The notes below the pieces were generated by a model. The model did no database searches. It was not told the origin of the DNA and saw only the letters and a program-made list of their open reading frames with translations. The translations under genes and the position numbers were made by a program. DNA of 47,348 nucleotides from a virus, in the IMG/VR virus record IMGVR_UViG_3300025133_000190, positions 1 through 47,348 of that record. One strand, written 5' to 3'. Below, in pieces: positions 1-47,348 of this stretch (position 1 is the first letter of the stretch; each line of letters opens with the position of its first letter).

Positions 1-68
1 CTTACCGACGACGAATCCTTCTGGCGGTACTCTGCCCTCGATTCACTCACCACCCTCGAGGTCTGGCA
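1..68. repeat. Terminal overlap, left copy
   Basis: Bases 1-68 match 47281-47348 at 64 of 68 positions. The differences are at 3, 21, 27 and 42, each a third codon base with no amino-acid change in the polymerase frame. This marks a circular or permuted genome assembled from near-identical strains, not a physical exact terminal repeat. Confidence 0.9.
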
Positions 69-1440
69 CCGCCTCAAAGCGGACCTAGAATCCGAGGGCC
101 ACTGGCCTACCTACCGTTCCCACATTGACATCCTAGACCCTATCCAGGAAATGCAGCTCCTCGGCTGCCCTATGGATGTTGAAGGTATGAAGGCAGAAGA
201 AACCCAGACTGACCTGCGCATAGAGAAACTGAAACTCGAACTCAATGAGGTAGTCGGACATGAAATCAATCCTGCGTCACCTAAGCAACTTATGGAATAC
301 TTCTATGGCCCTAAGGCGGAAGGCGGTCTCGGAATTAAGCCCTATCTTTCAAACGGTAAGCCGACGACAGATGTCACCGCTATGGCCCGCCTCTCACGCC
401 GCGGCTTCCCTGCAGCGAAGATCATCATGGACATCCGTAAGCTCGCTAAGTTCAACAGCACCTATCTCAAAACCACTCTCCGACCCAACTCCAACATCCT
501 CTCCTGCTCATATAATCCAATTGGTACAAAGACCGGACGGCTCGCTTCATCCAGTACCATCTTCAATCACGGAGCTAATCGCCAAAACCAGCCAAAGGAA
601 ATGAAGAAGTTCATGCTCTGCCGCCCATACCGTGTGTGCTATACTATCGACCTCTCAGCCGCCGAGAATCGCATAGTCGCAAACTACGGCCCCGTACCTC
701 CAATGGCGGAAGCCTTCGAGAACGGAGAAGACGTACATGCCAAAACAGCATCTCTTCTATATGGAATGCCAATTACCGAAGTGTCTCGTGCCTCAGGAAG
801 TGCGAACATCCCGAACTCTTCTAAGTCTCAACGTGATATGGGTAAGATGTTTAATCACTCTGGGAACTACGGAGTGGGTTATAAAACCCTTGCTCTCAAG
901 ACCGACACACCTGAGGGTACAATTAGGCCGCTTCTTATGCGTTACCATCAAATCTATCCCGAGGTCGAGCAGCGATTCCAAGCAGGCATCAAGGCTCAAC
1001 TCCAAGAAAACCGAATCGTCACCAACCTCTTAGGCCGTAAGCGTAAGTTCATGGATCGCTGGGGTGACACGATGTTCAACGAAGCATTCGCCCAACCTGC
1101 CCAGTCCACAATCGCTGACATCATCAACCGCCGAGGCCTAGCCTTCATGCACCACACCCCTTCAATCTCCTCCTACACCTACCTAACCAACCAAGTCCAC
1201 GACTCAATCGAATTCGAAATCCCACTTCAATACTCATGGCATCACCACGCATCCATCTTATTGCAAATCATCGCCTCACTAGAAACCCCACTCGAAGCCC
1301 ATTCCACCAAGTTCGTTATCCCCTGCGACTTAGAAATGCGTCGCCACAACTACGCTAACTCTATGGAGGTACCTGTCCAATACGACAACGTGGACATGAT
1401 GGCAGCCCACCTACACTGGTCATGGGCCTGCTTAAACTAA
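1..1440 (+). CDS. polA: Family A DNA polymerase, C-terminal part (continues from 46285)
   Basis: This is the C-terminal two thirds of an 811-residue polymerase whose start lies at 46285; the reading frame is open from base 1 and joins the frame at 47281. It copies the phage genome. The fragment holds the exonuclease III motif (YSALD, in the terminal overlap) and the polymerase palm and fingers. Motif A is DLSAAENR (catalytic D549, E554). Motif B spans R610 to Y622 with K614. Motif C is VHDSIEFE (D733). Numbering is for the joined protein. In motif B the position equal to E. coli F762 / T7 Y526 is His618 (bases 856-858), and motif C has HDS instead of HDE. It ends 34 bases before the next gene, with a dyad element overlapping the stop. 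The family call is secure; the broken ends only reflect the circular join. Confidence 0.95.
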   Translation, partial: LTDDESFWRYSALDSLTTLEVWHRLKADLESEGHWPTYRSHIDILDPIQEMQLLGCPMDVEGMKAEETQTDLRIEKLKLELNEVVGHEINPASPKQLMEYFYGPKAEGGLGIKPYLSNGKPTTDVTAMARLSRRGFPAAKIIMDIRKLAKFNSTYLKTTLRPNSNILSCSYNPIGTKTGRLASSSTIFNHGANRQNQPKEMKKFMLCRPYRVCYTIDLSAAENRIVANYGPVPPMAEAFENGEDVHAKTASLLYGMPITEVSRASGSANIPNSSKSQRDMGKMFNHSGNYGVGYKTLALKTDTPEGTIRPLLMRYHQIYPEVEQRFQAGIKAQLQENRIVTNLLGRKRKFMDRWGDTMFNEAFAQPAQSTIADIINRRGLAFMHHTPSISSYTYLTNQVHDSIEFEIPLQYSWHHHASILLQIIASLETPLEAHSTKFVIPCDLEMRRHNYANSMEVPVQYDNVDMMAAHLHWSWACLN

Positions 1441-1460
1441 CTTCAACAATTGAACTAAGT
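1436..1460. promoter_or_regulatory. 25-bp dyad element, copy 1
   Basis: Left arm ACTA-AC-TTCAA, centre CAA, right arm TTGAA-CT-AAGT. It overlaps the polymerase stop codon and ends just before the SD (TTAAGGAG) of the lipoprotein gene at 1475. It is one of six copies in the window (others at 14283, 25760, 31483, 33608, 43006). The right half does not lead to a sigma70 -10 box, so it looks like a protein-binding site rather than a promoter. The function is inferred. Confidence 0.6.
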
Positions 1461-1474
1461 TAAGGAGAATAGTA

Positions 1475-1771
1475 ATGAAGAAACTAATCGCGTTATCAAT
1501 CGTATGTGTAGGACTCAGTGGATGTCCGACGGAACAGTCAGCCGTTAGCTTCGTGGAGAAGGTAGATCCTGTTGCGCTCGTGAGCTTGATGGGTGAGTAT
1601 GTTGAGTGGCGGGCTAAGCTACAGATGGAGATCGAGGACTTGGGCCACGAAGATGAGGACTATGAAGCGTTCAGGCTGGCGGTTACGAAAGCGAAGATAG
1701 TAGACCAGACATTGCAGCGACTCACTACCCCCGAAGCGCTGCGGATGCGCCCGATGGAGATCGAGCGATGA
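1475..1771 (+). CDS. Small predicted lipoprotein
   Basis: A 98-residue protein with a typical lipoprotein signal: KK near the start, a short hydrophobic stretch, then the lipobox LSGC with Cys16. The mature part is charged and likely helical, with no family I recognise. It has a good SD (AAGGAG) and overlaps the next gene by ATGA, so it belongs to a lipoprotein - DUF1353 - 74 aa - DUF3987 operon. An outer-membrane spanin-like (lysis) role is possible because phage lysis cassettes often carry such a protein, but no inner partner is adjacent. Localisation to the outer membrane is inferred from the lipobox. Confidence 0.75.
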   Translation: MKKLIALSIVCVGLSGCPTEQSAVSFVEKVDPVALVSLMGEYVEWRAKLQMEIEDLGHEDEDYEAFRLAVTKAKIVDQTLQRLTTPEALRMRPMEIER

Positions 1772-2187
1772 TAGAACACGAGATAGGCTTCTACAAAAGA
1801 GGCTACAAGTACCAACTAATTCAGAGCTGCTCCTATGCGGTCACTGGGTTTCCAGATGTACCGGTGAGCCAATTTGAATTGAACTTGTTCGTGTTCATCG
1901 AGTCCCAGGTGCTCTTTATTCGCTCTGGGTACTGCTGGGACGGACCCAGTGGACCGGTACGGGACGGGAACAAGTTGATGCGAGCTTCACTAGTCCATGA
2001 CGCTCTCTACCAGTTGATGCGCGAAAGAAGCTTGCCAGATACAGAGCGTGACAAAGCTGACCGGCTCTTCCAACAGATGCTAGTAGAAGATGGCGTGTCT
2101 AAGCTGCGCGCTTGGGTATACTATCGTGGACTAAAGGCGTTCGGGAAGCGAGCTGCAACTAAGCAGAGAAAGGTATACGAACTATGA
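1768..2187 (+). CDS. DUF1353 family protein
   Basis: A 139-residue protein. The central segment, with the YCWDGPSGP motif followed by MRASLVHDALYQLMR, is the signature of the DUF1353 phage family: conserved Trp-Asp-Gly-Pro-Ser-Gly, then Ala-Ser-x-x-His-Asp-Ala-Leu-Tyr. The C-terminal part carries the usual helical segment with a conserved Ala-Asp (DKADRLF). The function of the family is not established; members often lie near lysis genes, which fits the lipoprotein gene upstream. It starts inside the upstream gene (ATGA overlap) and ends in another ATGA overlap, so translation is probably coupled. Confidence 0.8.
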   Translation: MIEHEIGFYKRGYKYQLIQSCSYAVTGFPDVPVSQFELNLFVFIESQVLFIRSGYCWDGPSGPVRDGNKLMRASLVHDALYQLMRERSLPDTERDKADRLFQQMLVEDGVSKLRAWVYYRGLKAFGKRAATKQRKVYEL

Positions 2188-2408
2188 GTGAATCAGTACG
2201 GATACTAGACATTGTACAGAGAGTCGGCCAAGCTGGCATGACTGGTGATGTCGTCGGAGAGTTGCAAGCCCTGCTTGAAGCAATGGAGTGGGCGATTGAG
2301 AACCCTGTGGTGGCTCGTCGGATAGGCTTTGAAATGGCAGGCGCCAAGCTAAGGGAAGTCGAACTTCGCAAGATGCTAGAGGTAGGGCAGATGGATGCCA
2401 AGCAATAG
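2184..2408 (+). CDS. Hypothetical 74-residue protein
   Basis: A small acidic, probably all-helical protein of no recognised family. It is supported by tight packing: its ATG overlaps the stop of the DUF1353 gene (ATGA) and its end overlaps the start of the DUF3987-like gene by 14 bases. No signal peptide or membrane segment is visible. Confidence 0.65.
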   Translation: MSESVRILDIVQRVGQAGMTGDVVGELQALLEAMEWAIENPVVARRIGFEMAGAKLREVELRKMLEVGQMDAKQ

Positions 2409-3573
2409 ACACTTACCAGACTGGATTAAAGGGTACTGCGAGTACCTAGAGCATACTGAAAGCCCTAACCTTTTCAAGAAGTGGGTAGCTATCAGTGCGA
2501 TAGGTAGTGTACTTAGGCGTAAGTGCTACTTGAGCTGGCACAAACATGCGCCTACTTTCCCTAACATGTACATAGTAATCGTGGGTCCGGCGGCGGTGGG
2601 AAAAGGCATAGCTATGGGACCTGCGTATAATATGCTTAAGCGTCTTGACATTACCATGAGCGCCCAGAGTACCACGAGGCAGGCACTTATCGAGGATCTA
2701 ACTGAGAGTACTACAGTTGAAATCTATGATGGGAGCACAGTGACTGAGAGTAACCTGACTATCTTCAGTAAAGAGTTCAGCGTATTCCTTGGTCACCAAA
2801 ACGTGGAGTTGATCAGTAACATAACTGACTGGTTTGATTGTGAGAATGAGTGGACGTATAAGACGAAAGGACGTGGCACGGAGAAGATTGAAGGACTGTT
2901 CGTGAACTTAATAGGGGCCACTACTCCCGGCATCCTGCAGAAGACGCTGACTGAAGACGCCATTAGCGGCGGGCTTACCAGTCGCATAGTGCTAGTGTAT
3001 GCACAGGAGAAGAGCAAGATTGTTCCTATCCCTATGCTGAGCACTGAAGCGCCTAAGCTGTTGGACCACCTGGAGCGAGACCTTGGAAGCATCGCTTGCC
3101 TCCACGGTGAGTTCCGCCTCACGGAAGATGTGATACATAAGTGGGTTGACTGGTACATAGAGCAGGAGAGTGAAGACACGTTCAAGAACCACTCCCGCCT
3201 GCAAGGGTACTCAGGTCGCCGCCCATTACATCTGTTGAAACTTATGATGATTATGAGCGCCAGTCGCTCTGATGAAATGGTCATAACATCTGATGACTTT
3301 GACACGGCAGTGAGTACTTTGCGTGAGGCGGAAGTGTGTATGCCTGAAGTGTTCAAAGGGTACGGACAGAATGTGCTGGCGGAGTTCGTAGAGATAGCAA
3401 TGAACGAGATTAGAAAGGATGGGTTGCTATCTAAGAAGGATTTCCTGAGACGGCACGTGAATGACTTAGACTTGGAAGACCTCAATAAGATACTTGGTAC
3501 ATTGGAAGGTATGGGATTCTGCTCGCTTATCGCTAAGCCGAGTGGAGTATACATACGGTACTTAGGAGGATGA
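2395..3573 (+). CDS. DUF3987-like P-loop ATPase, probable replicative helicase/primase-type protein
   Basis: A 392-residue protein. The N-terminal pattern of Trp-Val-Ala-Ile-Ser-Ala-Ile-Gly followed by Walker A GPAAVGKG (residues 64-71) is typical of DUF3987-type ATPases found in phage and plasmid replication modules. A segment ending SKEFSVFL about 60 residues later could be the Walker B strand, although the acidic residue spacing is not canonical. The C-terminal third is helical and may bind DNA or partners. Lying downstream of the polymerase in the same arm, and with no other helicase in the genome, it is the best candidate for the replicative helicase. The family call is fairly sure; the activity is inferred. 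Confidence 0.65.
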   Translation: MPSNRHLPDWIKGYCEYLEHTESPNLFKKWVAISAIGSVLRRKCYLSWHKHAPTFPNMYIVIVGPAAVGKGIAMGPAYNMLKRLDITMSAQSTTRQALIEDLTESTTVEIYDGSTVTESNLTIFSKEFSVFLGHQNVELISNITDWFDCENEWTYKTKGRGTEKIEGLFVNLIGATTPGILQKTLTEDAISGGLTSRIVLVYAQEKSKIVPIPMLSTEAPKLLDHLERDLGSIACLHGEFRLTEDVIHKWVDWYIEQESEDTFKNHSRLQGYSGRRPLHLLKLMMIMSASRSDEMVITSDDFDTAVSTLREAEVCMPEVFKGYGQNVLAEFVEIAMNEIRKDGLLSKKDFLRRHVNDLDLEDLNKILGTLEGMGFCSLIAKPSGVYIRYLGG

Positions 3574-3576
3574 AAG

Positions 3577-4023
3577 ATGATTAATGTAGGTGTAGAGGTA
3601 GGACTAGCTGGGCGAGTTCCCTTGAGAGATGACTATGGATGCATCCGCCCTCAACATGAAGCAGAGATACTAGACTTGAAAGTTATCATCCATAGGTTAG
3701 AGGAAGAACGCTCCCAACTATTGCAATGGGCGGATGACGTATGCAGCTCCTCAGATTGCGTAGACCATTGGGGAAGGGTGCAGGACCACTACCGGCCTAG
3801 GCTGAAGAAGATAAGAGAGGAGCCGCCGCAGGGAAAGGACGACGACTCCTCATCTGAGGTCGCTGAGGTGGAAAGAACTCAGCAGACCGAAACTACTCCT
3901 CCAAAAGCCGAAGCCCTAGAGGGGGAGGTATCACCAGTGGCGGAGCGCTTTCCGGGGGTAAGGGCACTTCCGCCTCGGGTACCCCGCTACCTGGCCCGTA
4001 CAGAAGACGACTCAGCTCTGTAA
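3577..4023 (+). CDS. Hypothetical protein, coiled coil plus disordered tail
   Basis: A 148-residue protein with a strong SD (GGAGG) four codons before the ATG. Residues about 27-70 look like a helical coiled-coil segment (KVIIHRLEEERSQLLQW). The last 60 residues are rich in Pro, Glu and Ser and probably disordered. It is the last gene of the plus-strand arm. Its final 131 bases overlap the 3' end of the convergent lipoprotein gene at 3893. The low-complexity tail may have grown into that gene. Confidence 0.6.
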   Translation: MINVGVEVGLAGRVPLRDDYGCIRPQHEAEILDLKVIIHRLEEERSQLLQWADDVCSSSDCVDHWGRVQDHYRPRLKKIREEPPQGKDDDSSSEVAEVERTQQTETTPPKAEALEGEVSPVAERFPGVRALPPRVPRYLARTEDDSAL

Positions 4024-4309
4024 GCATCTTCACAACCCCAAGTATGGTGGTGGATGGATCGCCGGCCTGCTGTCCTTTGACGGCAGCGCCGGCTTTCATT
4101 TTGAATGAAGCTCCATCTTCCGCTATCCCTTCGTACGAGAAGTCTCCCGCACCTTCGTCTGTCTTACTGCCCCACGTACTCGATGTCTTCTGAGTAACTT
4201 CCAGTGAGCTTCCATCGGCGGTGACTTCCTTGACTACCATTCTATTGGTAGCGCATCCGCCCAGCAGTAAGATGCCTATTGCTAAGACTTTCCCTAAGTG
4301 ATTCATCAT
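3893..4309 (-). CDS. Predicted lipoprotein, last gene of the late operon
   Basis: A 138-residue protein with a clear lipoprotein signal: hydrophobic AIGILLLGG ending in Cys19 (lipobox LGGC). The mature N-terminal half is polar and beta-rich; the end is Pro/Leu-rich and is encoded opposite the tail of the 3577 gene. Two ATGs sit at 4309 and 4306; the first overlaps the stop of the membrane-protein gene (ATGATGA). A membrane protein followed by a lipoprotein at the end of a virion operon resembles a holin plus outer-membrane spanin pair, but no spanin or endolysin motif is seen, so the lysis role is a guess. Confidence 0.7.
   Translation of the reverse strand: MMNHLGKVLAIGILLLGGCATNRMVVKEVTADGSSLEVTQKTSSTWGSKTDEGAGDFSYEGIAEDGASFKMKAGAAVKGQQAGDPSTTILGVVKMLTELSRLLYGPGSGVPEAEVPLPPESAPPLVIPPPLGLRLLEE
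4061..4103 (+). terminator. Strong hairpin terminator at the end of the plus-strand arm
   Basis: The arms at 4061-4074 and 4079-4093 form 14 base pairs: GCCGGC closing, one bulged C at 4087, then CTGCTGTC with GACGGCAG including one G-U. The loop is CTTT and a T-rich tail (TTTCATTTT) follows on the plus strand. It lies 37 bases after the stop of the 3577 gene. It also lies inside the minus-strand lipoprotein gene, so those codons serve two purposes. Confidence 0.75.
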
Positions 4310-4509
4310 TCCGCACCTGCCTCCCTGCTCGTTACGCTGTCATCCCGAGCAAACAATAACCCTAAGGCCGCCGTTATCATTGCAATACTTTCCGGTGTAA
4401 TGGTGGTGGCGGCGTCGGTATCCAGCAATGCTGTAATGATTGAGCCTAGTGCTAGGAGAAGTGTACCTATGCCTAAGCCGGTAGTCTTAATACTCTTGCT
4501 CTTAATCAT
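4306..4509 (-). CDS. Small membrane protein, holin-like
   Basis: A 67-residue protein with a hydrophobic segment at residues about 11-30 (GIGTLLLALGSIITALL) and a second, weaker one at about 41-53 (ESIAMITAALGLLFARDD). The second has the form seen in small phage membrane proteins of unknown role. It begins in an ATGA overlap with the giant gene and ends in an overlap with the lipoprotein gene, so the three are probably translated together at the end of the late operon. Size, topology and position fit a holin, but no specific family is recognised. Confidence 0.65.
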   Translation of the reverse strand: MIKSKSIKTTGLGIGTLLLALGSIITALLDTDAATTITPESIAMITAALGLLFARDDSVTSREAGAE

Positions 4510-7500
4510 CGTTTAATCTCCGTTAGTGGGCCACGAGCTCTCTGCTCTTTGATAGCCTTGTTCAGATGCTTCTTTCTGATAGCCGTTAACCTTCTATCCA
4601 AGATCCTTACCTTTGCCTCCTTATCCATTCGTTGATAGCCTTTAGAAGTCTCAATAATCTTCTTGACTGCTGGCTTACCCTCTGCTCCGAAGCCTAGCGC
4701 AAGCTGTTGATGAATGTCAGGGTCTAGTCTGTACCGCTTACGTGCCCGAGTGAAAGTCTCACTAGGTATGGAAGGATAGTATCCAAGAGACTCAAACTCG
4801 GAATCTATATTATCTCCTACGTCCATGGAGTAATGCACGGGCCACCAGAACTCCCACCACTTGTTGCTACTAAAGGTGTATGGATCACCCCATACAGTTA
4901 TCTTATCTCTAGTATTCTTCTCTACACCAAACATGCTGTGCAAGATGTCTGTACTGAGTGGTAGCACCTGATGCTCTAACTGGTCAAAGACCTGCGGTAC
5001 GTATTCACCATTCTCGTTCTCTTGCATCTTACCCTTCTTCATCATCCACCGCAGGAATCCTGAGTAAGGGATGAGAGCACCTTCAGCCGTCCGTCCGATA
5101 GCACTCAAGTATTCTTCTGATGTACGAGAATCTACGTAATCATTGAAGGTACGCATGTAATTGTTATTCAGTAACGTGTGACCTATGGCGGTGCCGGCTT
5201 GAGTCAAATCTCGGATAACCTTGTCTTGGTCCTTCTCATCCAGCTCCTCATACTGCCCCAGTCCCTTAAGGCCCTCATAGAGATATGAACGCAAGTCAGC
5301 TACAATCTTGAACGGAACGTTGATAGGTTCGATGTTTTGAAAGCTAATCCACTTGTCACCATACTTGACCGCGTAAGGTATCTTGCCCTCAAGCCGCCAC
5401 TGTTTTCTCTCATTCCTATCTAATGGCAGCGCACCTGTAAACTCATCTTCATCAAAGGCCAGCAACAGGAATGCAGCCATCATGCTACCTTCTATCTGCT
5501 TAGCAATAATATCTGCCGGGCGGTGCCCATAACCGAACTTATCAAACGAGGGGTCACGTGCCCATATAGCTTCTGCCGCCAAGCCTACTCCCGGTGTCAT
5601 CTCCAGCCCACGTTTGCCAAGGTTGACTAGCGTGTTGAAGAACGGGAACACCAGCTTAATGATTGGAGCCTTCTCGCGTACTGCAAGCAAGTGAGTACCG
5701 ACTGTGCCTGGACGGTCCATGAAGGTGTTGTACGAAGCCGCCTCACTCACCTTCTGTCTTATGTGATTTGGAATGCTAGCGTTATCCGCCTTGTATGCAG
5801 CAAGTGCTCGTTTAATGTGAGCTTTCTGAGCAGCTTTATCTCCTGGAAACTTAGTCCTAGCATCCTCTTGCGTAAGCCTGTTCAAGTGACCTTCAGCCGC
5901 TATAATCTTGAACATCATATCGCTAGCTCGCATAAAGGTAATCGGAATGCTAATGGGAAACCCGAGGCGGCGAATCGTAGCTTCCATGTTCTTCCGCATC
6001 AGTTCTCCCTTCTTCTTCCCTAGCACAGCTTCAAACGTCTTATGGGCCTTGCCATCTCTCGGGAGTATGTACCTTTGCCAGGCGCTAATATCTTTTGCTT
6101 GTATATCCATGCCCTTGATGCTCTCAAGACTATGGACATCTCCTATCTTATTGTTCAAAATATTCCAGCCTGCCTCGCCACCGTGAGCTATGCTACTGGG
6201 CACCTGAGAGAACGCTGGCAGCAACGAGGACGCTAGCCCATCCCGCTTACGCTTATCGCCTTGAAAATAGAACTTATCAATAAGCTGCCCCATAACTGGC
6301 ATCCTACCCATGACTGCCATTCCACGGTCAACTGCTCCCGCCAATGGTTCATGCACTACGTAATTCCAACTCGTCCAAGCTCCAGTGAACACAGTATTGA
6401 TACCCTGTGTCTGAGGAGAGGATAGCGTGAACGAGTAGAACGCCTGCATGTACAAGTCCCACATATTCGGGCCTAGTTCACCCATGTTCTTATTAATAAT
6501 ATCAGAGGCTGCCTCAGGATTCTCAAGAGCTTCTAACAGTACTTGAAACCCTGTGTTCCCATACGTCTTCTGTACCTCATCAAGGGTGAATGCGAAACTC
6601 GCCTCAGTTGCTTTGGTAGTAAAAGACTGCAACCGGCGGCCAGCGTCAGAACGCACTAGTAAGAAGTTCCTTATATCCTGCGCAGCTTTACGCCTCTTCA
6701 TCTTACGCACGAGCGCGTTCACAGCCTTAGGGCCATCGTTATACGCCTCCCTCAACTCTGACTCGAATTGTTGACGTAGCTCAATGGCCCTATCTTGCAC
6801 GATGATGACATCCGGTAAGTCCAACGCAGGATGCTGGTTGCCTTGCTCAGCGCTCTTCAGTTTCTCATGTAGCTCCCTCACATATCTCTTACTCTGCTTC
6901 CGTATATTAGCTTCTTCTCTAGCCTCTACCACTGCTGTACTAGTGGTCTTATCTATCCCCATGAAGTCCGCCATAGCCTCAGCCTTGTCTCCAAGGGTCA
7001 CCAATCGACGTCCCTTATGGAACTGAGCACGAGCACGTCGTCGGCGGTTGGCTTCTTTCCTCTCTTCTGGATCCACACTAGTGGCCATCTGTGCAGTAAT
7101 CAAGTCCTCCATAACCGACCTAAGTGTTTTGTCTACATATGTTCCCGGCTTAATGGCTCTACCAGTGGTGTACAGTTCTCCTACATACCTACCAAACTCC
7201 GTAAACGTACCCTTCATCTCTTCCGGTACTTTAGCCGACTTGCTCTGTACCCAGTTCGTAAACCCGTTAGCAAATTTCTCCTCTGCATACCGGGTCCATA
7301 TATCTCCTGCTCTGTGCGGCCCGTTAGGGTCATTCCTATGTGCCCACTTCTCCGCCGCTCGTAAGCTCTTCTCAGGCAACGCTCGCTTCCATGCGTGTGC
7401 AAACTCGTGCACGAAGGTCTGAAGGTCTGAGCCAAGAAAGAAGTTAATATCCCTACTCTCTTGATGAAATGCTCCCAACACCCATGCGTCAGGATTCATA

Positions 7501-10500
7501 GTCTCTTCCACGCTGAACATTACATGACTGCTATCATACCCTACATCCCCGTGGAACACGCTCTTCAGACTGTTAGGAAAGATGACTGAGATAGAATCTT
7601 TCTGGGTATCTTCTCGCCCCTCTACGTGATTCTCATACACTACTCCATCATATCCTAGCTCCGCTAGCATCTGGTACGCTAAGTCCTCATCCTCCTTAAG
7701 GCTAGTATCGAAGTCTCCAAGATGGAGATTAGCCTTCATTTTAGTGTTCTTATCCAATCTATGTCGCTGAGTATCCATCAAATCATGTATCAACTTAATA
7801 GGAGTGTTAGCTACGATATCCTGAAAATGTGGACCCCCACTAGGGCGATAGGCATTTTTGATGTTAGTAACCAATGGTAGCACTCTGCTGGCACCTAACT
7901 CCTGACGCATAGAGTGGTGAGACTCCTGTTGCGTGAAGCCCACCTCTTCGGCGGCGGCGTACCCACCTACATGTAGCCAAGAGATATAGTCACTCCTGCG
8001 CCTAGTTCGCAGATTAGCTGGGTCTACACTAAACACTCCATTCTTCGGAGTATCCATCCTGAACCACACTTGTACGGTCCCATCTTCATTATACCTCAAA
8101 TCTTCACCAGGGCCGGTCTTATCTTTCTTATCTCCATGCCAGGACTTGAAACCCATATTCCTACTGCTTATCTCAACCGCCCGGCGGAGCCTGTTCTGCA
8201 TCTTAGCATGATCCACCTCCCCTCTATAATTGAGGTTGTGATCTCGAAGGTCATAGGTCCAGCGTTTAAGCATCATCGCCAACCTCTCGAACTCGTCCAT
8301 CTCATCAGGTACTTTTTTCTGAGACTCTATTACTTTATCAAAAGCCTTACCACCCTGAGCAATGGCGGCATCCAAATCCACTAACCTCTCCAGCTTCATC
8401 TCTTTAAGCTGTATACTCATCCGCATAGATGCGATTGTAAACGATGGCGCTCCATCAAACGATGACTCTACCGCCTTACGTAGCTTCACCAATCGCTTCT
8501 CTTCAAAGCTACTAGCCTTCTTGTCCGCCACCTTATCTTCCAGCTTTACCATTTCCAGAGCAGTAGGGTAGAACATGTAAAGAGACTCTATCTGTGAGCG
8601 AGCCTTACTTATGTCAGTAGCGTTCCCAGACTCCTCCGCCAGCATCACCACATACTCTTCAAAGAAATCATTGACCTCTGCTGTATCCTGACCAAAGTTA
8701 CCGAAACTATCAAACTCCCCTAGCGCAGTCTCTGTAGCCGATAGCATAGTAGAGGTCCAGCTCTCAGCCTTCTGCTTAGCCGTTGAAGCGGAGAACAATG
8801 CTCTCGAGTCCTCATTGTAATCCCGTACTTTGAGGGCAAGGGCGGCTGCTTGTATCTGGCCCAGCTCCTCCGTGTAGTACTGATTCACATCAAGGCCAGT
8901 CAGGTTAGCCCAGGCTCTCGCCTGCCAGAACACAATGTCCTTCACAATCTCTGCAGCAGCGACAGGATCCTTCGCTCCCACCACAATGCCCGCCTCGACC
9001 ATGTCAGAGTAAAGACTAGTCTGTAAAATCTTCTGGCTGAACTTCTCATGCTCTCCACGTATAGTAGCATATCGATCAGGTGATGTTGTAGTAGAGGCGT
9101 TGAAGAAACTAGGAGCGCCCTTTCGGCGGCCAAAGTCCAGCCCAGTCATTTTATCCAGCTCACTCTCAGTCCTATGATGCCCACCTTCCAGACTCAGCCA
9201 TACATACCTGTTACCGTCCTCATCATACGTAGCCCGGATCTCCTTAGCATCCTGTCGTGAGAACTGACCACTAAACTTATCCAGACCCTGTCGGCGGAGG
9301 TCTCTCATATCACCATCTGTAGGATTCTTGATAACCCTGAACTTCTTACCCAACGCATCCGGCACCTTCATCTCCGCCCTAGCAGCATTCCCATTGTGCC
9401 CCTGCCCAGTACGCCGTACTTCTGTTCCCTTAAAATCTTTCACGTTCTCCTGCTTTTTAGCTATCTGATTAAAGACAAGTTTATTGTCCTTCTTCAGATG
9501 CTCCATGAACTCCTTCATAGACACGACATCAGCAGAAGTCACATACCTATTCCCACTCTTAGTCTCCACCACGTGGAACCTTCCAGTATTCTCATTCCCC
9601 AAGTCCGCCACCCGTTGCAACTCTTCCTCAATAGAATCCTCACTAGGGTTCCGCATAATGGGAACACTGTCACGTCCTCTAATCCTCAAAGAGTCAAACC
9701 GTTCAGTCAGCAGTCCAGTCTTGTTCTCTTGAAACAAGTCCCTGAATCTAAGCCCTTCATCCCCCAGCTTAGCTCCAATCTCTTCCTCAATCTGCTTCCG
9801 TACACGCGCAGCATGAGGGCCCTCTGCCGCCCACACATACTTGTTACCTGCTCTATCATAAGCAGCATTCAGCTTAACGCCCTTCTGATTACTCCCTAAC
9901 AAATTCTTGAAGCGGTTGTTAGTCTGATTCAGCTTCTCCAAGCTGCTAGGGTTAACCAGCACCTGAGCCTTGCTAAACAGCCCTCCTACCTCAATCTCAC
10001 CTTCCTCCTTAACATCCAGCTGATGCAGAACCTCTCCTTCTCCGTCCTCAAAGCTCTGCGCCCCTGCTTCTATCTCAGCCTCATTCACCGCCTTGTTAGC
10101 CCACTTCAAAGCAGCGTTCAAGTTATTCATGCTACTCACATACAGATGCACATTCGCTTGATACTCTTGGTCTGACTGGCCCTCTTGTTGCTGAATCTCA
10201 TAAACCCCCTTCTCCTCATTAAACTCAAACTCCAGCAGCCCCGCCTCCTCAAACCTACCCTGCAACAACTCAGCACTGGTCATATCCTTACTCAGCACCT
10301 GCGCCGCAAGGCTCGCATTTCCTGCATAGTACTCTACTACATCTTCTCCCTTCACTGCTTTCCCAGAAGACTCATCGCTGAACAGGCTAGCTGTAAGGGA
10401 CTCCAAATCAGGAGCATCAGGAACTTGTCCATGCTCATACCTTGCGCCGCCTACATCCTCACTAGCAAAGTCCGGATTAACACGGACGGCTTCTCTTATC

Positions 10501-12311
10501 TCTCGCTGAACCGTAACTTCTTCTCTCTCCGCCTCCGTCATTCCACTAATCTCACTCAGCTCCTTCCTCAACGGACTAGCCACATGAGCCTTAGAGATCG
10601 CTAACTGCTTCTTCTTCACCTTCTGTGTAACACGGCGAGACTTGACCGCCGCTGCCTTAAAGTCAGGCACACCAAACAGGCCAACCCTCACCTTATCACT
10701 CTCATCCACCACCGCCTTCATGCGCTGCGAGCTAGACAGCTCCACATCCACACCATCAGCATTCTCCTTAACTATCCGCTCAACACTTCTCAACGGTATA
10801 GCCTCACCCTTTATCTCCACCACCCCCTCTTCAGTTTCAATAGTATTCCTCACCTTGCCATAGTCACCAGGTATCCACCAGTAGTTACCATCCTGTGCTT
10901 CCACTATCCCACCTCTAGTGGTACTGCCTGCGCCAGTTACTATGGTACTCTCTCTTTTCAGCTCCCCTGTCTCAGGGTCAGTATATTCAAAGTGCGTAGC
11001 TTCCGCAAGATCCGCCGATAGCACCCCAACCTGATACTGGGTGCTAATCTTCTTACCTCCCAGACTGCTCAAGTTCTGTGCATTTTTACCTGTCACCACC
11101 CCTGCCGCTTTCTTAGCTTGTCGAGGCGGAGCTGCAATCCCGCCCGTAATAGCGCCCACAATAAAGCTCGCAGGCCCAACCACAGCAAAGGCATCCATGA
11201 ATGATTTAGCCGCATCAAACATCTCAGGATCTTGCAACAAATAATCACTCATGATTTGGTCAGCGCTTTCCTGCACTGCTTCCATACCACCAGCCGCAAA
11301 CCTTGCAATCACGCCCTGCTGAAACGGCGCAGGCAACTTACCCATCAGCCACGCTGCCTGAGGCAGGCTCATAACACCACTAGCTGTAGCCTGAGCAGCA
11401 AACAACTTCAGCGCAGTTCCCAGACTATCCCCTCTAGCCCTACTGACATCATACACCCCCAAGCCTTCCATCGTACCAGCTTGCACTTGTATACTAGCCA
11501 TCGCAATGTTCTGCGCATTCTTCGCAGCCCATGCTCCCGCCGCCCCATACTTCGCAAGCCCTTGCGCACCCTTCACCACAGCCTTAGCTCCAAAGCCCAT
11601 CCCATAGATCTGAGCAGCGAACTCAGCTATACCTGGAAGTATATTCCGCGGGTCAGTCAACGCTTCTTTAAACTCCTGCTCACCTTCCGGCCTATGCACA
11701 AACCCCTCAACATAATCACTCCACTCATCCCACATCTCATCGCCGTCACGGAACCAAGTATGCCCAGGCAACACAGCTTCTTCAGCAATAGCCAGCCCAG
11801 TCGTAGCGATATCTACAAACCCCATAGCTCCGCCCAAGAATGCAGCGGGCATACTCTTAACCCCTAGCACCGTCTTATCCCAATAACTATATGTCTCCGC
11901 TTCCTCGGGCGGCATGGCCTCTAACGCCTGATACATAGGAGTATGCAAAGCCCGCCGATGAAAGCTCGTGACCTCTATAGGCATAGGCGTGCTATCCTGC
12001 AACTCTTGCAGCCTATCCTTCTCACCGTGGCGGCGCATGTAATCATACACCTCCAATGGCATAGGCGGATCAGGAGGACCCTCTGGCCCCTTACTCAGTG
12101 CATGCTCAACCAGTCCAGGCTGAGGCACACTCTCCTCCAACCTAGCTCTCTCAGGACTGAGGCGGCTATCATCCTCAGGGTCAGTTTGCACCGACTGGCT
12201 AAGCCCACTTCCAGTGGACAACTTCTCACTTACTCCTCTTCCTTTATTCTCCTCTCCTAACAAGTTCGGCACAGGCTCAGGATTAGTAGCACCTTCAAGA
12301 TCAATACTCAT
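4506..12311 (-). CDS. Giant polyvalent virion protein (ART-like plus zinc metallopeptidase domains)
   Basis: About 2601 residues, one sixth of the genome. I chose ATG at 12311 (TGATG overlap, GGAAGG upstream) over a GTG three codons earlier. The N-terminus is Pro/Glu-rich, then come Gly/Ala-rich amphipathic or hydrophobic helices (residues about 150-420). Residues about 700-1030 carry repeats around GNKYVWA / GNRYVWL. Residues about 1410-1590 resemble the ADP-ribosyltransferase-like domain of polyvalent proteins, ending YDGVVYENH and then SISVIFPNSLKS. HEFAH at 1635-1639 (bases 7395-7409), followed by EEKFANGF, is a zincin active site with the likely third ligand. The C-terminal 700 residues resemble large ejected phage proteins. 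It is probably packaged and injected with the DNA, acting on the host envelope or host proteins. The domain calls are by motif; the biological role is inferred. Confidence 0.85.
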   Translation of the reverse strand: MSIDLEGATNPEPVPNLLGEENKGRGVSEKLSTGSGLSQSVQTDPEDDSRLSPERARLEESVPQPGLVEHALSKGPEGPPDPPMPLEVYDYMRRHGEKDRLQELQDSTPMPIEVTSFHRRALHTPMYQALEAMPPEEAETYSYWDKTVLGVKSMPAAFLGGAMGFVDIATTGLAIAEEAVLPGHTWFRDGDEMWDEWSDYVEGFVHRPEGEQEFKEALTDPRNILPGIAEFAAQIYGMGFGAKAVVKGAQGLAKYGAAGAWAAKNAQNIAMASIQVQAGTMEGLGVYDVSRARGDSLGTALKLFAAQATASGVMSLPQAAWLMGKLPAPFQQGVIARFAAGGMEAVQESADQIMSDYLLQDPEMFDAAKSFMDAFAVVGPASFIVGAITGGIAAPPRQAKKAAGVVTGKNAQNLSSLGGKKISTQYQVGVLSADLAEATHFEYTDPETGELKRESTIVTGAGSTTRGGIVEAQDGNYWWIPGDYGKVRNTIETEEGVVEIKGEAIPLRSVERIVKENADGVDVELSSSQRMKAVVDESDKVRVGLFGVPDFKAAAVKSRRVTQKVKKKQLAISKAHVASPLRKELSEISGMTEAEREEVTVQREIREAVRVNPDFASEDVGGARYEHGQVPDAPDLESLTASLFSDESSGKAVKGEDVVEYYAGNASLAAQVLSKDMTSAELLQGRFEEAGLLEFEFNEEKGVYEIQQQEGQSDQEYQANVHLYVSSMNNLNAALKWANKAVNEAEIEAGAQSFEDGEGEVLHQLDVKEEGEIEVGGLFSKAQVLVNPSSLEKLNQTNNRFKNLLGSNQKGVKLNAAYDRAGNKYVWAAEGPHAARVRKQIEEEIGAKLGDEGLRFRDLFQENKTGLLTERFDSLRIRGRDSVPIMRNPSEDSIEEELQRVADLGNENTGRFHVVETKSGNRYVTSADVVSMKEFMEHLKKDNKLVFNQIAKKQENVKDFKGTEVRRTGQGHNGNAARAEMKVPDALGKKFRVIKNPTDGDMRDLRRQGLDKFSGQFSRQDAKEIRATYDEDGNRYVWLSLEGGHHRTESELDKMTGLDFGRRKGAPSFFNASTTTSPDRYATIRGEHEKFSQKILQTSLYSDMVEAGIVVGAKDPVAAAEIVKDIVFWQARAWANLTGLDVNQYYTEELGQIQAAALALKVRDYNEDSRALFSASTAKQKAESWTSTMLSATETALGEFDSFGNFGQDTAEVNDFFEEYVVMLAEESGNATDISKARSQIESLYMFYPTALEMVKLEDKVADKKASSFEEKRLVKLRKAVESSFDGAPSFTIASMRMSIQLKEMKLERLVDLDAAIAQGGKAFDKVIESQKKVPDEMDEFERLAMMLKRWTYDLRDHNLNYRGEVDHAKMQNRLRRAVEISSRNMGFKSWHGDKKDKTGPGEDLRYNEDGTVQVWFRMDTPKNGVFSVDPANLRTRRRSDYISWLHVGGYAAAEEVGFTQQESHHSMRQELGASRVLPLVTNIKNAYRPSGGPHFQDIVANTPIKLIHDLMDTQRHRLDKNTKMKANLHLGDFDTSLKEDEDLAYQMLAELGYDGVVYENHVEGREDTQKDSISVIFPNSLKSVFHGDVGYDSSHVMFSVEETMNPDAWVLGAFHQESRDINFFLGSDLQTFVHEFAHAWKRALPEKSLRAAEKWAHRNDPNGPHRAGDIWTRYAEEKFANGFTNWVQSKSAKVPEEMKGTFTEFGRYVGELYTTGRAIKPGTYVDKTLRSVMEDLITAQMATSVDPEERKEANRRRRARAQFHKGRRLVTLGDKAEAMADFMGIDKTTSTAVVEAREEANIRKQSKRYVRELHEKLKSAEQGNQHPALDLPDVIIVQDRAIELRQQFESELREAYNDGPKAVNALVRKMKRRKAAQDIRNFLLVRSDAGRRLQSFTTKATEASFAFTLDEVQKTYGNTGFQVLLEALENPEAASDIINKNMGELGPNMWDLYMQAFYSFTLSSPQTQGINTVFTGAWTSWNYVVHEPLAGAVDRGMAVMGRMPVMGQLIDKFYFQGDKRKRDGLASSLLPAFSQVPSSIAHGGEAGWNILNNKIGDVHSLESIKGMDIQAKDISAWQRYILPRDGKAHKTFEAVLGKKKGELMRKNMEATIRRLGFPISIPITFMRASDMMFKIIAAEGHLNRLTQEDARTKFPGDKAAQKAHIKRALAAYKADNASIPNHIRQKVSEAASYNTFMDRPGTVGTHLLAVREKAPIIKLVFPFFNTLVNLGKRGLEMTPGVGLAAEAIWARDPSFDKFGYGHRPADIIAKQIEGSMMAAFLLLAFDEDEFTGALPLDRNERKQWRLEGKIPYAVKYGDKWISFQNIEPINVPFKIVADLRSYLYEGLKGLGQYEELDEKDQDKVIRDLTQAGTAIGHTLLNNNYMRTFNDYVDSRTSEEYLSAIGRTAEGALIPYSGFLRWMMKKGKMQENENGEYVPQVFDQLEHQVLPLSTDILHSMFGVEKNTRDKITVWGDPYTFSSNKWWEFWWPVHYSMDVGDNIDSEFESLGYYPSIPSETFTRARKRYRLDPDIHQQLALGFGAEGKPAVKKIIETSKGYQRMDKEAKVRILDRRLTAIRKKHLNKAIKEQRARGPLTEIKR

Positions 12312-13795
12312 CACTGCCACCTTCCATCACCATAAATAGACCAATTAAGTCTCTTCTCAAAGCTCCAATTGCCCCACCCAGCAGGCTTCGGCTTCTCACG
12401 AAGCACTGATTCAAACAAGTTAGGATCATTCTTAAATCTCTCTAGCGCATCAGCGATAGCACGTTTTCTAGCACCTTCTTCACCTAAGGCATGACGATAA
12501 GTAGCTATCTCTACATTAATAGCTTCTTCATAAGGCTTCAATATCTCAGGAAGCTCACTTGACTTACTTACATCATTCACAATAACCTCTTTATTAACTT
12601 CAGACTCGTCGCTAGCTTCAGCCTTACTCCCAGTAACCAGTACATCTCCCTCAGCGTTAACGACGGCGGATTCAGGCTCTGTAGCTTCTGTCCCTGCAGG
12701 AGCATTCGGACGCCTACCATTCGCATCAGCTTTGGTCTCATCTTTAGGTAAAAGCGTCGCCGGCCATCCAGGTCGTGAAGGCTTAATCCCATTCACAACC
12801 CCACTAGCTGCATCATCCACCATAGCCCTGAATCTCTGTCCCTGATTACCTGCCGTCCAAGCCTTCACCGCATCATCAGTGCCCTCCTTCAACGACTGAG
12901 AGATAGCGGCATCTCTACCCTGCAGCACTTCAAGCAGCTTGACCCCCTCAGGATCTTTCTTAATAATACTCACATAGTCATGATAAGTAATCCGCTTATC
13001 CACTATACCTCTAAGTATCATAGCCACCTGCGCCTTATTAACCTCTTCAGGAGTATACACAGGCATACCGCCGGGCGCATACTCATATTGCTTCATTCTC
13101 TCCGTCATCGCCTTATCAAAAATCGCCCCAGACTCTACCGTAGGCCCAGTGTAATTATCAGCCCTGCTAGCCATCTCCATTTCATATTCTATCGCCTCCT
13201 TCTCCTTAACGGCCTTATTAGCCTGAGCTACTCTCAATCTAGCTGAAGCCCTCGACTCTCCTATCTGCGCCTCACCCAGCTTCAAGTCCTGCTGATGCAG
13301 CTCATACTCAGGAGTGCCCGGAGTAGTAACCCTACTCCTAACTTTATCCTGCCTTTCAAACTCACCTTTCCTGAACTCAACTTCATTATCAAAGCGAATT
13401 CCCTCAAGCCCTTCTCGAAACTCCTGCTCATCCTCACGCGCAGTAATAGCCGCCGCAGCAGCCTCACTATCACTCACATCATTCATTGCTATCTGATGTT
13501 CACTCGCTGCAATCTGAGCATCCGTAGCCCTAGTCTGATTAGCTAGCCGCTTCTTCTCCAGATTATGCTCTTCCCGCCGCCGGTTAATCTCAGCCTGCGC
13601 CACATCCCTACTAGCAACCTCCTCTCTAAACGCCCTGTTATCCTCTGGCGTACCGCCGAACCCTAGACTCAATTCAGATGACACCGGAAGCGCATCCGTC
13701 TGACCTCCAAGAGTGCTAAGCAACCCTTGCACTCCCGGATCCTCAAACAGAGTGCCTAGCCCGCTCAACGCTGCTTTCGCTTTAGCTTTAGGCAT
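12311..13795 (-). CDS. Probable internal virion protein, coiled-coil rich
   Basis: 494 residues from ATG 13795, which has a perfect GGAGG eight bases upstream; the in-frame TTG further up is unlikely. The first half is a long charged helical region (repeated Arg/Glu/Ala/Gln) likely to form coiled coil, and the second half is more globular with an acidic linker. No enzymatic motif is visible. Its place directly before the giant polyvalent protein (TGATG overlap) and after two other Gly/Ala-rich proteins matches the internal core or ejection proteins of podoviruses. I infer a structural, ejected protein. Confidence 0.65.
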   Translation of the reverse strand: MPKAKAKAALSGLGTLFEDPGVQGLLSTLGGQTDALPVSSELSLGFGGTPEDNRAFREEVASRDVAQAEINRRREEHNLEKKRLANQTRATDAQIAASEHQIAMNDVSDSEAAAAAITAREDEQEFREGLEGIRFDNEVEFRKGEFERQDKVRSRVTTPGTPEYELHQQDLKLGEAQIGESRASARLRVAQANKAVKEKEAIEYEMEMASRADNYTGPTVESGAIFDKAMTERMKQYEYAPGGMPVYTPEEVNKAQVAMILRGIVDKRITYHDYVSIIKKDPEGVKLLEVLQGRDAAISQSLKEGTDDAVKAWTAGNQGQRFRAMVDDAASGVVNGIKPSRPGWPATLLPKDETKADANGRRPNAPAGTEATEPESAVVNAEGDVLVTGSKAEASDESEVNKEVIVNDVSKSSELPEILKPYEEAINVEIATYRHALGEEGARKRAIADALERFKNDPNLFESVLREKPKPAGWGNWSFEKRLNWSIYGDGRWQ

Positions 13796-13799
13796 ACCA

Positions 13800-14270
13800 C
13801 TAACCTCCAAAATACTTATTAGCAGGATCTAGCAAGTCATCCCCAGCAACCCTCACCTTAGCTCGCCTACTTCTACCACTCACACTACCAACAGCACTGT
13901 CACTCTTACTCCCCATTCCCGAGCTTGCTGCAGCACTCGCTGCTCCAGCAAAATCCCCCTCTGCCAGACTCCCACCTATACTCGCGCCTGTCAACGCCGA
14001 ACCAAATCCGCCCGCTCCAATCAGCCCCAATCCCCCAGTAGCCGCACCTACACCTGCAGCTGCCAGTTTAATCAGCTTACCTTTCTTCGCCTTCTTCTTA
14101 GCTTTCTTCTCCGCCTTCTTCCTCTCCTCTTCCTGCTGAAGCGCCAATCCTTGATTCCTCAGCAACTCCGCATTCTGAAACTCTCCACTTTCCGGATACT
14201 TAATAACCGGAGCTTTAGCGAGTGCTCCTAGCGCCTGCATTAACTGTGCGTATTGAGCCATACTGGGCAT
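13800..14270 (-). CDS. Small virion protein with lysine-rich helix and glycine-rich hydrophobic segment
   Basis: A 156-residue protein. Residues 45-66 form a very basic helix (KKAEKKAKKKAKKGK). A Gly/Ala-rich hydrophobic stretch follows (residues about 68-100) that could insert into a membrane, then a Ser/Ala-rich tail. It has an SD (AGAGGA) before ATG 14270. The basic-then-hydrophobic layout and position in the ejection-protein cluster suggest an internal head protein that contacts DNA and membrane. The family is not recognised. Confidence 0.6.
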   Translation of the reverse strand: MPSMAQYAQLMQALGALAKAPVIKYPESGEFQNAELLRNQGLALQQEEERKKAEKKAKKKAKKGKLIKLAAAGVGAATGGLGLIGAGGFGSALTGASIGGSLAEGDFAGAASAAASSGMGSKSDSAVGSVSGRSRRAKVRVAGDDLLDPANKYFGG

Positions 14271-14282
14271 GATTCATTCCTC

Positions 14283-14307
14283 TCTATGTTCAATTGTTGA
14301 ACTAAGT
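14283..14307. promoter_or_regulatory. 25-bp dyad element, copy 2
   Basis: Left arm TCTA-TG-TTCAA, centre TTG, right arm TTGAA-CT-AAGT. It sits in the 36-base gap before the minus-strand gene at 14270 and touches the stop codon of the gene at 14307. Read on the plus strand, the half from TTGAAC through AAGTTA is identical to copy 1. It may divide the late operon into separately controlled parts; function inferred. Confidence 0.6.
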
Positions 14308-15302
14308 TATCCGTTAATGTTTGAGCCATATGCAAAGGCAGCAGCCAATCCGCCGCCTAGAAGTCCTAGCATTGGGTTCCCTGTGGCGGTACCGATGCCC
14401 ATACCTACTTGAGGCCCTATGCTGAGGGCTGCGCTAACAGCCGTTTGTAAGTTACTTGGCTTCTTGGGTGAGAGGGGAATGCCCTGCATTGCGCCAATTA
14501 CTTGAGCGCCGCTTTTCACTGTCTCAAGTTCCCACTCGATCTCACCTACGTCGTATTCTACATTCTGCATCCGCTCCTCACGCCGTGTTAGGTAGCCCAG
14601 ACGAGCGCGCTCTGACTTGAGACTAGAGAGCGTTTGATAGAGGCTTGCGTTACGTGTCTGCATGTTACCCATAAGCTCGGCGGCTTGGATGAGAAAGACG
14701 TTCTTGTCTCTACGGCCCTGAGCCAAAAGCTGAGAGCGAAAGAGGTTTAACTGGCGGGTGTGGTCGTTGTCGATTAGAGCCAGGCCGATGATGTATGGAG
14801 TGGTTTCTATCGCATTGATGTCAAACATCGCGCCTTCAAAGGCGGAGCGTTGGCGGAGGTAAGATGCCTCACCTGCTGCCTCTTGCGCGTCCACCTCAGC
14901 AGTGAGGTCAGTGTCTACGTCAATACCGTAAGTGGCGAAAAGGCCGGAAGCTTTCTCAATGAAGTCGTCAAATGCTTGCTGCTCACCATCCGTATCAGGG
15001 GTAGCACTCACGTAGGTAGTCACTAAGTCGTTGAAGAGTGAGATTGCCTCATCAGTCTCAGTGAGAGCGTCTCCAGGATCCTCTGCTTCGGCGGCAACGT
15101 AGGGGTTGTTATCGATGGCGGAGGTCGTGAAGGCGATAGCGTTGTAAGGGTTAGTGCCTGCGCCTACTTCTTGCATGTTGCCAGAATTAACACTTGTCCC
15201 GCCCATTAGGAAGTTAACGTGAGCAGTAGCTAGATACTGGGGGTACATAGTACCAACAGTAGGGGCAGTAGCGTCTTGTGTACCTGAGGGAAGTCCGGCC
15301 AT
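14307..15302 (-). CDS. Probable internal virion protein with C-terminal hydrophobic segment
   Basis: 331 residues from ATG 15302 (GGAGG upstream, TAATG overlap with the acetyltransferase-like gene). The N-terminal third is Asn/Thr/Ala-rich and acidic, the middle is helical with many Arg/Gln residues, and the last 45 residues are Gly/Ala/Leu-rich and hydrophobic (LSIGPQVGMGIGTATGNPML onward). No known domain is recognised. The hydrophobic tail is shared in style with its neighbours 13800 and 4506, suggesting membrane-interacting ejection proteins. Confidence 0.6.
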   Translation of the reverse strand: MAGLPSGTQDATAPTVGTMYPQYLATAHVNFLMGGTSVNSGNMQEVGAGTNPYNAIAFTTSAIDNNPYVAAEAEDPGDALTETDEAISLFNDLVTTYVSATPDTDGEQQAFDDFIEKASGLFATYGIDVDTDLTAEVDAQEAAGEASYLRQRSAFEGAMFDINAIETTPYIIGLALIDNDHTRQLNLFRSQLLAQGRRDKNVFLIQAAELMGNMQTRNASLYQTLSSLKSERARLGYLTRREERMQNVEYDVGEIEWELETVKSGAQVIGAMQGIPLSPKKPSNLQTAVSAALSIGPQVGMGIGTATGNPMLGLLGGGLAAAFAYGSNING

Positions 15303-15823
15303 TACATCCTCCAAACTAGTCGATGATCGACTGTTGCGCCAAAGTTCTCGGCTATGTTCTTAATTTTCTCGCTATCTGTTGTGGCTATAAGCATGTCACA
15401 TCCTGAGTCTGCCATATGCTGGCGCAAGAGGGTCATAGTTTTATGCCATGTGCTGGGCGGAATTTTATCCATTCCGCAGAGGTAGCTAAGGTAAAGAATG
15501 CTGCTACCCACCGGTCCGCCAACATACTTACTGGTCACGAAAAAGCCTATCAACTTGTTATCATTTACACCCATCCACAATGTGAGATGGCCAGTAGTGA
15601 AGCCAGTTAACAGCGCATTGGTACGAGTTATGGTAGGCTCTACACCCTCTTCTTTCTCAATCATATCCAGAAAGTAGCCTGAAAGAACTCCCCAGTGGTT
15701 AGCAACAAACTCTGGAGAAGTCTTGACTATGTCAGGGCTAGATTCTTCCGGACTGACGGGCGAAGTTGCGGCTATCTCGGATTTGCCATTCCGCTTTGAT
15801 ATATTCAATTCTTGCTGCTGCAC
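15302..15823 (-). CDS. GNAT-like acetyltransferase in the virion operon
   Basis: About 173 residues with the fold pattern of a GNAT N-acetyltransferase: a beta strand plus MGVNDNKLIGFFVTS, then LYLSYLCGM (strand with the catalytic-site position), a helix LLRQHMADSGCDMLIATT, and NIAENFGATVDHRLVWRM at the end. The acetyl-CoA loop (Q/RxxGxG/A) is weak, so activity is uncertain. The start is unclear: GTG 15823 has a GGAG ten bases upstream, while the longest frame begins at a TTG at 15856 with no SD. Either start lies inside the upstream tail gene (overlap of about 86-119 bases). Similar phage genes near tail-fibre loci may modify virion or host surface components. Confidence 0.6.
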   Translation of the reverse strand: MQQQELNISKRNGKSEIAATSPVSPEESSPDIVKTSPEFVANHWGVLSGYFLDMIEKEEGVEPTITRTNALLTGFTTGHLTLWMGVNDNKLIGFFVTSKYVGGPVGSSILYLSYLCGMDKIPPSTWHKTMTLLRQHMADSGCDMLIATTDSEKIKNIAENFGATVDHRLVWRM

Positions 15824-17693
15824 CTGGGGTAAACTCCAATTCGTAGGCAAACTCAAAGCCGCTTATCACGGGAATCGTGAAGCCGCCACGGATGACCTCC
15901 ATCCACTCACCTACTTGCCAAGAGGTCGAATGATTGTTCTTGTAGTGCACACGTACTTTGAGATTGGTGACATCGTACGCCCCTACCTCAAGGTCATGTA
16001 TAAGTTTGAATTGCCGGTTGCCGTAGTCAATGGCGGCAGTCTTAATGTACGCTAGCCCTGATACAGGGGATATGTCATCTGTCACCCCAGACAAGCCGGG
16101 GGCGGTGACGCCTGTTTTCGGGAGCTGGAATACTGAAGTGACTGTAGTCCATATCTGACCTAACCCCTCGCGCGTGCGTAGGAAGGATGTGTCGTTATTG
16201 CAGATATAGACTTCTGACTCATCCGTGTCCACGCTGAGGATGGGAGGGGCGGTAGCAAGGTTCGTGACTAGAGGAAGCAAGAACTCATCATACCCCAACT
16301 CCCGGTCAATCAATTCGTTAGAGATGAAGCGCAGCTTGCCATTTAAATCTAGGTACATGTGGAAGTTAGCAGAAGAATTGTAAGTTACTGCCCCACGGTC
16401 ACAAAGCCCTTGGTTGGAGATTACCCGTACTTGATGCAGATTGGGATTCTCAGGGCTGGAGACGATAGCGCACACACCATCTGTGCAGTAGCAGACTAGG
16501 GCATTCGGTAACGGTAGGATGCGGAGGCACTCACCTGCGAAGGGCAGTTCAATGAATCCCATATCCCCGTCACGCATGGCTTGTATGAATACGTTTGCCA
16601 TAGCGGAGGTATGAGTGGTGTCCATAGCACCGAGTAGGGCTAAATCCGCTGCAAATGGCCACTTCACATCGCCGCCGTTGAACATTCCGTAGAAGACTAC
16701 GTTCTTGTCCACCACGAAATTCTCATACAGCACGCCCGTGTGCTTCTTCATGAACACATCAAAGGCTTCAACGAAGTCAGAGTTCGAGTAGATAGCATCC
16801 GTCGAGTCAAAGCCCGCCACATATAGGCGCCGGTTGAAGTTCGCCATAGTAGCCATCTGTGTAGCATCCGTGCGAACTACCCGCCAAGGAAAGGTATAGT
16901 CAGCACTAGTGTGCGCGCCTTTCGTGCCACACATCGGAGCACACATAAAGGTGTGGTCGTTGTTTGTTAAGAACCAGACTTTCCCGAAGCTCGTGAAGTT
17001 GAAGGGCTTAGTCGTTCCAGTGTACGAAGGCGTTATAGTCGCGATGGCTTTAAGGGAGGCGGCAGTTATAGTGCAGGCTACATTACTTTGAGCGGTAATG
17101 CTTACTTCCGTTTCCGCCCCTGTCGTAATCACGTCGAACTCCATAGTACCCACTTGGGGTATCTGAGACTCTGACGCATCTGAGCCTATGTGCACAAACA
17201 TCTTATCATTCGTGGAAGCGTCGATACTTACCGCGCTAACATCCACTGTGAAACGATACAAGCCTGCGGGGAGTGATGTAACGGTATCTGTTATAGAATC
17301 CGTAACGCCTGTTACGTGGCCAGCTTCTGTACCAGCAATAGTCCATCCCGCCTCTGAGTCATCCCACGAACTGAAGTCCGTATCCGCCAGTAGCTCACTG
17401 CCACTCACATCATGGTCGTAGACTGTAATAGCCTCTAACGTACCATCATTGAGGCGGTGCAGTAACCCGGTCTTCGTAAGGCACAGCGCAAATCCGTGAC
17501 CCTTGAACATCTGAGGGAAAGGCCATGCTGTAGTAAGACCATCTGTACCATCCGTTATGGATAGCTCCTTAGATGCTCCATACTTCATAGCCTTCATGCC
17601 ATCACAGTTGACAAGATGCACATCACCATTTGGCAGCCTAGTGTCATCCCTAAGACCTGCCTTAAAATGTTCTCTAGTATAATCCTCTGGCAT
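15738..17693 (-). CDS. Tail protein, nozzle/stopper-like, paralogue 2
   Basis: A 651-residue beta-rich virion protein. It is clearly homologous to the product of 17698-19662: both carry a GLCDRGAV / GICGRGAV motif followed by FxDxxGK and ELGYDEF / EVGYEEYF. Residues about 100-220 form an inserted domain starting DTDFSSWDDSEAGWT, in the style of carbohydrate-binding jelly rolls (CBM_4_9-like). Its position after the adaptor gene fits tail tube or nozzle proteins of podoviruses (compare P22 gp10-type stabilisation proteins). Its end overlaps the acetyltransferase-like gene. Paralogy is seen in the sequence; the structural role is inferred. Confidence 0.7.
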   Translation of the reverse strand: MPEDYTREHFKAGLRDDTRLPNGDVHLVNCDGMKAMKYGASKELSITDGTDGLTTAWPFPQMFKGHGFALCLTKTGLLHRLNDGTLEAITVYDHDVSGSELLADTDFSSWDDSEAGWTIAGTEAGHVTGVTDSITDTVTSLPAGLYRFTVDVSAVSIDASTNDKMFVHIGSDASESQIPQVGTMEFDVITTGAETEVSITAQSNVACTITAASLKAIATITPSYTGTTKPFNFTSFGKVWFLTNNDHTFMCAPMCGTKGAHTSADYTFPWRVVRTDATQMATMANFNRRLYVAGFDSTDAIYSNSDFVEAFDVFMKKHTGVLYENFVVDKNVVFYGMFNGGDVKWPFAADLALLGAMDTTHTSAMANVFIQAMRDGDMGFIELPFAGECLRILPLPNALVCYCTDGVCAIVSSPENPNLHQVRVISNQGLCDRGAVTYNSSANFHMYLDLNGKLRFISNELIDRELGYDEFLLPLVTNLATAPPILSVDTDESEVYICNNDTSFLRTREGLGQIWTTVTSVFQLPKTGVTAPGLSGVTDDISPVSGLAYIKTAAIDYGNRQFKLIHDLEVGAYDVTNLKVRVHYKNNHSTSWQVGEWMEVIRGGFTIPVISGFEFAYELEFTPGAAARIEYIKAEWQIRDSRNFARQSGRI

Positions 17694-17697
17694 CCTG

Positions 17698-19662
17698 TTA
17701 TCTCCTCAGTGAAATAGATTTAACGCTAGTTACCCCTGATACCTCAAAACTGACAGTCATGCCGAATATCCTGATTGGCGTAGACCCGCCAGCAGTCAAC
17801 TCGATTCTGAAAGACGTACCCACTTGCTCCGGATACACTTCGCCTCTACCGTCTAACCCGATAGCCTCACCGTACATGAACTCGTCTGACTGCGTAGCTT
17901 TGTACTGCAGCCGGCAGGTAATGGCGATAGGCTCATCAGCGTAAACGCTAATGGCTTTGATGGTCTTGAGGCCTGGGAGTTCCAAGTCAAACTCATCGGT
18001 AAGCAGCCGAAAGCTATCGTTTGTGCCATCTTTCACGAAGCCTGTAGTGTCTGCATACGCAGTACTCTCGCGCGTACCCGTGAGGCAGTGTACCACTTGC
18101 CCGTCAATAGCACTCAGCCCTTGAGCAGTCAGGAGGTACGTAAAGCCATCAGTGTACGTTGCATCAGAGTACGATATATAAGTCTTCTGCTCGTTCTCAT
18201 CATACTGCACCATCACAGGACTAGCACCGCCGGGGTCAACTGCGTTTTGGAAATACTCTTCGTACCCTACTTCCTGTAACTCCAACTGCCTCGTCAGTCT
18301 CCACACCTTACCACTGGTGTCTACGAATGTGTGCATATCTAGAGAACCACCTACAGCCCCTCGTCCGCAGATACCAAAGGAGGCAAGGGGGACTTTGCCG
18401 AAGGTAGGCGTTGGGGATGACGAGGGACTGTAAGCAGTAATGAAATTTTCACCATACGCTACGACCGCCTCATGCAGGGGTAGAACGCAAAGCACGTTAC
18501 CTTGGTCGGCGGGCGGCGCAAAGCCACTCTGCAACAGCCCTTGCTGCTTGTGCCAAGATTCAAATTCTCCAAAATGTGGACTTTCTTTCAGGCTAAAGCC
18601 TAGCACTGTGCCTGTGAATGCAGGGCCTGAGCTTCCAGTTAAAGTTAGCTCTAAGTTAGCATTAGGCGCACTCATATTAAAGTAGATAACGTGATTCCCG
18701 CTAGCGTCTAGCGTTAAGTCACCTTTGTATTCTATAGAATCACCTGCCACTACAGTAGTCACACTGAAAGTCACGTAACCCGTAGTAACCGTAAGATCTA
18801 CTTCAAATCTATACATTCCATTCAGGGCGTTTGAAGGGGCGTACGCTAACTCCAGAGTATCTGAAGTAGCAGTACCTACCATCGCCGGTGTGCCGCCAGC
18901 ATAGGTCCACCCTGTGCCTCTAGTCCAACCTGTCTCGCCTGAGCTAAAGTCACCATTCGTAGCCAACTCAGTTTGAACCCGCTCCACACCGTGGCTAATA
19001 GCCCTCTCAGGAAACGCGTGCTGGAGAATGTCAGTGCCCTGTATAGTACACCAACCTACCCAACCATCTGTCATGGCCGGCAGTGCTTGACCAAACATAT
19101 CAGTGCTCAGCCCGTTAGCGTTGAATCTAAGCCAGTGGCGGGCCATTCCACCGTAGAATACTCGGCCCCTAAAGCTGCACACGCTAAGCGGATACGTAGT
19201 GGTGTCCAAGTACACTCTCTGCGTACCCGCACCATCATCATCATTCACGCTATACAGCGCCTGCACACCATTGCACGCAATCCAACCCTGCTGGAATGCT
19301 GCAAAGTGCCAAATATTCGTATCACAATCCAGTGTCAATGTCTCGCTAATGTCATCCGGGTCTACCAGAGTCGAGGTGATTTCAGTAGCCACCCATGTAG
19401 CAGAACCGTCTGCAAGGGTGTATACCTTATCATCTATCCCGAACCCTATGATGTAGTTAGGGCCACGGAATAGCATCATCTCAGGGAACCCGCTGCCGCC
19501 TCCGGTAGCTACCACATGACTGGTCACATCCTCATACGGATATATGCCGGTCGGACCTACAGCACAATTCATCAGGTCAACTAGTCCCGACTCATTCCTG
19601 CCAGCCCTGTAGCTTCGCCGTAGCCCAGCAGTCAGAGAGTTAGATAGGCTTACTGTCGGCAT
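17698..19662 (-). CDS. Tail protein, nozzle/stopper-like, paralogue 1
   Basis: 654 residues from ATG 19662 (GGAG upstream; the TTG nine codons earlier is not needed). The N-terminal SLSNSLTAGLRRSYRAGRNESGLVDLMNC segment is typical of repeated-subunit tail proteins and lies before a beta-propeller-like body. Residues about 230-350 hold a jelly-roll insert beginning ATNGDFSSGETGWT, matching the insert in its neighbour. The shared GICGRGAV block confirms tandem duplication with the gene at 15738. Probably part of the short tail, possibly glycan-binding. Confidence 0.7.
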   Translation of the reverse strand: MPTVSLSNSLTAGLRRSYRAGRNESGLVDLMNCAVGPTGIYPYEDVTSHVVATGGGSGFPEMMLFRGPNYIIGFGIDDKVYTLADGSATWVATEITSTLVDPDDISETLTLDCDTNIWHFAAFQQGWIACNGVQALYSVNDDDGAGTQRVYLDTTTYPLSVCSFRGRVFYGGMARHWLRFNANGLSTDMFGQALPAMTDGWVGWCTIQGTDILQHAFPERAISHGVERVQTELATNGDFSSGETGWTRGTGWTYAGGTPAMVGTATSDTLELAYAPSNALNGMYRFEVDLTVTTGYVTFSVTTVVAGDSIEYKGDLTLDASGNHVIYFNMSAPNANLELTLTGSSGPAFTGTVLGFSLKESPHFGEFESWHKQQGLLQSGFAPPADQGNVLCVLPLHEAVVAYGENFITAYSPSSSPTPTFGKVPLASFGICGRGAVGGSLDMHTFVDTSGKVWRLTRQLELQEVGYEEYFQNAVDPGGASPVMVQYDENEQKTYISYSDATYTDGFTYLLTAQGLSAIDGQVVHCLTGTRESTAYADTTGFVKDGTNDSFRLLTDEFDLELPGLKTIKAISVYADEPIAITCRLQYKATQSDEFMYGEAIGLDGRGEVYPEQVGTSFRIELTAGGSTPIRIFGMTVSFEVSGVTSVKSISLRR

Positions 19663-19837
19663 CAGCCTCTCCCAGTGCAGTAACGTCAATTACAGGAGTC
19701 GTCTTCGGAGGGCGGATTTGTTTAAGCTCCTCTTGTCTCACCCTGTTTTCAGCAGTCTTCTTAATCAGTTCTCGCATCCGCCCTTGCAGCTCTTCATCTC
19801 TCTGTGGCGGTGGCCCTTTTCTCGTGTGATGTCGCAT
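19640..19837 (-). CDS. Hypothetical 65-residue charged protein
   Basis: A very polar helical protein, Arg/Lys/Glu/Gln-rich in residues 1-45, with no recognised family. It is supported by an SD (AGGA), a start three bases after the adaptor stop, and a 23-base overlap with the tail gene. It may be a small head-tail joining or assembly factor by position only. Confidence 0.55.
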   Translation of the reverse strand: MRHHTRKGPPPQRDEELQGRMRELIKKTAENRVRQEELKQIRPPKTTPVIDVTALGEADADSKPI

Positions 19838-19840
19838 CTC

Positions 19841-20539
19841 TTATCCTGCCATCGTTGTGCCATTATAGGCAACTTCTTCTTGCACGTCATCAATAATCAT
19901 CTGTCTCTTGACGTCCTCAATCAGGCGCATCAAGGTGGCATTAGTAAAGGGATTCAAGTCCAAGTCATTTACCATCTGCATCGCTACATACAACACCAAT
20001 TCGCTGAAGTTCAACGTCCACCAGTTAGTATCACTGTCCCCACTTAGCGCAGCAGTATAGTACATACCTCGCACCTCAGCAGTTTTTGCTGCCGTCGGCG
20101 GAGGCATAATCCATATGCTTCTCGTAGTATCATCAGCCTCACCCATTTTCGGTGCCCAGTACAGCGGCTTCAGTGCGCTAGCTACAGCAGTCAAGTCTGC
20201 TTCATCCAGCTCCTTCCGAAGCCAATCCTCGTCCGCCTGCAACAGCGGAGTAGTCTGGTCTGTAATCCTAACCTCAGTCACACTATGTGCCGTTACTGCC
20301 ACACTGCTAACATCCGCCCCCACAGTAACATCCGCCTTCTCCAACTTGCGGCAATGCCTAGCGTGGCGGTCGCACCATCTCAGGGCCTTCTGAATGTAGA
20401 AGTTAGCTCCTGCATCTACTGTGTAGTCAGGAATGGTATCACCACCACTACTCTGGGTACCTACCAAATGATAGTGGCCTGTACCCGTTACGAGTAGAGT
20501 TCTAAGGCCAAGAAATGTAGTATCGTCCACGCTAGGCAT
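19841..20539 (-). CDS. Head-tail adaptor-like protein
   Basis: A 232-residue protein with ATG at 20539 and GGAGG upstream. It has the look of podovirus head-tail adaptors (P22 gp4 / phage adaptor type): an N-terminal helix with WCDRHARHCRKL, a middle beta segment with a WIMPPP motif, then a helical C-terminus ending LIEDVKRQMI, consistent with a protein that docks under the portal. The position after capsid and before the tail proteins agrees. The family match is by pattern only. Confidence 0.6.
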   Translation of the reverse strand: MPSVDDTTFLGLRTLLVTGTGHYHLVGTQSSGGDTIPDYTVDAGANFYIQKALRWCDRHARHCRKLEKADVTVGADVSSVAVTAHSVTEVRITDQTTPLLQADEDWLRKELDEADLTAVASALKPLYWAPKMGEADDTTRSIWIMPPPTAAKTAEVRGMYYTAALSGDSDTNWWTLNFSELVLYVAMQMVNDLDLNPFTNATLMRLIEDVKRQMIIDDVQEEVAYNGTTMAG

Positions 20540-20542
20540 TCT

Positions 20543-20896
20543 TTAGTCCTCCGCCGGATGCTTTGGCATCGTCAGTTTATTCTCATAAGTGAACCGTTCC
20601 ATGAAGTATAGGTCATTCTCCTTGGTCCACCTATTTTGTTCTATACGCTCAATCTTAGACATCACATCGTTAATAGTCTCAGTGATGTCCTGCACACTTT
20701 CAGCCTGCCTCAGCTTGAGATCGGCTATATCATGCTTGACTGAGAACCATGAGCCGACAATAACTACGGTCAAAGTCACTATACCGACTACCAGTTTTAG
20801 ATTAATACTAGTACCTTCATCTAGCACTGGCGCTCCCCCTCGTCGATCTGTACCCACCCGTCTATCATGCGATTCATAGTCGTGTACCTCATCCAT
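20543..20896 (-). CDS. Membrane protein with one TM helix and coiled coil
   Basis: 117 residues from ATG 20896, chosen for GGAGG five bases upstream; a longer frame from 20944 would run into the hairpin. The N-terminus is charged (DRRVGTDRR), then one TM helix (LVVGIVTLTVVIVGSWF, about residues 35-52), then a helical stretch of about 45 residues likely to be coiled coil. An N-in inner-membrane protein with a periplasmic coiled coil is what an i-spanin looks like. However, it lies between capsid and adaptor genes, so a virion-assembly role is equally possible. Confidence 0.65.
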   Translation of the reverse strand: MDEVHDYESHDRRVGTDRRGGAPVLDEGTSINLKLVVGIVTLTVVIVGSWFSVKHDIADLKLRQAESVQDITETINDVMSKIERIEQNRWTKENDLYFMERFTYENKLTMPKHPAED

Positions 20897-20911
20897 TTTG
20901 CCTCCTTGCGA

Positions 20912-20941
20912 GGAGGGGCCGCCAGTGTTGGTGGCCCCTCC
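20912..20941 (-). terminator. Strong hairpin just after the capsid gene
   Basis: GGAGGGGCC at 20912-20920 pairs with GGCCCCTCC at 20933-20941, and an inner CCA/TGG pairing extends the stem. It begins 13 bases after the capsid stop codon on the minus strand. There is no T tract, so it is probably an attenuator or an mRNA 3'-end protector that lets capsid mRNA exceed downstream messages, not a full terminator. Confidence 0.55.
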
Positions 20942-20953
20942 CAACAGTTAGAG

Positions 20954-22261
20954 CTACACTACATTCAGCGTTCCAAGGTTGCTGATGTACATGAACTGCT
21001 CTGGGTGATGGAACTCAAGGCCGCATTCAGTCAAGAACTCTTCGTTCTTACCGTCAACGCCAGTGCCGCCACCCTTACCGAAGTGCTCATCAGCCATGAA
21101 CTTCGTATCGTCAATGTAGCGATACCGGATGTTCTTCATCTCAAAAGCGAGCAACGAATTCGTGTTACTCGTCTCATGCGTGAAGCGTGGGTGAGTCTTG
21201 ATGTGCCACGTACCAAACGGAGTCTCAAGCGTGTTAACCTTGATACCGTACTTGGTTTCGCCGCCACTCAGGTTGTACATCGAGTTATTCTCGACTACGT
21301 CTTGAATAGCAAGCATACCACCGTTACCAGTGAATACCATCTTCTCGGTAGTATCGCCCCAACGGAAACTCTGTTCAATCGCTCCGTTCATGAAGGCTTT
21401 ACCACCGGCGGCCCAAGTCTGACCTGCATAACCCGGATCCTGACGGTAGTCCAACACGTTAGTCGCATAGTTATCACGCATGAACTGCACGATACCATCA
21501 GTCGTCCGAAGTGGCTCACCGTTATCACCCGTCCCGAGCGTCTTAACGCCCCAGAGGAACGCATCTTCCAGCTCGATCGAGTGGTCCTGAAGGCACTCTT
21601 TCTTCGCCTTCTGATACGAATCTTCCGTGCGCAGCTTCGTCTTCATCGCGGTACGAGTCTGACTAAGGCTGGTGCGGAAAATCTGGCAGTACCCACTGTG
21701 CTCGACAGGTACATAACTGATGGCTTCTGGCCGACTATCACCTTCAGCAAACGCACTACCGATGATGATGAACCGATCCGCATCCACCATGCTGCCATTA
21801 CCTGAGCCGTCCAACTTCAGAGTCACGAACTGGAAACCACTAGTCGTATCACTTCCGCGAACAACACTAGTGACCCGAACCTGCATATCGTTCGAGTGAT
21901 CCAGCTCCTCACGAAGCAGAACAATGTTACCTTCCTTCAGGTACGTAGCGAACTGTGCAGTACATTGCGCAGCCAGCACAGAGCCGGCAGCACTAGTAGT
22001 CGCACTAAGGGGTGTGCCCCAAGTCAGGTCGGTGTAAATGCCACTATTCACGGCAGCAGCACCCTTGTTGATATACGTCTGAGTGAACCAGTGGTAATGC
22101 GGATCAGTGACCGCCTCACCTTTCATCTGGCTCATCATCGCAGTCAAAGGCGCACTACCATTCGGGAACAGATACTGAATTCCCTGGCGCCAGCTTTCTG
22201 GTCTTTCGCCAGTTACATTATACGTACTTGTGTCGCGCATTCCGATTTTTGCGTTAGGCAT
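20954..22261 (-). CDS. Major capsid protein
   Basis: A 435-residue protein. Position (portal, scaffold, small protein, then this gene, then adaptor), length and strong SD (AAGGAG) identify it as the major capsid protein. It has HK97-type layout features: a helical N-terminus, an E-loop-like region, and a long central helix with repeated charged residues (KLRTEDSYQKAKKECLQDHS). It resembles the SU10-like major capsid proteins (formerly DUF5309). It forms the icosahedral shell. The subfamily is less certain than the role. Confidence 0.85.
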   Translation of the reverse strand: MPNAKIGMRDTSTYNVTGERPESWRQGIQYLFPNGSAPLTAMMSQMKGEAVTDPHYHWFTQTYINKGAAAVNSGIYTDLTWGTPLSATTSAAGSVLAAQCTAQFATYLKEGNIVLLREELDHSNDMQVRVTSVVRGSDTTSGFQFVTLKLDGSGNGSMVDADRFIIIGSAFAEGDSRPEAISYVPVEHSGYCQIFRTSLSQTRTAMKTKLRTEDSYQKAKKECLQDHSIELEDAFLWGVKTLGTGDNGEPLRTTDGIVQFMRDNYATNVLDYRQDPGYAGQTWAAGGKAFMNGAIEQSFRWGDTTEKMVFTGNGGMLAIQDVVENNSMYNLSGGETKYGIKVNTLETPFGTWHIKTHPRFTHETSNTNSLLAFEMKNIRYRYIDDTKFMADEHFGKGGGTGVDGKNEEFLTECGLEFHHPEQFMYISNLGTLNVV

Positions 22262-22274
22262 AGCTCATATCTCC

Positions 22275-22634
22275 TTATGCTACAGCACTAGATAGCGCGG
22301 TCCAACGGAGACCATCACTACGAACAATAGTATAATCCCCAGCAGCGTCCATCGCTGCAAGAGAATAATCAGTACCAGCGCCGGGTCCGGTAACAGTAAC
22401 CGCACCAGTGCTAGACTGACTGGAGACATAAACACTAACCGTACGGCCAATCATAACCGCCGCATCTGGCAACGTGATGCCAATCGCATTAGAGTCGGAA
22501 ATGCCAACATCCACACAAAACTCCTGCTGTGTCAGCGTAATCGCTTGCACAGTAGCATCAGATTTGACAATCTTGATTCCGCTATCGCCGGCGGCGTGCA
22601 TATCATTAGAGAATCTACGATATCTTTCACTCAT
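22275..22634 (-). CDS. Small capsid-associated protein, possible decoration protein
   Basis: A 119-residue beta-rich protein, low in Cys, with many Thr, Val and Gly residues, of the type found as head fibre or decoration proteins. It lies between scaffold and capsid genes with a good SD (AAAGGA). Segments such as ITLPDAAVMIGRTVSVYVSS and SDGLRWTALS recur in phage trimeric virion proteins. The role is inferred from position and composition. Confidence 0.6.
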   Translation of the reverse strand: MSERYRRFSNDMHAAGDSGIKIVKSDATVQAITLTQQEFCVDVGISDSNAIGITLPDAAVMIGRTVSVYVSSQSSTGAVTVTGPGAGTDYSLAAMDAAGDYTIVRSDGLRWTALSSAVA

Positions 22635-22646
22635 GTCTGAGTTCCT

Positions 22647-23438
22647 TTAAAATTCGTCCAGACCCATCATGCTTTCGAGCTCACTGGCAACAGTAGCTTT
22701 CCCCTTCTTACGGGGCTTACCGCTGCCAGCTTTAGTTCCGCCAGCATTCAGTGCGCCTTTACCGCGCACATTCCGCTTGCTTTTCTTGCTTCCAGGCATT
22801 CTAGATCTAGCTCGTTTCGCCACTTCAACCAACGCCTTCTTAGGGTCGGCATCTTCTCCTCGCTCACGTACCACCTCTGCTACAATGTTCTGCACCAGCG
22901 GCTTCACTTGAGCAAGATCAGGGTTACTCCTGTAGAAGTCACTTACAAGTTCTGCATTCTTAATTCCTGCATCAACTTGCTCCTTAACTATCCCAGGAAT
23001 ACTTTGCAGCATAGCCTGTTGACCAGCACGAAACACGTCATTCATTACCCTATTAAAGCCCTCTCGGTCAGTAACAGCGGTATCAAACTGCTCGTCCGTG
23101 ACGAAATCGATCTCAGCCTCAGAGTCAGCTTCCGCCTTCTCTTCCGCCTCCTTCTCTCCCTTCTCGTCCCGCTCCTTGCGAAGCGCTACCAGTTCATCAC
23201 GCATTTCCTGCATCAACTGCAACTGCGGATCTATCTCCTCTGAGTCCTCTTCTTCCTCTTCCCCTTCCTCTTCCTCATCCTCATACTCGTCCTCTACGCT
23301 TTCTACATCTTCCTCGTCTTCGACGGGCTGACTGCTACTCGCGTCTTTGGAACTTTCTTCGGCGGGAATGGAAAAGTCATTATCCGAATCAACCTCAGCT
23401 AATGCTTCAACCAAACTAGCGTCAAAGTCTTCACTCAT
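22647..23438 (-). CDS. Scaffolding protein
   Basis: A 263-residue protein with an extremely acidic region (residues about 38-70, mostly Glu and Asp), a helical middle, and a very basic C-terminus (KKSKRNVRGKG... KPRKKGK). An acidic helical body with a basic capsid-binding tail directly before the capsid gene is typical of phage scaffold proteins. No protease domain is visible. The start overlaps the previous gene by eight bases and has AAGGAG upstream. Confidence 0.8.
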   Translation of the reverse strand: MSEDFDASLVEALAEVDSDNDFSIPAEESSKDASSSQPVEDEEDVESVEDEYEDEEEEGEEEEEDSEEIDPQLQLMQEMRDELVALRKERDEKGEKEAEEKAEADSEAEIDFVTDEQFDTAVTDREGFNRVMNDVFRAGQQAMLQSIPGIVKEQVDAGIKNAELVSDFYRSNPDLAQVKPLVQNIVAEVVRERGEDADPKKALVEVAKRARSRMPGSKKSKRNVRGKGALNAGGTKAGSGKPRKKGKATVASELESMMGLDEF

Positions 23439-23724
23439 TTTCTTGCTCCTTCTTGAGCCTCTCGGCTTCAGCGTTAATCTCCATCACATTCAACACCATG
23501 TTAGGCAGGAGTTTCCAGAAGTTAACGCCAAGGCCTTCACCCTGTAACATCTTAACTTCCTCAATCGTCTCCGCCGTCATCAACTCTTTGCCGATGACAC
23601 CTAGTCGCCGTTGCAATGTAACTTCAAAGTCTTTCCACAGATTACTCTTAATGAAGTCCTCAAGCTCGCTCTTCGTACTAAGCGGCTCATAGGCTCCAAA
23701 GTCTTCATCTACTTCTTCAGCCAT
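23431..23724 (-). CDS. Hypothetical 97-residue protein between portal and scaffold
   Basis: An acidic, mostly helical small protein (FIKSNLWKDFEVTLQRRL in the middle). It is often found as a short gene next to the portal in podovirus operons. It overlaps the portal end by 8 bases and the scaffold start by 8 bases. No family is recognised; it may assist portal or scaffold assembly. Confidence 0.65.
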   Translation of the reverse strand: MAEEVDEDFGAYEPLSTKSELEDFIKSNLWKDFEVTLQRRLGVIGKELMTAETIEEVKMLQGEGLGVNFWKLLPNMVLNVMEINAEAERLKKEQENE

Positions 23725-25744
23725 TTCCTAACGCTCCTTGCACCACATCGCTAAAGTCACCGACGGGTGCTCTACCTTGTGCCTCCTGTTCAACCTTTGG
23801 CCGGGAATCATTACTAATCCCCACAAATCCCTTCTCATCAGCCTTCGCTAGTGCCTCCTCGTCTGGCATTACGGTCATCTTAAAGCCGTCACGCAAAAAC
23901 TGCGTGGGGTTTTTGGACCCACTCATTCTCATCAAGTTCAGCATCATCTTCACACTATCAAAAGCCATAAACGTCTCTTGGTTAGTCGACGCCAAACTGT
24001 ACAACTGTATCGCCTCATTCAAATACTCGCCACCTTCACCCGCCGGGTCTTCACTCACAATGTCCATGTCGCCAATCAGCATGTCCGGAGTAACCAGCAA
24101 CTGACCCTCCTCCTCACCTTCATCACCATACATATACCTCAGCTCTGCCTGATTCCTGCCCACCAGATCCACGAACATCGGATCTTGCATGAACTGCTGA
24201 TTGTTAAACATGAACTGCCGACTAATATTCCGATTAGCCATCATGCCCGCAATCAACGCCTGCTTACTCACCCTCGCCAGCGCGCTAGTCCTCGTATCCC
24301 TACTCTCCGTAGCGCTCCGCCTCTCACCTTTCGTTTGCGTCACGCCCTGCAACTGATCAACCGCACCAGTCGCTCTCTGCAGGATATCAATAGTAGCAGC
24401 AATATCACTAATATTATTCTTAGTCACATCAGTTGTCGCCAACTGTTGCATCGCATCTTTGACACCTCTACCCCACACATGTTCCCGCATACAGATCATC
24501 TTACCCGGCTCAGGGTTCGCAGCCTGTGAGTAGTTCACAAGGTACGGATCTATCAAGAACATGTTATTCAAACTCTTCCTCACGTTATGAAAGTGACTCC
24601 TGAAGTACCAGTCCAACGTATCCAGCAGTGGCAACACCATCTCAATAATGCTCGTCGGCGCAGTCGTGTACCCATCGTACGTCGGAGCGCACACTGTGAC
24701 CGGATAATCATTATGCGCGAAGTCAACCGGCTCCGCCCGTATCAACACCCTGTCACCAGCCACTTCAAACAGCCAGATCTCAGGATACTCATTCTTGCCC
24801 AGCCCCCACTTCGCTGGCACCAGCTTACAATACATACTAACAACATCCCGCCGCCGACTAGTGCCACTAAGCTGACTATCCCTAATACCGTTAGCCCACT
24901 CGCCACTCTCCAGCATCTCACTCAACATATCCCCCGCCCCATCCAAGTACCTCACATTAAAGTAACTACCCTCACCATGCTCCTCCATCTCCAGCAACTC
25001 ATAATAGTCACTCTTCCGCGCGTTACCTACAAAGTGCATCTTCTGCACCTCATGTACCGGCCTGTTCGGATCTGGCAAGTACCCGTACACACTCCAATTC
25101 TGAAGCTCATTCCCCTCCCATACAATCCCTTCCTCAATCACCCTCTCCGTAGTCGCGTTCTCCAAAAAGTCTCCCAGCGCCGGACTGTACGCACCGCCCG
25201 CCCTCAAACTCACTTTCTTACCCCAGTCCCTCTTCCACCCCGTACCCACCACTCCCAACCCGTACCCAATAGCATCCCGGTACTGCGTATGCATATTAAG
25301 CAACATCTGCTTCCTCTGGAACTGCAGATCCATCACCAGCTCCATCAGCATAGCCGCGCCCTTATCCTCCGGGCCTACGCCCTTCATAGGAAAGAACACA
25401 CCCCCTGTAAACGTGCTCAACCAATGACTAAGCAGCGTATCCATCGTCGCGTAGCCCATAGGAACAATAACCTCAATCTCATCATTGTTCCCAAGATTCT
25501 GATTAAACGCTTCATTCGCCGGCGCATAAGCCGTCATAGACTGGTCCACTCGCTTCCAGCTATCATACCGCCCACGCATAACGCTCTTACTATCCCTCGC
25601 CCTGCCAAGCACCTCACCAACAATCAGCTGATGAAGCTCACTTCCGGGCCGCAAGTCCAGTCCAAACGGATACGCATAGTCATACGTCTCACCTACATCC
25701 ACACCCACTCCACCCTTATTGCCGGGGTCCAAAGCCATTACCAT
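23717..25744 (-). CDS. Portal protein
   Basis: A 675-residue protein, typical length for podovirus portals. ATG 25744 has GGAGGG eight bases upstream. Features include an N-terminal segment with SWKRVDQSMTAY, a middle with beta wing and stem regions, and a long helical part (residues about 430-520) with LQRATGAVDQLQGV and ESRDTRTSALARVSKQA, the usual portal stem/crown helices. The C-terminal tail is acidic and flexible. It forms the dodecameric DNA gate and binds TerL and the adaptor. Assignment rests on length, pattern and position between TerL and scaffold. Confidence 0.85.
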   Translation of the reverse strand: MVMALDPGNKGGVGVDVGETYDYAYPFGLDLRPGSELHQLIVGEVLGRARDSKSVMRGRYDSWKRVDQSMTAYAPANEAFNQNLGNNDEIEVIVPMGYATMDTLLSHWLSTFTGGVFFPMKGVGPEDKGAAMLMELVMDLQFQRKQMLLNMHTQYRDAIGYGLGVVGTGWKRDWGKKVSLRAGGAYSPALGDFLENATTERVIEEGIVWEGNELQNWSVYGYLPDPNRPVHEVQKMHFVGNARKSDYYELLEMEEHGEGSYFNVRYLDGAGDMLSEMLESGEWANGIRDSQLSGTSRRRDVVSMYCKLVPAKWGLGKNEYPEIWLFEVAGDRVLIRAEPVDFAHNDYPVTVCAPTYDGYTTAPTSIIEMVLPLLDTLDWYFRSHFHNVRKSLNNMFLIDPYLVNYSQAANPEPGKMICMREHVWGRGVKDAMQQLATTDVTKNNISDIAATIDILQRATGAVDQLQGVTQTKGERRSATESRDTRTSALARVSKQALIAGMMANRNISRQFMFNNQQFMQDPMFVDLVGRNQAELRYMYGDEGEEEGQLLVTPDMLIGDMDIVSEDPAGEGGEYLNEAIQLYSLASTNQETFMAFDSVKMMLNLMRMSGSKNPTQFLRDGFKMTVMPDEEALAKADEKGFVGISNDSRPKVEQEAQGRAPVGDFSDVVQGALGNG

Positions 25745-25759
25745 CCCAAATACCCTCCA

Positions 25760-25784
25760 ACTACATTCAAATCCTGAATCAAGT
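25760..25784. promoter_or_regulatory. 25-bp dyad element, copy 3
   Basis: Left arm ACTA-CA-TTCAA, centre ATC, right arm CTGAA-TC-AAGT (one change in the core arm). It lies in the 46-base gap between TerL and portal, directly upstream of the portal SD on the minus strand. Same element as at 1436, 14283, 31483, 33608 and 43006. Confidence 0.55.
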
Positions 25785-25790
25785 TTCGCA

Positions 25791-27374
25791 TTATACTCTC
25801 CATCCTGGGATGTCCCCCATATCTGAGGCCGTTAGTTTCTTGAGCGCCATCTCTTCCGCGTGGAAGTCCAAGCCGCCCGGCATAAGAATCTTGCCTGAGG
25901 CGTAGTTCCGTTTTACGGTTTGATTGGCGAAATAGCGGTCGCCTTTATGCATCATGCCAGTGATGTAGGATAATGCGTCAATTAAGTCTTTTCGTTTTGC
26001 GCGTGGGTAGTGTACTAGTTGTTCCTCAAGGGTGTCATTCAAGGGGTGGTCTCTGAGGTGCCAGATCTTTCCCTGATTGTACATGGGGACGAGGGCGGCG
26101 GATATGCGAGCGTCTTTGCCGTGTTGCGTGGAGCCTTTTGGTATGTACTGAGAAGGTCCACCCTTCGCAGCCAGAGAGACAAATTCGATTCCCAGTCCTC
26201 GTTCAAGTATTGCAGATTTCCACGGGTGCTCGATGTACTCGCCACTGCCGGCTACCTCCACGCCTATCACTTTCGCGCCAATCCTCTGGCACATGTTAAG
26301 CCCTTCGTCTATCTGTTCGTGTACGTGGAGGCGGGAGCATACCATGTCTATGATAAAGGCTTCGCCGTTCAGCATGTCTAAGCCGACGCCCACAATGGCG
26401 GTGTCACACGCGCTTTGCGTGACAGTCTTAGCAGGGTCCACCAGCACGAAGTATTCAAGGAAGCGGTCTTTGAGCATGTTAGGAGTGTAGTATTTGAAGA
26501 GCGAGGAGCGGAATGGAGCGCCTTCAGGAGACATGCAAATGTTGCGGTACTCACGGAAGAAGACGTCCATCAGGCCTTGCGCGCGATAGCGGTTAGCCAT
26601 ATCCCTCACCTCGGCGGAGGTCTGCTGCTCAGGCCAGTTAGACTCGTACTCATCATCGCACAGCTCCAAGTGTATGGAGTGCCAGTGAGGGTCTTCTAAT
26701 AGGCGCATCAACAGGGAGTCTTCATGGAGGACAGTACCGATTACAATGATACGCCACTTCTTGGAGTTCCGGTCAATACTGCCCATGATGTCGGAGTAGA
26801 AGCGTTCAATCTTCTTCTGCCGCATTTCCTCACTTAGAACGGACTCGGAGTCCTCGTAGTCATCAATGATGTAGAGGTCCGGCCGCTCATCTTTGTACAG
26901 AAGCCCACGTACCTGCTGTCCGTAGGACGTGGGAATGTACATGCAGCCGTACTTGTCTATCGTGTTCATGACCCACATATCACGACTCCACACGTCGCTT
27001 TGTAGGTTCTTGAAGCCGAGGTCATGCAACCGCCGGTTGTGTTTAAGCTGGTGCTTCAGGTTCTCACTCTGCATCACACTCTGCTTGAAGGAAGCGGATA
27101 CAGGGATAATGAACTTGCTATCCTGGAAGATGGCTCTCTTCGTCGGATAGGCAAGCTGGACCATAGAAGTTTTACCAAAGCCACGCCAGGAGGCTATGAC
27201 AAGAAGTTGGATGCTGTCGTCATCCAGTGCTTGGAACACCTTGTCATGGGAAGGGGAGAATGGAAGGCGAAAGCGGCCAGGGTAGAATACCTTGGCGGCT
27301 ACTTTCGTGCTTGCAGCGCATTGTGCGAGGATTTCGCGCTTTGCGTCGCCTCCTGGCGTGTCTAAGATACTCAC
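25791..27374 (-). CDS. terL: Large terminase subunit
   Basis: A 527-residue DNA-packaging motor. The ATPase domain has Walker A WRGFGKTS (about residues 63-70) and Walker B LYIIDDYED (about 167-175). The nuclease domain has acidic residues D313 (LVDPAKT), E373 (GVEVAG) and D466 (DLIDALSY), the RNase H-like metal site. The start is GTG at 27374 in a GTGA overlap with the upstream gene; its SD is weak, so it is probably translated by coupling. All catalytic residues are present. The small terminase candidate is separated from it by eight genes, an uncommon layout. Confidence 0.95.
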   Translation of the reverse strand: MSILDTPGGDAKREILAQCAASTKVAAKVFYPGRFRLPFSPSHDKVFQALDDDSIQLLVIASWRGFGKTSMVQLAYPTKRAIFQDSKFIIPVSASFKQSVMQSENLKHQLKHNRRLHDLGFKNLQSDVWSRDMWVMNTIDKYGCMYIPTSYGQQVRGLLYKDERPDLYIIDDYEDSESVLSEEMRQKKIERFYSDIMGSIDRNSKKWRIIVIGTVLHEDSLLMRLLEDPHWHSIHLELCDDEYESNWPEQQTSAEVRDMANRYRAQGLMDVFFREYRNICMSPEGAPFRSSLFKYYTPNMLKDRFLEYFVLVDPAKTVTQSACDTAIVGVGLDMLNGEAFIIDMVCSRLHVHEQIDEGLNMCQRIGAKVIGVEVAGSGEYIEHPWKSAILERGLGIEFVSLAAKGGPSQYIPKGSTQHGKDARISAALVPMYNQGKIWHLRDHPLNDTLEEQLVHYPRAKRKDLIDALSYITGMMHKGDRYFANQTVKRNYASGKILMPGGLDFHAEEMALKKLTASDMGDIPGWRV

Positions 27375-27910
27375 GGCATTTGGCCTAGTAGTTTGAAAAA
27401 CCCCGTGTTGGCGGCTCCTCCAGAGTATGTTACATTCATTTCTATCTCACTGACCTTAGCAGTATCACTGCCGCTCGCAGTGTCTTCTGCGGAAATCTCT
27501 ATACCAAAGCCGCTCAAGTTTACAATAGCAGCAGTTATACCTGCGGTAGTAAGTTCAGCTTCTGACCAGGTATAATCTACATCTGTTGGTGACGTCGGCC
27601 AAGTATCGGAGGTGCCTTTACCAGCACCCACTGTAGTCGTGCCGTTAAATAACTTAACTACATCATCTTCGAAGTCATTTCCAGAAGAGCCACTTTTCCG
27701 CACCCTCACGGTAATTTCAGTTATATCGCCTGCTACTGCAAAGCCGAACTGGTCAGCCCTCAGGCTGTCCGTGAAGTCACGAGCAGCAGGAGTACATGTA
27801 GCCTGAGTACCATCCCCGGCGGTGGAAATGTTATCCGGATTCAGCCAGGCTTCATCACCGCCTCCTACACTCTGTCCGCGGCCACATAATGTCAATCCAG
27901 TGCTAGGCAT
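27371..27910 (-). CDS. Beta-rich virion protein, 179 residues
   Basis: A protein rich in Thr, Ser, Gly and Asp with alternating hydrophobic strands (AGITAAIVNLSGFGIEISAE, then VSEIEMNVTYSGG), like single-domain head or fibre proteins of phages. It starts in a TAATG overlap with the 27910 gene and ends in a GTGA overlap with TerL. No known domain is recognised. Confidence 0.6.
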   Translation of the reverse strand: MPSTGLTLCGRGQSVGGGDEAWLNPDNISTAGDGTQATCTPAARDFTDSLRADQFGFAVAGDITEITVRVRKSGSSGNDFEDDVVKLFNGTTTVGAGKGTSDTWPTSPTDVDYTWSEAELTTAGITAAIVNLSGFGIEISAEDTASGSDTAKVSEIEMNVTYSGGAANTGFFKLLGQMP

Positions 27911-28347
27911 TAACGAACTTCCTTAATTATCCATCCCGCACCCTCACGGAAAGCCAGAAAGTTACGAACAATAAACTTCCCAGTACTATTCACATGCGCG
28001 GTGATACGTGCATAGGTGCCATCGTAGTTGATAGAAATCTTCTGATACGTCTCTGGATGCTGTACGCTCAAAGCCGTAGTTATAGCATCCTCATCACGTT
28101 GCGAAACTGCGGTGTCTTCAGAGAGATCAAACTCGTTGTTAATGTACAGGACCTTTTCTGCGCTGCCGCCGAAGTCCTTCACATACACTCGTAAGGATCC
28201 CTCACGAATCACCCGCTTGTAGATATCGTTCCAATAGATGTCTACTATCTTCATCGAGGGGTCACTAGGGTGATCCACCTCTGTTGCCGCCACCGCAAAG
28301 GATAGCTTGTTGTTCATCTTATTAACTGTCTGTGCTAATGTAGCCAT
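27910..28347 (-). CDS. Hypothetical virion-operon protein, 145 residues
   Basis: Start chosen at ATG 28347, where AAGGAAAAT stands upstream; the frame is open further (to 28407) but would overlap the fibre-like gene by 50 bases with no SD. The protein is mixed alpha/beta, ends GAGWIIKEVR, and has no recognised family. The context suggests a structural or assembly role. Confidence 0.6.
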   Translation of the reverse strand: MATLAQTVNKMNNKLSFAVAATEVDHPSDPSMKIVDIYWNDIYKRVIREGSLRVYVKDFGGSAEKVLYINNEFDLSEDTAVSQRDEDAITTALSVQHPETYQKISINYDGTYARITAHVNSTGKFIVRNFLAFREGAGWIIKEVR

Positions 28348-28357
28348 CTTATTTTCC

Positions 28358-29098
28358 TTATGCTTCAGCGACAATGCGCCAGGAAGATGTTGCAGAGTTG
28401 TATACAAAGCCCATGTCTAGACGATCTGTACTAACAGTAGTAGTAGGCAATGAAATAGTTGAATCCTCGAAACTCCCAGCATTCAGAGTGAACAACACTG
28501 CAGTTGTGCCAGTAATAGAGATCCATAAAGTCTGACCTTCTACAGGAGTTCCGGTAACTGCTATATCTGTAATCGTAGCCGTCTGCCCCGTTATTCTGTA
28601 ATAAGCTATAGCATCAGTGTCTATGCTGTACGTAGTAGCGCCAGTAGAGACCGACTCTCCGCCTCTTAGTGTCTCCACCGCTTGAGCACGGGAGAGATCA
28701 GTAGCATCGCCCGTACCTGCTGCCTTATCACGGCCTTTGAATGTAGACTGAGCCATGTGTGCGAGCTTAGCGTTGGTGACTGCTTCATCTGCAATCTTCC
28801 CTTCCGTTACATTGTCATCCAGTATCATAGCAGTCAGGACTTTATCTGTCCCAATTACCGTAGCACCATCACCTGTGGACGTTACGTCACCCGTGTGGTT
28901 AGGGTGCGTGTAAGAGCCGCCGCTAATAGCTACGCCATTCTGAGTAAACCCGCCGTTGCTTTCAACTGGCCCTAGGAAGTTACCGGATTGTACAATCTCC
29001 ACTACAGCTTTAGTAATAGCTGCATATGGATGGTCATCTCTTACTTCTTGATCACGATCATTATAGAACGTACGTGGTCTGAACATATCCTGAGCCAT
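28358..29098 (-). CDS. Fibre-like protein (short stalk with GDVTS and VTNAKLA repeats)
   Basis: A 246-residue protein. The middle contains THPNHTGDVTSTGDGATVI and DEAVTNAKLAHM, segments very common in trimeric tail or head fibres, followed by a beta-rich C-terminal domain with repeated Thr/Val strands that could bind a receptor. The SD is weak and the start is three bases after the previous stop, so coupling is likely. Probably a short fibre or an adapter for one; which structure it attaches to is not visible. Confidence 0.7.
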   Translation of the reverse strand: MAQDMFRPRTFYNDRDQEVRDDHPYAAITKAVVEIVQSGNFLGPVESNGGFTQNGVAISGGSYTHPNHTGDVTSTGDGATVIGTDKVLTAMILDDNVTEGKIADEAVTNAKLAHMAQSTFKGRDKAAGTGDATDLSRAQAVETLRGGESVSTGATTYSIDTDAIAYYRITGQTATITDIAVTGTPVEGQTLWISITGTTAVLFTLNAGSFEDSTISLPTTTVSTDRLDMGFVYNSATSSWRIVAEA

Positions 29099-29101
29099 AG
29101 C

Positions 29102-29428
29102 TTACACCGTCCCGATAGCAATCCAGTTAACAATATGCGTTGCTGTACATGCGTACGTGGAGCCATCCGCAATACGGATAGTTCCCGCCGTAGCATCTGT
29201 AATCACTGCGTCACTCTTCGCATCCACACCGGCGGAAGTCGTGATAGTTACCACGTATGCAGTAATCGCAGTGAGGCCAGTCACAATATCAGTGAGGTCG
29301 GCGGTGTCATCATCGCCATCCATCACATACTGTCCGCCGACTTGCACATTCTCCCGAGTATGGTCCTGTACTTCGTTCAGAGCCTGAACATAGCTGGAGC
29401 GGTTTCCAAGTGCTGTATCTATAGGCAT
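29102..29428 (-). CDS. Small beta-rich virion protein, 108 residues
   Basis: ATG 29428 with AGGAGG nine bases upstream. The N-terminal half is polar (RENVQVGGQYVMDGDDD), the rest alternates Thr/Ala/Ile strands. No family recognised. It belongs to the run of small genes between the putative small terminase and TerL, probably decoration or fibre-related. Confidence 0.6.
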   Translation of the reverse strand: MPIDTALGNRSSYVQALNEVQDHTRENVQVGGQYVMDGDDDTADLTDIVTGLTAITAYVVTITTSAGVDAKSDAVITDATAGTIRIADGSTYACTATHIVNWIAIGTV

Positions 29429-29444
29429 TTGCTTCCTCCTCCCG

Positions 29445-29849
29445 TTATACGGGGATGATTGTAAAGATGAAGGTGCCGGCGGTTACGTTACCGGCGCCTG
29501 TGAGTGCGATTGTGAGAGTCTCGTCTACGAAGAGAAGAGGCTCATTCACAGCTAAGGTGGATAGATCTGCGCCAGCGGTGGTGTGACCTAGGCGCCGGGG
29601 GTACAAGGTTTCGGAAGCATTGACACCGGTCTCAGTCCATGCAATCTGGCCACTGGTGGTACCGTCGATGAGAAGGACGGCGCCATTTGAGTAGTCGTCT
29701 TTCTGGTACTCGATGGAGTGCAGGTAGCCTGTGACGGTCTCAGGGGTGACAGCAGCAACAATGCCGCCAGCGGTACTAGTGCCTGTGACGGATAAGGTGT
29801 AGGGTTCCTTGAGCCTCTCCGTGTATTGGGAGCGTTCTCCGTATTTCAT
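29445..29849 (-). CDS. Small beta-rich virion protein, 134 residues
   Basis: ATG 29849 with GAGGAG upstream. The sequence is rich in Thr, Gly and Ala with strands such as GYLHSIEYQKDDYSNGAVLL and SLTIALTGAG-type ends, typical of phage head-decoration or fibre-base proteins that share this genomic position. No enzymatic motif. Confidence 0.6.
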   Translation of the reverse strand: MKYGERSQYTERLKEPYTLSVTGTSTAGGIVAAVTPETVTGYLHSIEYQKDDYSNGAVLLIDGTTSGQIAWTETGVNASETLYPRRLGHTTAGADLSTLAVNEPLLFVDETLTIALTGAGNVTAGTFIFTIIPV

Positions 29850-29866
29850 GACTTCTCCTCGCGCCG

Positions 29867-30385
29867 TTAGCGCCTAATTAGAGTTATAGTAGCACCAGAA
29901 AGTGTGTCTACTCCGTCATTAAGACTAGTGCCAGCACAGGTAATATAATCAGCACTAGAGCCGAGTACTTCATAAATCCCATCATTATTCGTAGAGCCGC
30001 TAATCTGAATATTGTCTGAAGCGTTTAGCTCAGACTGCACACAGCCTGCTTGATTGATTGTGATAACAGCACTGGCGGTGATGGTAAAGTTAGTAATCCC
30101 GCCCTGCCCAATAGTCCACGAGCGTTGGAATAAGACGCCATTCTGAGAATTGAAGTTACCGAGCTCAGCAACTAATTGAGTAAGTACACTCTGCATACTG
30201 GCTTCACGAGCAGCAATATCTGTCCAGAAAGTGACCCATGAGCCGCCTCGATTATTAAGATGCTGTTTTACCCTCGCTAAAGACTCCATACCGGAACTCA
30301 TAGATACCAGCTGATTCAACTGGTCTTGCAGAGTTTTGATCGCCTTAGTGCGCTCAGAGTGACTGCGTACATCATGATTAGCCAT
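29867..30385 (-). CDS. Hypothetical virion-operon protein, 172 residues
   Basis: Start at ATG 30385, with AAGGAG seven bases upstream; the TTG six codons earlier is part of that SD. The N-terminal half is helical with a possible coiled coil (RTKAIKTLQDQLNQLVSM), and the C-terminal half is beta-rich with a NDGIYEVLGSSADYITC segment, a shape common in phage structural proteins that carry an N-terminal oligomerisation helix. No family is named. Confidence 0.6.
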   Translation of the reverse strand: MANHDVRSHSERTKAIKTLQDQLNQLVSMSSGMESLARVKQHLNNRGGSWVTFWTDIAAREASMQSVLTQLVAELGNFNSQNGVLFQRSWTIGQGGITNFTITASAVITINQAGCVQSELNASDNIQISGSTNNDGIYEVLGSSADYITCAGTSLNDGVDTLSGATITLIRR

Positions 30386-30386
30386 T

Positions 30387-30839
30387 CTAGTCTCCTTCTC
30401 CAATTATGGTGAGAGTGAAAGGGTCACCATCGAGGATGGCTTGGAATCTACTAACCGCCGAACGGGAGTGAAGGATAGCGCGTTGCTTACCGGATACTCC
30501 CCGGCTTAAGCCTAGGAGTATGCAGCCCCGCACATCACTTCTCAAGTCTAGCCCCGTCTCTTCATCACCGGCGGTGTTGCCGGGGTGGATTAGAATGCCG
30601 CCACGACCAGGCACATCTTTGACGAGATACACGCGACCGAAGCGAGAGCTAGAGTAGAGTTCACATTCGTAGGTAGCACAGGGAATGCAGGAGATGTTGC
30701 GTAGGTTCGCTTTCCATGGGAGCTCTAGAGTCTCACAGATGAAGAGACCTTCAGGACTCATTACTGTGAGCTTTCCGAAAGTCCCGTCCATCGTAGAACG
30801 TTCGCGTTCGATGGTTACTTGGATGCCTTCACCCGCCAT
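30387..30839 (-). CDS. DUF5675 family protein
   Basis: A 150-residue protein matching the DUF5675 pattern: an early GxLxV strand (TFGKLTVM), CETLELPWK, an IPCATYEC turn, SSRFGRVYLVKDVPGRGGILIHPGN with the conserved His, and RGCILLGL near the end. Conserved His (IHPGN) and Cys (GCIL) residues suggest an active site, reminiscent of Cys/His enzymes acting on peptidoglycan, but the function of the family is not established. With no other endolysin candidate in the genome it deserves testing as the lysis enzyme. It starts inside the small-terminase gene (11-base overlap) with GAGGAG upstream. Confidence 0.75.
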   Translation of the reverse strand: MAGEGIQVTIERERSTMDGTFGKLTVMSPEGLFICETLELPWKANLRNISCIPCATYECELYSSSRFGRVYLVKDVPGRGGILIHPGNTAGDEETGLDLRSDVRGCILLGLSRGVSGKQRAILHSRSAVSRFQAILDGDPFTLTIIGEGD

Positions 30840-31314
30840 CGGTAGGCTCCTCGGTGGTTATCTCGCATTCTATTGGCTCTTCCCTGTGTATATTTGAAAG
30901 GGCCATAGCGTCTTGCTTTATGGACATGATTTCATCTTCGGTGAGTTCGCCATGCAGGTCAACGTTTACGTTCTTGGTAACCTTGGCGTGACCTGCTCGA
31001 TCTAGTTGGTCCATGCATACTTTGACACGGAGAGGTGTGGGAACTTCTGTCGTACCCTGCGCTATCCCGCCGAGGAAGATTTCACTTGCTTTCGCATTCT
31101 CGTGAAGCTGTTTCTGAACAGTGAGCGCCTCAGTGTCGAGTTGACGTTGCATGTCTTCTAGGACAAGTTGGCCGAAGTCAGAGTTAATGGTGTAAGAGAC
31201 CATAGTAGGCGTCATGCCAGTAGTGTTGGCGATATCTAAAGAAGACATGCCATTCACATGGAGGCGAAGGATTTCCCTATGCGTCGCTTGAAGTTTGCTT
31301 AAGTTATAACCCAT
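30829..31314 (-). CDS. HTH protein, probable small terminase subunit
   Basis: 161 residues from ATG 31314 (SD AAGGA; the frame extends to 31410 through the promoter, so that start is rejected). Residues about 8-45 form a helix-turn-helix (THREILRLHVNGMSSLDIANTTGMTPTMVSYTIN). A helical oligomerisation region (LEDMQRQLDTEALTVQKQL) and an acidic tail with LTEDEIMSIKQ follow. An HTH, then helices, first in the late operon, is the layout of small terminase subunits that select the packaging site. A transcription regulator of the late operon is the alternative, as it is the first gene after the promoter. Confidence 0.6.
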   Translation of the reverse strand: MGYNLSKLQATHREILRLHVNGMSSLDIANTTGMTPTMVSYTINSDFGQLVLEDMQRQLDTEALTVQKQLHENAKASEIFLGGIAQGTTEVPTPLRVKVCMDQLDRAGHAKVTKNVNVDLHGELTEDEIMSIKQDAMALSNIHREEPIECEITTEEPTDGG

Positions 31315-31340
31315 TATAACGTCCTTTCCTACGTATTGTA

Positions 31341-31370
31341 ATTGTACCACAAGGGTGGCGTAGAAGTCAA
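31341..31370 (-). promoter_or_regulatory. Sigma70-type promoter for the late (minus-strand) arm
   Basis: On the minus strand: -35 TTGACT (31370-31365), 18-base spacer, -10 TACAAT (31346-31341), about 27 bases before the ATG at 31314. It is the only good promoter found ahead of the 27-kb virion operon. Confidence 0.65.
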
Positions 31371-31482
31371 TAAGGTAATTCCCGCTATGGAGGGAGTGCA
31401 CCGCCACCACTAAGTGTCAAGGCGTACCGCCGGAGGCGGGCGGCCTCACAGGATATTGTCTAACCCCATAGTATTCACTGTA

Positions 31483-31507
31483 ACTAGGTTCACATAATGA
31501 ACTAAGA
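31483..31507. promoter_or_regulatory. 25-bp dyad element, copy 6 (divergent)
   Basis: Left arm ACTA-GG-TTCAC, centre ATA, right arm ATGAA-CT-AAGA. It is the most diverged copy but keeps spacing and flanks. It lies between the two divergent promoters, the place expected for a shared operator. Confidence 0.45.
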
Positions 31508-31512
31508 AACCA

Positions 31513-31580
31513 TTCCCACTACGTGGGAAACATGGGGAAAGTGCTGCTAGCCGGCCCTTCTGCGAAGGGAACATGGGGGA
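31513..31580 (+). repeat. Two-unit hairpin repeat with 41-bp period
   Basis: Unit 1: arms TTCCCAC (31513-31519) and GTGGGAA (31523-31529) with loop TAC, then ACATGGGG. Unit 2: arms CCCTTC (31555-31560) and GAAGGG (31564-31569) with loop TGC, then AACATGGGG. The loops and the AACATGGGG element are each exactly 41 bases apart. The stems differ in sequence but keep perfect pairing. The design matches the longer array at 32980-33230. Confidence 0.7.
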
Positions 31581-31750
31581 GGCGGCCGTAAGTATGTGCC
31601 CATTTCATAGGCTTCACTGAAGGCGAAAACTGGGTTTTCACGGGTTCTAGAAGACCTCCAACACAAATTCCGTGTCTACATAATATATGACGCGGCAAAA
31701 TTCCCCCCTCCCCCGGTCCATATTGGTACACAAAAAAGTTGTGTTAAGGG

Positions 31751-31780
31751 TTGACACAGGGGGGTGTGTTTTGGTATTAT
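31751..31780 (+). promoter_or_regulatory. Sigma70-type promoter for the early (plus-strand) arm
   Basis: -35 TTGACA (31751-31756), 18-base spacer, -10 TATTAT (31775-31780). The -35 is a perfect consensus. Transcription would start near 31787, leaving a leader of about 170 bases before the gene at 31959. Confidence 0.75.
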
Positions 31781-31821
31781 ACATACGGTGGCGGTGGTGA
31801 TGGGAGGCATGAAGCCTAACA

Positions 31822-31915
31822 CGCGCGCGGTGATAGCGCGCGAACCCTACGCTCTTTGACAGTTGAATGGTTGCATACGCGGTGGATAACGCTACCTCAT
31901 GGAGCGTTGGTATCC
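31822..31915 (+). promoter_or_regulatory. Structured 5' leader of the first early gene
   Basis: Two hairpins are visible in the leader. CGCGCGC (31822-31828) pairs with GCGCGCG (31836-31842) around a 7-base loop. GGATA-ACGCT (31884-31893) pairs with AGCGT (31903-31907) and TATCC (31911-31915), with a small bulge. No T tract follows either. Possible roles are mRNA stability or control of the early message; no known riboswitch family is recognised. Confidence 0.45.
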
Positions 31916-31958
31916 ATATCGGACCACTGTTTGGAGTTAACATTTAAGGGAAAACGTT

Positions 31959-32453
31959 ATGTCACACGGTAAGAGCAAAAATGGTAACGTATTGGCACAC
32001 GTGAGCATCAACACGATGCCCAATGGGAGCAAAGATTGGTCGGACGCGAAGAAGGCTCTTGTGTCTTGTGCGTGCGCCTTCAAAGTCGCCATGGGGCCAA
32101 GTGTGCAAGGCATTGACAACGATTTGTGTGATGCCATCAGTGACTGGGCGGGTGTCAAAATTCAGTCCAAAATGCGCAACTCATTCAGTGCTCCCAAAGG
32201 CGTTAGTGATGCTAACTTAGCCAAAGCATGGAAAGCCCATGTGTTATCTTTCGCTAATCGCACCATTAAGATTGGTGATGCAAAAGGTAAGGTTGTTAAG
32301 GTCGTTGTTGAGACGATTGAAGAAATGGCAACACGGCGGGTTCGTGAGGGTGCAACACCTGAAGAGGTAGCAGCCGAAGTGTTGACCGCCATGCAAAACG
32401 CTATGGCAGCAGCACAGACCGAAGCCGAAGAGTTAGAAGAGTTGACAGAATAG
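31959..32453 (+). CDS. First early gene, hypothetical 164-residue protein
   Basis: SD AGGGA upstream. The N-terminal half has an Ala/Cys/Lys segment (DAKKALVSCACAFKVAMG), and the C-terminal half is helical and ends in a Glu-rich tail (AEELEELTE). No family recognised. Directly behind the strongest promoter and closed by a hairpin, it is likely expressed early and highly, like the host-takeover or DNA-mimic-type proteins that phages place here; that role is inference only. Confidence 0.7.
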   Translation: MSHGKSKNGNVLAHVSINTMPNGSKDWSDAKKALVSCACAFKVAMGPSVQGIDNDLCDAISDWAGVKIQSKMRNSFSAPKGVSDANLAKAWKAHVLSFANRTIKIGDAKGKVVKVVVETIEEMATRRVREGATPEEVAAEVLTAMQNAMAAAQTEAEELEELTE

Positions 32454-32462
32454 TTAACGCAC

Positions 32463-32489
32463 GGGGGCGTGGCAACGTGTCACGCCCCC
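32463..32489 (+). terminator. Hairpin between the first two early genes
   Basis: GGGGGCGTG (32463-32471) and CACGCCCCC (32481-32489) form a perfect 9-bp stem with a 9-base loop, 10 bases after the stop of the 31959 gene. There is no T tract; it may protect the first message or attenuate the next gene. Confidence 0.5.
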
Positions 32490-32522
32490 ACTTCACAACA
32501 ATTCTAACTTAGGGAGCGCAAA

Positions 32523-32912
32523 ATGGTTAACAGTGCTATGGTAGTCCGCCGTGAAGCTAAAAAACTGAGTAATCATCTCAGTAAAGTAATAACTCATCTC
32601 GATGCATGCGGAGTGTTAAGCGATGATGTTAAGTACACGCTAGAGTGCGAGTTGGAGCGTGTGAATGAGATACACGATGATTGTCACTTCGCCCTACGCG
32701 AAGCCCGGTGCGTACTGAATGAGTACACCGCGGTAACAAACGCAGCACGCTTGCTAATGGGCCAGACTTTGGTGAGTCACCCCGATGAGGATGATAACAC
32801 AGAGTTTGTGTTCAAGGCGTCATGCGAGAGACTATGGCGTATGGCGGTGATGGAGGAAAACACCGCCCGCAATGCCTTGTATGAAATACCTTCGCCACGT
32901 AAGTTGGTGTAG
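32523..32912 (+). CDS. Hypothetical 129-residue helical protein
   Basis: SD GGGAG before ATG 32523. The protein is almost entirely helical, with Leu/Glu/Arg heptad-like spacing (LSKVITHLDACGVLSDDV; LECELERVNEIHDD) and five Cys and five His residues without a clear zinc pattern. No family recognised. It is followed by a strong terminator, so it forms a small early operon with the 31959 gene. Confidence 0.65.
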   Translation: MVNSAMVVRREAKKLSNHLSKVITHLDACGVLSDDVKYTLECELERVNEIHDDCHFALREARCVLNEYTAVTNAARLLMGQTLVSHPDEDDNTEFVFKASCERLWRMAVMEENTARNALYEIPSPRKLV

Positions 32913-32932
32913 AATAGCCAAGTGAGAGTGTT

Positions 32933-32964
32933 AGGTCCCCACCACATAGTGGGGACCTTTTTTT
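32933..32964 (+). terminator. Rho-independent terminator
   Basis: AGGTCCCCAC (32933-32942) pairs with GTGGGGACCT (32949-32958), a perfect 10-bp stem with loop CACATA, followed by a run of seven T (32958-32964). It ends the first early transcript. Confidence 0.9.
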
Positions 32965-32979
32965 GTGCCCACACAACAT

Positions 32980-33229
32980 GCTGTGTTAGGTCTAACACAG
33001 CTGCGCTGTGTTATTCAACCATTAGAATAGCTGACTGGGCTGCGCCCAGTCATATTCAACCATGAGAATGCCTCACTACGCTGCGCGTAGTGTATTCAAC
33101 CATGAGAACGTGCAAGTAGGCTGCGCCTACTTGTATTCAACCATGAGAGGCCCTCACTACGCTGCACAACTGGGCTACGCCCAGTTGTATTCAACCATGA
33201 GAGGCCGGGGACTTAGCGCGCGTAGCGCG
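32980..33229 (+). repeat. Tandem hairpin array, period 40-41 bp
   Basis: Five repeats of TATTCAACCATGAGA (starting at 33012, 33053, 33093, 33134, 33188; the first reads ...CCATTAGAA) alternate with perfect hairpins. The left arms are TAACACAGC (32993), GACTGGGC (33033), CACTACGC (33074), CAAGTAGGC (33113) and ACAACTGGGC (33166), all with loop TGC or TAC. A last hairpin CGCGC-GTA-GCGCG is at 33217. Arm sequences differ yet pairing is exact, so structure is conserved. A 14-base copy of the CACTACGC arm (33152-33165) lies unpaired before the fifth hairpin and accounts for its longer spacing (54). An upstream GCTGTGTTA at 32980 can compete for the first arm. No protein is encoded. Confidence 0.8.
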
Positions 33230-33271
33230 ATGGCCCTACGGGCGGCGGTGTTGAGGGAAGTGTTATTGTGT

Positions 33272-33484
33272 GTAACCATGTTACCCATGTTACCGCTGTT
33301 ACCCTAAATTCTGACCCCACCCTACACACACACACCCGTGTACCCTTGTAGTGGTTACTATAACCAGTTAGTAAAAAAAAAATTTTAAAGAAGAAGAGAG
33401 AGAACCACTTACAGGTAACGACAGGGGGTGCCCTCCAAATGTACGGTAACACGGGTAACAAGGGTAACCGTGGTAACAGGTAAC
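33272..33484 (+). other. Candidate replication origin with inverted GTTACC/GGTAAC iterons
   Basis: GTTACC occurs at 33280, 33289 and 33298 (exact 9-bp period). The reverse complement GGTAAC occurs at 33414, 33445, 33454, 33463, 33472 and 33479 (mostly 9-bp period). The two clusters face each other across a region with TGGTTA-CTA-TAACCA (33352-33366) and an A/T-rich tract (33371-33403). Iteron clusters flanking an easily melted tract are the classic layout of an origin. No function is shown; an operator array is the alternative. Confidence 0.55.
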
Positions 33485-33499
33485 AATCCACACCCCACC

Positions 33500-33744
33500 C
33501 AGCGCCTACGGCGCTGCACTATCCCATACCTGTCGCCGCCCCTCACATGTCACGAGTGTCCCGTTCGCAGAACGGTCGGCCCCATGACCGTCCATGTTCC
33601 CCCTTCTACTACATTCAAACCTTGAACACAGTAACGGCGCATAGCGCCGGGTCCGTGATAATGACAACAACTATAATAACATTACCCGCTTCATTTCAAC
33701 CGCCGCCCGTGCCGGGCGCAACAGCTAAGCGTGGCGTAGCCACG
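33500..33744 (+). repeat. Five scattered perfect hairpins with 3-nt loops
   Basis: The arms are CAGCGCC/GGCGCTG (33500-33516, loop TAC), CCGTTC/GAACGG (33561-33575, loop GCA), CGGCGC/GCGCCG (33635-33649, loop ATA), CGCCCG/CGGGCG (33704-33718, loop TGC) and CGTGGC/GCCACG (33730-33744, loop GTA). The second overlaps another possible hairpin, ACGGTC with GACCGT (33572-33591), and the two exclude each other. The stretch between the iterons and the next gene holds only these, one dyad element and a promoter; I see no gene in it. Confidence 0.65.
33608..33632. promoter_or_regulatory. 25-bp dyad element, copy 4
   Basis: Left arm ACTA-CA-TTCAA, centre ACC, right arm TTGAA-CA-CAGT. It lies in the non-coding block, three bases before a perfect 6-bp hairpin and about 145 bases upstream of the promoter at 33777. 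Confidence 0.6.
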
Positions 33745-33776
33745 GGTGGTACTTAACACTGAATAATATTTCAGTA

Positions 33777-33805
33777 TTTACATCCACCCTGCTTTGTGTT
33801 ATAAT
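33777..33805 (+). promoter_or_regulatory. Sigma70-type promoter for the second early operon
   Basis: -35 TTTACA (33777-33782), 17-base spacer, -10 TATAAT (33800-33805, perfect consensus). It drives the run of small genes starting at 33886. Confidence 0.75.
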
Positions 33806-33885
33806 AATCATGTCAAAAGCCGTGCATGGGCATGGCCGGAGACACCTCACCCGCGCTTATGTTAGCGCAAACCTTAGGGAAAGAT

Positions 33886-34233
33886 ATGAATACTAAATCG
33901 CATGACACCGACGCACCGAAGCTGGCAGGTCTGACGCCCAGCACTCAGAAAGAGCTCAGGGAACTGGGCTACGGAAGCGAGCTCATCCGCTTCACCAACC
34001 CGCTGGCACCGAATGAGGATATGTTAGTGTATGAAGCCGACTTCATGGCCTTCCTCGTGACGCTTGACGCGGATGGCTACACCGGCCTGCTCATCCTCGT
34101 CCTGGCGGAGGTCACCTTCGGCTGGGTGGCAGATGAATACGCAGCGTGGGATACCAAGACTCCAATCCCTCCCGCTGTTGACCACGCGCAGAATGTTTTC
34201 CTCTTCCTGAACTCAGTGTCGGAGGAACTCTAA
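33886..34233 (+). CDS. Hypothetical 115-residue early protein
   Basis: ATG 33886 is chosen because AGGGAAAG stands seven bases upstream; an in-frame ATG at 33826 has no SD and would leave a leader of only about 15 bases. The protein is acidic with a hydrophobic segment in the middle (DGYTGLLILVLAEVTFGWVA) that may be a buried helix. No family recognised. First gene of the second early operon. Confidence 0.65.
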   Translation: MNTKSHDTDAPKLAGLTPSTQKELRELGYGSELIRFTNPLAPNEDMLVYEADFMAFLVTLDADGYTGLLILVLAEVTFGWVADEYAAWDTKTPIPPAVDHAQNVFLFLNSVSEEL

Positions 34234-34234
34234 C

Positions 34235-34501
34235 ATGCCACTTTCCGCCGATGAACGCCGCTTAGAACTCCAACTTCGTAGTCTCCGCATGTCCAAGGTT
34301 ACGGACACGTATGAGTACGGAGAACTCCAATCCGCCTTCAACATGATTGAGGCTGCAATGCCTGATGACTTCTCGTACGACATACCCTCAACACCTGCCA
34401 CCCGTCTCCTCGGCTCGGTCATGACCATGCTTGACAATCACCACCTATCTCGCAAGGCCATCTCCGAAGTCATTTACCACAACGTCCTTGGGAACCTGTG
34501 A
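34235..34501 (+). CDS. Hypothetical 88-residue early protein
   Basis: A strong SD (GGAGGAACTCTAAC) precedes the ATG, one base after the previous stop. The protein is helical with Arg/Leu-rich N-terminus (ERRLELQLRSLRMSKV). No family recognised. Confidence 0.65.
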   Translation: MPLSADERRLELQLRSLRMSKVTDTYEYGELQSAFNMIEAAMPDDFSYDIPSTPATRLLGSVMTMLDNHHLSRKAISEVIYHNVLGNL

Positions 34502-34502
34502 G

Positions 34503-34802
34503 ATGATAGATCCTTACCACAATTCCTCATCCTCTTACGCGAAAGGGGGGCCTTCGGGCCCTCCCTTCCGTCGTCTCCGCTTCGACACCAACCAACTCAC
34601 CGAGCACACGGTTGACCAGCTTGTGGACATTTACGGTGAGGATGAGATGCAAGACTTCTTCGAGTCCATCACAGCCCAAGAAACCATGGACCCGCAAGCG
34701 CTCTTCGCTAACCTCGTCCTCACCCTTATCTTCGACCGGCATTTCTGCGTTGCGTACTCTGTTGTACGTGAGGCGGTTTGCATCACCATTAAGGAAAACT
34801 AA
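34503..34802 (+). CDS. Hypothetical 99-residue early protein
   Basis: ATG 34503 follows the previous stop by one base; a longer frame overlaps the upstream gene and is unlikely. Codons 12-22 lie in a hairpin with a TTCG tetraloop (arms GGGCC 34548 and GGCCC 34557) that could influence translation. The rest is acidic and helical (DQLVDIYGEDEMQDFFESI). No family recognised. Confidence 0.6.
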   Translation: MIDPYHNSSSSYAKGGPSGPPFRRLRFDTNQLTEHTVDQLVDIYGEDEMQDFFESITAQETMDPQALFANLVLTLIFDRHFCVAYSVVREAVCITIKEN

Positions 34803-34803
34803 C

Positions 34804-35391
34804 ATGCCTTTCACCATCAAAGACATCAACAACTCCAACCCCACGTACGAACTCTCCCTCGACTTTGACAATGACGGGGACCCTACCTTGTACGTGAAGT
34901 ACCCTGACCACGAAGAGCCTGACCCCTTGCTCTGGATTGGCGCCGACTCCGTTATCTACGTACGCCGCACGACTCTCTGGCCCGGCTCTGATGAGAACGG
35001 TATCGTACCCATCTCCTCCAGCTCCATGAGCAACCTGCATTCCGAGCTTGGAAAGTTCAAGTGTGACCTCAGCGATATGACCTCCAAGTTCACTGATGCC
35101 GAATCTCACTTGGCGGTAAAAACGCGGGAACTTCAGTCCACTAAGAATGCTCTCACTGAGACCGAAGAGAAGCTCTCTTACGCCGAGCGCTCTGTCCAAG
35201 AAGTCAACGCTGACCTGAACACTGCTGAGATTACCCTCAACAATACTGAGGACGCTAACAACCGTTTGCACGCGGAACTCGACAATGAGCGTGACGTCTC
35301 CGCCGCCCTTCGCAGACACCTCAGCCTCGCCGGCATCGCCATCCCATCCCACCTCACCGCCAACATCGACCCAGAAGGAACGTCCCTCTAA
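34804..35391 (+). CDS. Hypothetical 195-residue coiled-coil protein
   Basis: ATG 34804 lies one base after the previous stop; the frame extends upstream over the 34503 gene but that part is a shadow. Residues 1-75 are mixed beta (TYELSLDFDNDGDPTLYVKY), then residues about 75-175 form a long heptad helix (KTRELQSTKNALTETEEKLS). Probably an oligomeric protein. No family recognised. It overlaps the next start by one base (TAATG). Confidence 0.65.
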   Translation: MPFTIKDINNSNPTYELSLDFDNDGDPTLYVKYPDHEEPDPLLWIGADSVIYVRRTTLWPGSDENGIVPISSSSMSNLHSELGKFKCDLSDMTSKFTDAESHLAVKTRELQSTKNALTETEEKLSYAERSVQEVNADLNTAEITLNNTEDANNRLHAELDNERDVSAALRRHLSLAGIAIPSHLTANIDPEGTSL

Positions 35392-35657
35392 TGGTTATCC
35401 TCAACTACGCCTCGAAAAAAGAAATCGCTGCCGCCATCGGCTCACCTCTGGACTTCACGGAGACCTGCTTCCGTGGGCCAGAACTCACCCTCGTCGGCCA
35501 CGAAACCCTCGTCGGCTGTAACCGCCCCCAGCTTAGCGACTGGCCCAAACACGTGCAGCGCGTTGGCGGGTACACCAAGGCCGGGAAGCTTCGCACGGGT
35601 CGCGAGTTCTACGCAGAAATCACCCTCGACAACGGCGTTATCAAGGAGGTCAAATGA
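35391..35657 (+). CDS. Hypothetical 88-residue early protein
   Basis: Starts in a TAATG overlap. A compact mixed alpha/beta protein with GxELTLVGHETLVG and VGGYTKAGKLRTG segments; no family recognised. Its last bases (AAGGAGG) supply the SD of the 13-codon reading frame that begins in its stop. Confidence 0.6.
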   Translation: MVILNYASKKEIAAAIGSPLDFTETCFRGPELTLVGHETLVGCNRPQLSDWPKHVQRVGGYTKAGKLRTGREFYAEITLDNGVIKEVK

Positions 35658-35695
35658 CAGATCCCTCCTACAAACTCGATCCCTCAGAAGACTAA
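35654..35695 (+). CDS. Possible 13-residue peptide
   Basis: ATG 35654 overlaps the previous stop (ATGA), has a perfect AAGGAGG five bases upstream and reads MTDPSYKLDPSED before TAA. It is very short, but the SD and coupling are as good as for any neighbour. It is followed by a TTCG hairpin. It could be a real micropeptide or a remnant of a longer gene. Confidence 0.35.
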   Translation: MTDPSYKLDPSED

Positions 35696-35703
35696 CCTCA
35701 ACC

Positions 35704-35721
35704 GGGCCCCTTCGGGGGCCC
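35704..35721 (+). terminator. Hairpin with TTCG tetraloop
   Basis: GGGCCCC (35704-35710), loop TTCG, GGGGCCC (35715-35721). UUCG loops are very stable in RNA. There is no T tract; likely an mRNA stabiliser or partial terminator between 35657 and 35741. Confidence 0.5.
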
Positions 35722-35740
35722 ACATAGGAAACCCCCTATC

Positions 35741-35980
35741 ATGACCGAAGGTGAAGCTAAGGACATCCTTGTACGAGAACAGGTGCGTCGCATGGAAGAC
35801 CGTCTTCAGCGCCAGTACGTAGAACTTCTAGGCGCTTACCAGTTCTTCAAATACCGCCGCAACCCTACCCCTGCCGACCTTGAGTGTCTCGCTCACATAA
35901 ACGACCTCTGCTGTCGGCGGAGTCACCAAGTCCACCTCCTTTCCTGCTACGCTTGGGACCACTTCGAAAGGACCATCTAA
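35741..35980 (+). CDS. Hypothetical 79-residue early protein
   Basis: An AGGAAA-type SD precedes the ATG. The protein is helical and basic in its first half (REQVRRMEDRLQRQYVELL), then has LCCRRSHQVHLLSC with three Cys and two His that could bind metal. No family recognised. Confidence 0.6.
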   Translation: MTEGEAKDILVREQVRRMEDRLQRQYVELLGAYQFFKYRRNPTPADLECLAHINDLCCRRSHQVHLLSCYAWDHFERTI

Positions 35981-36123
35981 TGCCCCACTCCACATCACCG
36001 CCCACAACGGCGGACATAGAGTACTACACCACCTCAGTGCTAGAAAGCCTCCTCCGTACAATCTCCAATGAGCTGCGGAGGCGCCACCACGTAACCCTCG
36101 TAACCAACCTTAAGAAGGATTAA
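35980..36123 (+). CDS. Hypothetical 47-residue early protein
   Basis: ATG 35980 in a TAATG overlap with the previous gene. Ser/Thr/Pro-rich start, then one amphipathic helix (VLESLLRTISNELRRRHH). No family recognised; supported by coupling and by the operon's tight spacing. Confidence 0.5.
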   Translation: MPHSTSPPTTADIEYYTTSVLESLLRTISNELRRRHHVTLVTNLKKD

Positions 36124-36128
36124 CTACC

Positions 36129-36515
36129 ATGACCCCAGACTACGAATCTCTCATCGCTTCCGCCGAAACCGTTGTCACCTCAAAGCGCCGCTGCTACGCC
36201 GAATGCGATGTCATCCGCGCTCGCCAAGTATCAATGGGCATCTCCGTAACCATCCCCAAGGTGCTCGCTGGTAAGCTCGACTTCTCCCTTCGGCAGCGTT
36301 TCGCGCTCATTGAACTTCCCAACGGCACGTGGGTGCTCGTCCCTCACAAACATGGCGTAATGCTCTCTGACACCGGCGGAGTTCAACTCATTGTCCGCTT
36401 CGCCTCCCTTAACCTTCACGAATCCGTCGAAGACATCACTCTCGTCGCTCAGCTCCACGATGGCCTCGTAACCTTCCCCGCAAACTCCTTCCAGCTCATC
36501 AACCCCGAGGCATAA
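36129..36515 (+). CDS. Hypothetical 128-residue early protein
   Basis: SD AAGGA before ATG 36129. A mixed alpha/beta protein with alternating strands (RFALIELPNGTWVLVPHKHG; VQLIVRFASLNLH). No family recognised. Confidence 0.6.
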   Translation: MTPDYESLIASAETVVTSKRRCYAECDVIRARQVSMGISVTIPKVLAGKLDFSLRQRFALIELPNGTWVLVPHKHGVMLSDTGGVQLIVRFASLNLHESVEDITLVAQLHDGLVTFPANSFQLINPEA

Positions 36516-36520
36516 CAGCT

Positions 36521-36988
36521 ATGAAAACCTACACCACTGTCGACAAATCCCAATGGCCTGTAGCCACCGATGAACCTGACAAAGCCTACTACATCGACCC
36601 CGCCACTGACTATGACTGCCTCATTGTTCGCAACAACGGCGGAGCACTCTGTGGCTACGTGGGCCTCCCACCTTCACACCCTGCCCACGGCTTCCACTAC
36701 AACGACGAACTACTCTACTCCATAGATGTCCACGGCGGGCTTACCTTCGCCAACAGTTGCCAAGAGGACACCCCCGAATCTCAAGGCGTCTGCCACGTTC
36801 CCCTTCCTGGTCGCCCCTCCTCCGTATGGTGGCTAGGCTTCGACTGCTCCCACCTCGGAGATTACTCCCCCACCTACGACCTGAGCTATGACCGTGGCTT
36901 CGGCGACCCCTCCGACTACAAAGACATCTCCTACGTGAAGGAGCACATTTCCTCCCTCGCCGCTCAACTCCACAACCTAACCACATGA
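36521..36988 (+). CDS. Conserved phage protein with HGGLTFA / WWLGFDCSH motifs
   Basis: A 155-residue protein. The segments CGYVGLPPSHPAHG, SIDVHGGLTFANSC and VWWLGFDCSHLGDYSP, followed by DYKDISYVKEHISSLAAQL, are characteristic of a small uncharacterised protein family common in phages, plasmids and some bacteria. Conserved His, Asp and Cys residues suggest a catalytic or metal site, but I know of no established function. It is the only gene of this early cluster with a familiar family pattern. Confidence 0.7.
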   Translation: MKTYTTVDKSQWPVATDEPDKAYYIDPATDYDCLIVRNNGGALCGYVGLPPSHPAHGFHYNDELLYSIDVHGGLTFANSCQEDTPESQGVCHVPLPGRPSSVWWLGFDCSHLGDYSPTYDLSYDRGFGDPSDYKDISYVKEHISSLAAQLHNLTT

Positions 36989-37359
36989 AGAAAGGCCCCC
37001 CTGACATGACCCGCTCCACTATCACCCGACAGCACACTCACATATTAGAAGGTGTTATCTCTAAAACCCTTTCCTTCGAGGACGGCTATTACCAGCTCTC
37101 CAAGCTCGTAGGCCGCATCCTCACCTCCGGCGCCCCCGCTGCATACCGCTGGGCACCCCCTTCTTCCACTAACACCTGCACTGGCGAGCGTTACTTAGCC
37201 TACTATGATGGCGCTTTCTTCGTCGCCTACATGGACTGCGACGGGCGGTGGCTCTCCGATTGGACTGACTGCCCCATAGATCCCACCCCATCCCTAATCG
37301 CCCCCATCAACTCCTACGCCGCCTCAACCATGATGGAGAACCTAAGCGATGAACATTAA
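36985..37359 (+). CDS. Hypothetical 124-residue early protein
   Basis: ATG 36985 overlaps the previous stop (ATGA); a second ATG at 37006 with AAAGG upstream is an alternative start. The sequence contains GERYLAYYDGAFFVAYMDCDGRW, a short beta-hairpin-like aromatic stretch. No family recognised. Confidence 0.6.
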   Translation: MKKGPPDMTRSTITRQHTHILEGVISKTLSFEDGYYQLSKLVGRILTSGAPAAYRWAPPSSTNTCTGERYLAYYDGAFFVAYMDCDGRWLSDWTDCPIDPTPSLIAPINSYAASTMMENLSDEH

Positions 37360-37738
37360 CGACGTCATCATGGTAGACATCGACGGCAACGCAGTGGCTT
37401 GCACCATTCTAGAAGTCCACACCACCCCAACCGACCCTGCCTGCGAACCATTCCTCCACCTCCTAGACACCGCCTCTGGCCGCGTCTTCAATCGCACCAT
37501 CGAATCCCTCATGGCCTCCCGCCGCTTCGATGGTCAAATCGTGACCTACACATCGTATGCAGATTGGCTCCTCGCTAACCGCCCTGACTGCGAGGTCCGC
37601 TTCCTCTCACCGTCAGGCAAAACCTTAAAGGAATCCGCCACACCTCGCCCACGCAAACCCACAACCCCAACTCCACCCACCCTAACTGCCTCCGAGCAAG
37701 CTGCTCTGTTGCGCAAAATCCTAGCAGGAGACATCTGA
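37349..37738 (+). CDS. Hypothetical 129-residue early protein
   Basis: Starts 11 bases before the end of the previous gene. The N-terminal beta part (VIMVDIDGNAVACTILEVH) could be a small OB- or SH3-like barrel; the end is Pro/Thr-rich followed by a helix (SEQAALLRKILAGDI). No family recognised. Confidence 0.6.
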   Translation: MNINDVIMVDIDGNAVACTILEVHTTPTDPACEPFLHLLDTASGRVFNRTIESLMASRRFDGQIVTYTSYADWLLANRPDCEVRFLSPSGKTLKESATPRPRKPTTPTPPTLTASEQAALLRKILAGDI

Positions 37739-37956
37739 TGTTCTTCACAGTCTCAACCATCAACTCCTCTTACCACTACATCACCGGCGGCCCATATTCC
37801 CACTCCTCAGCTGCCCAAGCCAAGAAAGACGCCATCGACGCCGACACTAACACCTACACCTCAACCTTCATAGTGCGCCGCACAGAACCCCTCAGCCGCT
37901 CCGCCCCTGTACTTGATTCGGAAAATGAACATAGCAGGGAGGATTTCGGGGAGTGA
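37738..37956 (+). CDS. Hypothetical 72-residue early protein
   Basis: ATG 37738 in a TGATG overlap. Tyr/Ser-rich N-terminus (YHYITGGPYSHSSAAQAKKD) and a polar C-terminus. No family recognised. Last gene of the second early operon, 30 bases before the next promoter. Confidence 0.55.
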   Translation: MFFTVSTINSSYHYITGGPYSHSSAAQAKKDAIDADTNTYTSTFIVRRTEPLSRSAPVLDSENEHSREDFGE

Positions 37957-37985
37957 ATAGCGGGACATATACGGGAATTTATTCC

Positions 37986-38015
37986 TTGACTTCTAACCCC
38001 ACCCTGTCGTATAAT
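37986..38015 (+). promoter_or_regulatory. Sigma70-type promoter for the third early operon
   Basis: -35 TTGACT (37986-37991), 18-base spacer, -10 TATAAT (38010-38015). The leader that follows carries a perfect hairpin CCCGCC-AGC-GGCGGG (38038-38052). Confidence 0.8.
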
Positions 38016-38037
38016 ACAAATACGTTGGGAAACGCAG

Positions 38038-38052
38038 CCCGCCAGCGGCGGG
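38038..38052 (+). promoter_or_regulatory. Leader hairpin with 3-nt loop
   Basis: CCCGCC (38038-38043), loop AGC, GGCGGG (38047-38052), about 20 bases upstream of the ATG and just before the SD AAAGGA. Same design as the array hairpins. It may protect the 5' end or modulate ribosome access. Confidence 0.5.
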
Positions 38053-38071
38053 ACAAAGGACACAATGAATC

Positions 38072-38482
38072 ATGATGAACAAAAGACCTAACTCTATAGT
38101 TATGAATGTGCGAATGCCACTTACTGACTTCGCATCTATAGTGAGTGCCTTCCGGCGGGTGTATCCCAGTCAAGTTTGGGGTATATCTGCTTACGCTAGA
38201 GAGGGCCTGTGTGAGTACGCTCGCCTCCTTCGGGACTCTGGCTTGGCTGACACCTTCGAGGATGGAGATGCAGCACAGGAGTTCCTTATAACAGAAGGCG
38301 TGAGAGGCCAATTGCGTGGACTGCGGGTGAATGCTGACCCACGTGGCGTGATTCCTGAAGGCTACGGCGTAGACGCAGAGCCGAAAGTACATAGCGCACT
38401 GGACACTACCACTACTGAGGGTGCCCCCATAACCCCTGAAGACGTATTACGTAAACTGAAAGGAGACATTGATGAAGAATGA
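38072..38482 (+). CDS. Hypothetical 136-residue early protein
   Basis: ATG 38072 (second ATG at 38075). The SD AAAGGA is better placed for an ATG at 38065 that opens only an 8-codon frame ending at 38091, so translation may be coupled to that short frame. The protein is mixed alpha/beta with many Arg, ends in an acidic helix (EDVLRKLKGDIDEE), and has no recognised family. Confidence 0.65.
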   Translation: MMNKRPNSIVMNVRMPLTDFASIVSAFRRVYPSQVWGISAYAREGLCEYARLLRDSGLADTFEDGDAAQEFLITEGVRGQLRGLRVNADPRGVIPEGYGVDAEPKVHSALDTTTTEGAPITPEDVLRKLKGDIDEE

Positions 38483-38972
38483 AGAGCTAACAGAAGTGCA
38501 AAACATCTTGGCCTCCACATCCACCACGCCTGGGAACATCAAGCGATGCAAGTCCCTAATGACGAAGTGGCGTGACAAGGTAGAGAATCCTCAGAAGATA
38601 ACCGAGGAGACTCACCGTATCGCAGTAGCGAAGTTGGACAAGGCGGACATCTACATGGTACCAGTACTTGACCGAGTACATGCCATAGAACCCACCACAC
38701 CCATCAGCTACACCTTCAACGAGACACCTGATGGCGCACTAGTGACGCTTAAGATCGGTGGTCGTGACTGGAAGGATGATGAGAACGTAGCACGTAATGG
38801 CGCCACCTGCCTCACGCGTTGCCTCCCCTTTGTAGAGGACTTCATCACTTCCAATCTTGGCTCCGCCGGTTGTGCCTTGTGTGGCGCTGCTGCTCTTCAA
38901 GAGTGCTCGGCGGATTGTGCAGTACTGGAGGCAAAGCTCCTCCTAAGCAGCATGGAAAGGATACTATTCTAA
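38472..38972 (+). CDS. Hypothetical 166-residue protein with C-terminal Cys cluster
   Basis: ATG 38472 with AGGAG upstream (a TTG one codon earlier is not used). The N-terminal half is helical. Near the end the cluster CALCGAAALQECSADC has Cys residues spaced 2-7-3, plus Cys earlier (GATCLTRC), compatible with a small zinc site. No family recognised. Confidence 0.6.
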   Translation: MKNEELTEVQNILASTSTTPGNIKRCKSLMTKWRDKVENPQKITEETHRIAVAKLDKADIYMVPVLDRVHAIEPTTPISYTFNETPDGALVTLKIGGRDWKDDENVARNGATCLTRCLPFVEDFITSNLGSAGCALCGAAALQECSADCAVLEAKLLLSSMERILF

Positions 38973-39232
38973 TGCCATCCACCTCCACTACATGTGAATG
39001 GGAAGGGCCTTCCGGCCGCACCTGGACTGTCCCCATAACCGTAACGTGGCATATTGACCATCACTACGGTGCGGACCTCGACGGCAATAGAGGCGTGGAG
39101 ACTACGTTCCTTGATGACTACGAGGTCGAGGCCCCACCTGCTGACTTCATCCATGACCCTGAGGACCTAGCTATGTGGGATGACGACCTCATCTCAGAAG
39201 AAGTCCTCGACTGCGCATTGGTAGATGACTGA
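38972..39232 (+). CDS. Hypothetical 86-residue acidic protein
   Basis: ATG 38972 in a TAATG overlap. Beta-rich start (WEGPSGRTWTVPITVTWHID) and a very acidic end (DPEDLAMWDDDLISEEVLD). Such charge could mimic DNA, as in some anti-defence proteins, but this is only a thought. No family recognised. Confidence 0.55.
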   Translation: MPSTSTTCEWEGPSGRTWTVPITVTWHIDHHYGADLDGNRGVETTFLDDYEVEAPPADFIHDPEDLAMWDDDLISEEVLDCALVDD

Positions 39233-39635
39233 TGAAGAACAAACAACCGCCTGGATTGACGATGATGGACGGGGAGTGCTCGCCCTTAGACACTTCTTCT
39301 ACTGCTACGTCAATCATAATGACCCCTCTATCCTCGACATCTGTATCCGACTTAACTGTGCCCTCGATGTCTCTGAGAGCATACGAATCGACTGCCCGTT
39401 ATTTGAATGCACTTGGATACATTCTATGCGGGAAGACTTCCGCCCATATGTCTGGAGAGAAATAATGGGCGGCATTGGCTTGAAACCACCGACATGGGAC
39501 ACTTACATACTGTGTCCCCTAACACTACGAAGGGGAAACACTGACTATCTAACGAACCAGAAGAACACCGCACAATGGATGGCCCCTTACTGGCTGCCCA
39601 CTCCCAACCTTGGTTGGATACATGAACTACGCTAA
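39225..39635 (+). CDS. Hypothetical 136-residue protein
   Basis: ATG 39225, overlapping the previous stop by eight bases. Trp/Cys/Pro-rich (IRIDCPLFECTW; FRPYVWREIMGG; WMAPYWLPTPNLGW), probably a compact globular protein. No family recognised. Confidence 0.6.
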   Translation: MTDEEQTTAWIDDDGRGVLALRHFFYCYVNHNDPSILDICIRLNCALDVSESIRIDCPLFECTWIHSMREDFRPYVWREIMGGIGLKPPTWDTYILCPLTLRRGNTDYLTNQKNTAQWMAPYWLPTPNLGWIHELR

Positions 39636-39638
39636 TAC
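39610..39638 (+). promoter_or_regulatory. Weak candidate promoter
   Basis: TTGGTT (39610-39615), 17-base spacer, TAATAC (39633-39638). Only partly consensus, but placed right before the 90-base gap that leads to the 39727 gene. Confidence 0.3.
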
Positions 39639-39726
39639 GTGAACCTCTTGCGGAGGCGCACTAACTAAATGCCTGAGCACATTGGGTGCAAAGGAAATGC
39701 CCTAAGGGGCAATGGAAAGAAATACT

Positions 39727-40134
39727 ATGTCTGACGAAAACACCGCTGTTGTAGAAGAAGAAGAAGCCCCTCTCGCCGACGGCGACACCCGCATCAACGC
39801 ATCCGTGGAAGTGAATGGCGCGAAACTCACCGCCTCCTTCGACTACGCATTCGGCGCCACCGCCGAGGACGCCATCGCCTCTTGGGGCACTGACGTGGTA
39901 CTCGAACGCTTCATCCGCGCTTGCAAAATCGAGGCACAGGCTCGCATTCGCGAACTGCTGAAGGCGGGCAAGGACGCCGCTGAAGTCGCCGAGCACATGT
40001 CCGATACGTGGCATCCCGGCGCTGCTGCTGCTAATGCCGAGACTTCCCTCATGGCGAAGTTTGCTGACATGACCGCTGAGCAGCGTCAAGAGTGGATTGA
40101 TAAGCTCGCCGCTCGCTCTGCTGAACTCGGCTAA
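39727..40134 (+). CDS. Hypothetical 135-residue acidic protein
   Basis: ATG 39727 with GGAAAG seven bases upstream (an in-frame ATG at 39712 is less well placed). The leader holds TGCCC-TAAG-GGGCA (39698-39711). The protein begins with an acidic stretch (VVEEEEAPLADGD), then beta strands (RINASVEVNGAKLTASFDY) and helices ending WIDKLAARSAEL. No family recognised; being flanked by hairpins on both sides suggests its own, possibly abundant, message. Confidence 0.65.
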   Translation: MSDENTAVVEEEEAPLADGDTRINASVEVNGAKLTASFDYAFGATAEDAIASWGTDVVLERFIRACKIEAQARIRELLKAGKDAAEVAEHMSDTWHPGAAAANAETSLMAKFADMTAEQRQEWIDKLAARSAELG

Positions 40135-40146
40135 TCATCCCCCACT

Positions 40147-40178
40147 GGGTGAGAGGACCTTCCCCCCTCCTCTCACCC
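40147..40178 (+). terminator. Long hairpin after the 39727 gene
   Basis: GGGTGAGAGGA (40147-40157) pairs perfectly with TCCTCTCACCC (40168-40178), an 11-bp stem with a C-rich 10-base loop, starting 12 bases after the stop. A second, weaker pairing GCCCG (40182) with CGGGC (40210) follows. There is no T tract beyond TT, so termination may be partial. Confidence 0.55.
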
Positions 40179-40242
40179 TTCGCCCGTCATCCATTTCCCC
40201 TGTGGGTGGCGGGCACCTTACTTTAACTTTCCGAAGGAGCTT

Positions 40243-40497
40243 ATGATGCCCGGAAGACAAGCAGAAGAAGAGAATTCCACCATTGACCTGTACGCAGAGT
40301 GCAGCGATATTCGTCGTACTATAACCCTCCTTTCTGTCGAAATGGGAGAATTGAGAAATATGCTGGAGGCGGAGAAGGCTAAGAGTACTACTTTTCACGA
40401 AGAGGTAGCCACTTTCACTTCCGTTTGTGCTGAACTATTGGTGCAAATGGGGGATGAGATCCACTCCCTCCCCATTACCATGAGGGGCAACAATTGA
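40243..40497 (+). CDS. Hypothetical 84-residue coiled-coil protein
   Basis: SD AAGGAG before ATG 40243 (second ATG at 40246). Helical heptad pattern (IRRTITLLSVEMGELRNMLE). No family recognised. Its stop overlaps the TTG start of the nuclease gene, so it leads the recombination operon. Confidence 0.6.
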   Translation: MMPGRQAEEENSTIDLYAECSDIRRTITLLSVEMGELRNMLEAEKAKSTTFHEEVATFTSVCAELLVQMGDEIHSLPITMRGNN

Positions 40498-41570
40498 AAC
40501 TCCCTACAGTTCTCTCGGACCTACCCGGCAGTGAAGTATTCGATGTAGTTGACTCTACCAAGATCAAGTGCTTCAAAGACTGCCCTCGTAAATTCTTCTT
40601 TAACTACGTCCTCCACTGGCGGAAAGACGTTCCCAACATCCACCTCGAATTCGGCACCGCATGGCACCTAGCAAAAGAACATCTCCTCAACCACGGCTAC
40701 AAGCCCGCCGACGTTGACGATGCCTACTCCCTATTCCTAGCTCACTTCCGTCAGTTCTTCGCCGAGTCCGACGACCTTAACCTTGGCGCGAAGAACGCAG
40801 GGAACGCTTACAAAGCCCTCAACGAATACGCCCAGCAGTACGCCTTCACCAACGCGAACATGGACATCCTAGCCACTGAGATCTCTGGCAAGTGCAACCT
40901 CTCCCCTGATGTGATGGCGTCCTTCAAGATAGACGCAGTCGTACGCGATGAGACTGGCATGTGGGTACTCGACCACAAAACCTCTTCCCGTGACTCCCCC
41001 ACCGATGATGCCTCATGGCACCTATCAACCCAGATGGCCCTTTACACCCACGCACTCCACTGCATGTACCCTACCGAATCCGTGAAAGGTGCCTACGTTG
41101 ACATATCCGTTCTCCGTAAAACCGGCAACCTCCACAAGCGCCTACCAGTCCTAAAGACCTTCGCCGCGCTTGAGGAGTGGCATCACAGCATCCTCTATTG
41201 GTACGACCTTCTCCAACGTGAGTACGACAAGCTCTCAACTGTCGACCCCTCCGACACCTTCCTAACTGCCTTCCCCATGAACACGGAGTGCTGCACCAAG
41301 TACGGAGCCTGTCCTTACATGCCTCTATGCTCCACTCCTTCCAACCCCATGAACAATCCTACCCAAATCCCCGGCGGCTTCCGTCGTGAAGTCTGGAACC
41401 CTCACGCCAGTGACAAAGCATGGACGCCCAAGCACATCATGGAACCCGACGGCACTCTTCACCCGCCCACCCCTGCTGAGGAGGCCGCATTTAAAGAAGC
41501 CCGTGAACGCTTACGTGAGCTTCGCGCGCACTCTGAGGCAGATGACTTCAACTTCAAAGGATTCACGTGA
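40494..41570 (+). CDS. Cas4/RecB-like PD-(D/E)XK nuclease with Fe-S cysteines
   Basis: 358 residues. The start is TTG at 40494 (TTGA overlap, AGGGG six bases upstream); no ATG fits. Motifs: STKIKCFKDCPRKFFFNY with Cys30, FGTAWH with His58, KIDAVV with D147, VLDHKT with D160 and K162 (the D-X-K core), and a QMALYTHAL helix. A cluster CCTKYGACPYMPLC (Cys267, Cys273, Cys279) with Cys30 gives the 4Fe-4S site of Cas4/AddB-type nucleases. It probably resects DNA ends to feed the Sak4-like protein encoded 544 bases downstream. All active-site residues are present. Confidence 0.85.
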   Translation: MKLPTVLSDLPGSEVFDVVDSTKIKCFKDCPRKFFFNYVLHWRKDVPNIHLEFGTAWHLAKEHLLNHGYKPADVDDAYSLFLAHFRQFFAESDDLNLGAKNAGNAYKALNEYAQQYAFTNANMDILATEISGKCNLSPDVMASFKIDAVVRDETGMWVLDHKTSSRDSPTDDASWHLSTQMALYTHALHCMYPTESVKGAYVDISVLRKTGNLHKRLPVLKTFAALEEWHHSILYWYDLLQREYDKLSTVDPSDTFLTAFPMNTECCTKYGACPYMPLCSTPSNPMNNPTQIPGGFRREVWNPHASDKAWTPKHIMEPDGTLHPPTPAEEAAFKEARERLRELRAHSEADDFNFKGFT

Positions 41571-41695
41571 TGCCCCTCTTCAACCGCTATCGCCTAGTCC
41601 CATCTAAACCCTACCCCCTACAACACATATTAAACCAGTGTAAATCCAACAACCTCTCCCCTAACGTACACTACTGGTGGAAGGAGAAATACTAA
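41570..41695 (+). CDS. Hypothetical 41-residue protein
   Basis: ATG 41570 in a TGATG overlap with the nuclease gene; stop TAA 41693-41695 overlaps the next ATG (TAATG). A basic, Pro/Tyr-rich peptide ending HYWWKEKY. Its coupling at both ends and the SD for the next gene inside it (AAGGAG) support it. Confidence 0.5.
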   Translation: MPLFNRYRLVPSKPYPLQHILNQCKSNNLSPNVHYWWKEKY

Positions 41696-41976
41696 TGACC
41701 CCCAACAACACTCCCAACCCTGTCCGCTACACTCCTCAAACAGACGAGCTATCAGGAATGCTACCCGCCCATGCTGGCGAGTACGTCTCCTACACCGACT
41801 ACGCCATCGAACGTTCATCACGCATCAAGCTCCACCAACACCTAAACCACATACAGGAGATAGTCCTCTATGCCCTCTCAGAACTCCGAACCCTCAACCC
41901 CAACGTACCCTCCCCTCCTGAAGGTAGCATCCCCGGAACTCCTAGTCCTAACCAACGAGAGACTTTTTTCCCGTGA
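41695..41976 (+). CDS. Hypothetical 93-residue protein
   Basis: ATG 41695 with AAGGAG upstream. Pro/Asn-rich ends around one helical segment (IKLHQHLNHIQEIVLYALSEL). No family recognised. Its last 107 bases are also read in another frame by the 41870 gene. Confidence 0.55.
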   Translation: MTPNNTPNPVRYTPQTDELSGMLPAHAGEYVSYTDYAIERSSRIKLHQHLNHIQEIVLYALSELRTLNPNVPSPPEGSIPGTPSPNQRETFFP

Positions 41977-42211
41977 ACCCAATCTCCCTCTCAGTGCAGA
42001 GGAACACGTACCAGAAATATACGCCGCTTGCGTACACACTGTCCGTGCAATCCTAACCCTGACCAGCGAATGGGAACTCTTCTCCCTCGACCAACTCATG
42101 AAAGACTCAATTAATGAACACACCGACGCCCAGCAAATCACCGACGAACGCCCTCCAACCGACTTCCTCGGACTCCCCCCTTCCGGATATTCTGACGAAG
42201 AAGAATACTGA
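41870..42211 (+). CDS. Hypothetical 113-residue protein overlapping both neighbours
   Basis: ATG 41870 with AGGAG ten bases upstream. Helical middle (EEHVPEIYAACVHTVRAIL) and acidic end. About 107 bases at its start and 98 at its end are shared with the neighbouring genes in other frames, leaving only 137 bases of its own. Either the overlap is real, or one of the three starts lies further in. No family recognised. Confidence 0.5.
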   Translation: MPSQNSEPSTPTYPPLLKVASPELLVLTNERLFSREPNLPLSAEEHVPEIYAACVHTVRAILTLTSEWELFSLDQLMKDSINEHTDAQQITDERPPTDFLGLPPSGYSDEEEY

Positions 42212-42974
42212 ATCCCAAGAGGCGCTCTCCAAGGCGAAGGTAAACTGGCTCCTCTACGGCGACCCCGCCACAGGCAAAACTCACACTGCCTTTACTGGCC
42301 GCCAGCCCGTATACTGCCAATCTTTCGACCCTCAAGGCTCCGACATCCCTCACCTCCACGAGATGGTACGCAACGGAACCGCCATCATCGACCGCACCTG
42401 TGAAGCCGAAGACGCTGACCGCCCTTCCGCCTTCGTCAACTTCAACAAGAACTTCATGGCGATGCAAAAATCAGGCGCCTTCAATCACATCGGGACCTAC
42501 GTAATAGACTCCCTCACATTCTTCTCCGATGCCGTCCTCAACTTCACCCTCCAACAAGAAGGGCGCGCCGGCACTCACCCTCAAATCCAAGACTACTCCC
42601 GCGTGAAAGCCACTCTCAAAAAGGTAATGCTTGCCTGCTGCAACCTGCCCTGCGATTTCGTCCTCACCGGCCATATCCAAACCGAGAAGGACGAAGTCAA
42701 CCTCACCACCATCACCTCCCTCATGACCATCGGCAAGAACGCTATAATCATCCCTCAATACTTTTCCGAGTTCCTCGTCACAGACGTACTCGCTAAAGGT
42801 GACACCATCGACTACCGCCTCCTAACCAAGCCCCACAAACGCTACCGTGCCCGTACACGTATTGGCTCAGGAAAGTTCAAAGACTATGAAACTCCTGACC
42901 TTATGTACCTCCGCAAGAAAGCGGGCTTCGCAGCGTCTCACCTTCCACCCCTACCCACTGAGGAGAACCCATGA
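42114..42974 (+). CDS. Sak4-like RecA-fold ATPase (recombinase/annealase)
   Basis: A 286-residue protein with Walker A GDPATGKT (residues 49-56), a strand YVIDSLTFF as Walker B (about residue 125), then helix and FVLTGHIQTEKDE with the conserved TGH pattern of the phage AAA_24/Sak4 group. These short RecA-like proteins anneal or pair strands with a phage SSB-like partner. Flanking Cas4-like nuclease and OB-like genes support that use here. The ATG at 42114 lacks an SD and lies inside the upstream gene; no other ATG precedes Walker A. Confidence 0.75.
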   Translation: MNTPTPSKSPTNALQPTSSDSPLPDILTKKNTESQEALSKAKVNWLLYGDPATGKTHTAFTGRQPVYCQSFDPQGSDIPHLHEMVRNGTAIIDRTCEAEDADRPSAFVNFNKNFMAMQKSGAFNHIGTYVIDSLTFFSDAVLNFTLQQEGRAGTHPQIQDYSRVKATLKKVMLACCNLPCDFVLTGHIQTEKDEVNLTTITSLMTIGKNAIIIPQYFSEFLVTDVLAKGDTIDYRLLTKPHKRYRARTRIGSGKFKDYETPDLMYLRKKAGFAASHLPPLPTEENP

Positions 42975-43005
42975 ACCCACACTAACCCCCCACGTAACCC
43001 CAAAA

Positions 43006-43030
43006 ACTAGATTCAACATTTGAACGTAGT
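43006..43030. promoter_or_regulatory. 25-bp dyad element, copy 5 (perfect dyad)
   Basis: Left arm ACTA-GA-TTCAA, centre CAT, right arm TTGAA-CG-TAGT: every specified base is matched in the opposite arm. It lies in the gap before the ssDNA-binding-like gene. Confidence 0.65.
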
Positions 43031-43049
43031 AAACACACCACACTAAACT

Positions 43050-43064
43050 GGGTGCCAAGCACCC
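43050..43064 (+). promoter_or_regulatory. Leader hairpin with CAA loop
   Basis: GGGTGC (43050-43055), loop CAA, GCACCC (43059-43064), directly followed by the SD GAAGGA of the 43078 gene. Likely a translation or stability element. Confidence 0.5.
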
Positions 43065-43077
43065 GAAGGAACATGTT

Positions 43078-43515
43078 ATGTCTGAAGATCTTACTTCCCA
43101 AGCCCCCGAAGGTTTCCTTTCCGTACCGAATACCGCTGACGCTGTAGAGCCTGAGCTTGTGCCCGCCGGTGACTACACCCTTCGCCTCACGCGCGTTGAC
43201 AACACCAACAGCAAGAAGGGCGACCCGATGTTGCACCTCATCTTTGCTGTCGAAGACAGCGGCATGGTGAACCCGGCTCCTGTTCACAGTTACCTGATGC
43301 ACCCGCTTCCCAGCGATGACGAAGGCCAGACGAACAACAAGCGCCTTGGTTTCAAGCGGTTCTTCGAGTGCTTCAACGTCCCCGTGGACGAGAATGGTGG
43401 AGTGGAACTGGCGATGCTTGAGGGCTTGACTGGCTCTGTCTCCCTTTCCATCCGCCCGGGCAAGGGTGAGTACGGCCCGAGCAACAACATCAGCAAGTGG
43501 CACAAGGCCCACTAG
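43078..43515 (+). CDS. ssDNA-binding-like protein (DUF669-like, Sak4 partner)
   Basis: A 145-residue protein. The middle reads AGDYTLRLTRVDNTNSKKGDPMLHLIFAVED, the strand-turn-strand pattern of DUF669/OB-fold proteins that accompany phage recombinases, followed by LMHPLP and KRLGFKRFFECFNV. Probably coats single strands for replication and for the Sak4-like ATPase. It has its own leader (dyad element, hairpin, SD) and its own terminator, so it may be made in large amounts. The family call is by pattern. Confidence 0.65.
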   Translation: MSEDLTSQAPEGFLSVPNTADAVEPELVPAGDYTLRLTRVDNTNSKKGDPMLHLIFAVEDSGMVNPAPVHSYLMHPLPSDDEGQTNNKRLGFKRFFECFNVPVDENGGVELAMLEGLTGSVSLSIRPGKGEYGPSNNISKWHKAH

Positions 43516-43517
43516 TC

Positions 43518-43530
43518 CGGACGTAGTCCG
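43518..43530 (+). repeat. Hairpin with GTA loop after the 43078 gene
   Basis: CGGAC (43518-43522), loop GTA, GTCCG (43526-43530), three bases after the stop codon; same 3-nt-loop type as the array. Confidence 0.45.
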
Positions 43531-43556
43531 TCGGTCCCCATGAACGTATGACTGAG

Positions 43557-43605
43557 GGGAGGGCGCAAGCCCTCCCTTCTTTACGGAACCCATTACCGGG
43601 TTTTT
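43557..43605 (+). terminator. Tandem terminators after the ssDNA-binding-like gene
   Basis: First: GGGAGGGC (43557-43564), GNRA loop GCAA, GCCCTCCC (43569-43576), then TTCTTT. Second, weaker: AACCC (43587-43591), loop ATTACC, GGGTT (43598-43602), then TTT. Together a good intrinsic terminator. Confidence 0.8.
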
Positions 43606-43620
43606 ATGTGAAAGGAAAGA

Positions 43621-43851
43621 ATGATGGCCCACAAAGAGATTGAGTTATTCACAGACTGCTGCAAGAGTTGGGTAAGGATTACGAAGAACGAACAAGGGAC
43701 ATTCCTGTTGACTGTTAAGGACTCCGCCACTGGCACTCCTTACATCTTTGAGCACCAAATTCATACATCAAATATAGAGGACTTCTCGGTGATGTTGGCT
43801 GACTTAGTACGCACCGCCGCTGACGACTATGTACCTGAAGAGGATATCTAA
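43621..43851 (+). CDS. Hypothetical 76-residue protein
   Basis: SD AAAGGA; ATG 43621 or 43624. Acidic, mixed alpha/beta, with CCKSWVRITK near the start. No family recognised. It follows the tandem terminators, so read-through or an unseen promoter must supply its message. Confidence 0.6.
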   Translation: MMAHKEIELFTDCCKSWVRITKNEQGTFLLTVKDSATGTPYIFEHQIHTSNIEDFSVMLADLVRTAADDYVPEEDI

Positions 43852-44121
43852 ATGCCTGACAAACCATACGTCCCTAAACTCTGCATAGAGATAACGGACG
43901 AACAAAACCGCCGGATGCAGAACCTTCTGCCTCACGGTTCACGAAAGCTCTTGTTCGGCATCGTCATAGATGACCTGCTGGACCTGATAGAGGAAAACGG
44001 ACCCGCCGTTCTCGGCGCAATGATGGCGCGGGCGGTGACTCTCCGCCATACCAAAACCATAGGACCTGCACTCCATGCAATTGGAAAAGATGAAGACAAG
44101 CATACTGGAGATGACACCTGA
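43852..44121 (+). CDS. Small protein, possibly ribbon-helix-helix-like
   Basis: An 89-residue protein with a KLCIEITDEQNRRMQNLL strand-helix start followed by HGSRKLLFGIVIDDLLDLIEENG, similar in form to small phage proteins with an RHH-type fold that bind DNA or regulate. Weak evidence. A DNA-binding role would make it one candidate reader of the dyad elements. Confidence 0.5.
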   Translation: MPDKPYVPKLCIEITDEQNRRMQNLLPHGSRKLLFGIVIDDLLDLIEENGPAVLGAMMARAVTLRHTKTIGPALHAIGKDEDKHTGDDT

Positions 44122-44353
44122 TGCTCTACGTGACCTTATTCGCGCTACTCGCTTGGAGCGGGATAGTTATGTTTATCCAAAGAAGCCAAGTGCAAGAGCT
44201 AAGAAAAAGTCAGTATCTGCTACAAAGTCAAAACGACGCTCTGGCACGGGAGTTCTTCGCAAGAAGCGGCTCTCAGGAAAAAAGATTGAAGATATAAAGA
44301 AGATGAACTCTGCTGAGATAGAGAAGCTACTCAAGATACTGGAAGGAAAATAG
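44090..44353 (+). CDS. Hypothetical 87-residue lysine-rich protein
   Basis: ATG 44090 follows GGAAAAG; an upstream ATG at 44075 is possible and would overlap the previous gene by 47 bases. The middle is very basic (ARAKKKSVSATKSKRRSG) and the ends are helical. It probably binds nucleic acid. No family recognised. Ends one base before the ParB-methyltransferase gene. Confidence 0.55.
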   Translation: MKTSILEMTPDALRDLIRATRLERDSYVYPKKPSARAKKKSVSATKSKRRSGTGVLRKKRLSGKKIEDIKKMNSAEIEKLLKILEGK

Positions 44354-44354
44354 C

Positions 44355-45728
44355 ATGACAGCTACACCTAAGCAACTGTGTGAAGAGTTTGAAGTAGGCC
44401 GAGCATCCCTCGCCGAGATTGAAGTAGGGGAGCGTGAAAGGAAAGACTTCGGGGAGGTAGATGACCTTGCATCCACTATCAAAGAGAACGGGCTCATCTG
44501 TCCACTCGCAGTTAAGCGTCTACCTGAAGCCTCAGACTCTAAGTATCTCCTTGTGGCGGGCGGTAGACGATTTGCAGCTTGCCTATCTGCTGGGATTGGA
44601 GAAGTTCCCATACGGATCTACCCCGAGTCTCTTGACGAACATCAACTGGCCGTTATCGAGAATATCGAGAACATATATCGGAAGGATTTTACCGTAGAGG
44701 AGTCCCTCTCTTCTGCCAAAAAGATCCACGACGCCAAGATAGCCATACACGGGGAGAAGTTCTCCACCAAGAAAGACGCCACCGGATGGTCACAGAAGAT
44801 GACCGCCGACCTTCTCAACATGTCCACTGGCGCTACCTCTGAACTCCTAGCCCTAGCAGCGGCGGCGGAGAAACATCCAGAGATAGGCAAAGCAAAGAAC
44901 ATGTCTGAAGCCAAGAAGCTCGCCAAGACTATCAAGAAGAATGCAAGCAAGTCCGCCAAGGCCAAGGAGTTGGAACGTGCTGCGGCTAACGCCAATGCAG
45001 ACGACGAACGTGCTCGCCTCATCTCCTCCTACCAGATCGGGGACTGCTTTGAAGGTATGGCTAAGCTACCCGCCGACACCTTCGACCTTGCCGAGATTGA
45101 CCCACCGTACGGTATTGACTACAAGCAGCTCAAGACTGACAGTGACTCGGGCGGCAGTACCACTCTCAATTACAACGAGGTGCCGGCAGAGGAGTATTTG
45201 GACTTCATGTCCAATGCCATAATCGCCGCCAAGCGTGTCCTCAAACCTAACTCCTGGCTCATCTTATGGCACGCGCATATGTGGCAAGACCCACTATACG
45301 AAATCCTCATCGCGCAGGGCTTCGCTTGTCGGAACCTAACCGCCGTGTGGACCAAGCCTCAGACATCCTGCCAAACTATGCAGCCCAAACGTTACCTCGC
45401 TCGTGGTTACGAGCAGTTCCTTTACGCCTCCTTAGGCTCACCCGAAATACAAATACAAGGACATGCCGATGTCTTTCCACACAAAGGGGTTCCTTCAACG
45501 TCTCGCGCTCATCCTACAGAGCGTCCGATCTCTCTCATACAAGATGTACTATCTACGTTCACTCCTCCTGGCTCTACTGTACTTGTACCTTTTGCCGGCA
45601 GCGGTAATACTATACTTGCTGCTAACAACTGCCACATGACAGCCCTAGGCTTTGACCTCACTGAACTCTACAAAGACACGTTCACAGTCAAGGTATACGA
45701 AGGGGAGGTAGGTAAGTATGCCAACTGA
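44355..45728 (+). CDS. ParB-domain / DNA methyltransferase fusion
   Basis: A 457-residue protein. Residues about 15-120 are a ParB N-terminal domain with the GGRRFAA box (69-75) and IENIENIYRKDF, followed by an HTH-like region (MTADLLNMSTGATSELL). After a lysine-rich linker comes a beta-class N6-adenine or N4-cytosine methyltransferase: DPPYGIDY (249-256, catalytic motif IV), HPTERPISLIQ, then FAGSGN (413-418, AdoMet-binding). Phage proteins of this kind modify DNA, often as protection against host restriction. No restriction enzyme is nearby, so it acts as an orphan methylase. It overlaps the next gene by 11 bases. Confidence 0.9.
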   Translation: MTATPKQLCEEFEVGRASLAEIEVGERERKDFGEVDDLASTIKENGLICPLAVKRLPEASDSKYLLVAGGRRFAACLSAGIGEVPIRIYPESLDEHQLAVIENIENIYRKDFTVEESLSSAKKIHDAKIAIHGEKFSTKKDATGWSQKMTADLLNMSTGATSELLALAAAAEKHPEIGKAKNMSEAKKLAKTIKKNASKSAKAKELERAAANANADDERARLISSYQIGDCFEGMAKLPADTFDLAEIDPPYGIDYKQLKTDSDSGGSTTLNYNEVPAEEYLDFMSNAIIAAKRVLKPNSWLILWHAHMWQDPLYEILIAQGFACRNLTAVWTKPQTSCQTMQPKRYLARGYEQFLYASLGSPEIQIQGHADVFPHKGVPSTSRAHPTERPISLIQDVLSTFTPPGSTVLVPFAGSGNTILAANNCHMTALGFDLTELYKDTFTVKVYEGEVGKYAN

Positions 45729-45957
45729 GCCAGAACAAAAGTACAAATTAGAGGCTTGTGGTAACTGCGATCTCCTCCTGGACCCCACTCGTGCTGACTG
45801 CCCTCGCTGCCAGTTCGGTGGCTGGGTTGAGTACTCTGACTCGCGCTGCACTGAGTACGAGCCGGCTCCAACTAAACTTATATCCTCACCCTTTTGCAGT
45901 GAGGTGCCTGAACTGTATCGTGAACTTGAAAAGGAAACTAACCATGACACGCTCTGA
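45718..45957 (+). CDS. Zinc-ribbon protein, 79 residues
   Basis: Two Cys pairs, CGNC and CPRC (13 residues between pairs), form a zinc ribbon at residues about 14-32; two further Cys lie later. The start overlaps the methyltransferase end. It may bind nucleic acid; no family recognised. Confidence 0.6.
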   Translation: MPTEPEQKYKLEACGNCDLLLDPTRADCPRCQFGGWVEYSDSRCTEYEPAPTKLISSPFCSEVPELYRELEKETNHDTL

Positions 45958-46183
45958 AACACTGACTCAAGCACTCAAGAGCCTCGGCCATTGCCAAAGC
46001 CAACTCATCACCCCTACCACTCCCGCCCACATCACCACCAACTTCTCCACCGCTATCACTCTTCTCACCACAGTCATAACCTCCTTGCGTGAAGAAGAAC
46101 TCGCAGCGAAAAAGGCCGCTGCCAACCCTCCCCGCATCAAGCACACACCCAAATCCACTCCACTCAAAGGACCAAAGAAATGA
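45944..46183 (+). CDS. Hypothetical 79-residue protein
   Basis: ATG 45944 with AAAAGGA upstream and a 14-base overlap with the zinc-ribbon gene. Thr/Ser-rich helical start and a basic end (KHTPKSTPLKGPKK). No family recognised. Confidence 0.55.
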   Translation: MTRSETLTQALKSLGHCQSQLITPTTPAHITTNFSTAITLLTTVITSLREEELAAKKAAANPPRIKHTPKSTPLKGPKK

Positions 46184-46281
46184 CTATCACGGGCGCTACC
46201 CAATTCCTCCTCTTCGCGATGGCGGCATTCCCGGTACTGCTCGTCCTCCAAGCTCTCTTTAACACAATGAAAGGGAAGTAA
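46180..46281 (+). CDS. 33-residue single-pass membrane peptide
   Basis: ATG 46180 overlaps the previous stop (ATGA); TAA ends three bases before the polymerase ATG. Residues 8-28 (QFLLFAMAAFPVLLVLQALF) are strongly hydrophobic, one TM helix, with a short basic end. It could anchor replication or act as a small inhibitor; no homologue is recognised. Confidence 0.55.
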   Translation: MTITGATQFLLFAMAAFPVLLVLQALFNTMKGK

Positions 46282-46284
46282 GTA

Positions 46285-47348
46285 ATGGACTTCACATCCA
46301 ATCTCTTGGCCGGCTGTGGGCCAATCGACAAATGTAAGATTTGTATCGTAGCGGGATACCCATCCAACACAGAGATAAACACTAAGAGCTGTTTCACTGG
46401 TCGCCAAGCTGACCTCCTAAAGGACCTACTCACCACCGGCGGCGTGATGCCATCCCAAGTCTACTACACCAACGTCATCAAGGAACGCTGCACCACCCCC
46501 GCTAAATGGCTCAAGTTCGGCAAGACCAACATCACCCCGTCACCTGAATACATCCAAGCCGAAGCCGCATTGAAAGAGGAACTCTCAGCATGTTCAGCAA
46601 ATGTATTCCTCCCAATAGACAACATCGCCCTGTACGCACTAACCCGAGAAACCAGCGTGGACAAGTTTCGCTCCTCTATCCTACACTCCACACTGCTCGA
46701 AGGAAAGCGAAAGGTAATCCCCACCCTCTCACCCGCCTCCGCATGGAGGAACTATCTCTTTCGCCACTTCATCCTTCACGACATAATCCGTGCTCGAAAA
46801 GAATCTGTGTTTCCCGAAACCCATCGCCCACAGTACGAGCTAATCACAGAGCCTACCTTCGAGGAATGCATAGACTACATCAAGCAGTGCAACGATGCCT
46901 CCCTGATAGGTTACGATATAGAAACAGCCAAGCTCCAACTAGACTGCTTCTCTCTAGCCCTCTCACCCACATCGTCTATCTGCATACCTATAGTCGCGAA
47001 GGGCACTCCTTACTGGTCACTAGAGCAAGAAGCGGAAATTCTTCTCGCACTCGCACGATTACTCGCCAACCCTTCCTGCACCAAGGTCCTGCAAAACGGA
47101 AACTACGACGCTACCTTCATGTACGAACGGTACGGAATGCTAACCCATCCAGTCGAAGACACCATGATAGCACAGGGCCTCTTGTTCCCTGACTTCCCCA
47201 AGTCCCTTGCCTTCCTCTGTTCCACGTACACCAATCACCCGTACTACAAAGACGATGGCAAGCAACGTTTCAAGGGCTATCTCACCGACGACGAATCCTT
47301 TTGGCGATACTCTGCCCTCGACTCACTCACCACCCTCGAGGTCTGGCA
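46285..47348 (+). CDS. polA: UDG-like / family A DNA polymerase fusion, N-terminal part
   Basis: This is the N-terminal 354 residues; the rest lies at 1-1440. Residues about 1-190 resemble the uracil-DNA glycosylase superfamily (family 4 type): IVAGYPSN where active enzymes have GEAPG, then FTGRQADLLKDLL and VYYTNVIKERC. The C-terminal HPS motif is replaced (LSPAS), so glycosylase activity is doubtful. Residues about 205-350 are the 3'-5' exonuclease with DIET (D211, E213), NGNYD (D275) and YSALD (Y342, D346), all intact. Fusion of a UDG-like domain to polymerase A is known in some phages, such as SPO1-like polymerases. The ATG lies three bases after the 33-residue peptide gene; its SD (AAGGGAAG) lies in that gene's end. 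Confidence 0.9.
   Translation, partial: MDFTSNLLAGCGPIDKCKICIVAGYPSNTEINTKSCFTGRQADLLKDLLTTGGVMPSQVYYTNVIKERCTTPAKWLKFGKTNITPSPEYIQAEAALKEELSACSANVFLPIDNIALYALTRETSVDKFRSSILHSTLLEGKRKVIPTLSPASAWRNYLFRHFILHDIIRARKESVFPETHRPQYELITEPTFEECIDYIKQCNDASLIGYDIETAKLQLDCFSLALSPTSSICIPIVAKGTPYWSLEQEAEILLALARLLANPSCTKVLQNGNYDATFMYERYGMLTHPVEDTMIAQGLLFPDFPKSLAFLCSTYTNHPYYKDDGKQRFKGYLTDDESFWRYSALDSLTTLEVW
47281..47348. repeat. Terminal overlap, right copy
   Basis: Right copy of the overlap with 1-68 (64 of 68 identical, four synonymous changes). Joins the polymerase frame to base 1. Confidence 0.9.

Follow-up and report, generated by a model that had tools for sequence, protein, structure and literature searches.

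The question raised by this locus is what a tandem series of short, perfect hairpins does in the noncoding control region of a phage genome. The DNA analysed, hereafter the window, was an IMG/VR virus record of 47,348 bases. Five perfect triloop hairpins with stems of 8-10 bp were located at 32993-33202, each followed by a box, TATTCAACCAT(G/T)AGA, and the array is flanked by an intrinsic terminator and the promoter of the rightward early operon (Table 1). All five stems are perfectly Watson-Crick paired around loops of TGC or TAC, as an earlier note on this DNA had described, and the box starts given there (33012, 33053, 33093, 33134 and 33188) were confirmed exactly. A unit spans 40-41 bp and comprises a 19-23-nt hairpin, a spacer of ~6 nt and the 15-nt box; the hairpin and box units number five, not the six that had been counted. 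The first box is a variant (CCATTAGA), and ATTCAACCATGAGA was present in four exact copies and one copy with a single mismatch, with none elsewhere in the window at up to 2 mismatches.

Table 1. Features of the hairpin array and of its surroundings, with positions in the window
Feature	Position	Strand	Remarks
C-GTA-G hairpin TTCCCAC-TAC-GTGGGAA	31513-31529	-	followed by a AACATGGGG-like box
C-GCA-G hairpin CCCTTC-TGC-GAAGGG	31555-31569	-	followed by a AACATGGGG box
Intrinsic terminator	32933-32964	+	10-bp stem then T-run; ends gene 32523-32912; array begins just downstream
Alternative hairpin GCTGTGTTAG-gt-CTAACACAGC	32980-33001		inverted repeat; overlaps unit 1
Hairpin 1, TAACACAGC-TGC-GCTGTGTTA	32993-33013	-	9 bp; minus-strand loop C-GCA-G
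Box 1, TATTCAACCATTAGA, variant	33012-33026	+	shares 2 nt with end of hairpin 1
Hairpin 2, TGACTGGGC-TGC-GCCCAGTCA	33032-33052	-	9 bp; minus-strand loop C-GCA-G
Box 2, TATTCAACCATGAGA	33053-33067	+	
Hairpin 3, CACTACGC-TGC-GCGTAGTG	33074-33092	-	8 bp; minus-strand loop C-GCA-G
Box 3	33093-33107	+	
Hairpin 4, CAAGTAGGC-TGC-GCCTACTTG	33113-33133	-	9 bp; minus-strand loop C-GCA-G
Box 4	33134-33148	+	
Orphan 5' arm, CCTCACTACGCTGC	33152-33165	+	identical to 33071-33084 (5' arm of hairpin 3)
Hairpin 5, ACAACTGGGC-TAC-GCCCAGTTGT	33166-33188	-	10 bp; minus-strand loop C-GTA-G
Box 5	33188-33202	+	
C-GTA-G hairpin CGCGC-GTA-GCGCG, without box	33217-33229	+	
Left iterons, GTTACCnnn x3, 9-bp period	33272-33304		putative origin
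A/T tract, possible unwinding element	33370-33389		maximum AT 0.87 over 30 bp between iteron arrays
Right iterons, inverted, GGTAACnnn x4 + partial	33443-33485		inverted repeats
C-GTA-G hairpin CAGCGCC-TAC-GGCGCTG	33500-33516	-	
C-GCA-G hairpin CCGTTC-GCA-GAACGG	33561-33575	+	
C-GTA-G hairpin CGTGGC-GTA-GCCACG	33730-33744	+	
Sigma-70 promoter TTTACA-17-TATAAT, rightward early operon	33777-33805	+	11/12 consensus

The box steps were 41, 40, 41 and 54 bp, and the period of 40-41 bp proposed earlier therefore held for the first three steps and was broken at the last. Because these steps drift by up to ~0.4 turn at 10.5 bp per turn, the claim that the boxes lie on one face of the helix fails. An 81-aa open reading frame (33062-33307) spans the array, although a coding function was rejected as the same steps break phase; no ribosome site was seen for this frame. 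One arm of hairpin 1 is shared with the alternative hairpin, resulting in three alternating arms. The orphan arm between box 4 and hairpin 5 is indeed identical to the arm of hairpin 3 but, rather than the modular gain of a unit, it is likely a recombination or deletion scar, and unequal recombination is suggested since GCTG is shared at the junction.

The phage is uncultured and of the short-tailed type. Its genome is probably closed because the first ~60 bases recur in the last ~70, positions 1-60 being approximately repeated with few mismatches at 47280-47348 within the DNA polymerase gene, and the mismatches suggest assembly from a mixed population. The structural genes run leftward (terminase at 25791-27374, portal, major capsid and a 2604-aa internal virion protein) and the early and replication genes rightward (exonuclease, Sak4-like annealing protein, SSB-like protein at 43078-43515, ParB-like/methyltransferase protein, PolA and a DNA primase homologue at 2395-3573, phrog_14296, 1e-60). 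This gene order is common to Desulfofustis phage LS06 and Microcystis phage Mel-JY34 and, broadly, to Caulobacter phage Kuura. A direct search with the terminase gave no matches; a two-row terminase alignment yielded 69 further relatives, with a terminase identity of at most 45%. Positions 31850-31861 (CGCTCTTTGACA), ~70 bp downstream of a sigma-70 promoter (31751-31780), resemble boxA, the antitermination motif in the leaders of ribosomal RNA.

A chance origin of the hairpins is excluded, with five triloops of stem at least 8 bp observed in the array against a mean of 0.004 and a maximum of 1 in 2000 dinucleotide shuffles. Across the five 8-bp stems pairing was 100% and five of the eight pairs had changed on both sides, and among the 40 stem cells compared nine were changed on both sides and none was one-sided or G.U, which bears out the exact compensation of the outer stems noticed earlier. 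The covariation score was 0.75 compared to 0.16 +/- 0.10 for shuffled sequences (0/500 shuffles). Hairpins 2 and 5 have seven core pairs in common and the next two differ on both sides. This compensation had been taken to imply selection on structure, a conclusion that is not forced because template switching between arms also produces perfect two-sided changes (PMC8794818). Template switching is known at quasipalindromes (PMC7202029), has been documented as making and maintaining perfect hairpins (PMC8794818), and possibly keeps the stems perfect here.

The main rival explanation is that the hairpins are mutational palindromes without function, arising when template switching over short fold-backs, with the very stable GCGNAGC heptamer as its seed, turns one arm into a copy of its partner; perfect arbitrary stems would then be a by-product, and unequal recombination would multiply the unit. 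Such a process is expected to leave arbitrary outer stems around an unvarying GCGYAGC apex, as seen here. The changes that are two-sided only and come several together (hairpin 2 versus hairpin 5), the half unit that remains, and the absence of the array from relatives, whose stems differ, also speak for it. The perfect two-sided arm changes are also those of known template-switch or quasipalindrome hairpins (PMC8794818); yet template switching is a mutation process that leaves a constant box unexplained, and four copies of the 15-nt box have stayed identical despite the changing stems. Two related phages, moreover, keep the C-GNA-G loop rule with other stems, and the hairpins concentrate at the control region, though a noncoding location alone could account for that. 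We regard a purely mutational origin as a credible if rather unlikely explanation, and the process could operate alongside a function.

The loops place the array in a defined structural class. Each of the five apices, read along the minus strand, is GC-GCA-GC or GC-GTA-GC, hence C-GYA-G in GCGYAGC, of the d(C-GNA-G) mini-hairpin class; extraordinary stability has been described for DNA mini-hairpins with a GNA triloop (Yoshizawa 1997, as cited in PMC6479982). C-GNA-G accounted for 7/7 window triloops with stems of at least 7 bp and 11/26 with stems of at least 6 bp; in unrelated viral contigs totalling 355 kb the corresponding shares were 1/67 and 1/183. Eleven of the twelve C-TRC-G/C-GYA-G hairpins (stem at least 5 bp) in the 47 kb were within the noncoding DNA of 31.5-33.75 kb. 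Outside the array, five further C-GNA-G hairpins lie in its noncoding control region, around the putative origin described below; shuffling of the noncoding flanks by themselves gave a mean of 0.008 (0/2000), compared with the five observed. All seven GCGNAGC heptamers at 32.9-33.8 kb form the apex of a palindrome, and none of the other 34 in the window was among the C-GNA-G-class hairpins at a stem of at least 6 bp. The hairpins at 31513 and 31555 share a tag of their own (AACATGGGG). Since every loop in the array belongs to the C-GNA-G class, the reading as DNA hairpins is strengthened.

The earlier note had allowed for either RNA or DNA cruciforms, and the DNA half of that suggestion gained from the loop class. 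A structured RNA would be a small RNA or leader in which five hairpins expose five 15-nt boxes as a sponge for RNA or protein. Folding of the plus strand did beat shuffles (z -6.7), and a leftward promoter-like site (33699-33670) could drive minus-strand transcription, but folding as single-stranded DNA was nearly as extreme (z -6.35), and folding energies by themselves do not tell DNA from RNA. The stems are without G.U pairs, and in 31 C-GNA-G hairpins taken from the window and from the relatives L072 and G017 the first mismatch beyond the stem was G.T in four cases, where ~5 would be expected if mismatches were alike; pairing resumed beyond a stem-end G.T in none. No rightward promoter-like site was found from the terminator to the array, and an Rfam search gave no match at or above the gathering threshold. 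A sub-threshold match to the Burkholderia sRNA ncS011 (32927-33094, minus strand, 22.5 bits with a threshold of 48, E 0.005) is probably chance on hairpin-rich DNA. A DNA-level palindrome is favoured because G.T is not favoured at stem ends, one-sided changes are absent, and neither an Rfam match nor a rightward promoter-like site was found; a structured RNA is accordingly improbable.

Among DNA-level elements, the early promoters read by the virion RNA polymerase (vRNAP) of phage N4 are similar in being short extrudable hairpins of one polarity with a C-GNA-G triloop in a GC-rich heptamer and stem letters that are free when paired (PMC4496689). Extrusion of the N4 hairpin in supercoiled DNA requires a C:G closing pair and a loop with 5'G and 3'A (PMC4496689), and all five loops of the array have these on the template (minus) strand. 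Hairpin promoters of this kind would direct rightward transcription from the boxes: the strand carrying GNA is the template for that direction, it holds the GC-rich GCGNAGC with paired variable flanks in one polarity, the N4 rules for loop, closing pair and -8G are matched (PMC4496689), and the genome has a gene for a giant virion protein of 2604 aa. The N4 vRNAP, however, needs a purine at -11, where C or T occurs in all five units, and the loop-to-box distance varies (9, 11, 10, 11 and 11) although the N4 start distance is fixed. The array also differs in having five hairpins in 200 bp, a mid-loop pyrimidine and stems of 8-10 bp, and both rightward early units have good sigma-70 promoters.

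The giant protein (gene at 4506-12320) resembled known internal virion proteins over ~300 aa near its C-terminus only and matched no solved polymerase; searches of PHROG, Pfam and PDB gave no polymerase match, although a remote homology may have escaped them. Single-subunit polymerase motifs were out of order in it, and a blastp comparison to the giant proteins of the relatives gave 0 matches. The array is not an N4 promoter, as it lacks both the mid-loop purine and a constant distance to the start and no polymerase was recognised, and N4-kind transcription from the boxes is very improbable. Both the N4-type and the RNA readings are less probable than a DNA element of replication.

The array itself was confined to this phage among the sequences searched. 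The box pattern gave 43 single matches in viral contigs, none with a hairpin, and the apex plus box pattern four, again without a hairpin. In genome contigs the twelve single matches had no real stem, which leaves no sign there of a comparable repeat carried by hosts. The covariance-model search that had been proposed was run; within the window it matched the array only, and across 133 stretches of relatives (~1.9 Mb) it gave a single weak hairpin, in L072 (E 0.008). That no described element had been recognised therefore still stands, as the array is absent from Rfam and the unit from every contig searched. Scans of viral contigs for triple GCGCAGC or GCGTAGC mostly gave, among the matches listed, sequences without hairpins, except in an apparently unrelated phage (L295:11998-12100 and L360:5000-5130) where a tandem array of the GCGCAGC-GTA-GCTGCGC type with a 22-23-bp period occupies noncoding DNA close to a stretch rich in A/T. 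Integron attC sites were rejected, since neither the ~41-bp spacing nor the perfect triloops fit, despite the similarity of ATTCAAC to RYYYAAC. CRISPR or anti-CRISPR repeats and type III antitoxin arrays were rejected because the stem sequence differs between units.

The loop class, by contrast with the unit, recurred in relatives. In L076/G017 and L072, C-GNA-G hairpins are clustered in the noncoding stretch that lies upstream of the terminase operon; the stem GTCTGAC carries loops of GTA, GCA and GAA there, and GATACGC-GTA-GCGTATC also occurs. In G024 such hairpins, mostly with GAA loops, are common within the early region. The hairpins of the relatives occur in both orientations and have no common box, features that fit proliferating palindromes equally well. 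Most relatives have no C-GNA-G cluster or enrichment, and several have dispersed operator-like palindromes instead. These 17-bp palindromes (TGTnnnA-n3-TnnnACA) were seen in G009, G041, G034 and L048/L056 (the Desulfofustis phage), with a middle that differs per phage (TGTAAGA, TGTTTAA, TGTTACA and TGTCCCA). The Desulfofustis copies often sit before start codons, and the dispersed palindromes are probably operators of a phage regulator.

A sequence-specific phage protein of regulation, partition or packaging might similarly read the box, with the hairpins as spacers. Within the unit nothing is better conserved than the box, and the relatives have their own dispersed operator-like palindromes; the box, on the other hand, is itself asymmetric, is confined to the array and absent near other genes, and has a spacing that drifts out of helical phase and jumps to 54 bp at the last step. 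We consider such a protein an unlikely explanation. The SAS/ESAS elements of mycobacteriophages likewise combine a short constant tag with inverted repeats in many copies per phage (PMC3203893), although these are dispersed at gene starts as imperfect 17-bp repeats of conserved sequence and form no tandem array. The LIMP/HyLIMP palindromes of Lobosphaera mitochondria and bacterial REP-type elements are also intergenic palindromic families, differing in their loops and stems and in being dispersed, and HyLIMPs show compensated stem changes with a suggested role at origins (PMC4524435).

The neighbourhood of the array points to replication. Short phased repeats, the iterons, were found on either side of an A/T-rich tract, as in iteron-type origins, and the left iterons follow box 5 after ~70 bp. 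Judged by this architecture, the iteron dyad and A/T tract are a probable replication origin, and with a putative origin so close to the array the link to replication, already suggested in the earlier note, is strengthened. A consensus scan of the relatives found the dyad in none other than Desulfofustis phage LS06, which has a similar dyad around a T-rich tract in the corresponding stretch and in which such a hairpin array is absent. Iterons (CCACATTTAG, six copies, 10-bp period) adjoin the C-GNA-G hairpin cluster of L072 (L072:25-86) and are a possible origin in that relative.

A parallel in layout is offered by the ssi sites of IncQ plasmids, which adjoin iterons at the origin (PMC6925257) and are recognised as single-stranded DNA (PMC4434180, PMC6925257). 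The ssiA site of RSF1010 is 40 nt long, with a 21-nt hairpin (nt 7-27) between flanks of 6 and 13 nt (PMC4434180), and the array shares with ssiA/ssiB a ~40-nt unit of ~6 nt, a ~21-nt hairpin and a tail, with iterons adjacent (PMC4434180, PMC6925257). RSF1010, however, has one site per strand, and no RepB' homologue was shown in this phage. In the one IncQ1 oriV checked, no C-GNA-G loop was found; because its hairpins carry other loops, the array does not belong to the ssi family. Overall the array looks like DNA-level structures known from phage and plasmid start sites, with a putative function.

The reading we prefer, at a probability of roughly 0.38, is that the array consists of origin-associated extrudable DNA hairpins with single-stranded tags that serve as ssi-like priming or loading sites, where we infer that the hairpins extrude, that the iteron dyad is the origin and that the sites act in priming or loading. 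The array would be a DNA-level element of the phage replication-control region, comprising five tandem sites that each combine a minus-strand C-GNA-G mini-hairpin with a constant 15-nt tag directly at the end of the stem. Negative supercoiling, or opening from the adjoining iteron and A/T origin, would turn the minus strand into a row of very stable hairpins and leave the tags single-stranded. Primase, helicase or single-strand-binding proteins could then take hairpin and tag together as priming or loading sites, in the manner of the IncQ ssi sites, and the phage encodes a primase homologue and an SSB-like protein. As such a protein would read the apex, the stem shape and the tag, the outer stem letters would be free to change provided that pairing holds. 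The hairpins, their loop class, the two-sided-only changes, the iteron dyad nearby and the same-loop clusters in relatives were observed directly; against the reading stands that origin and function are both deduced from architecture and that no protein is known to bind the box.

A broader and more doubtful proposal is that this is a phage origin whose supercoil-extruded hairpin array is recognised by the C-GNA-G apex and a single-stranded tag, with stems that drift and a loop code that other phages share. If true, it would represent a sequence-blind class of replication site in which the stems differ among phages. If the array is functional, it would be a DNA site conserved in fold and loop class and overlooked by ordinary sequence alignment. 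If it is non-functional, it would be a natural case of apparent compensatory evolution produced by a mutational process, and covariation would then be no proof of a structured RNA. The C-GNA-G loop rule provides a simple scan for the functional and the mutational case alike.
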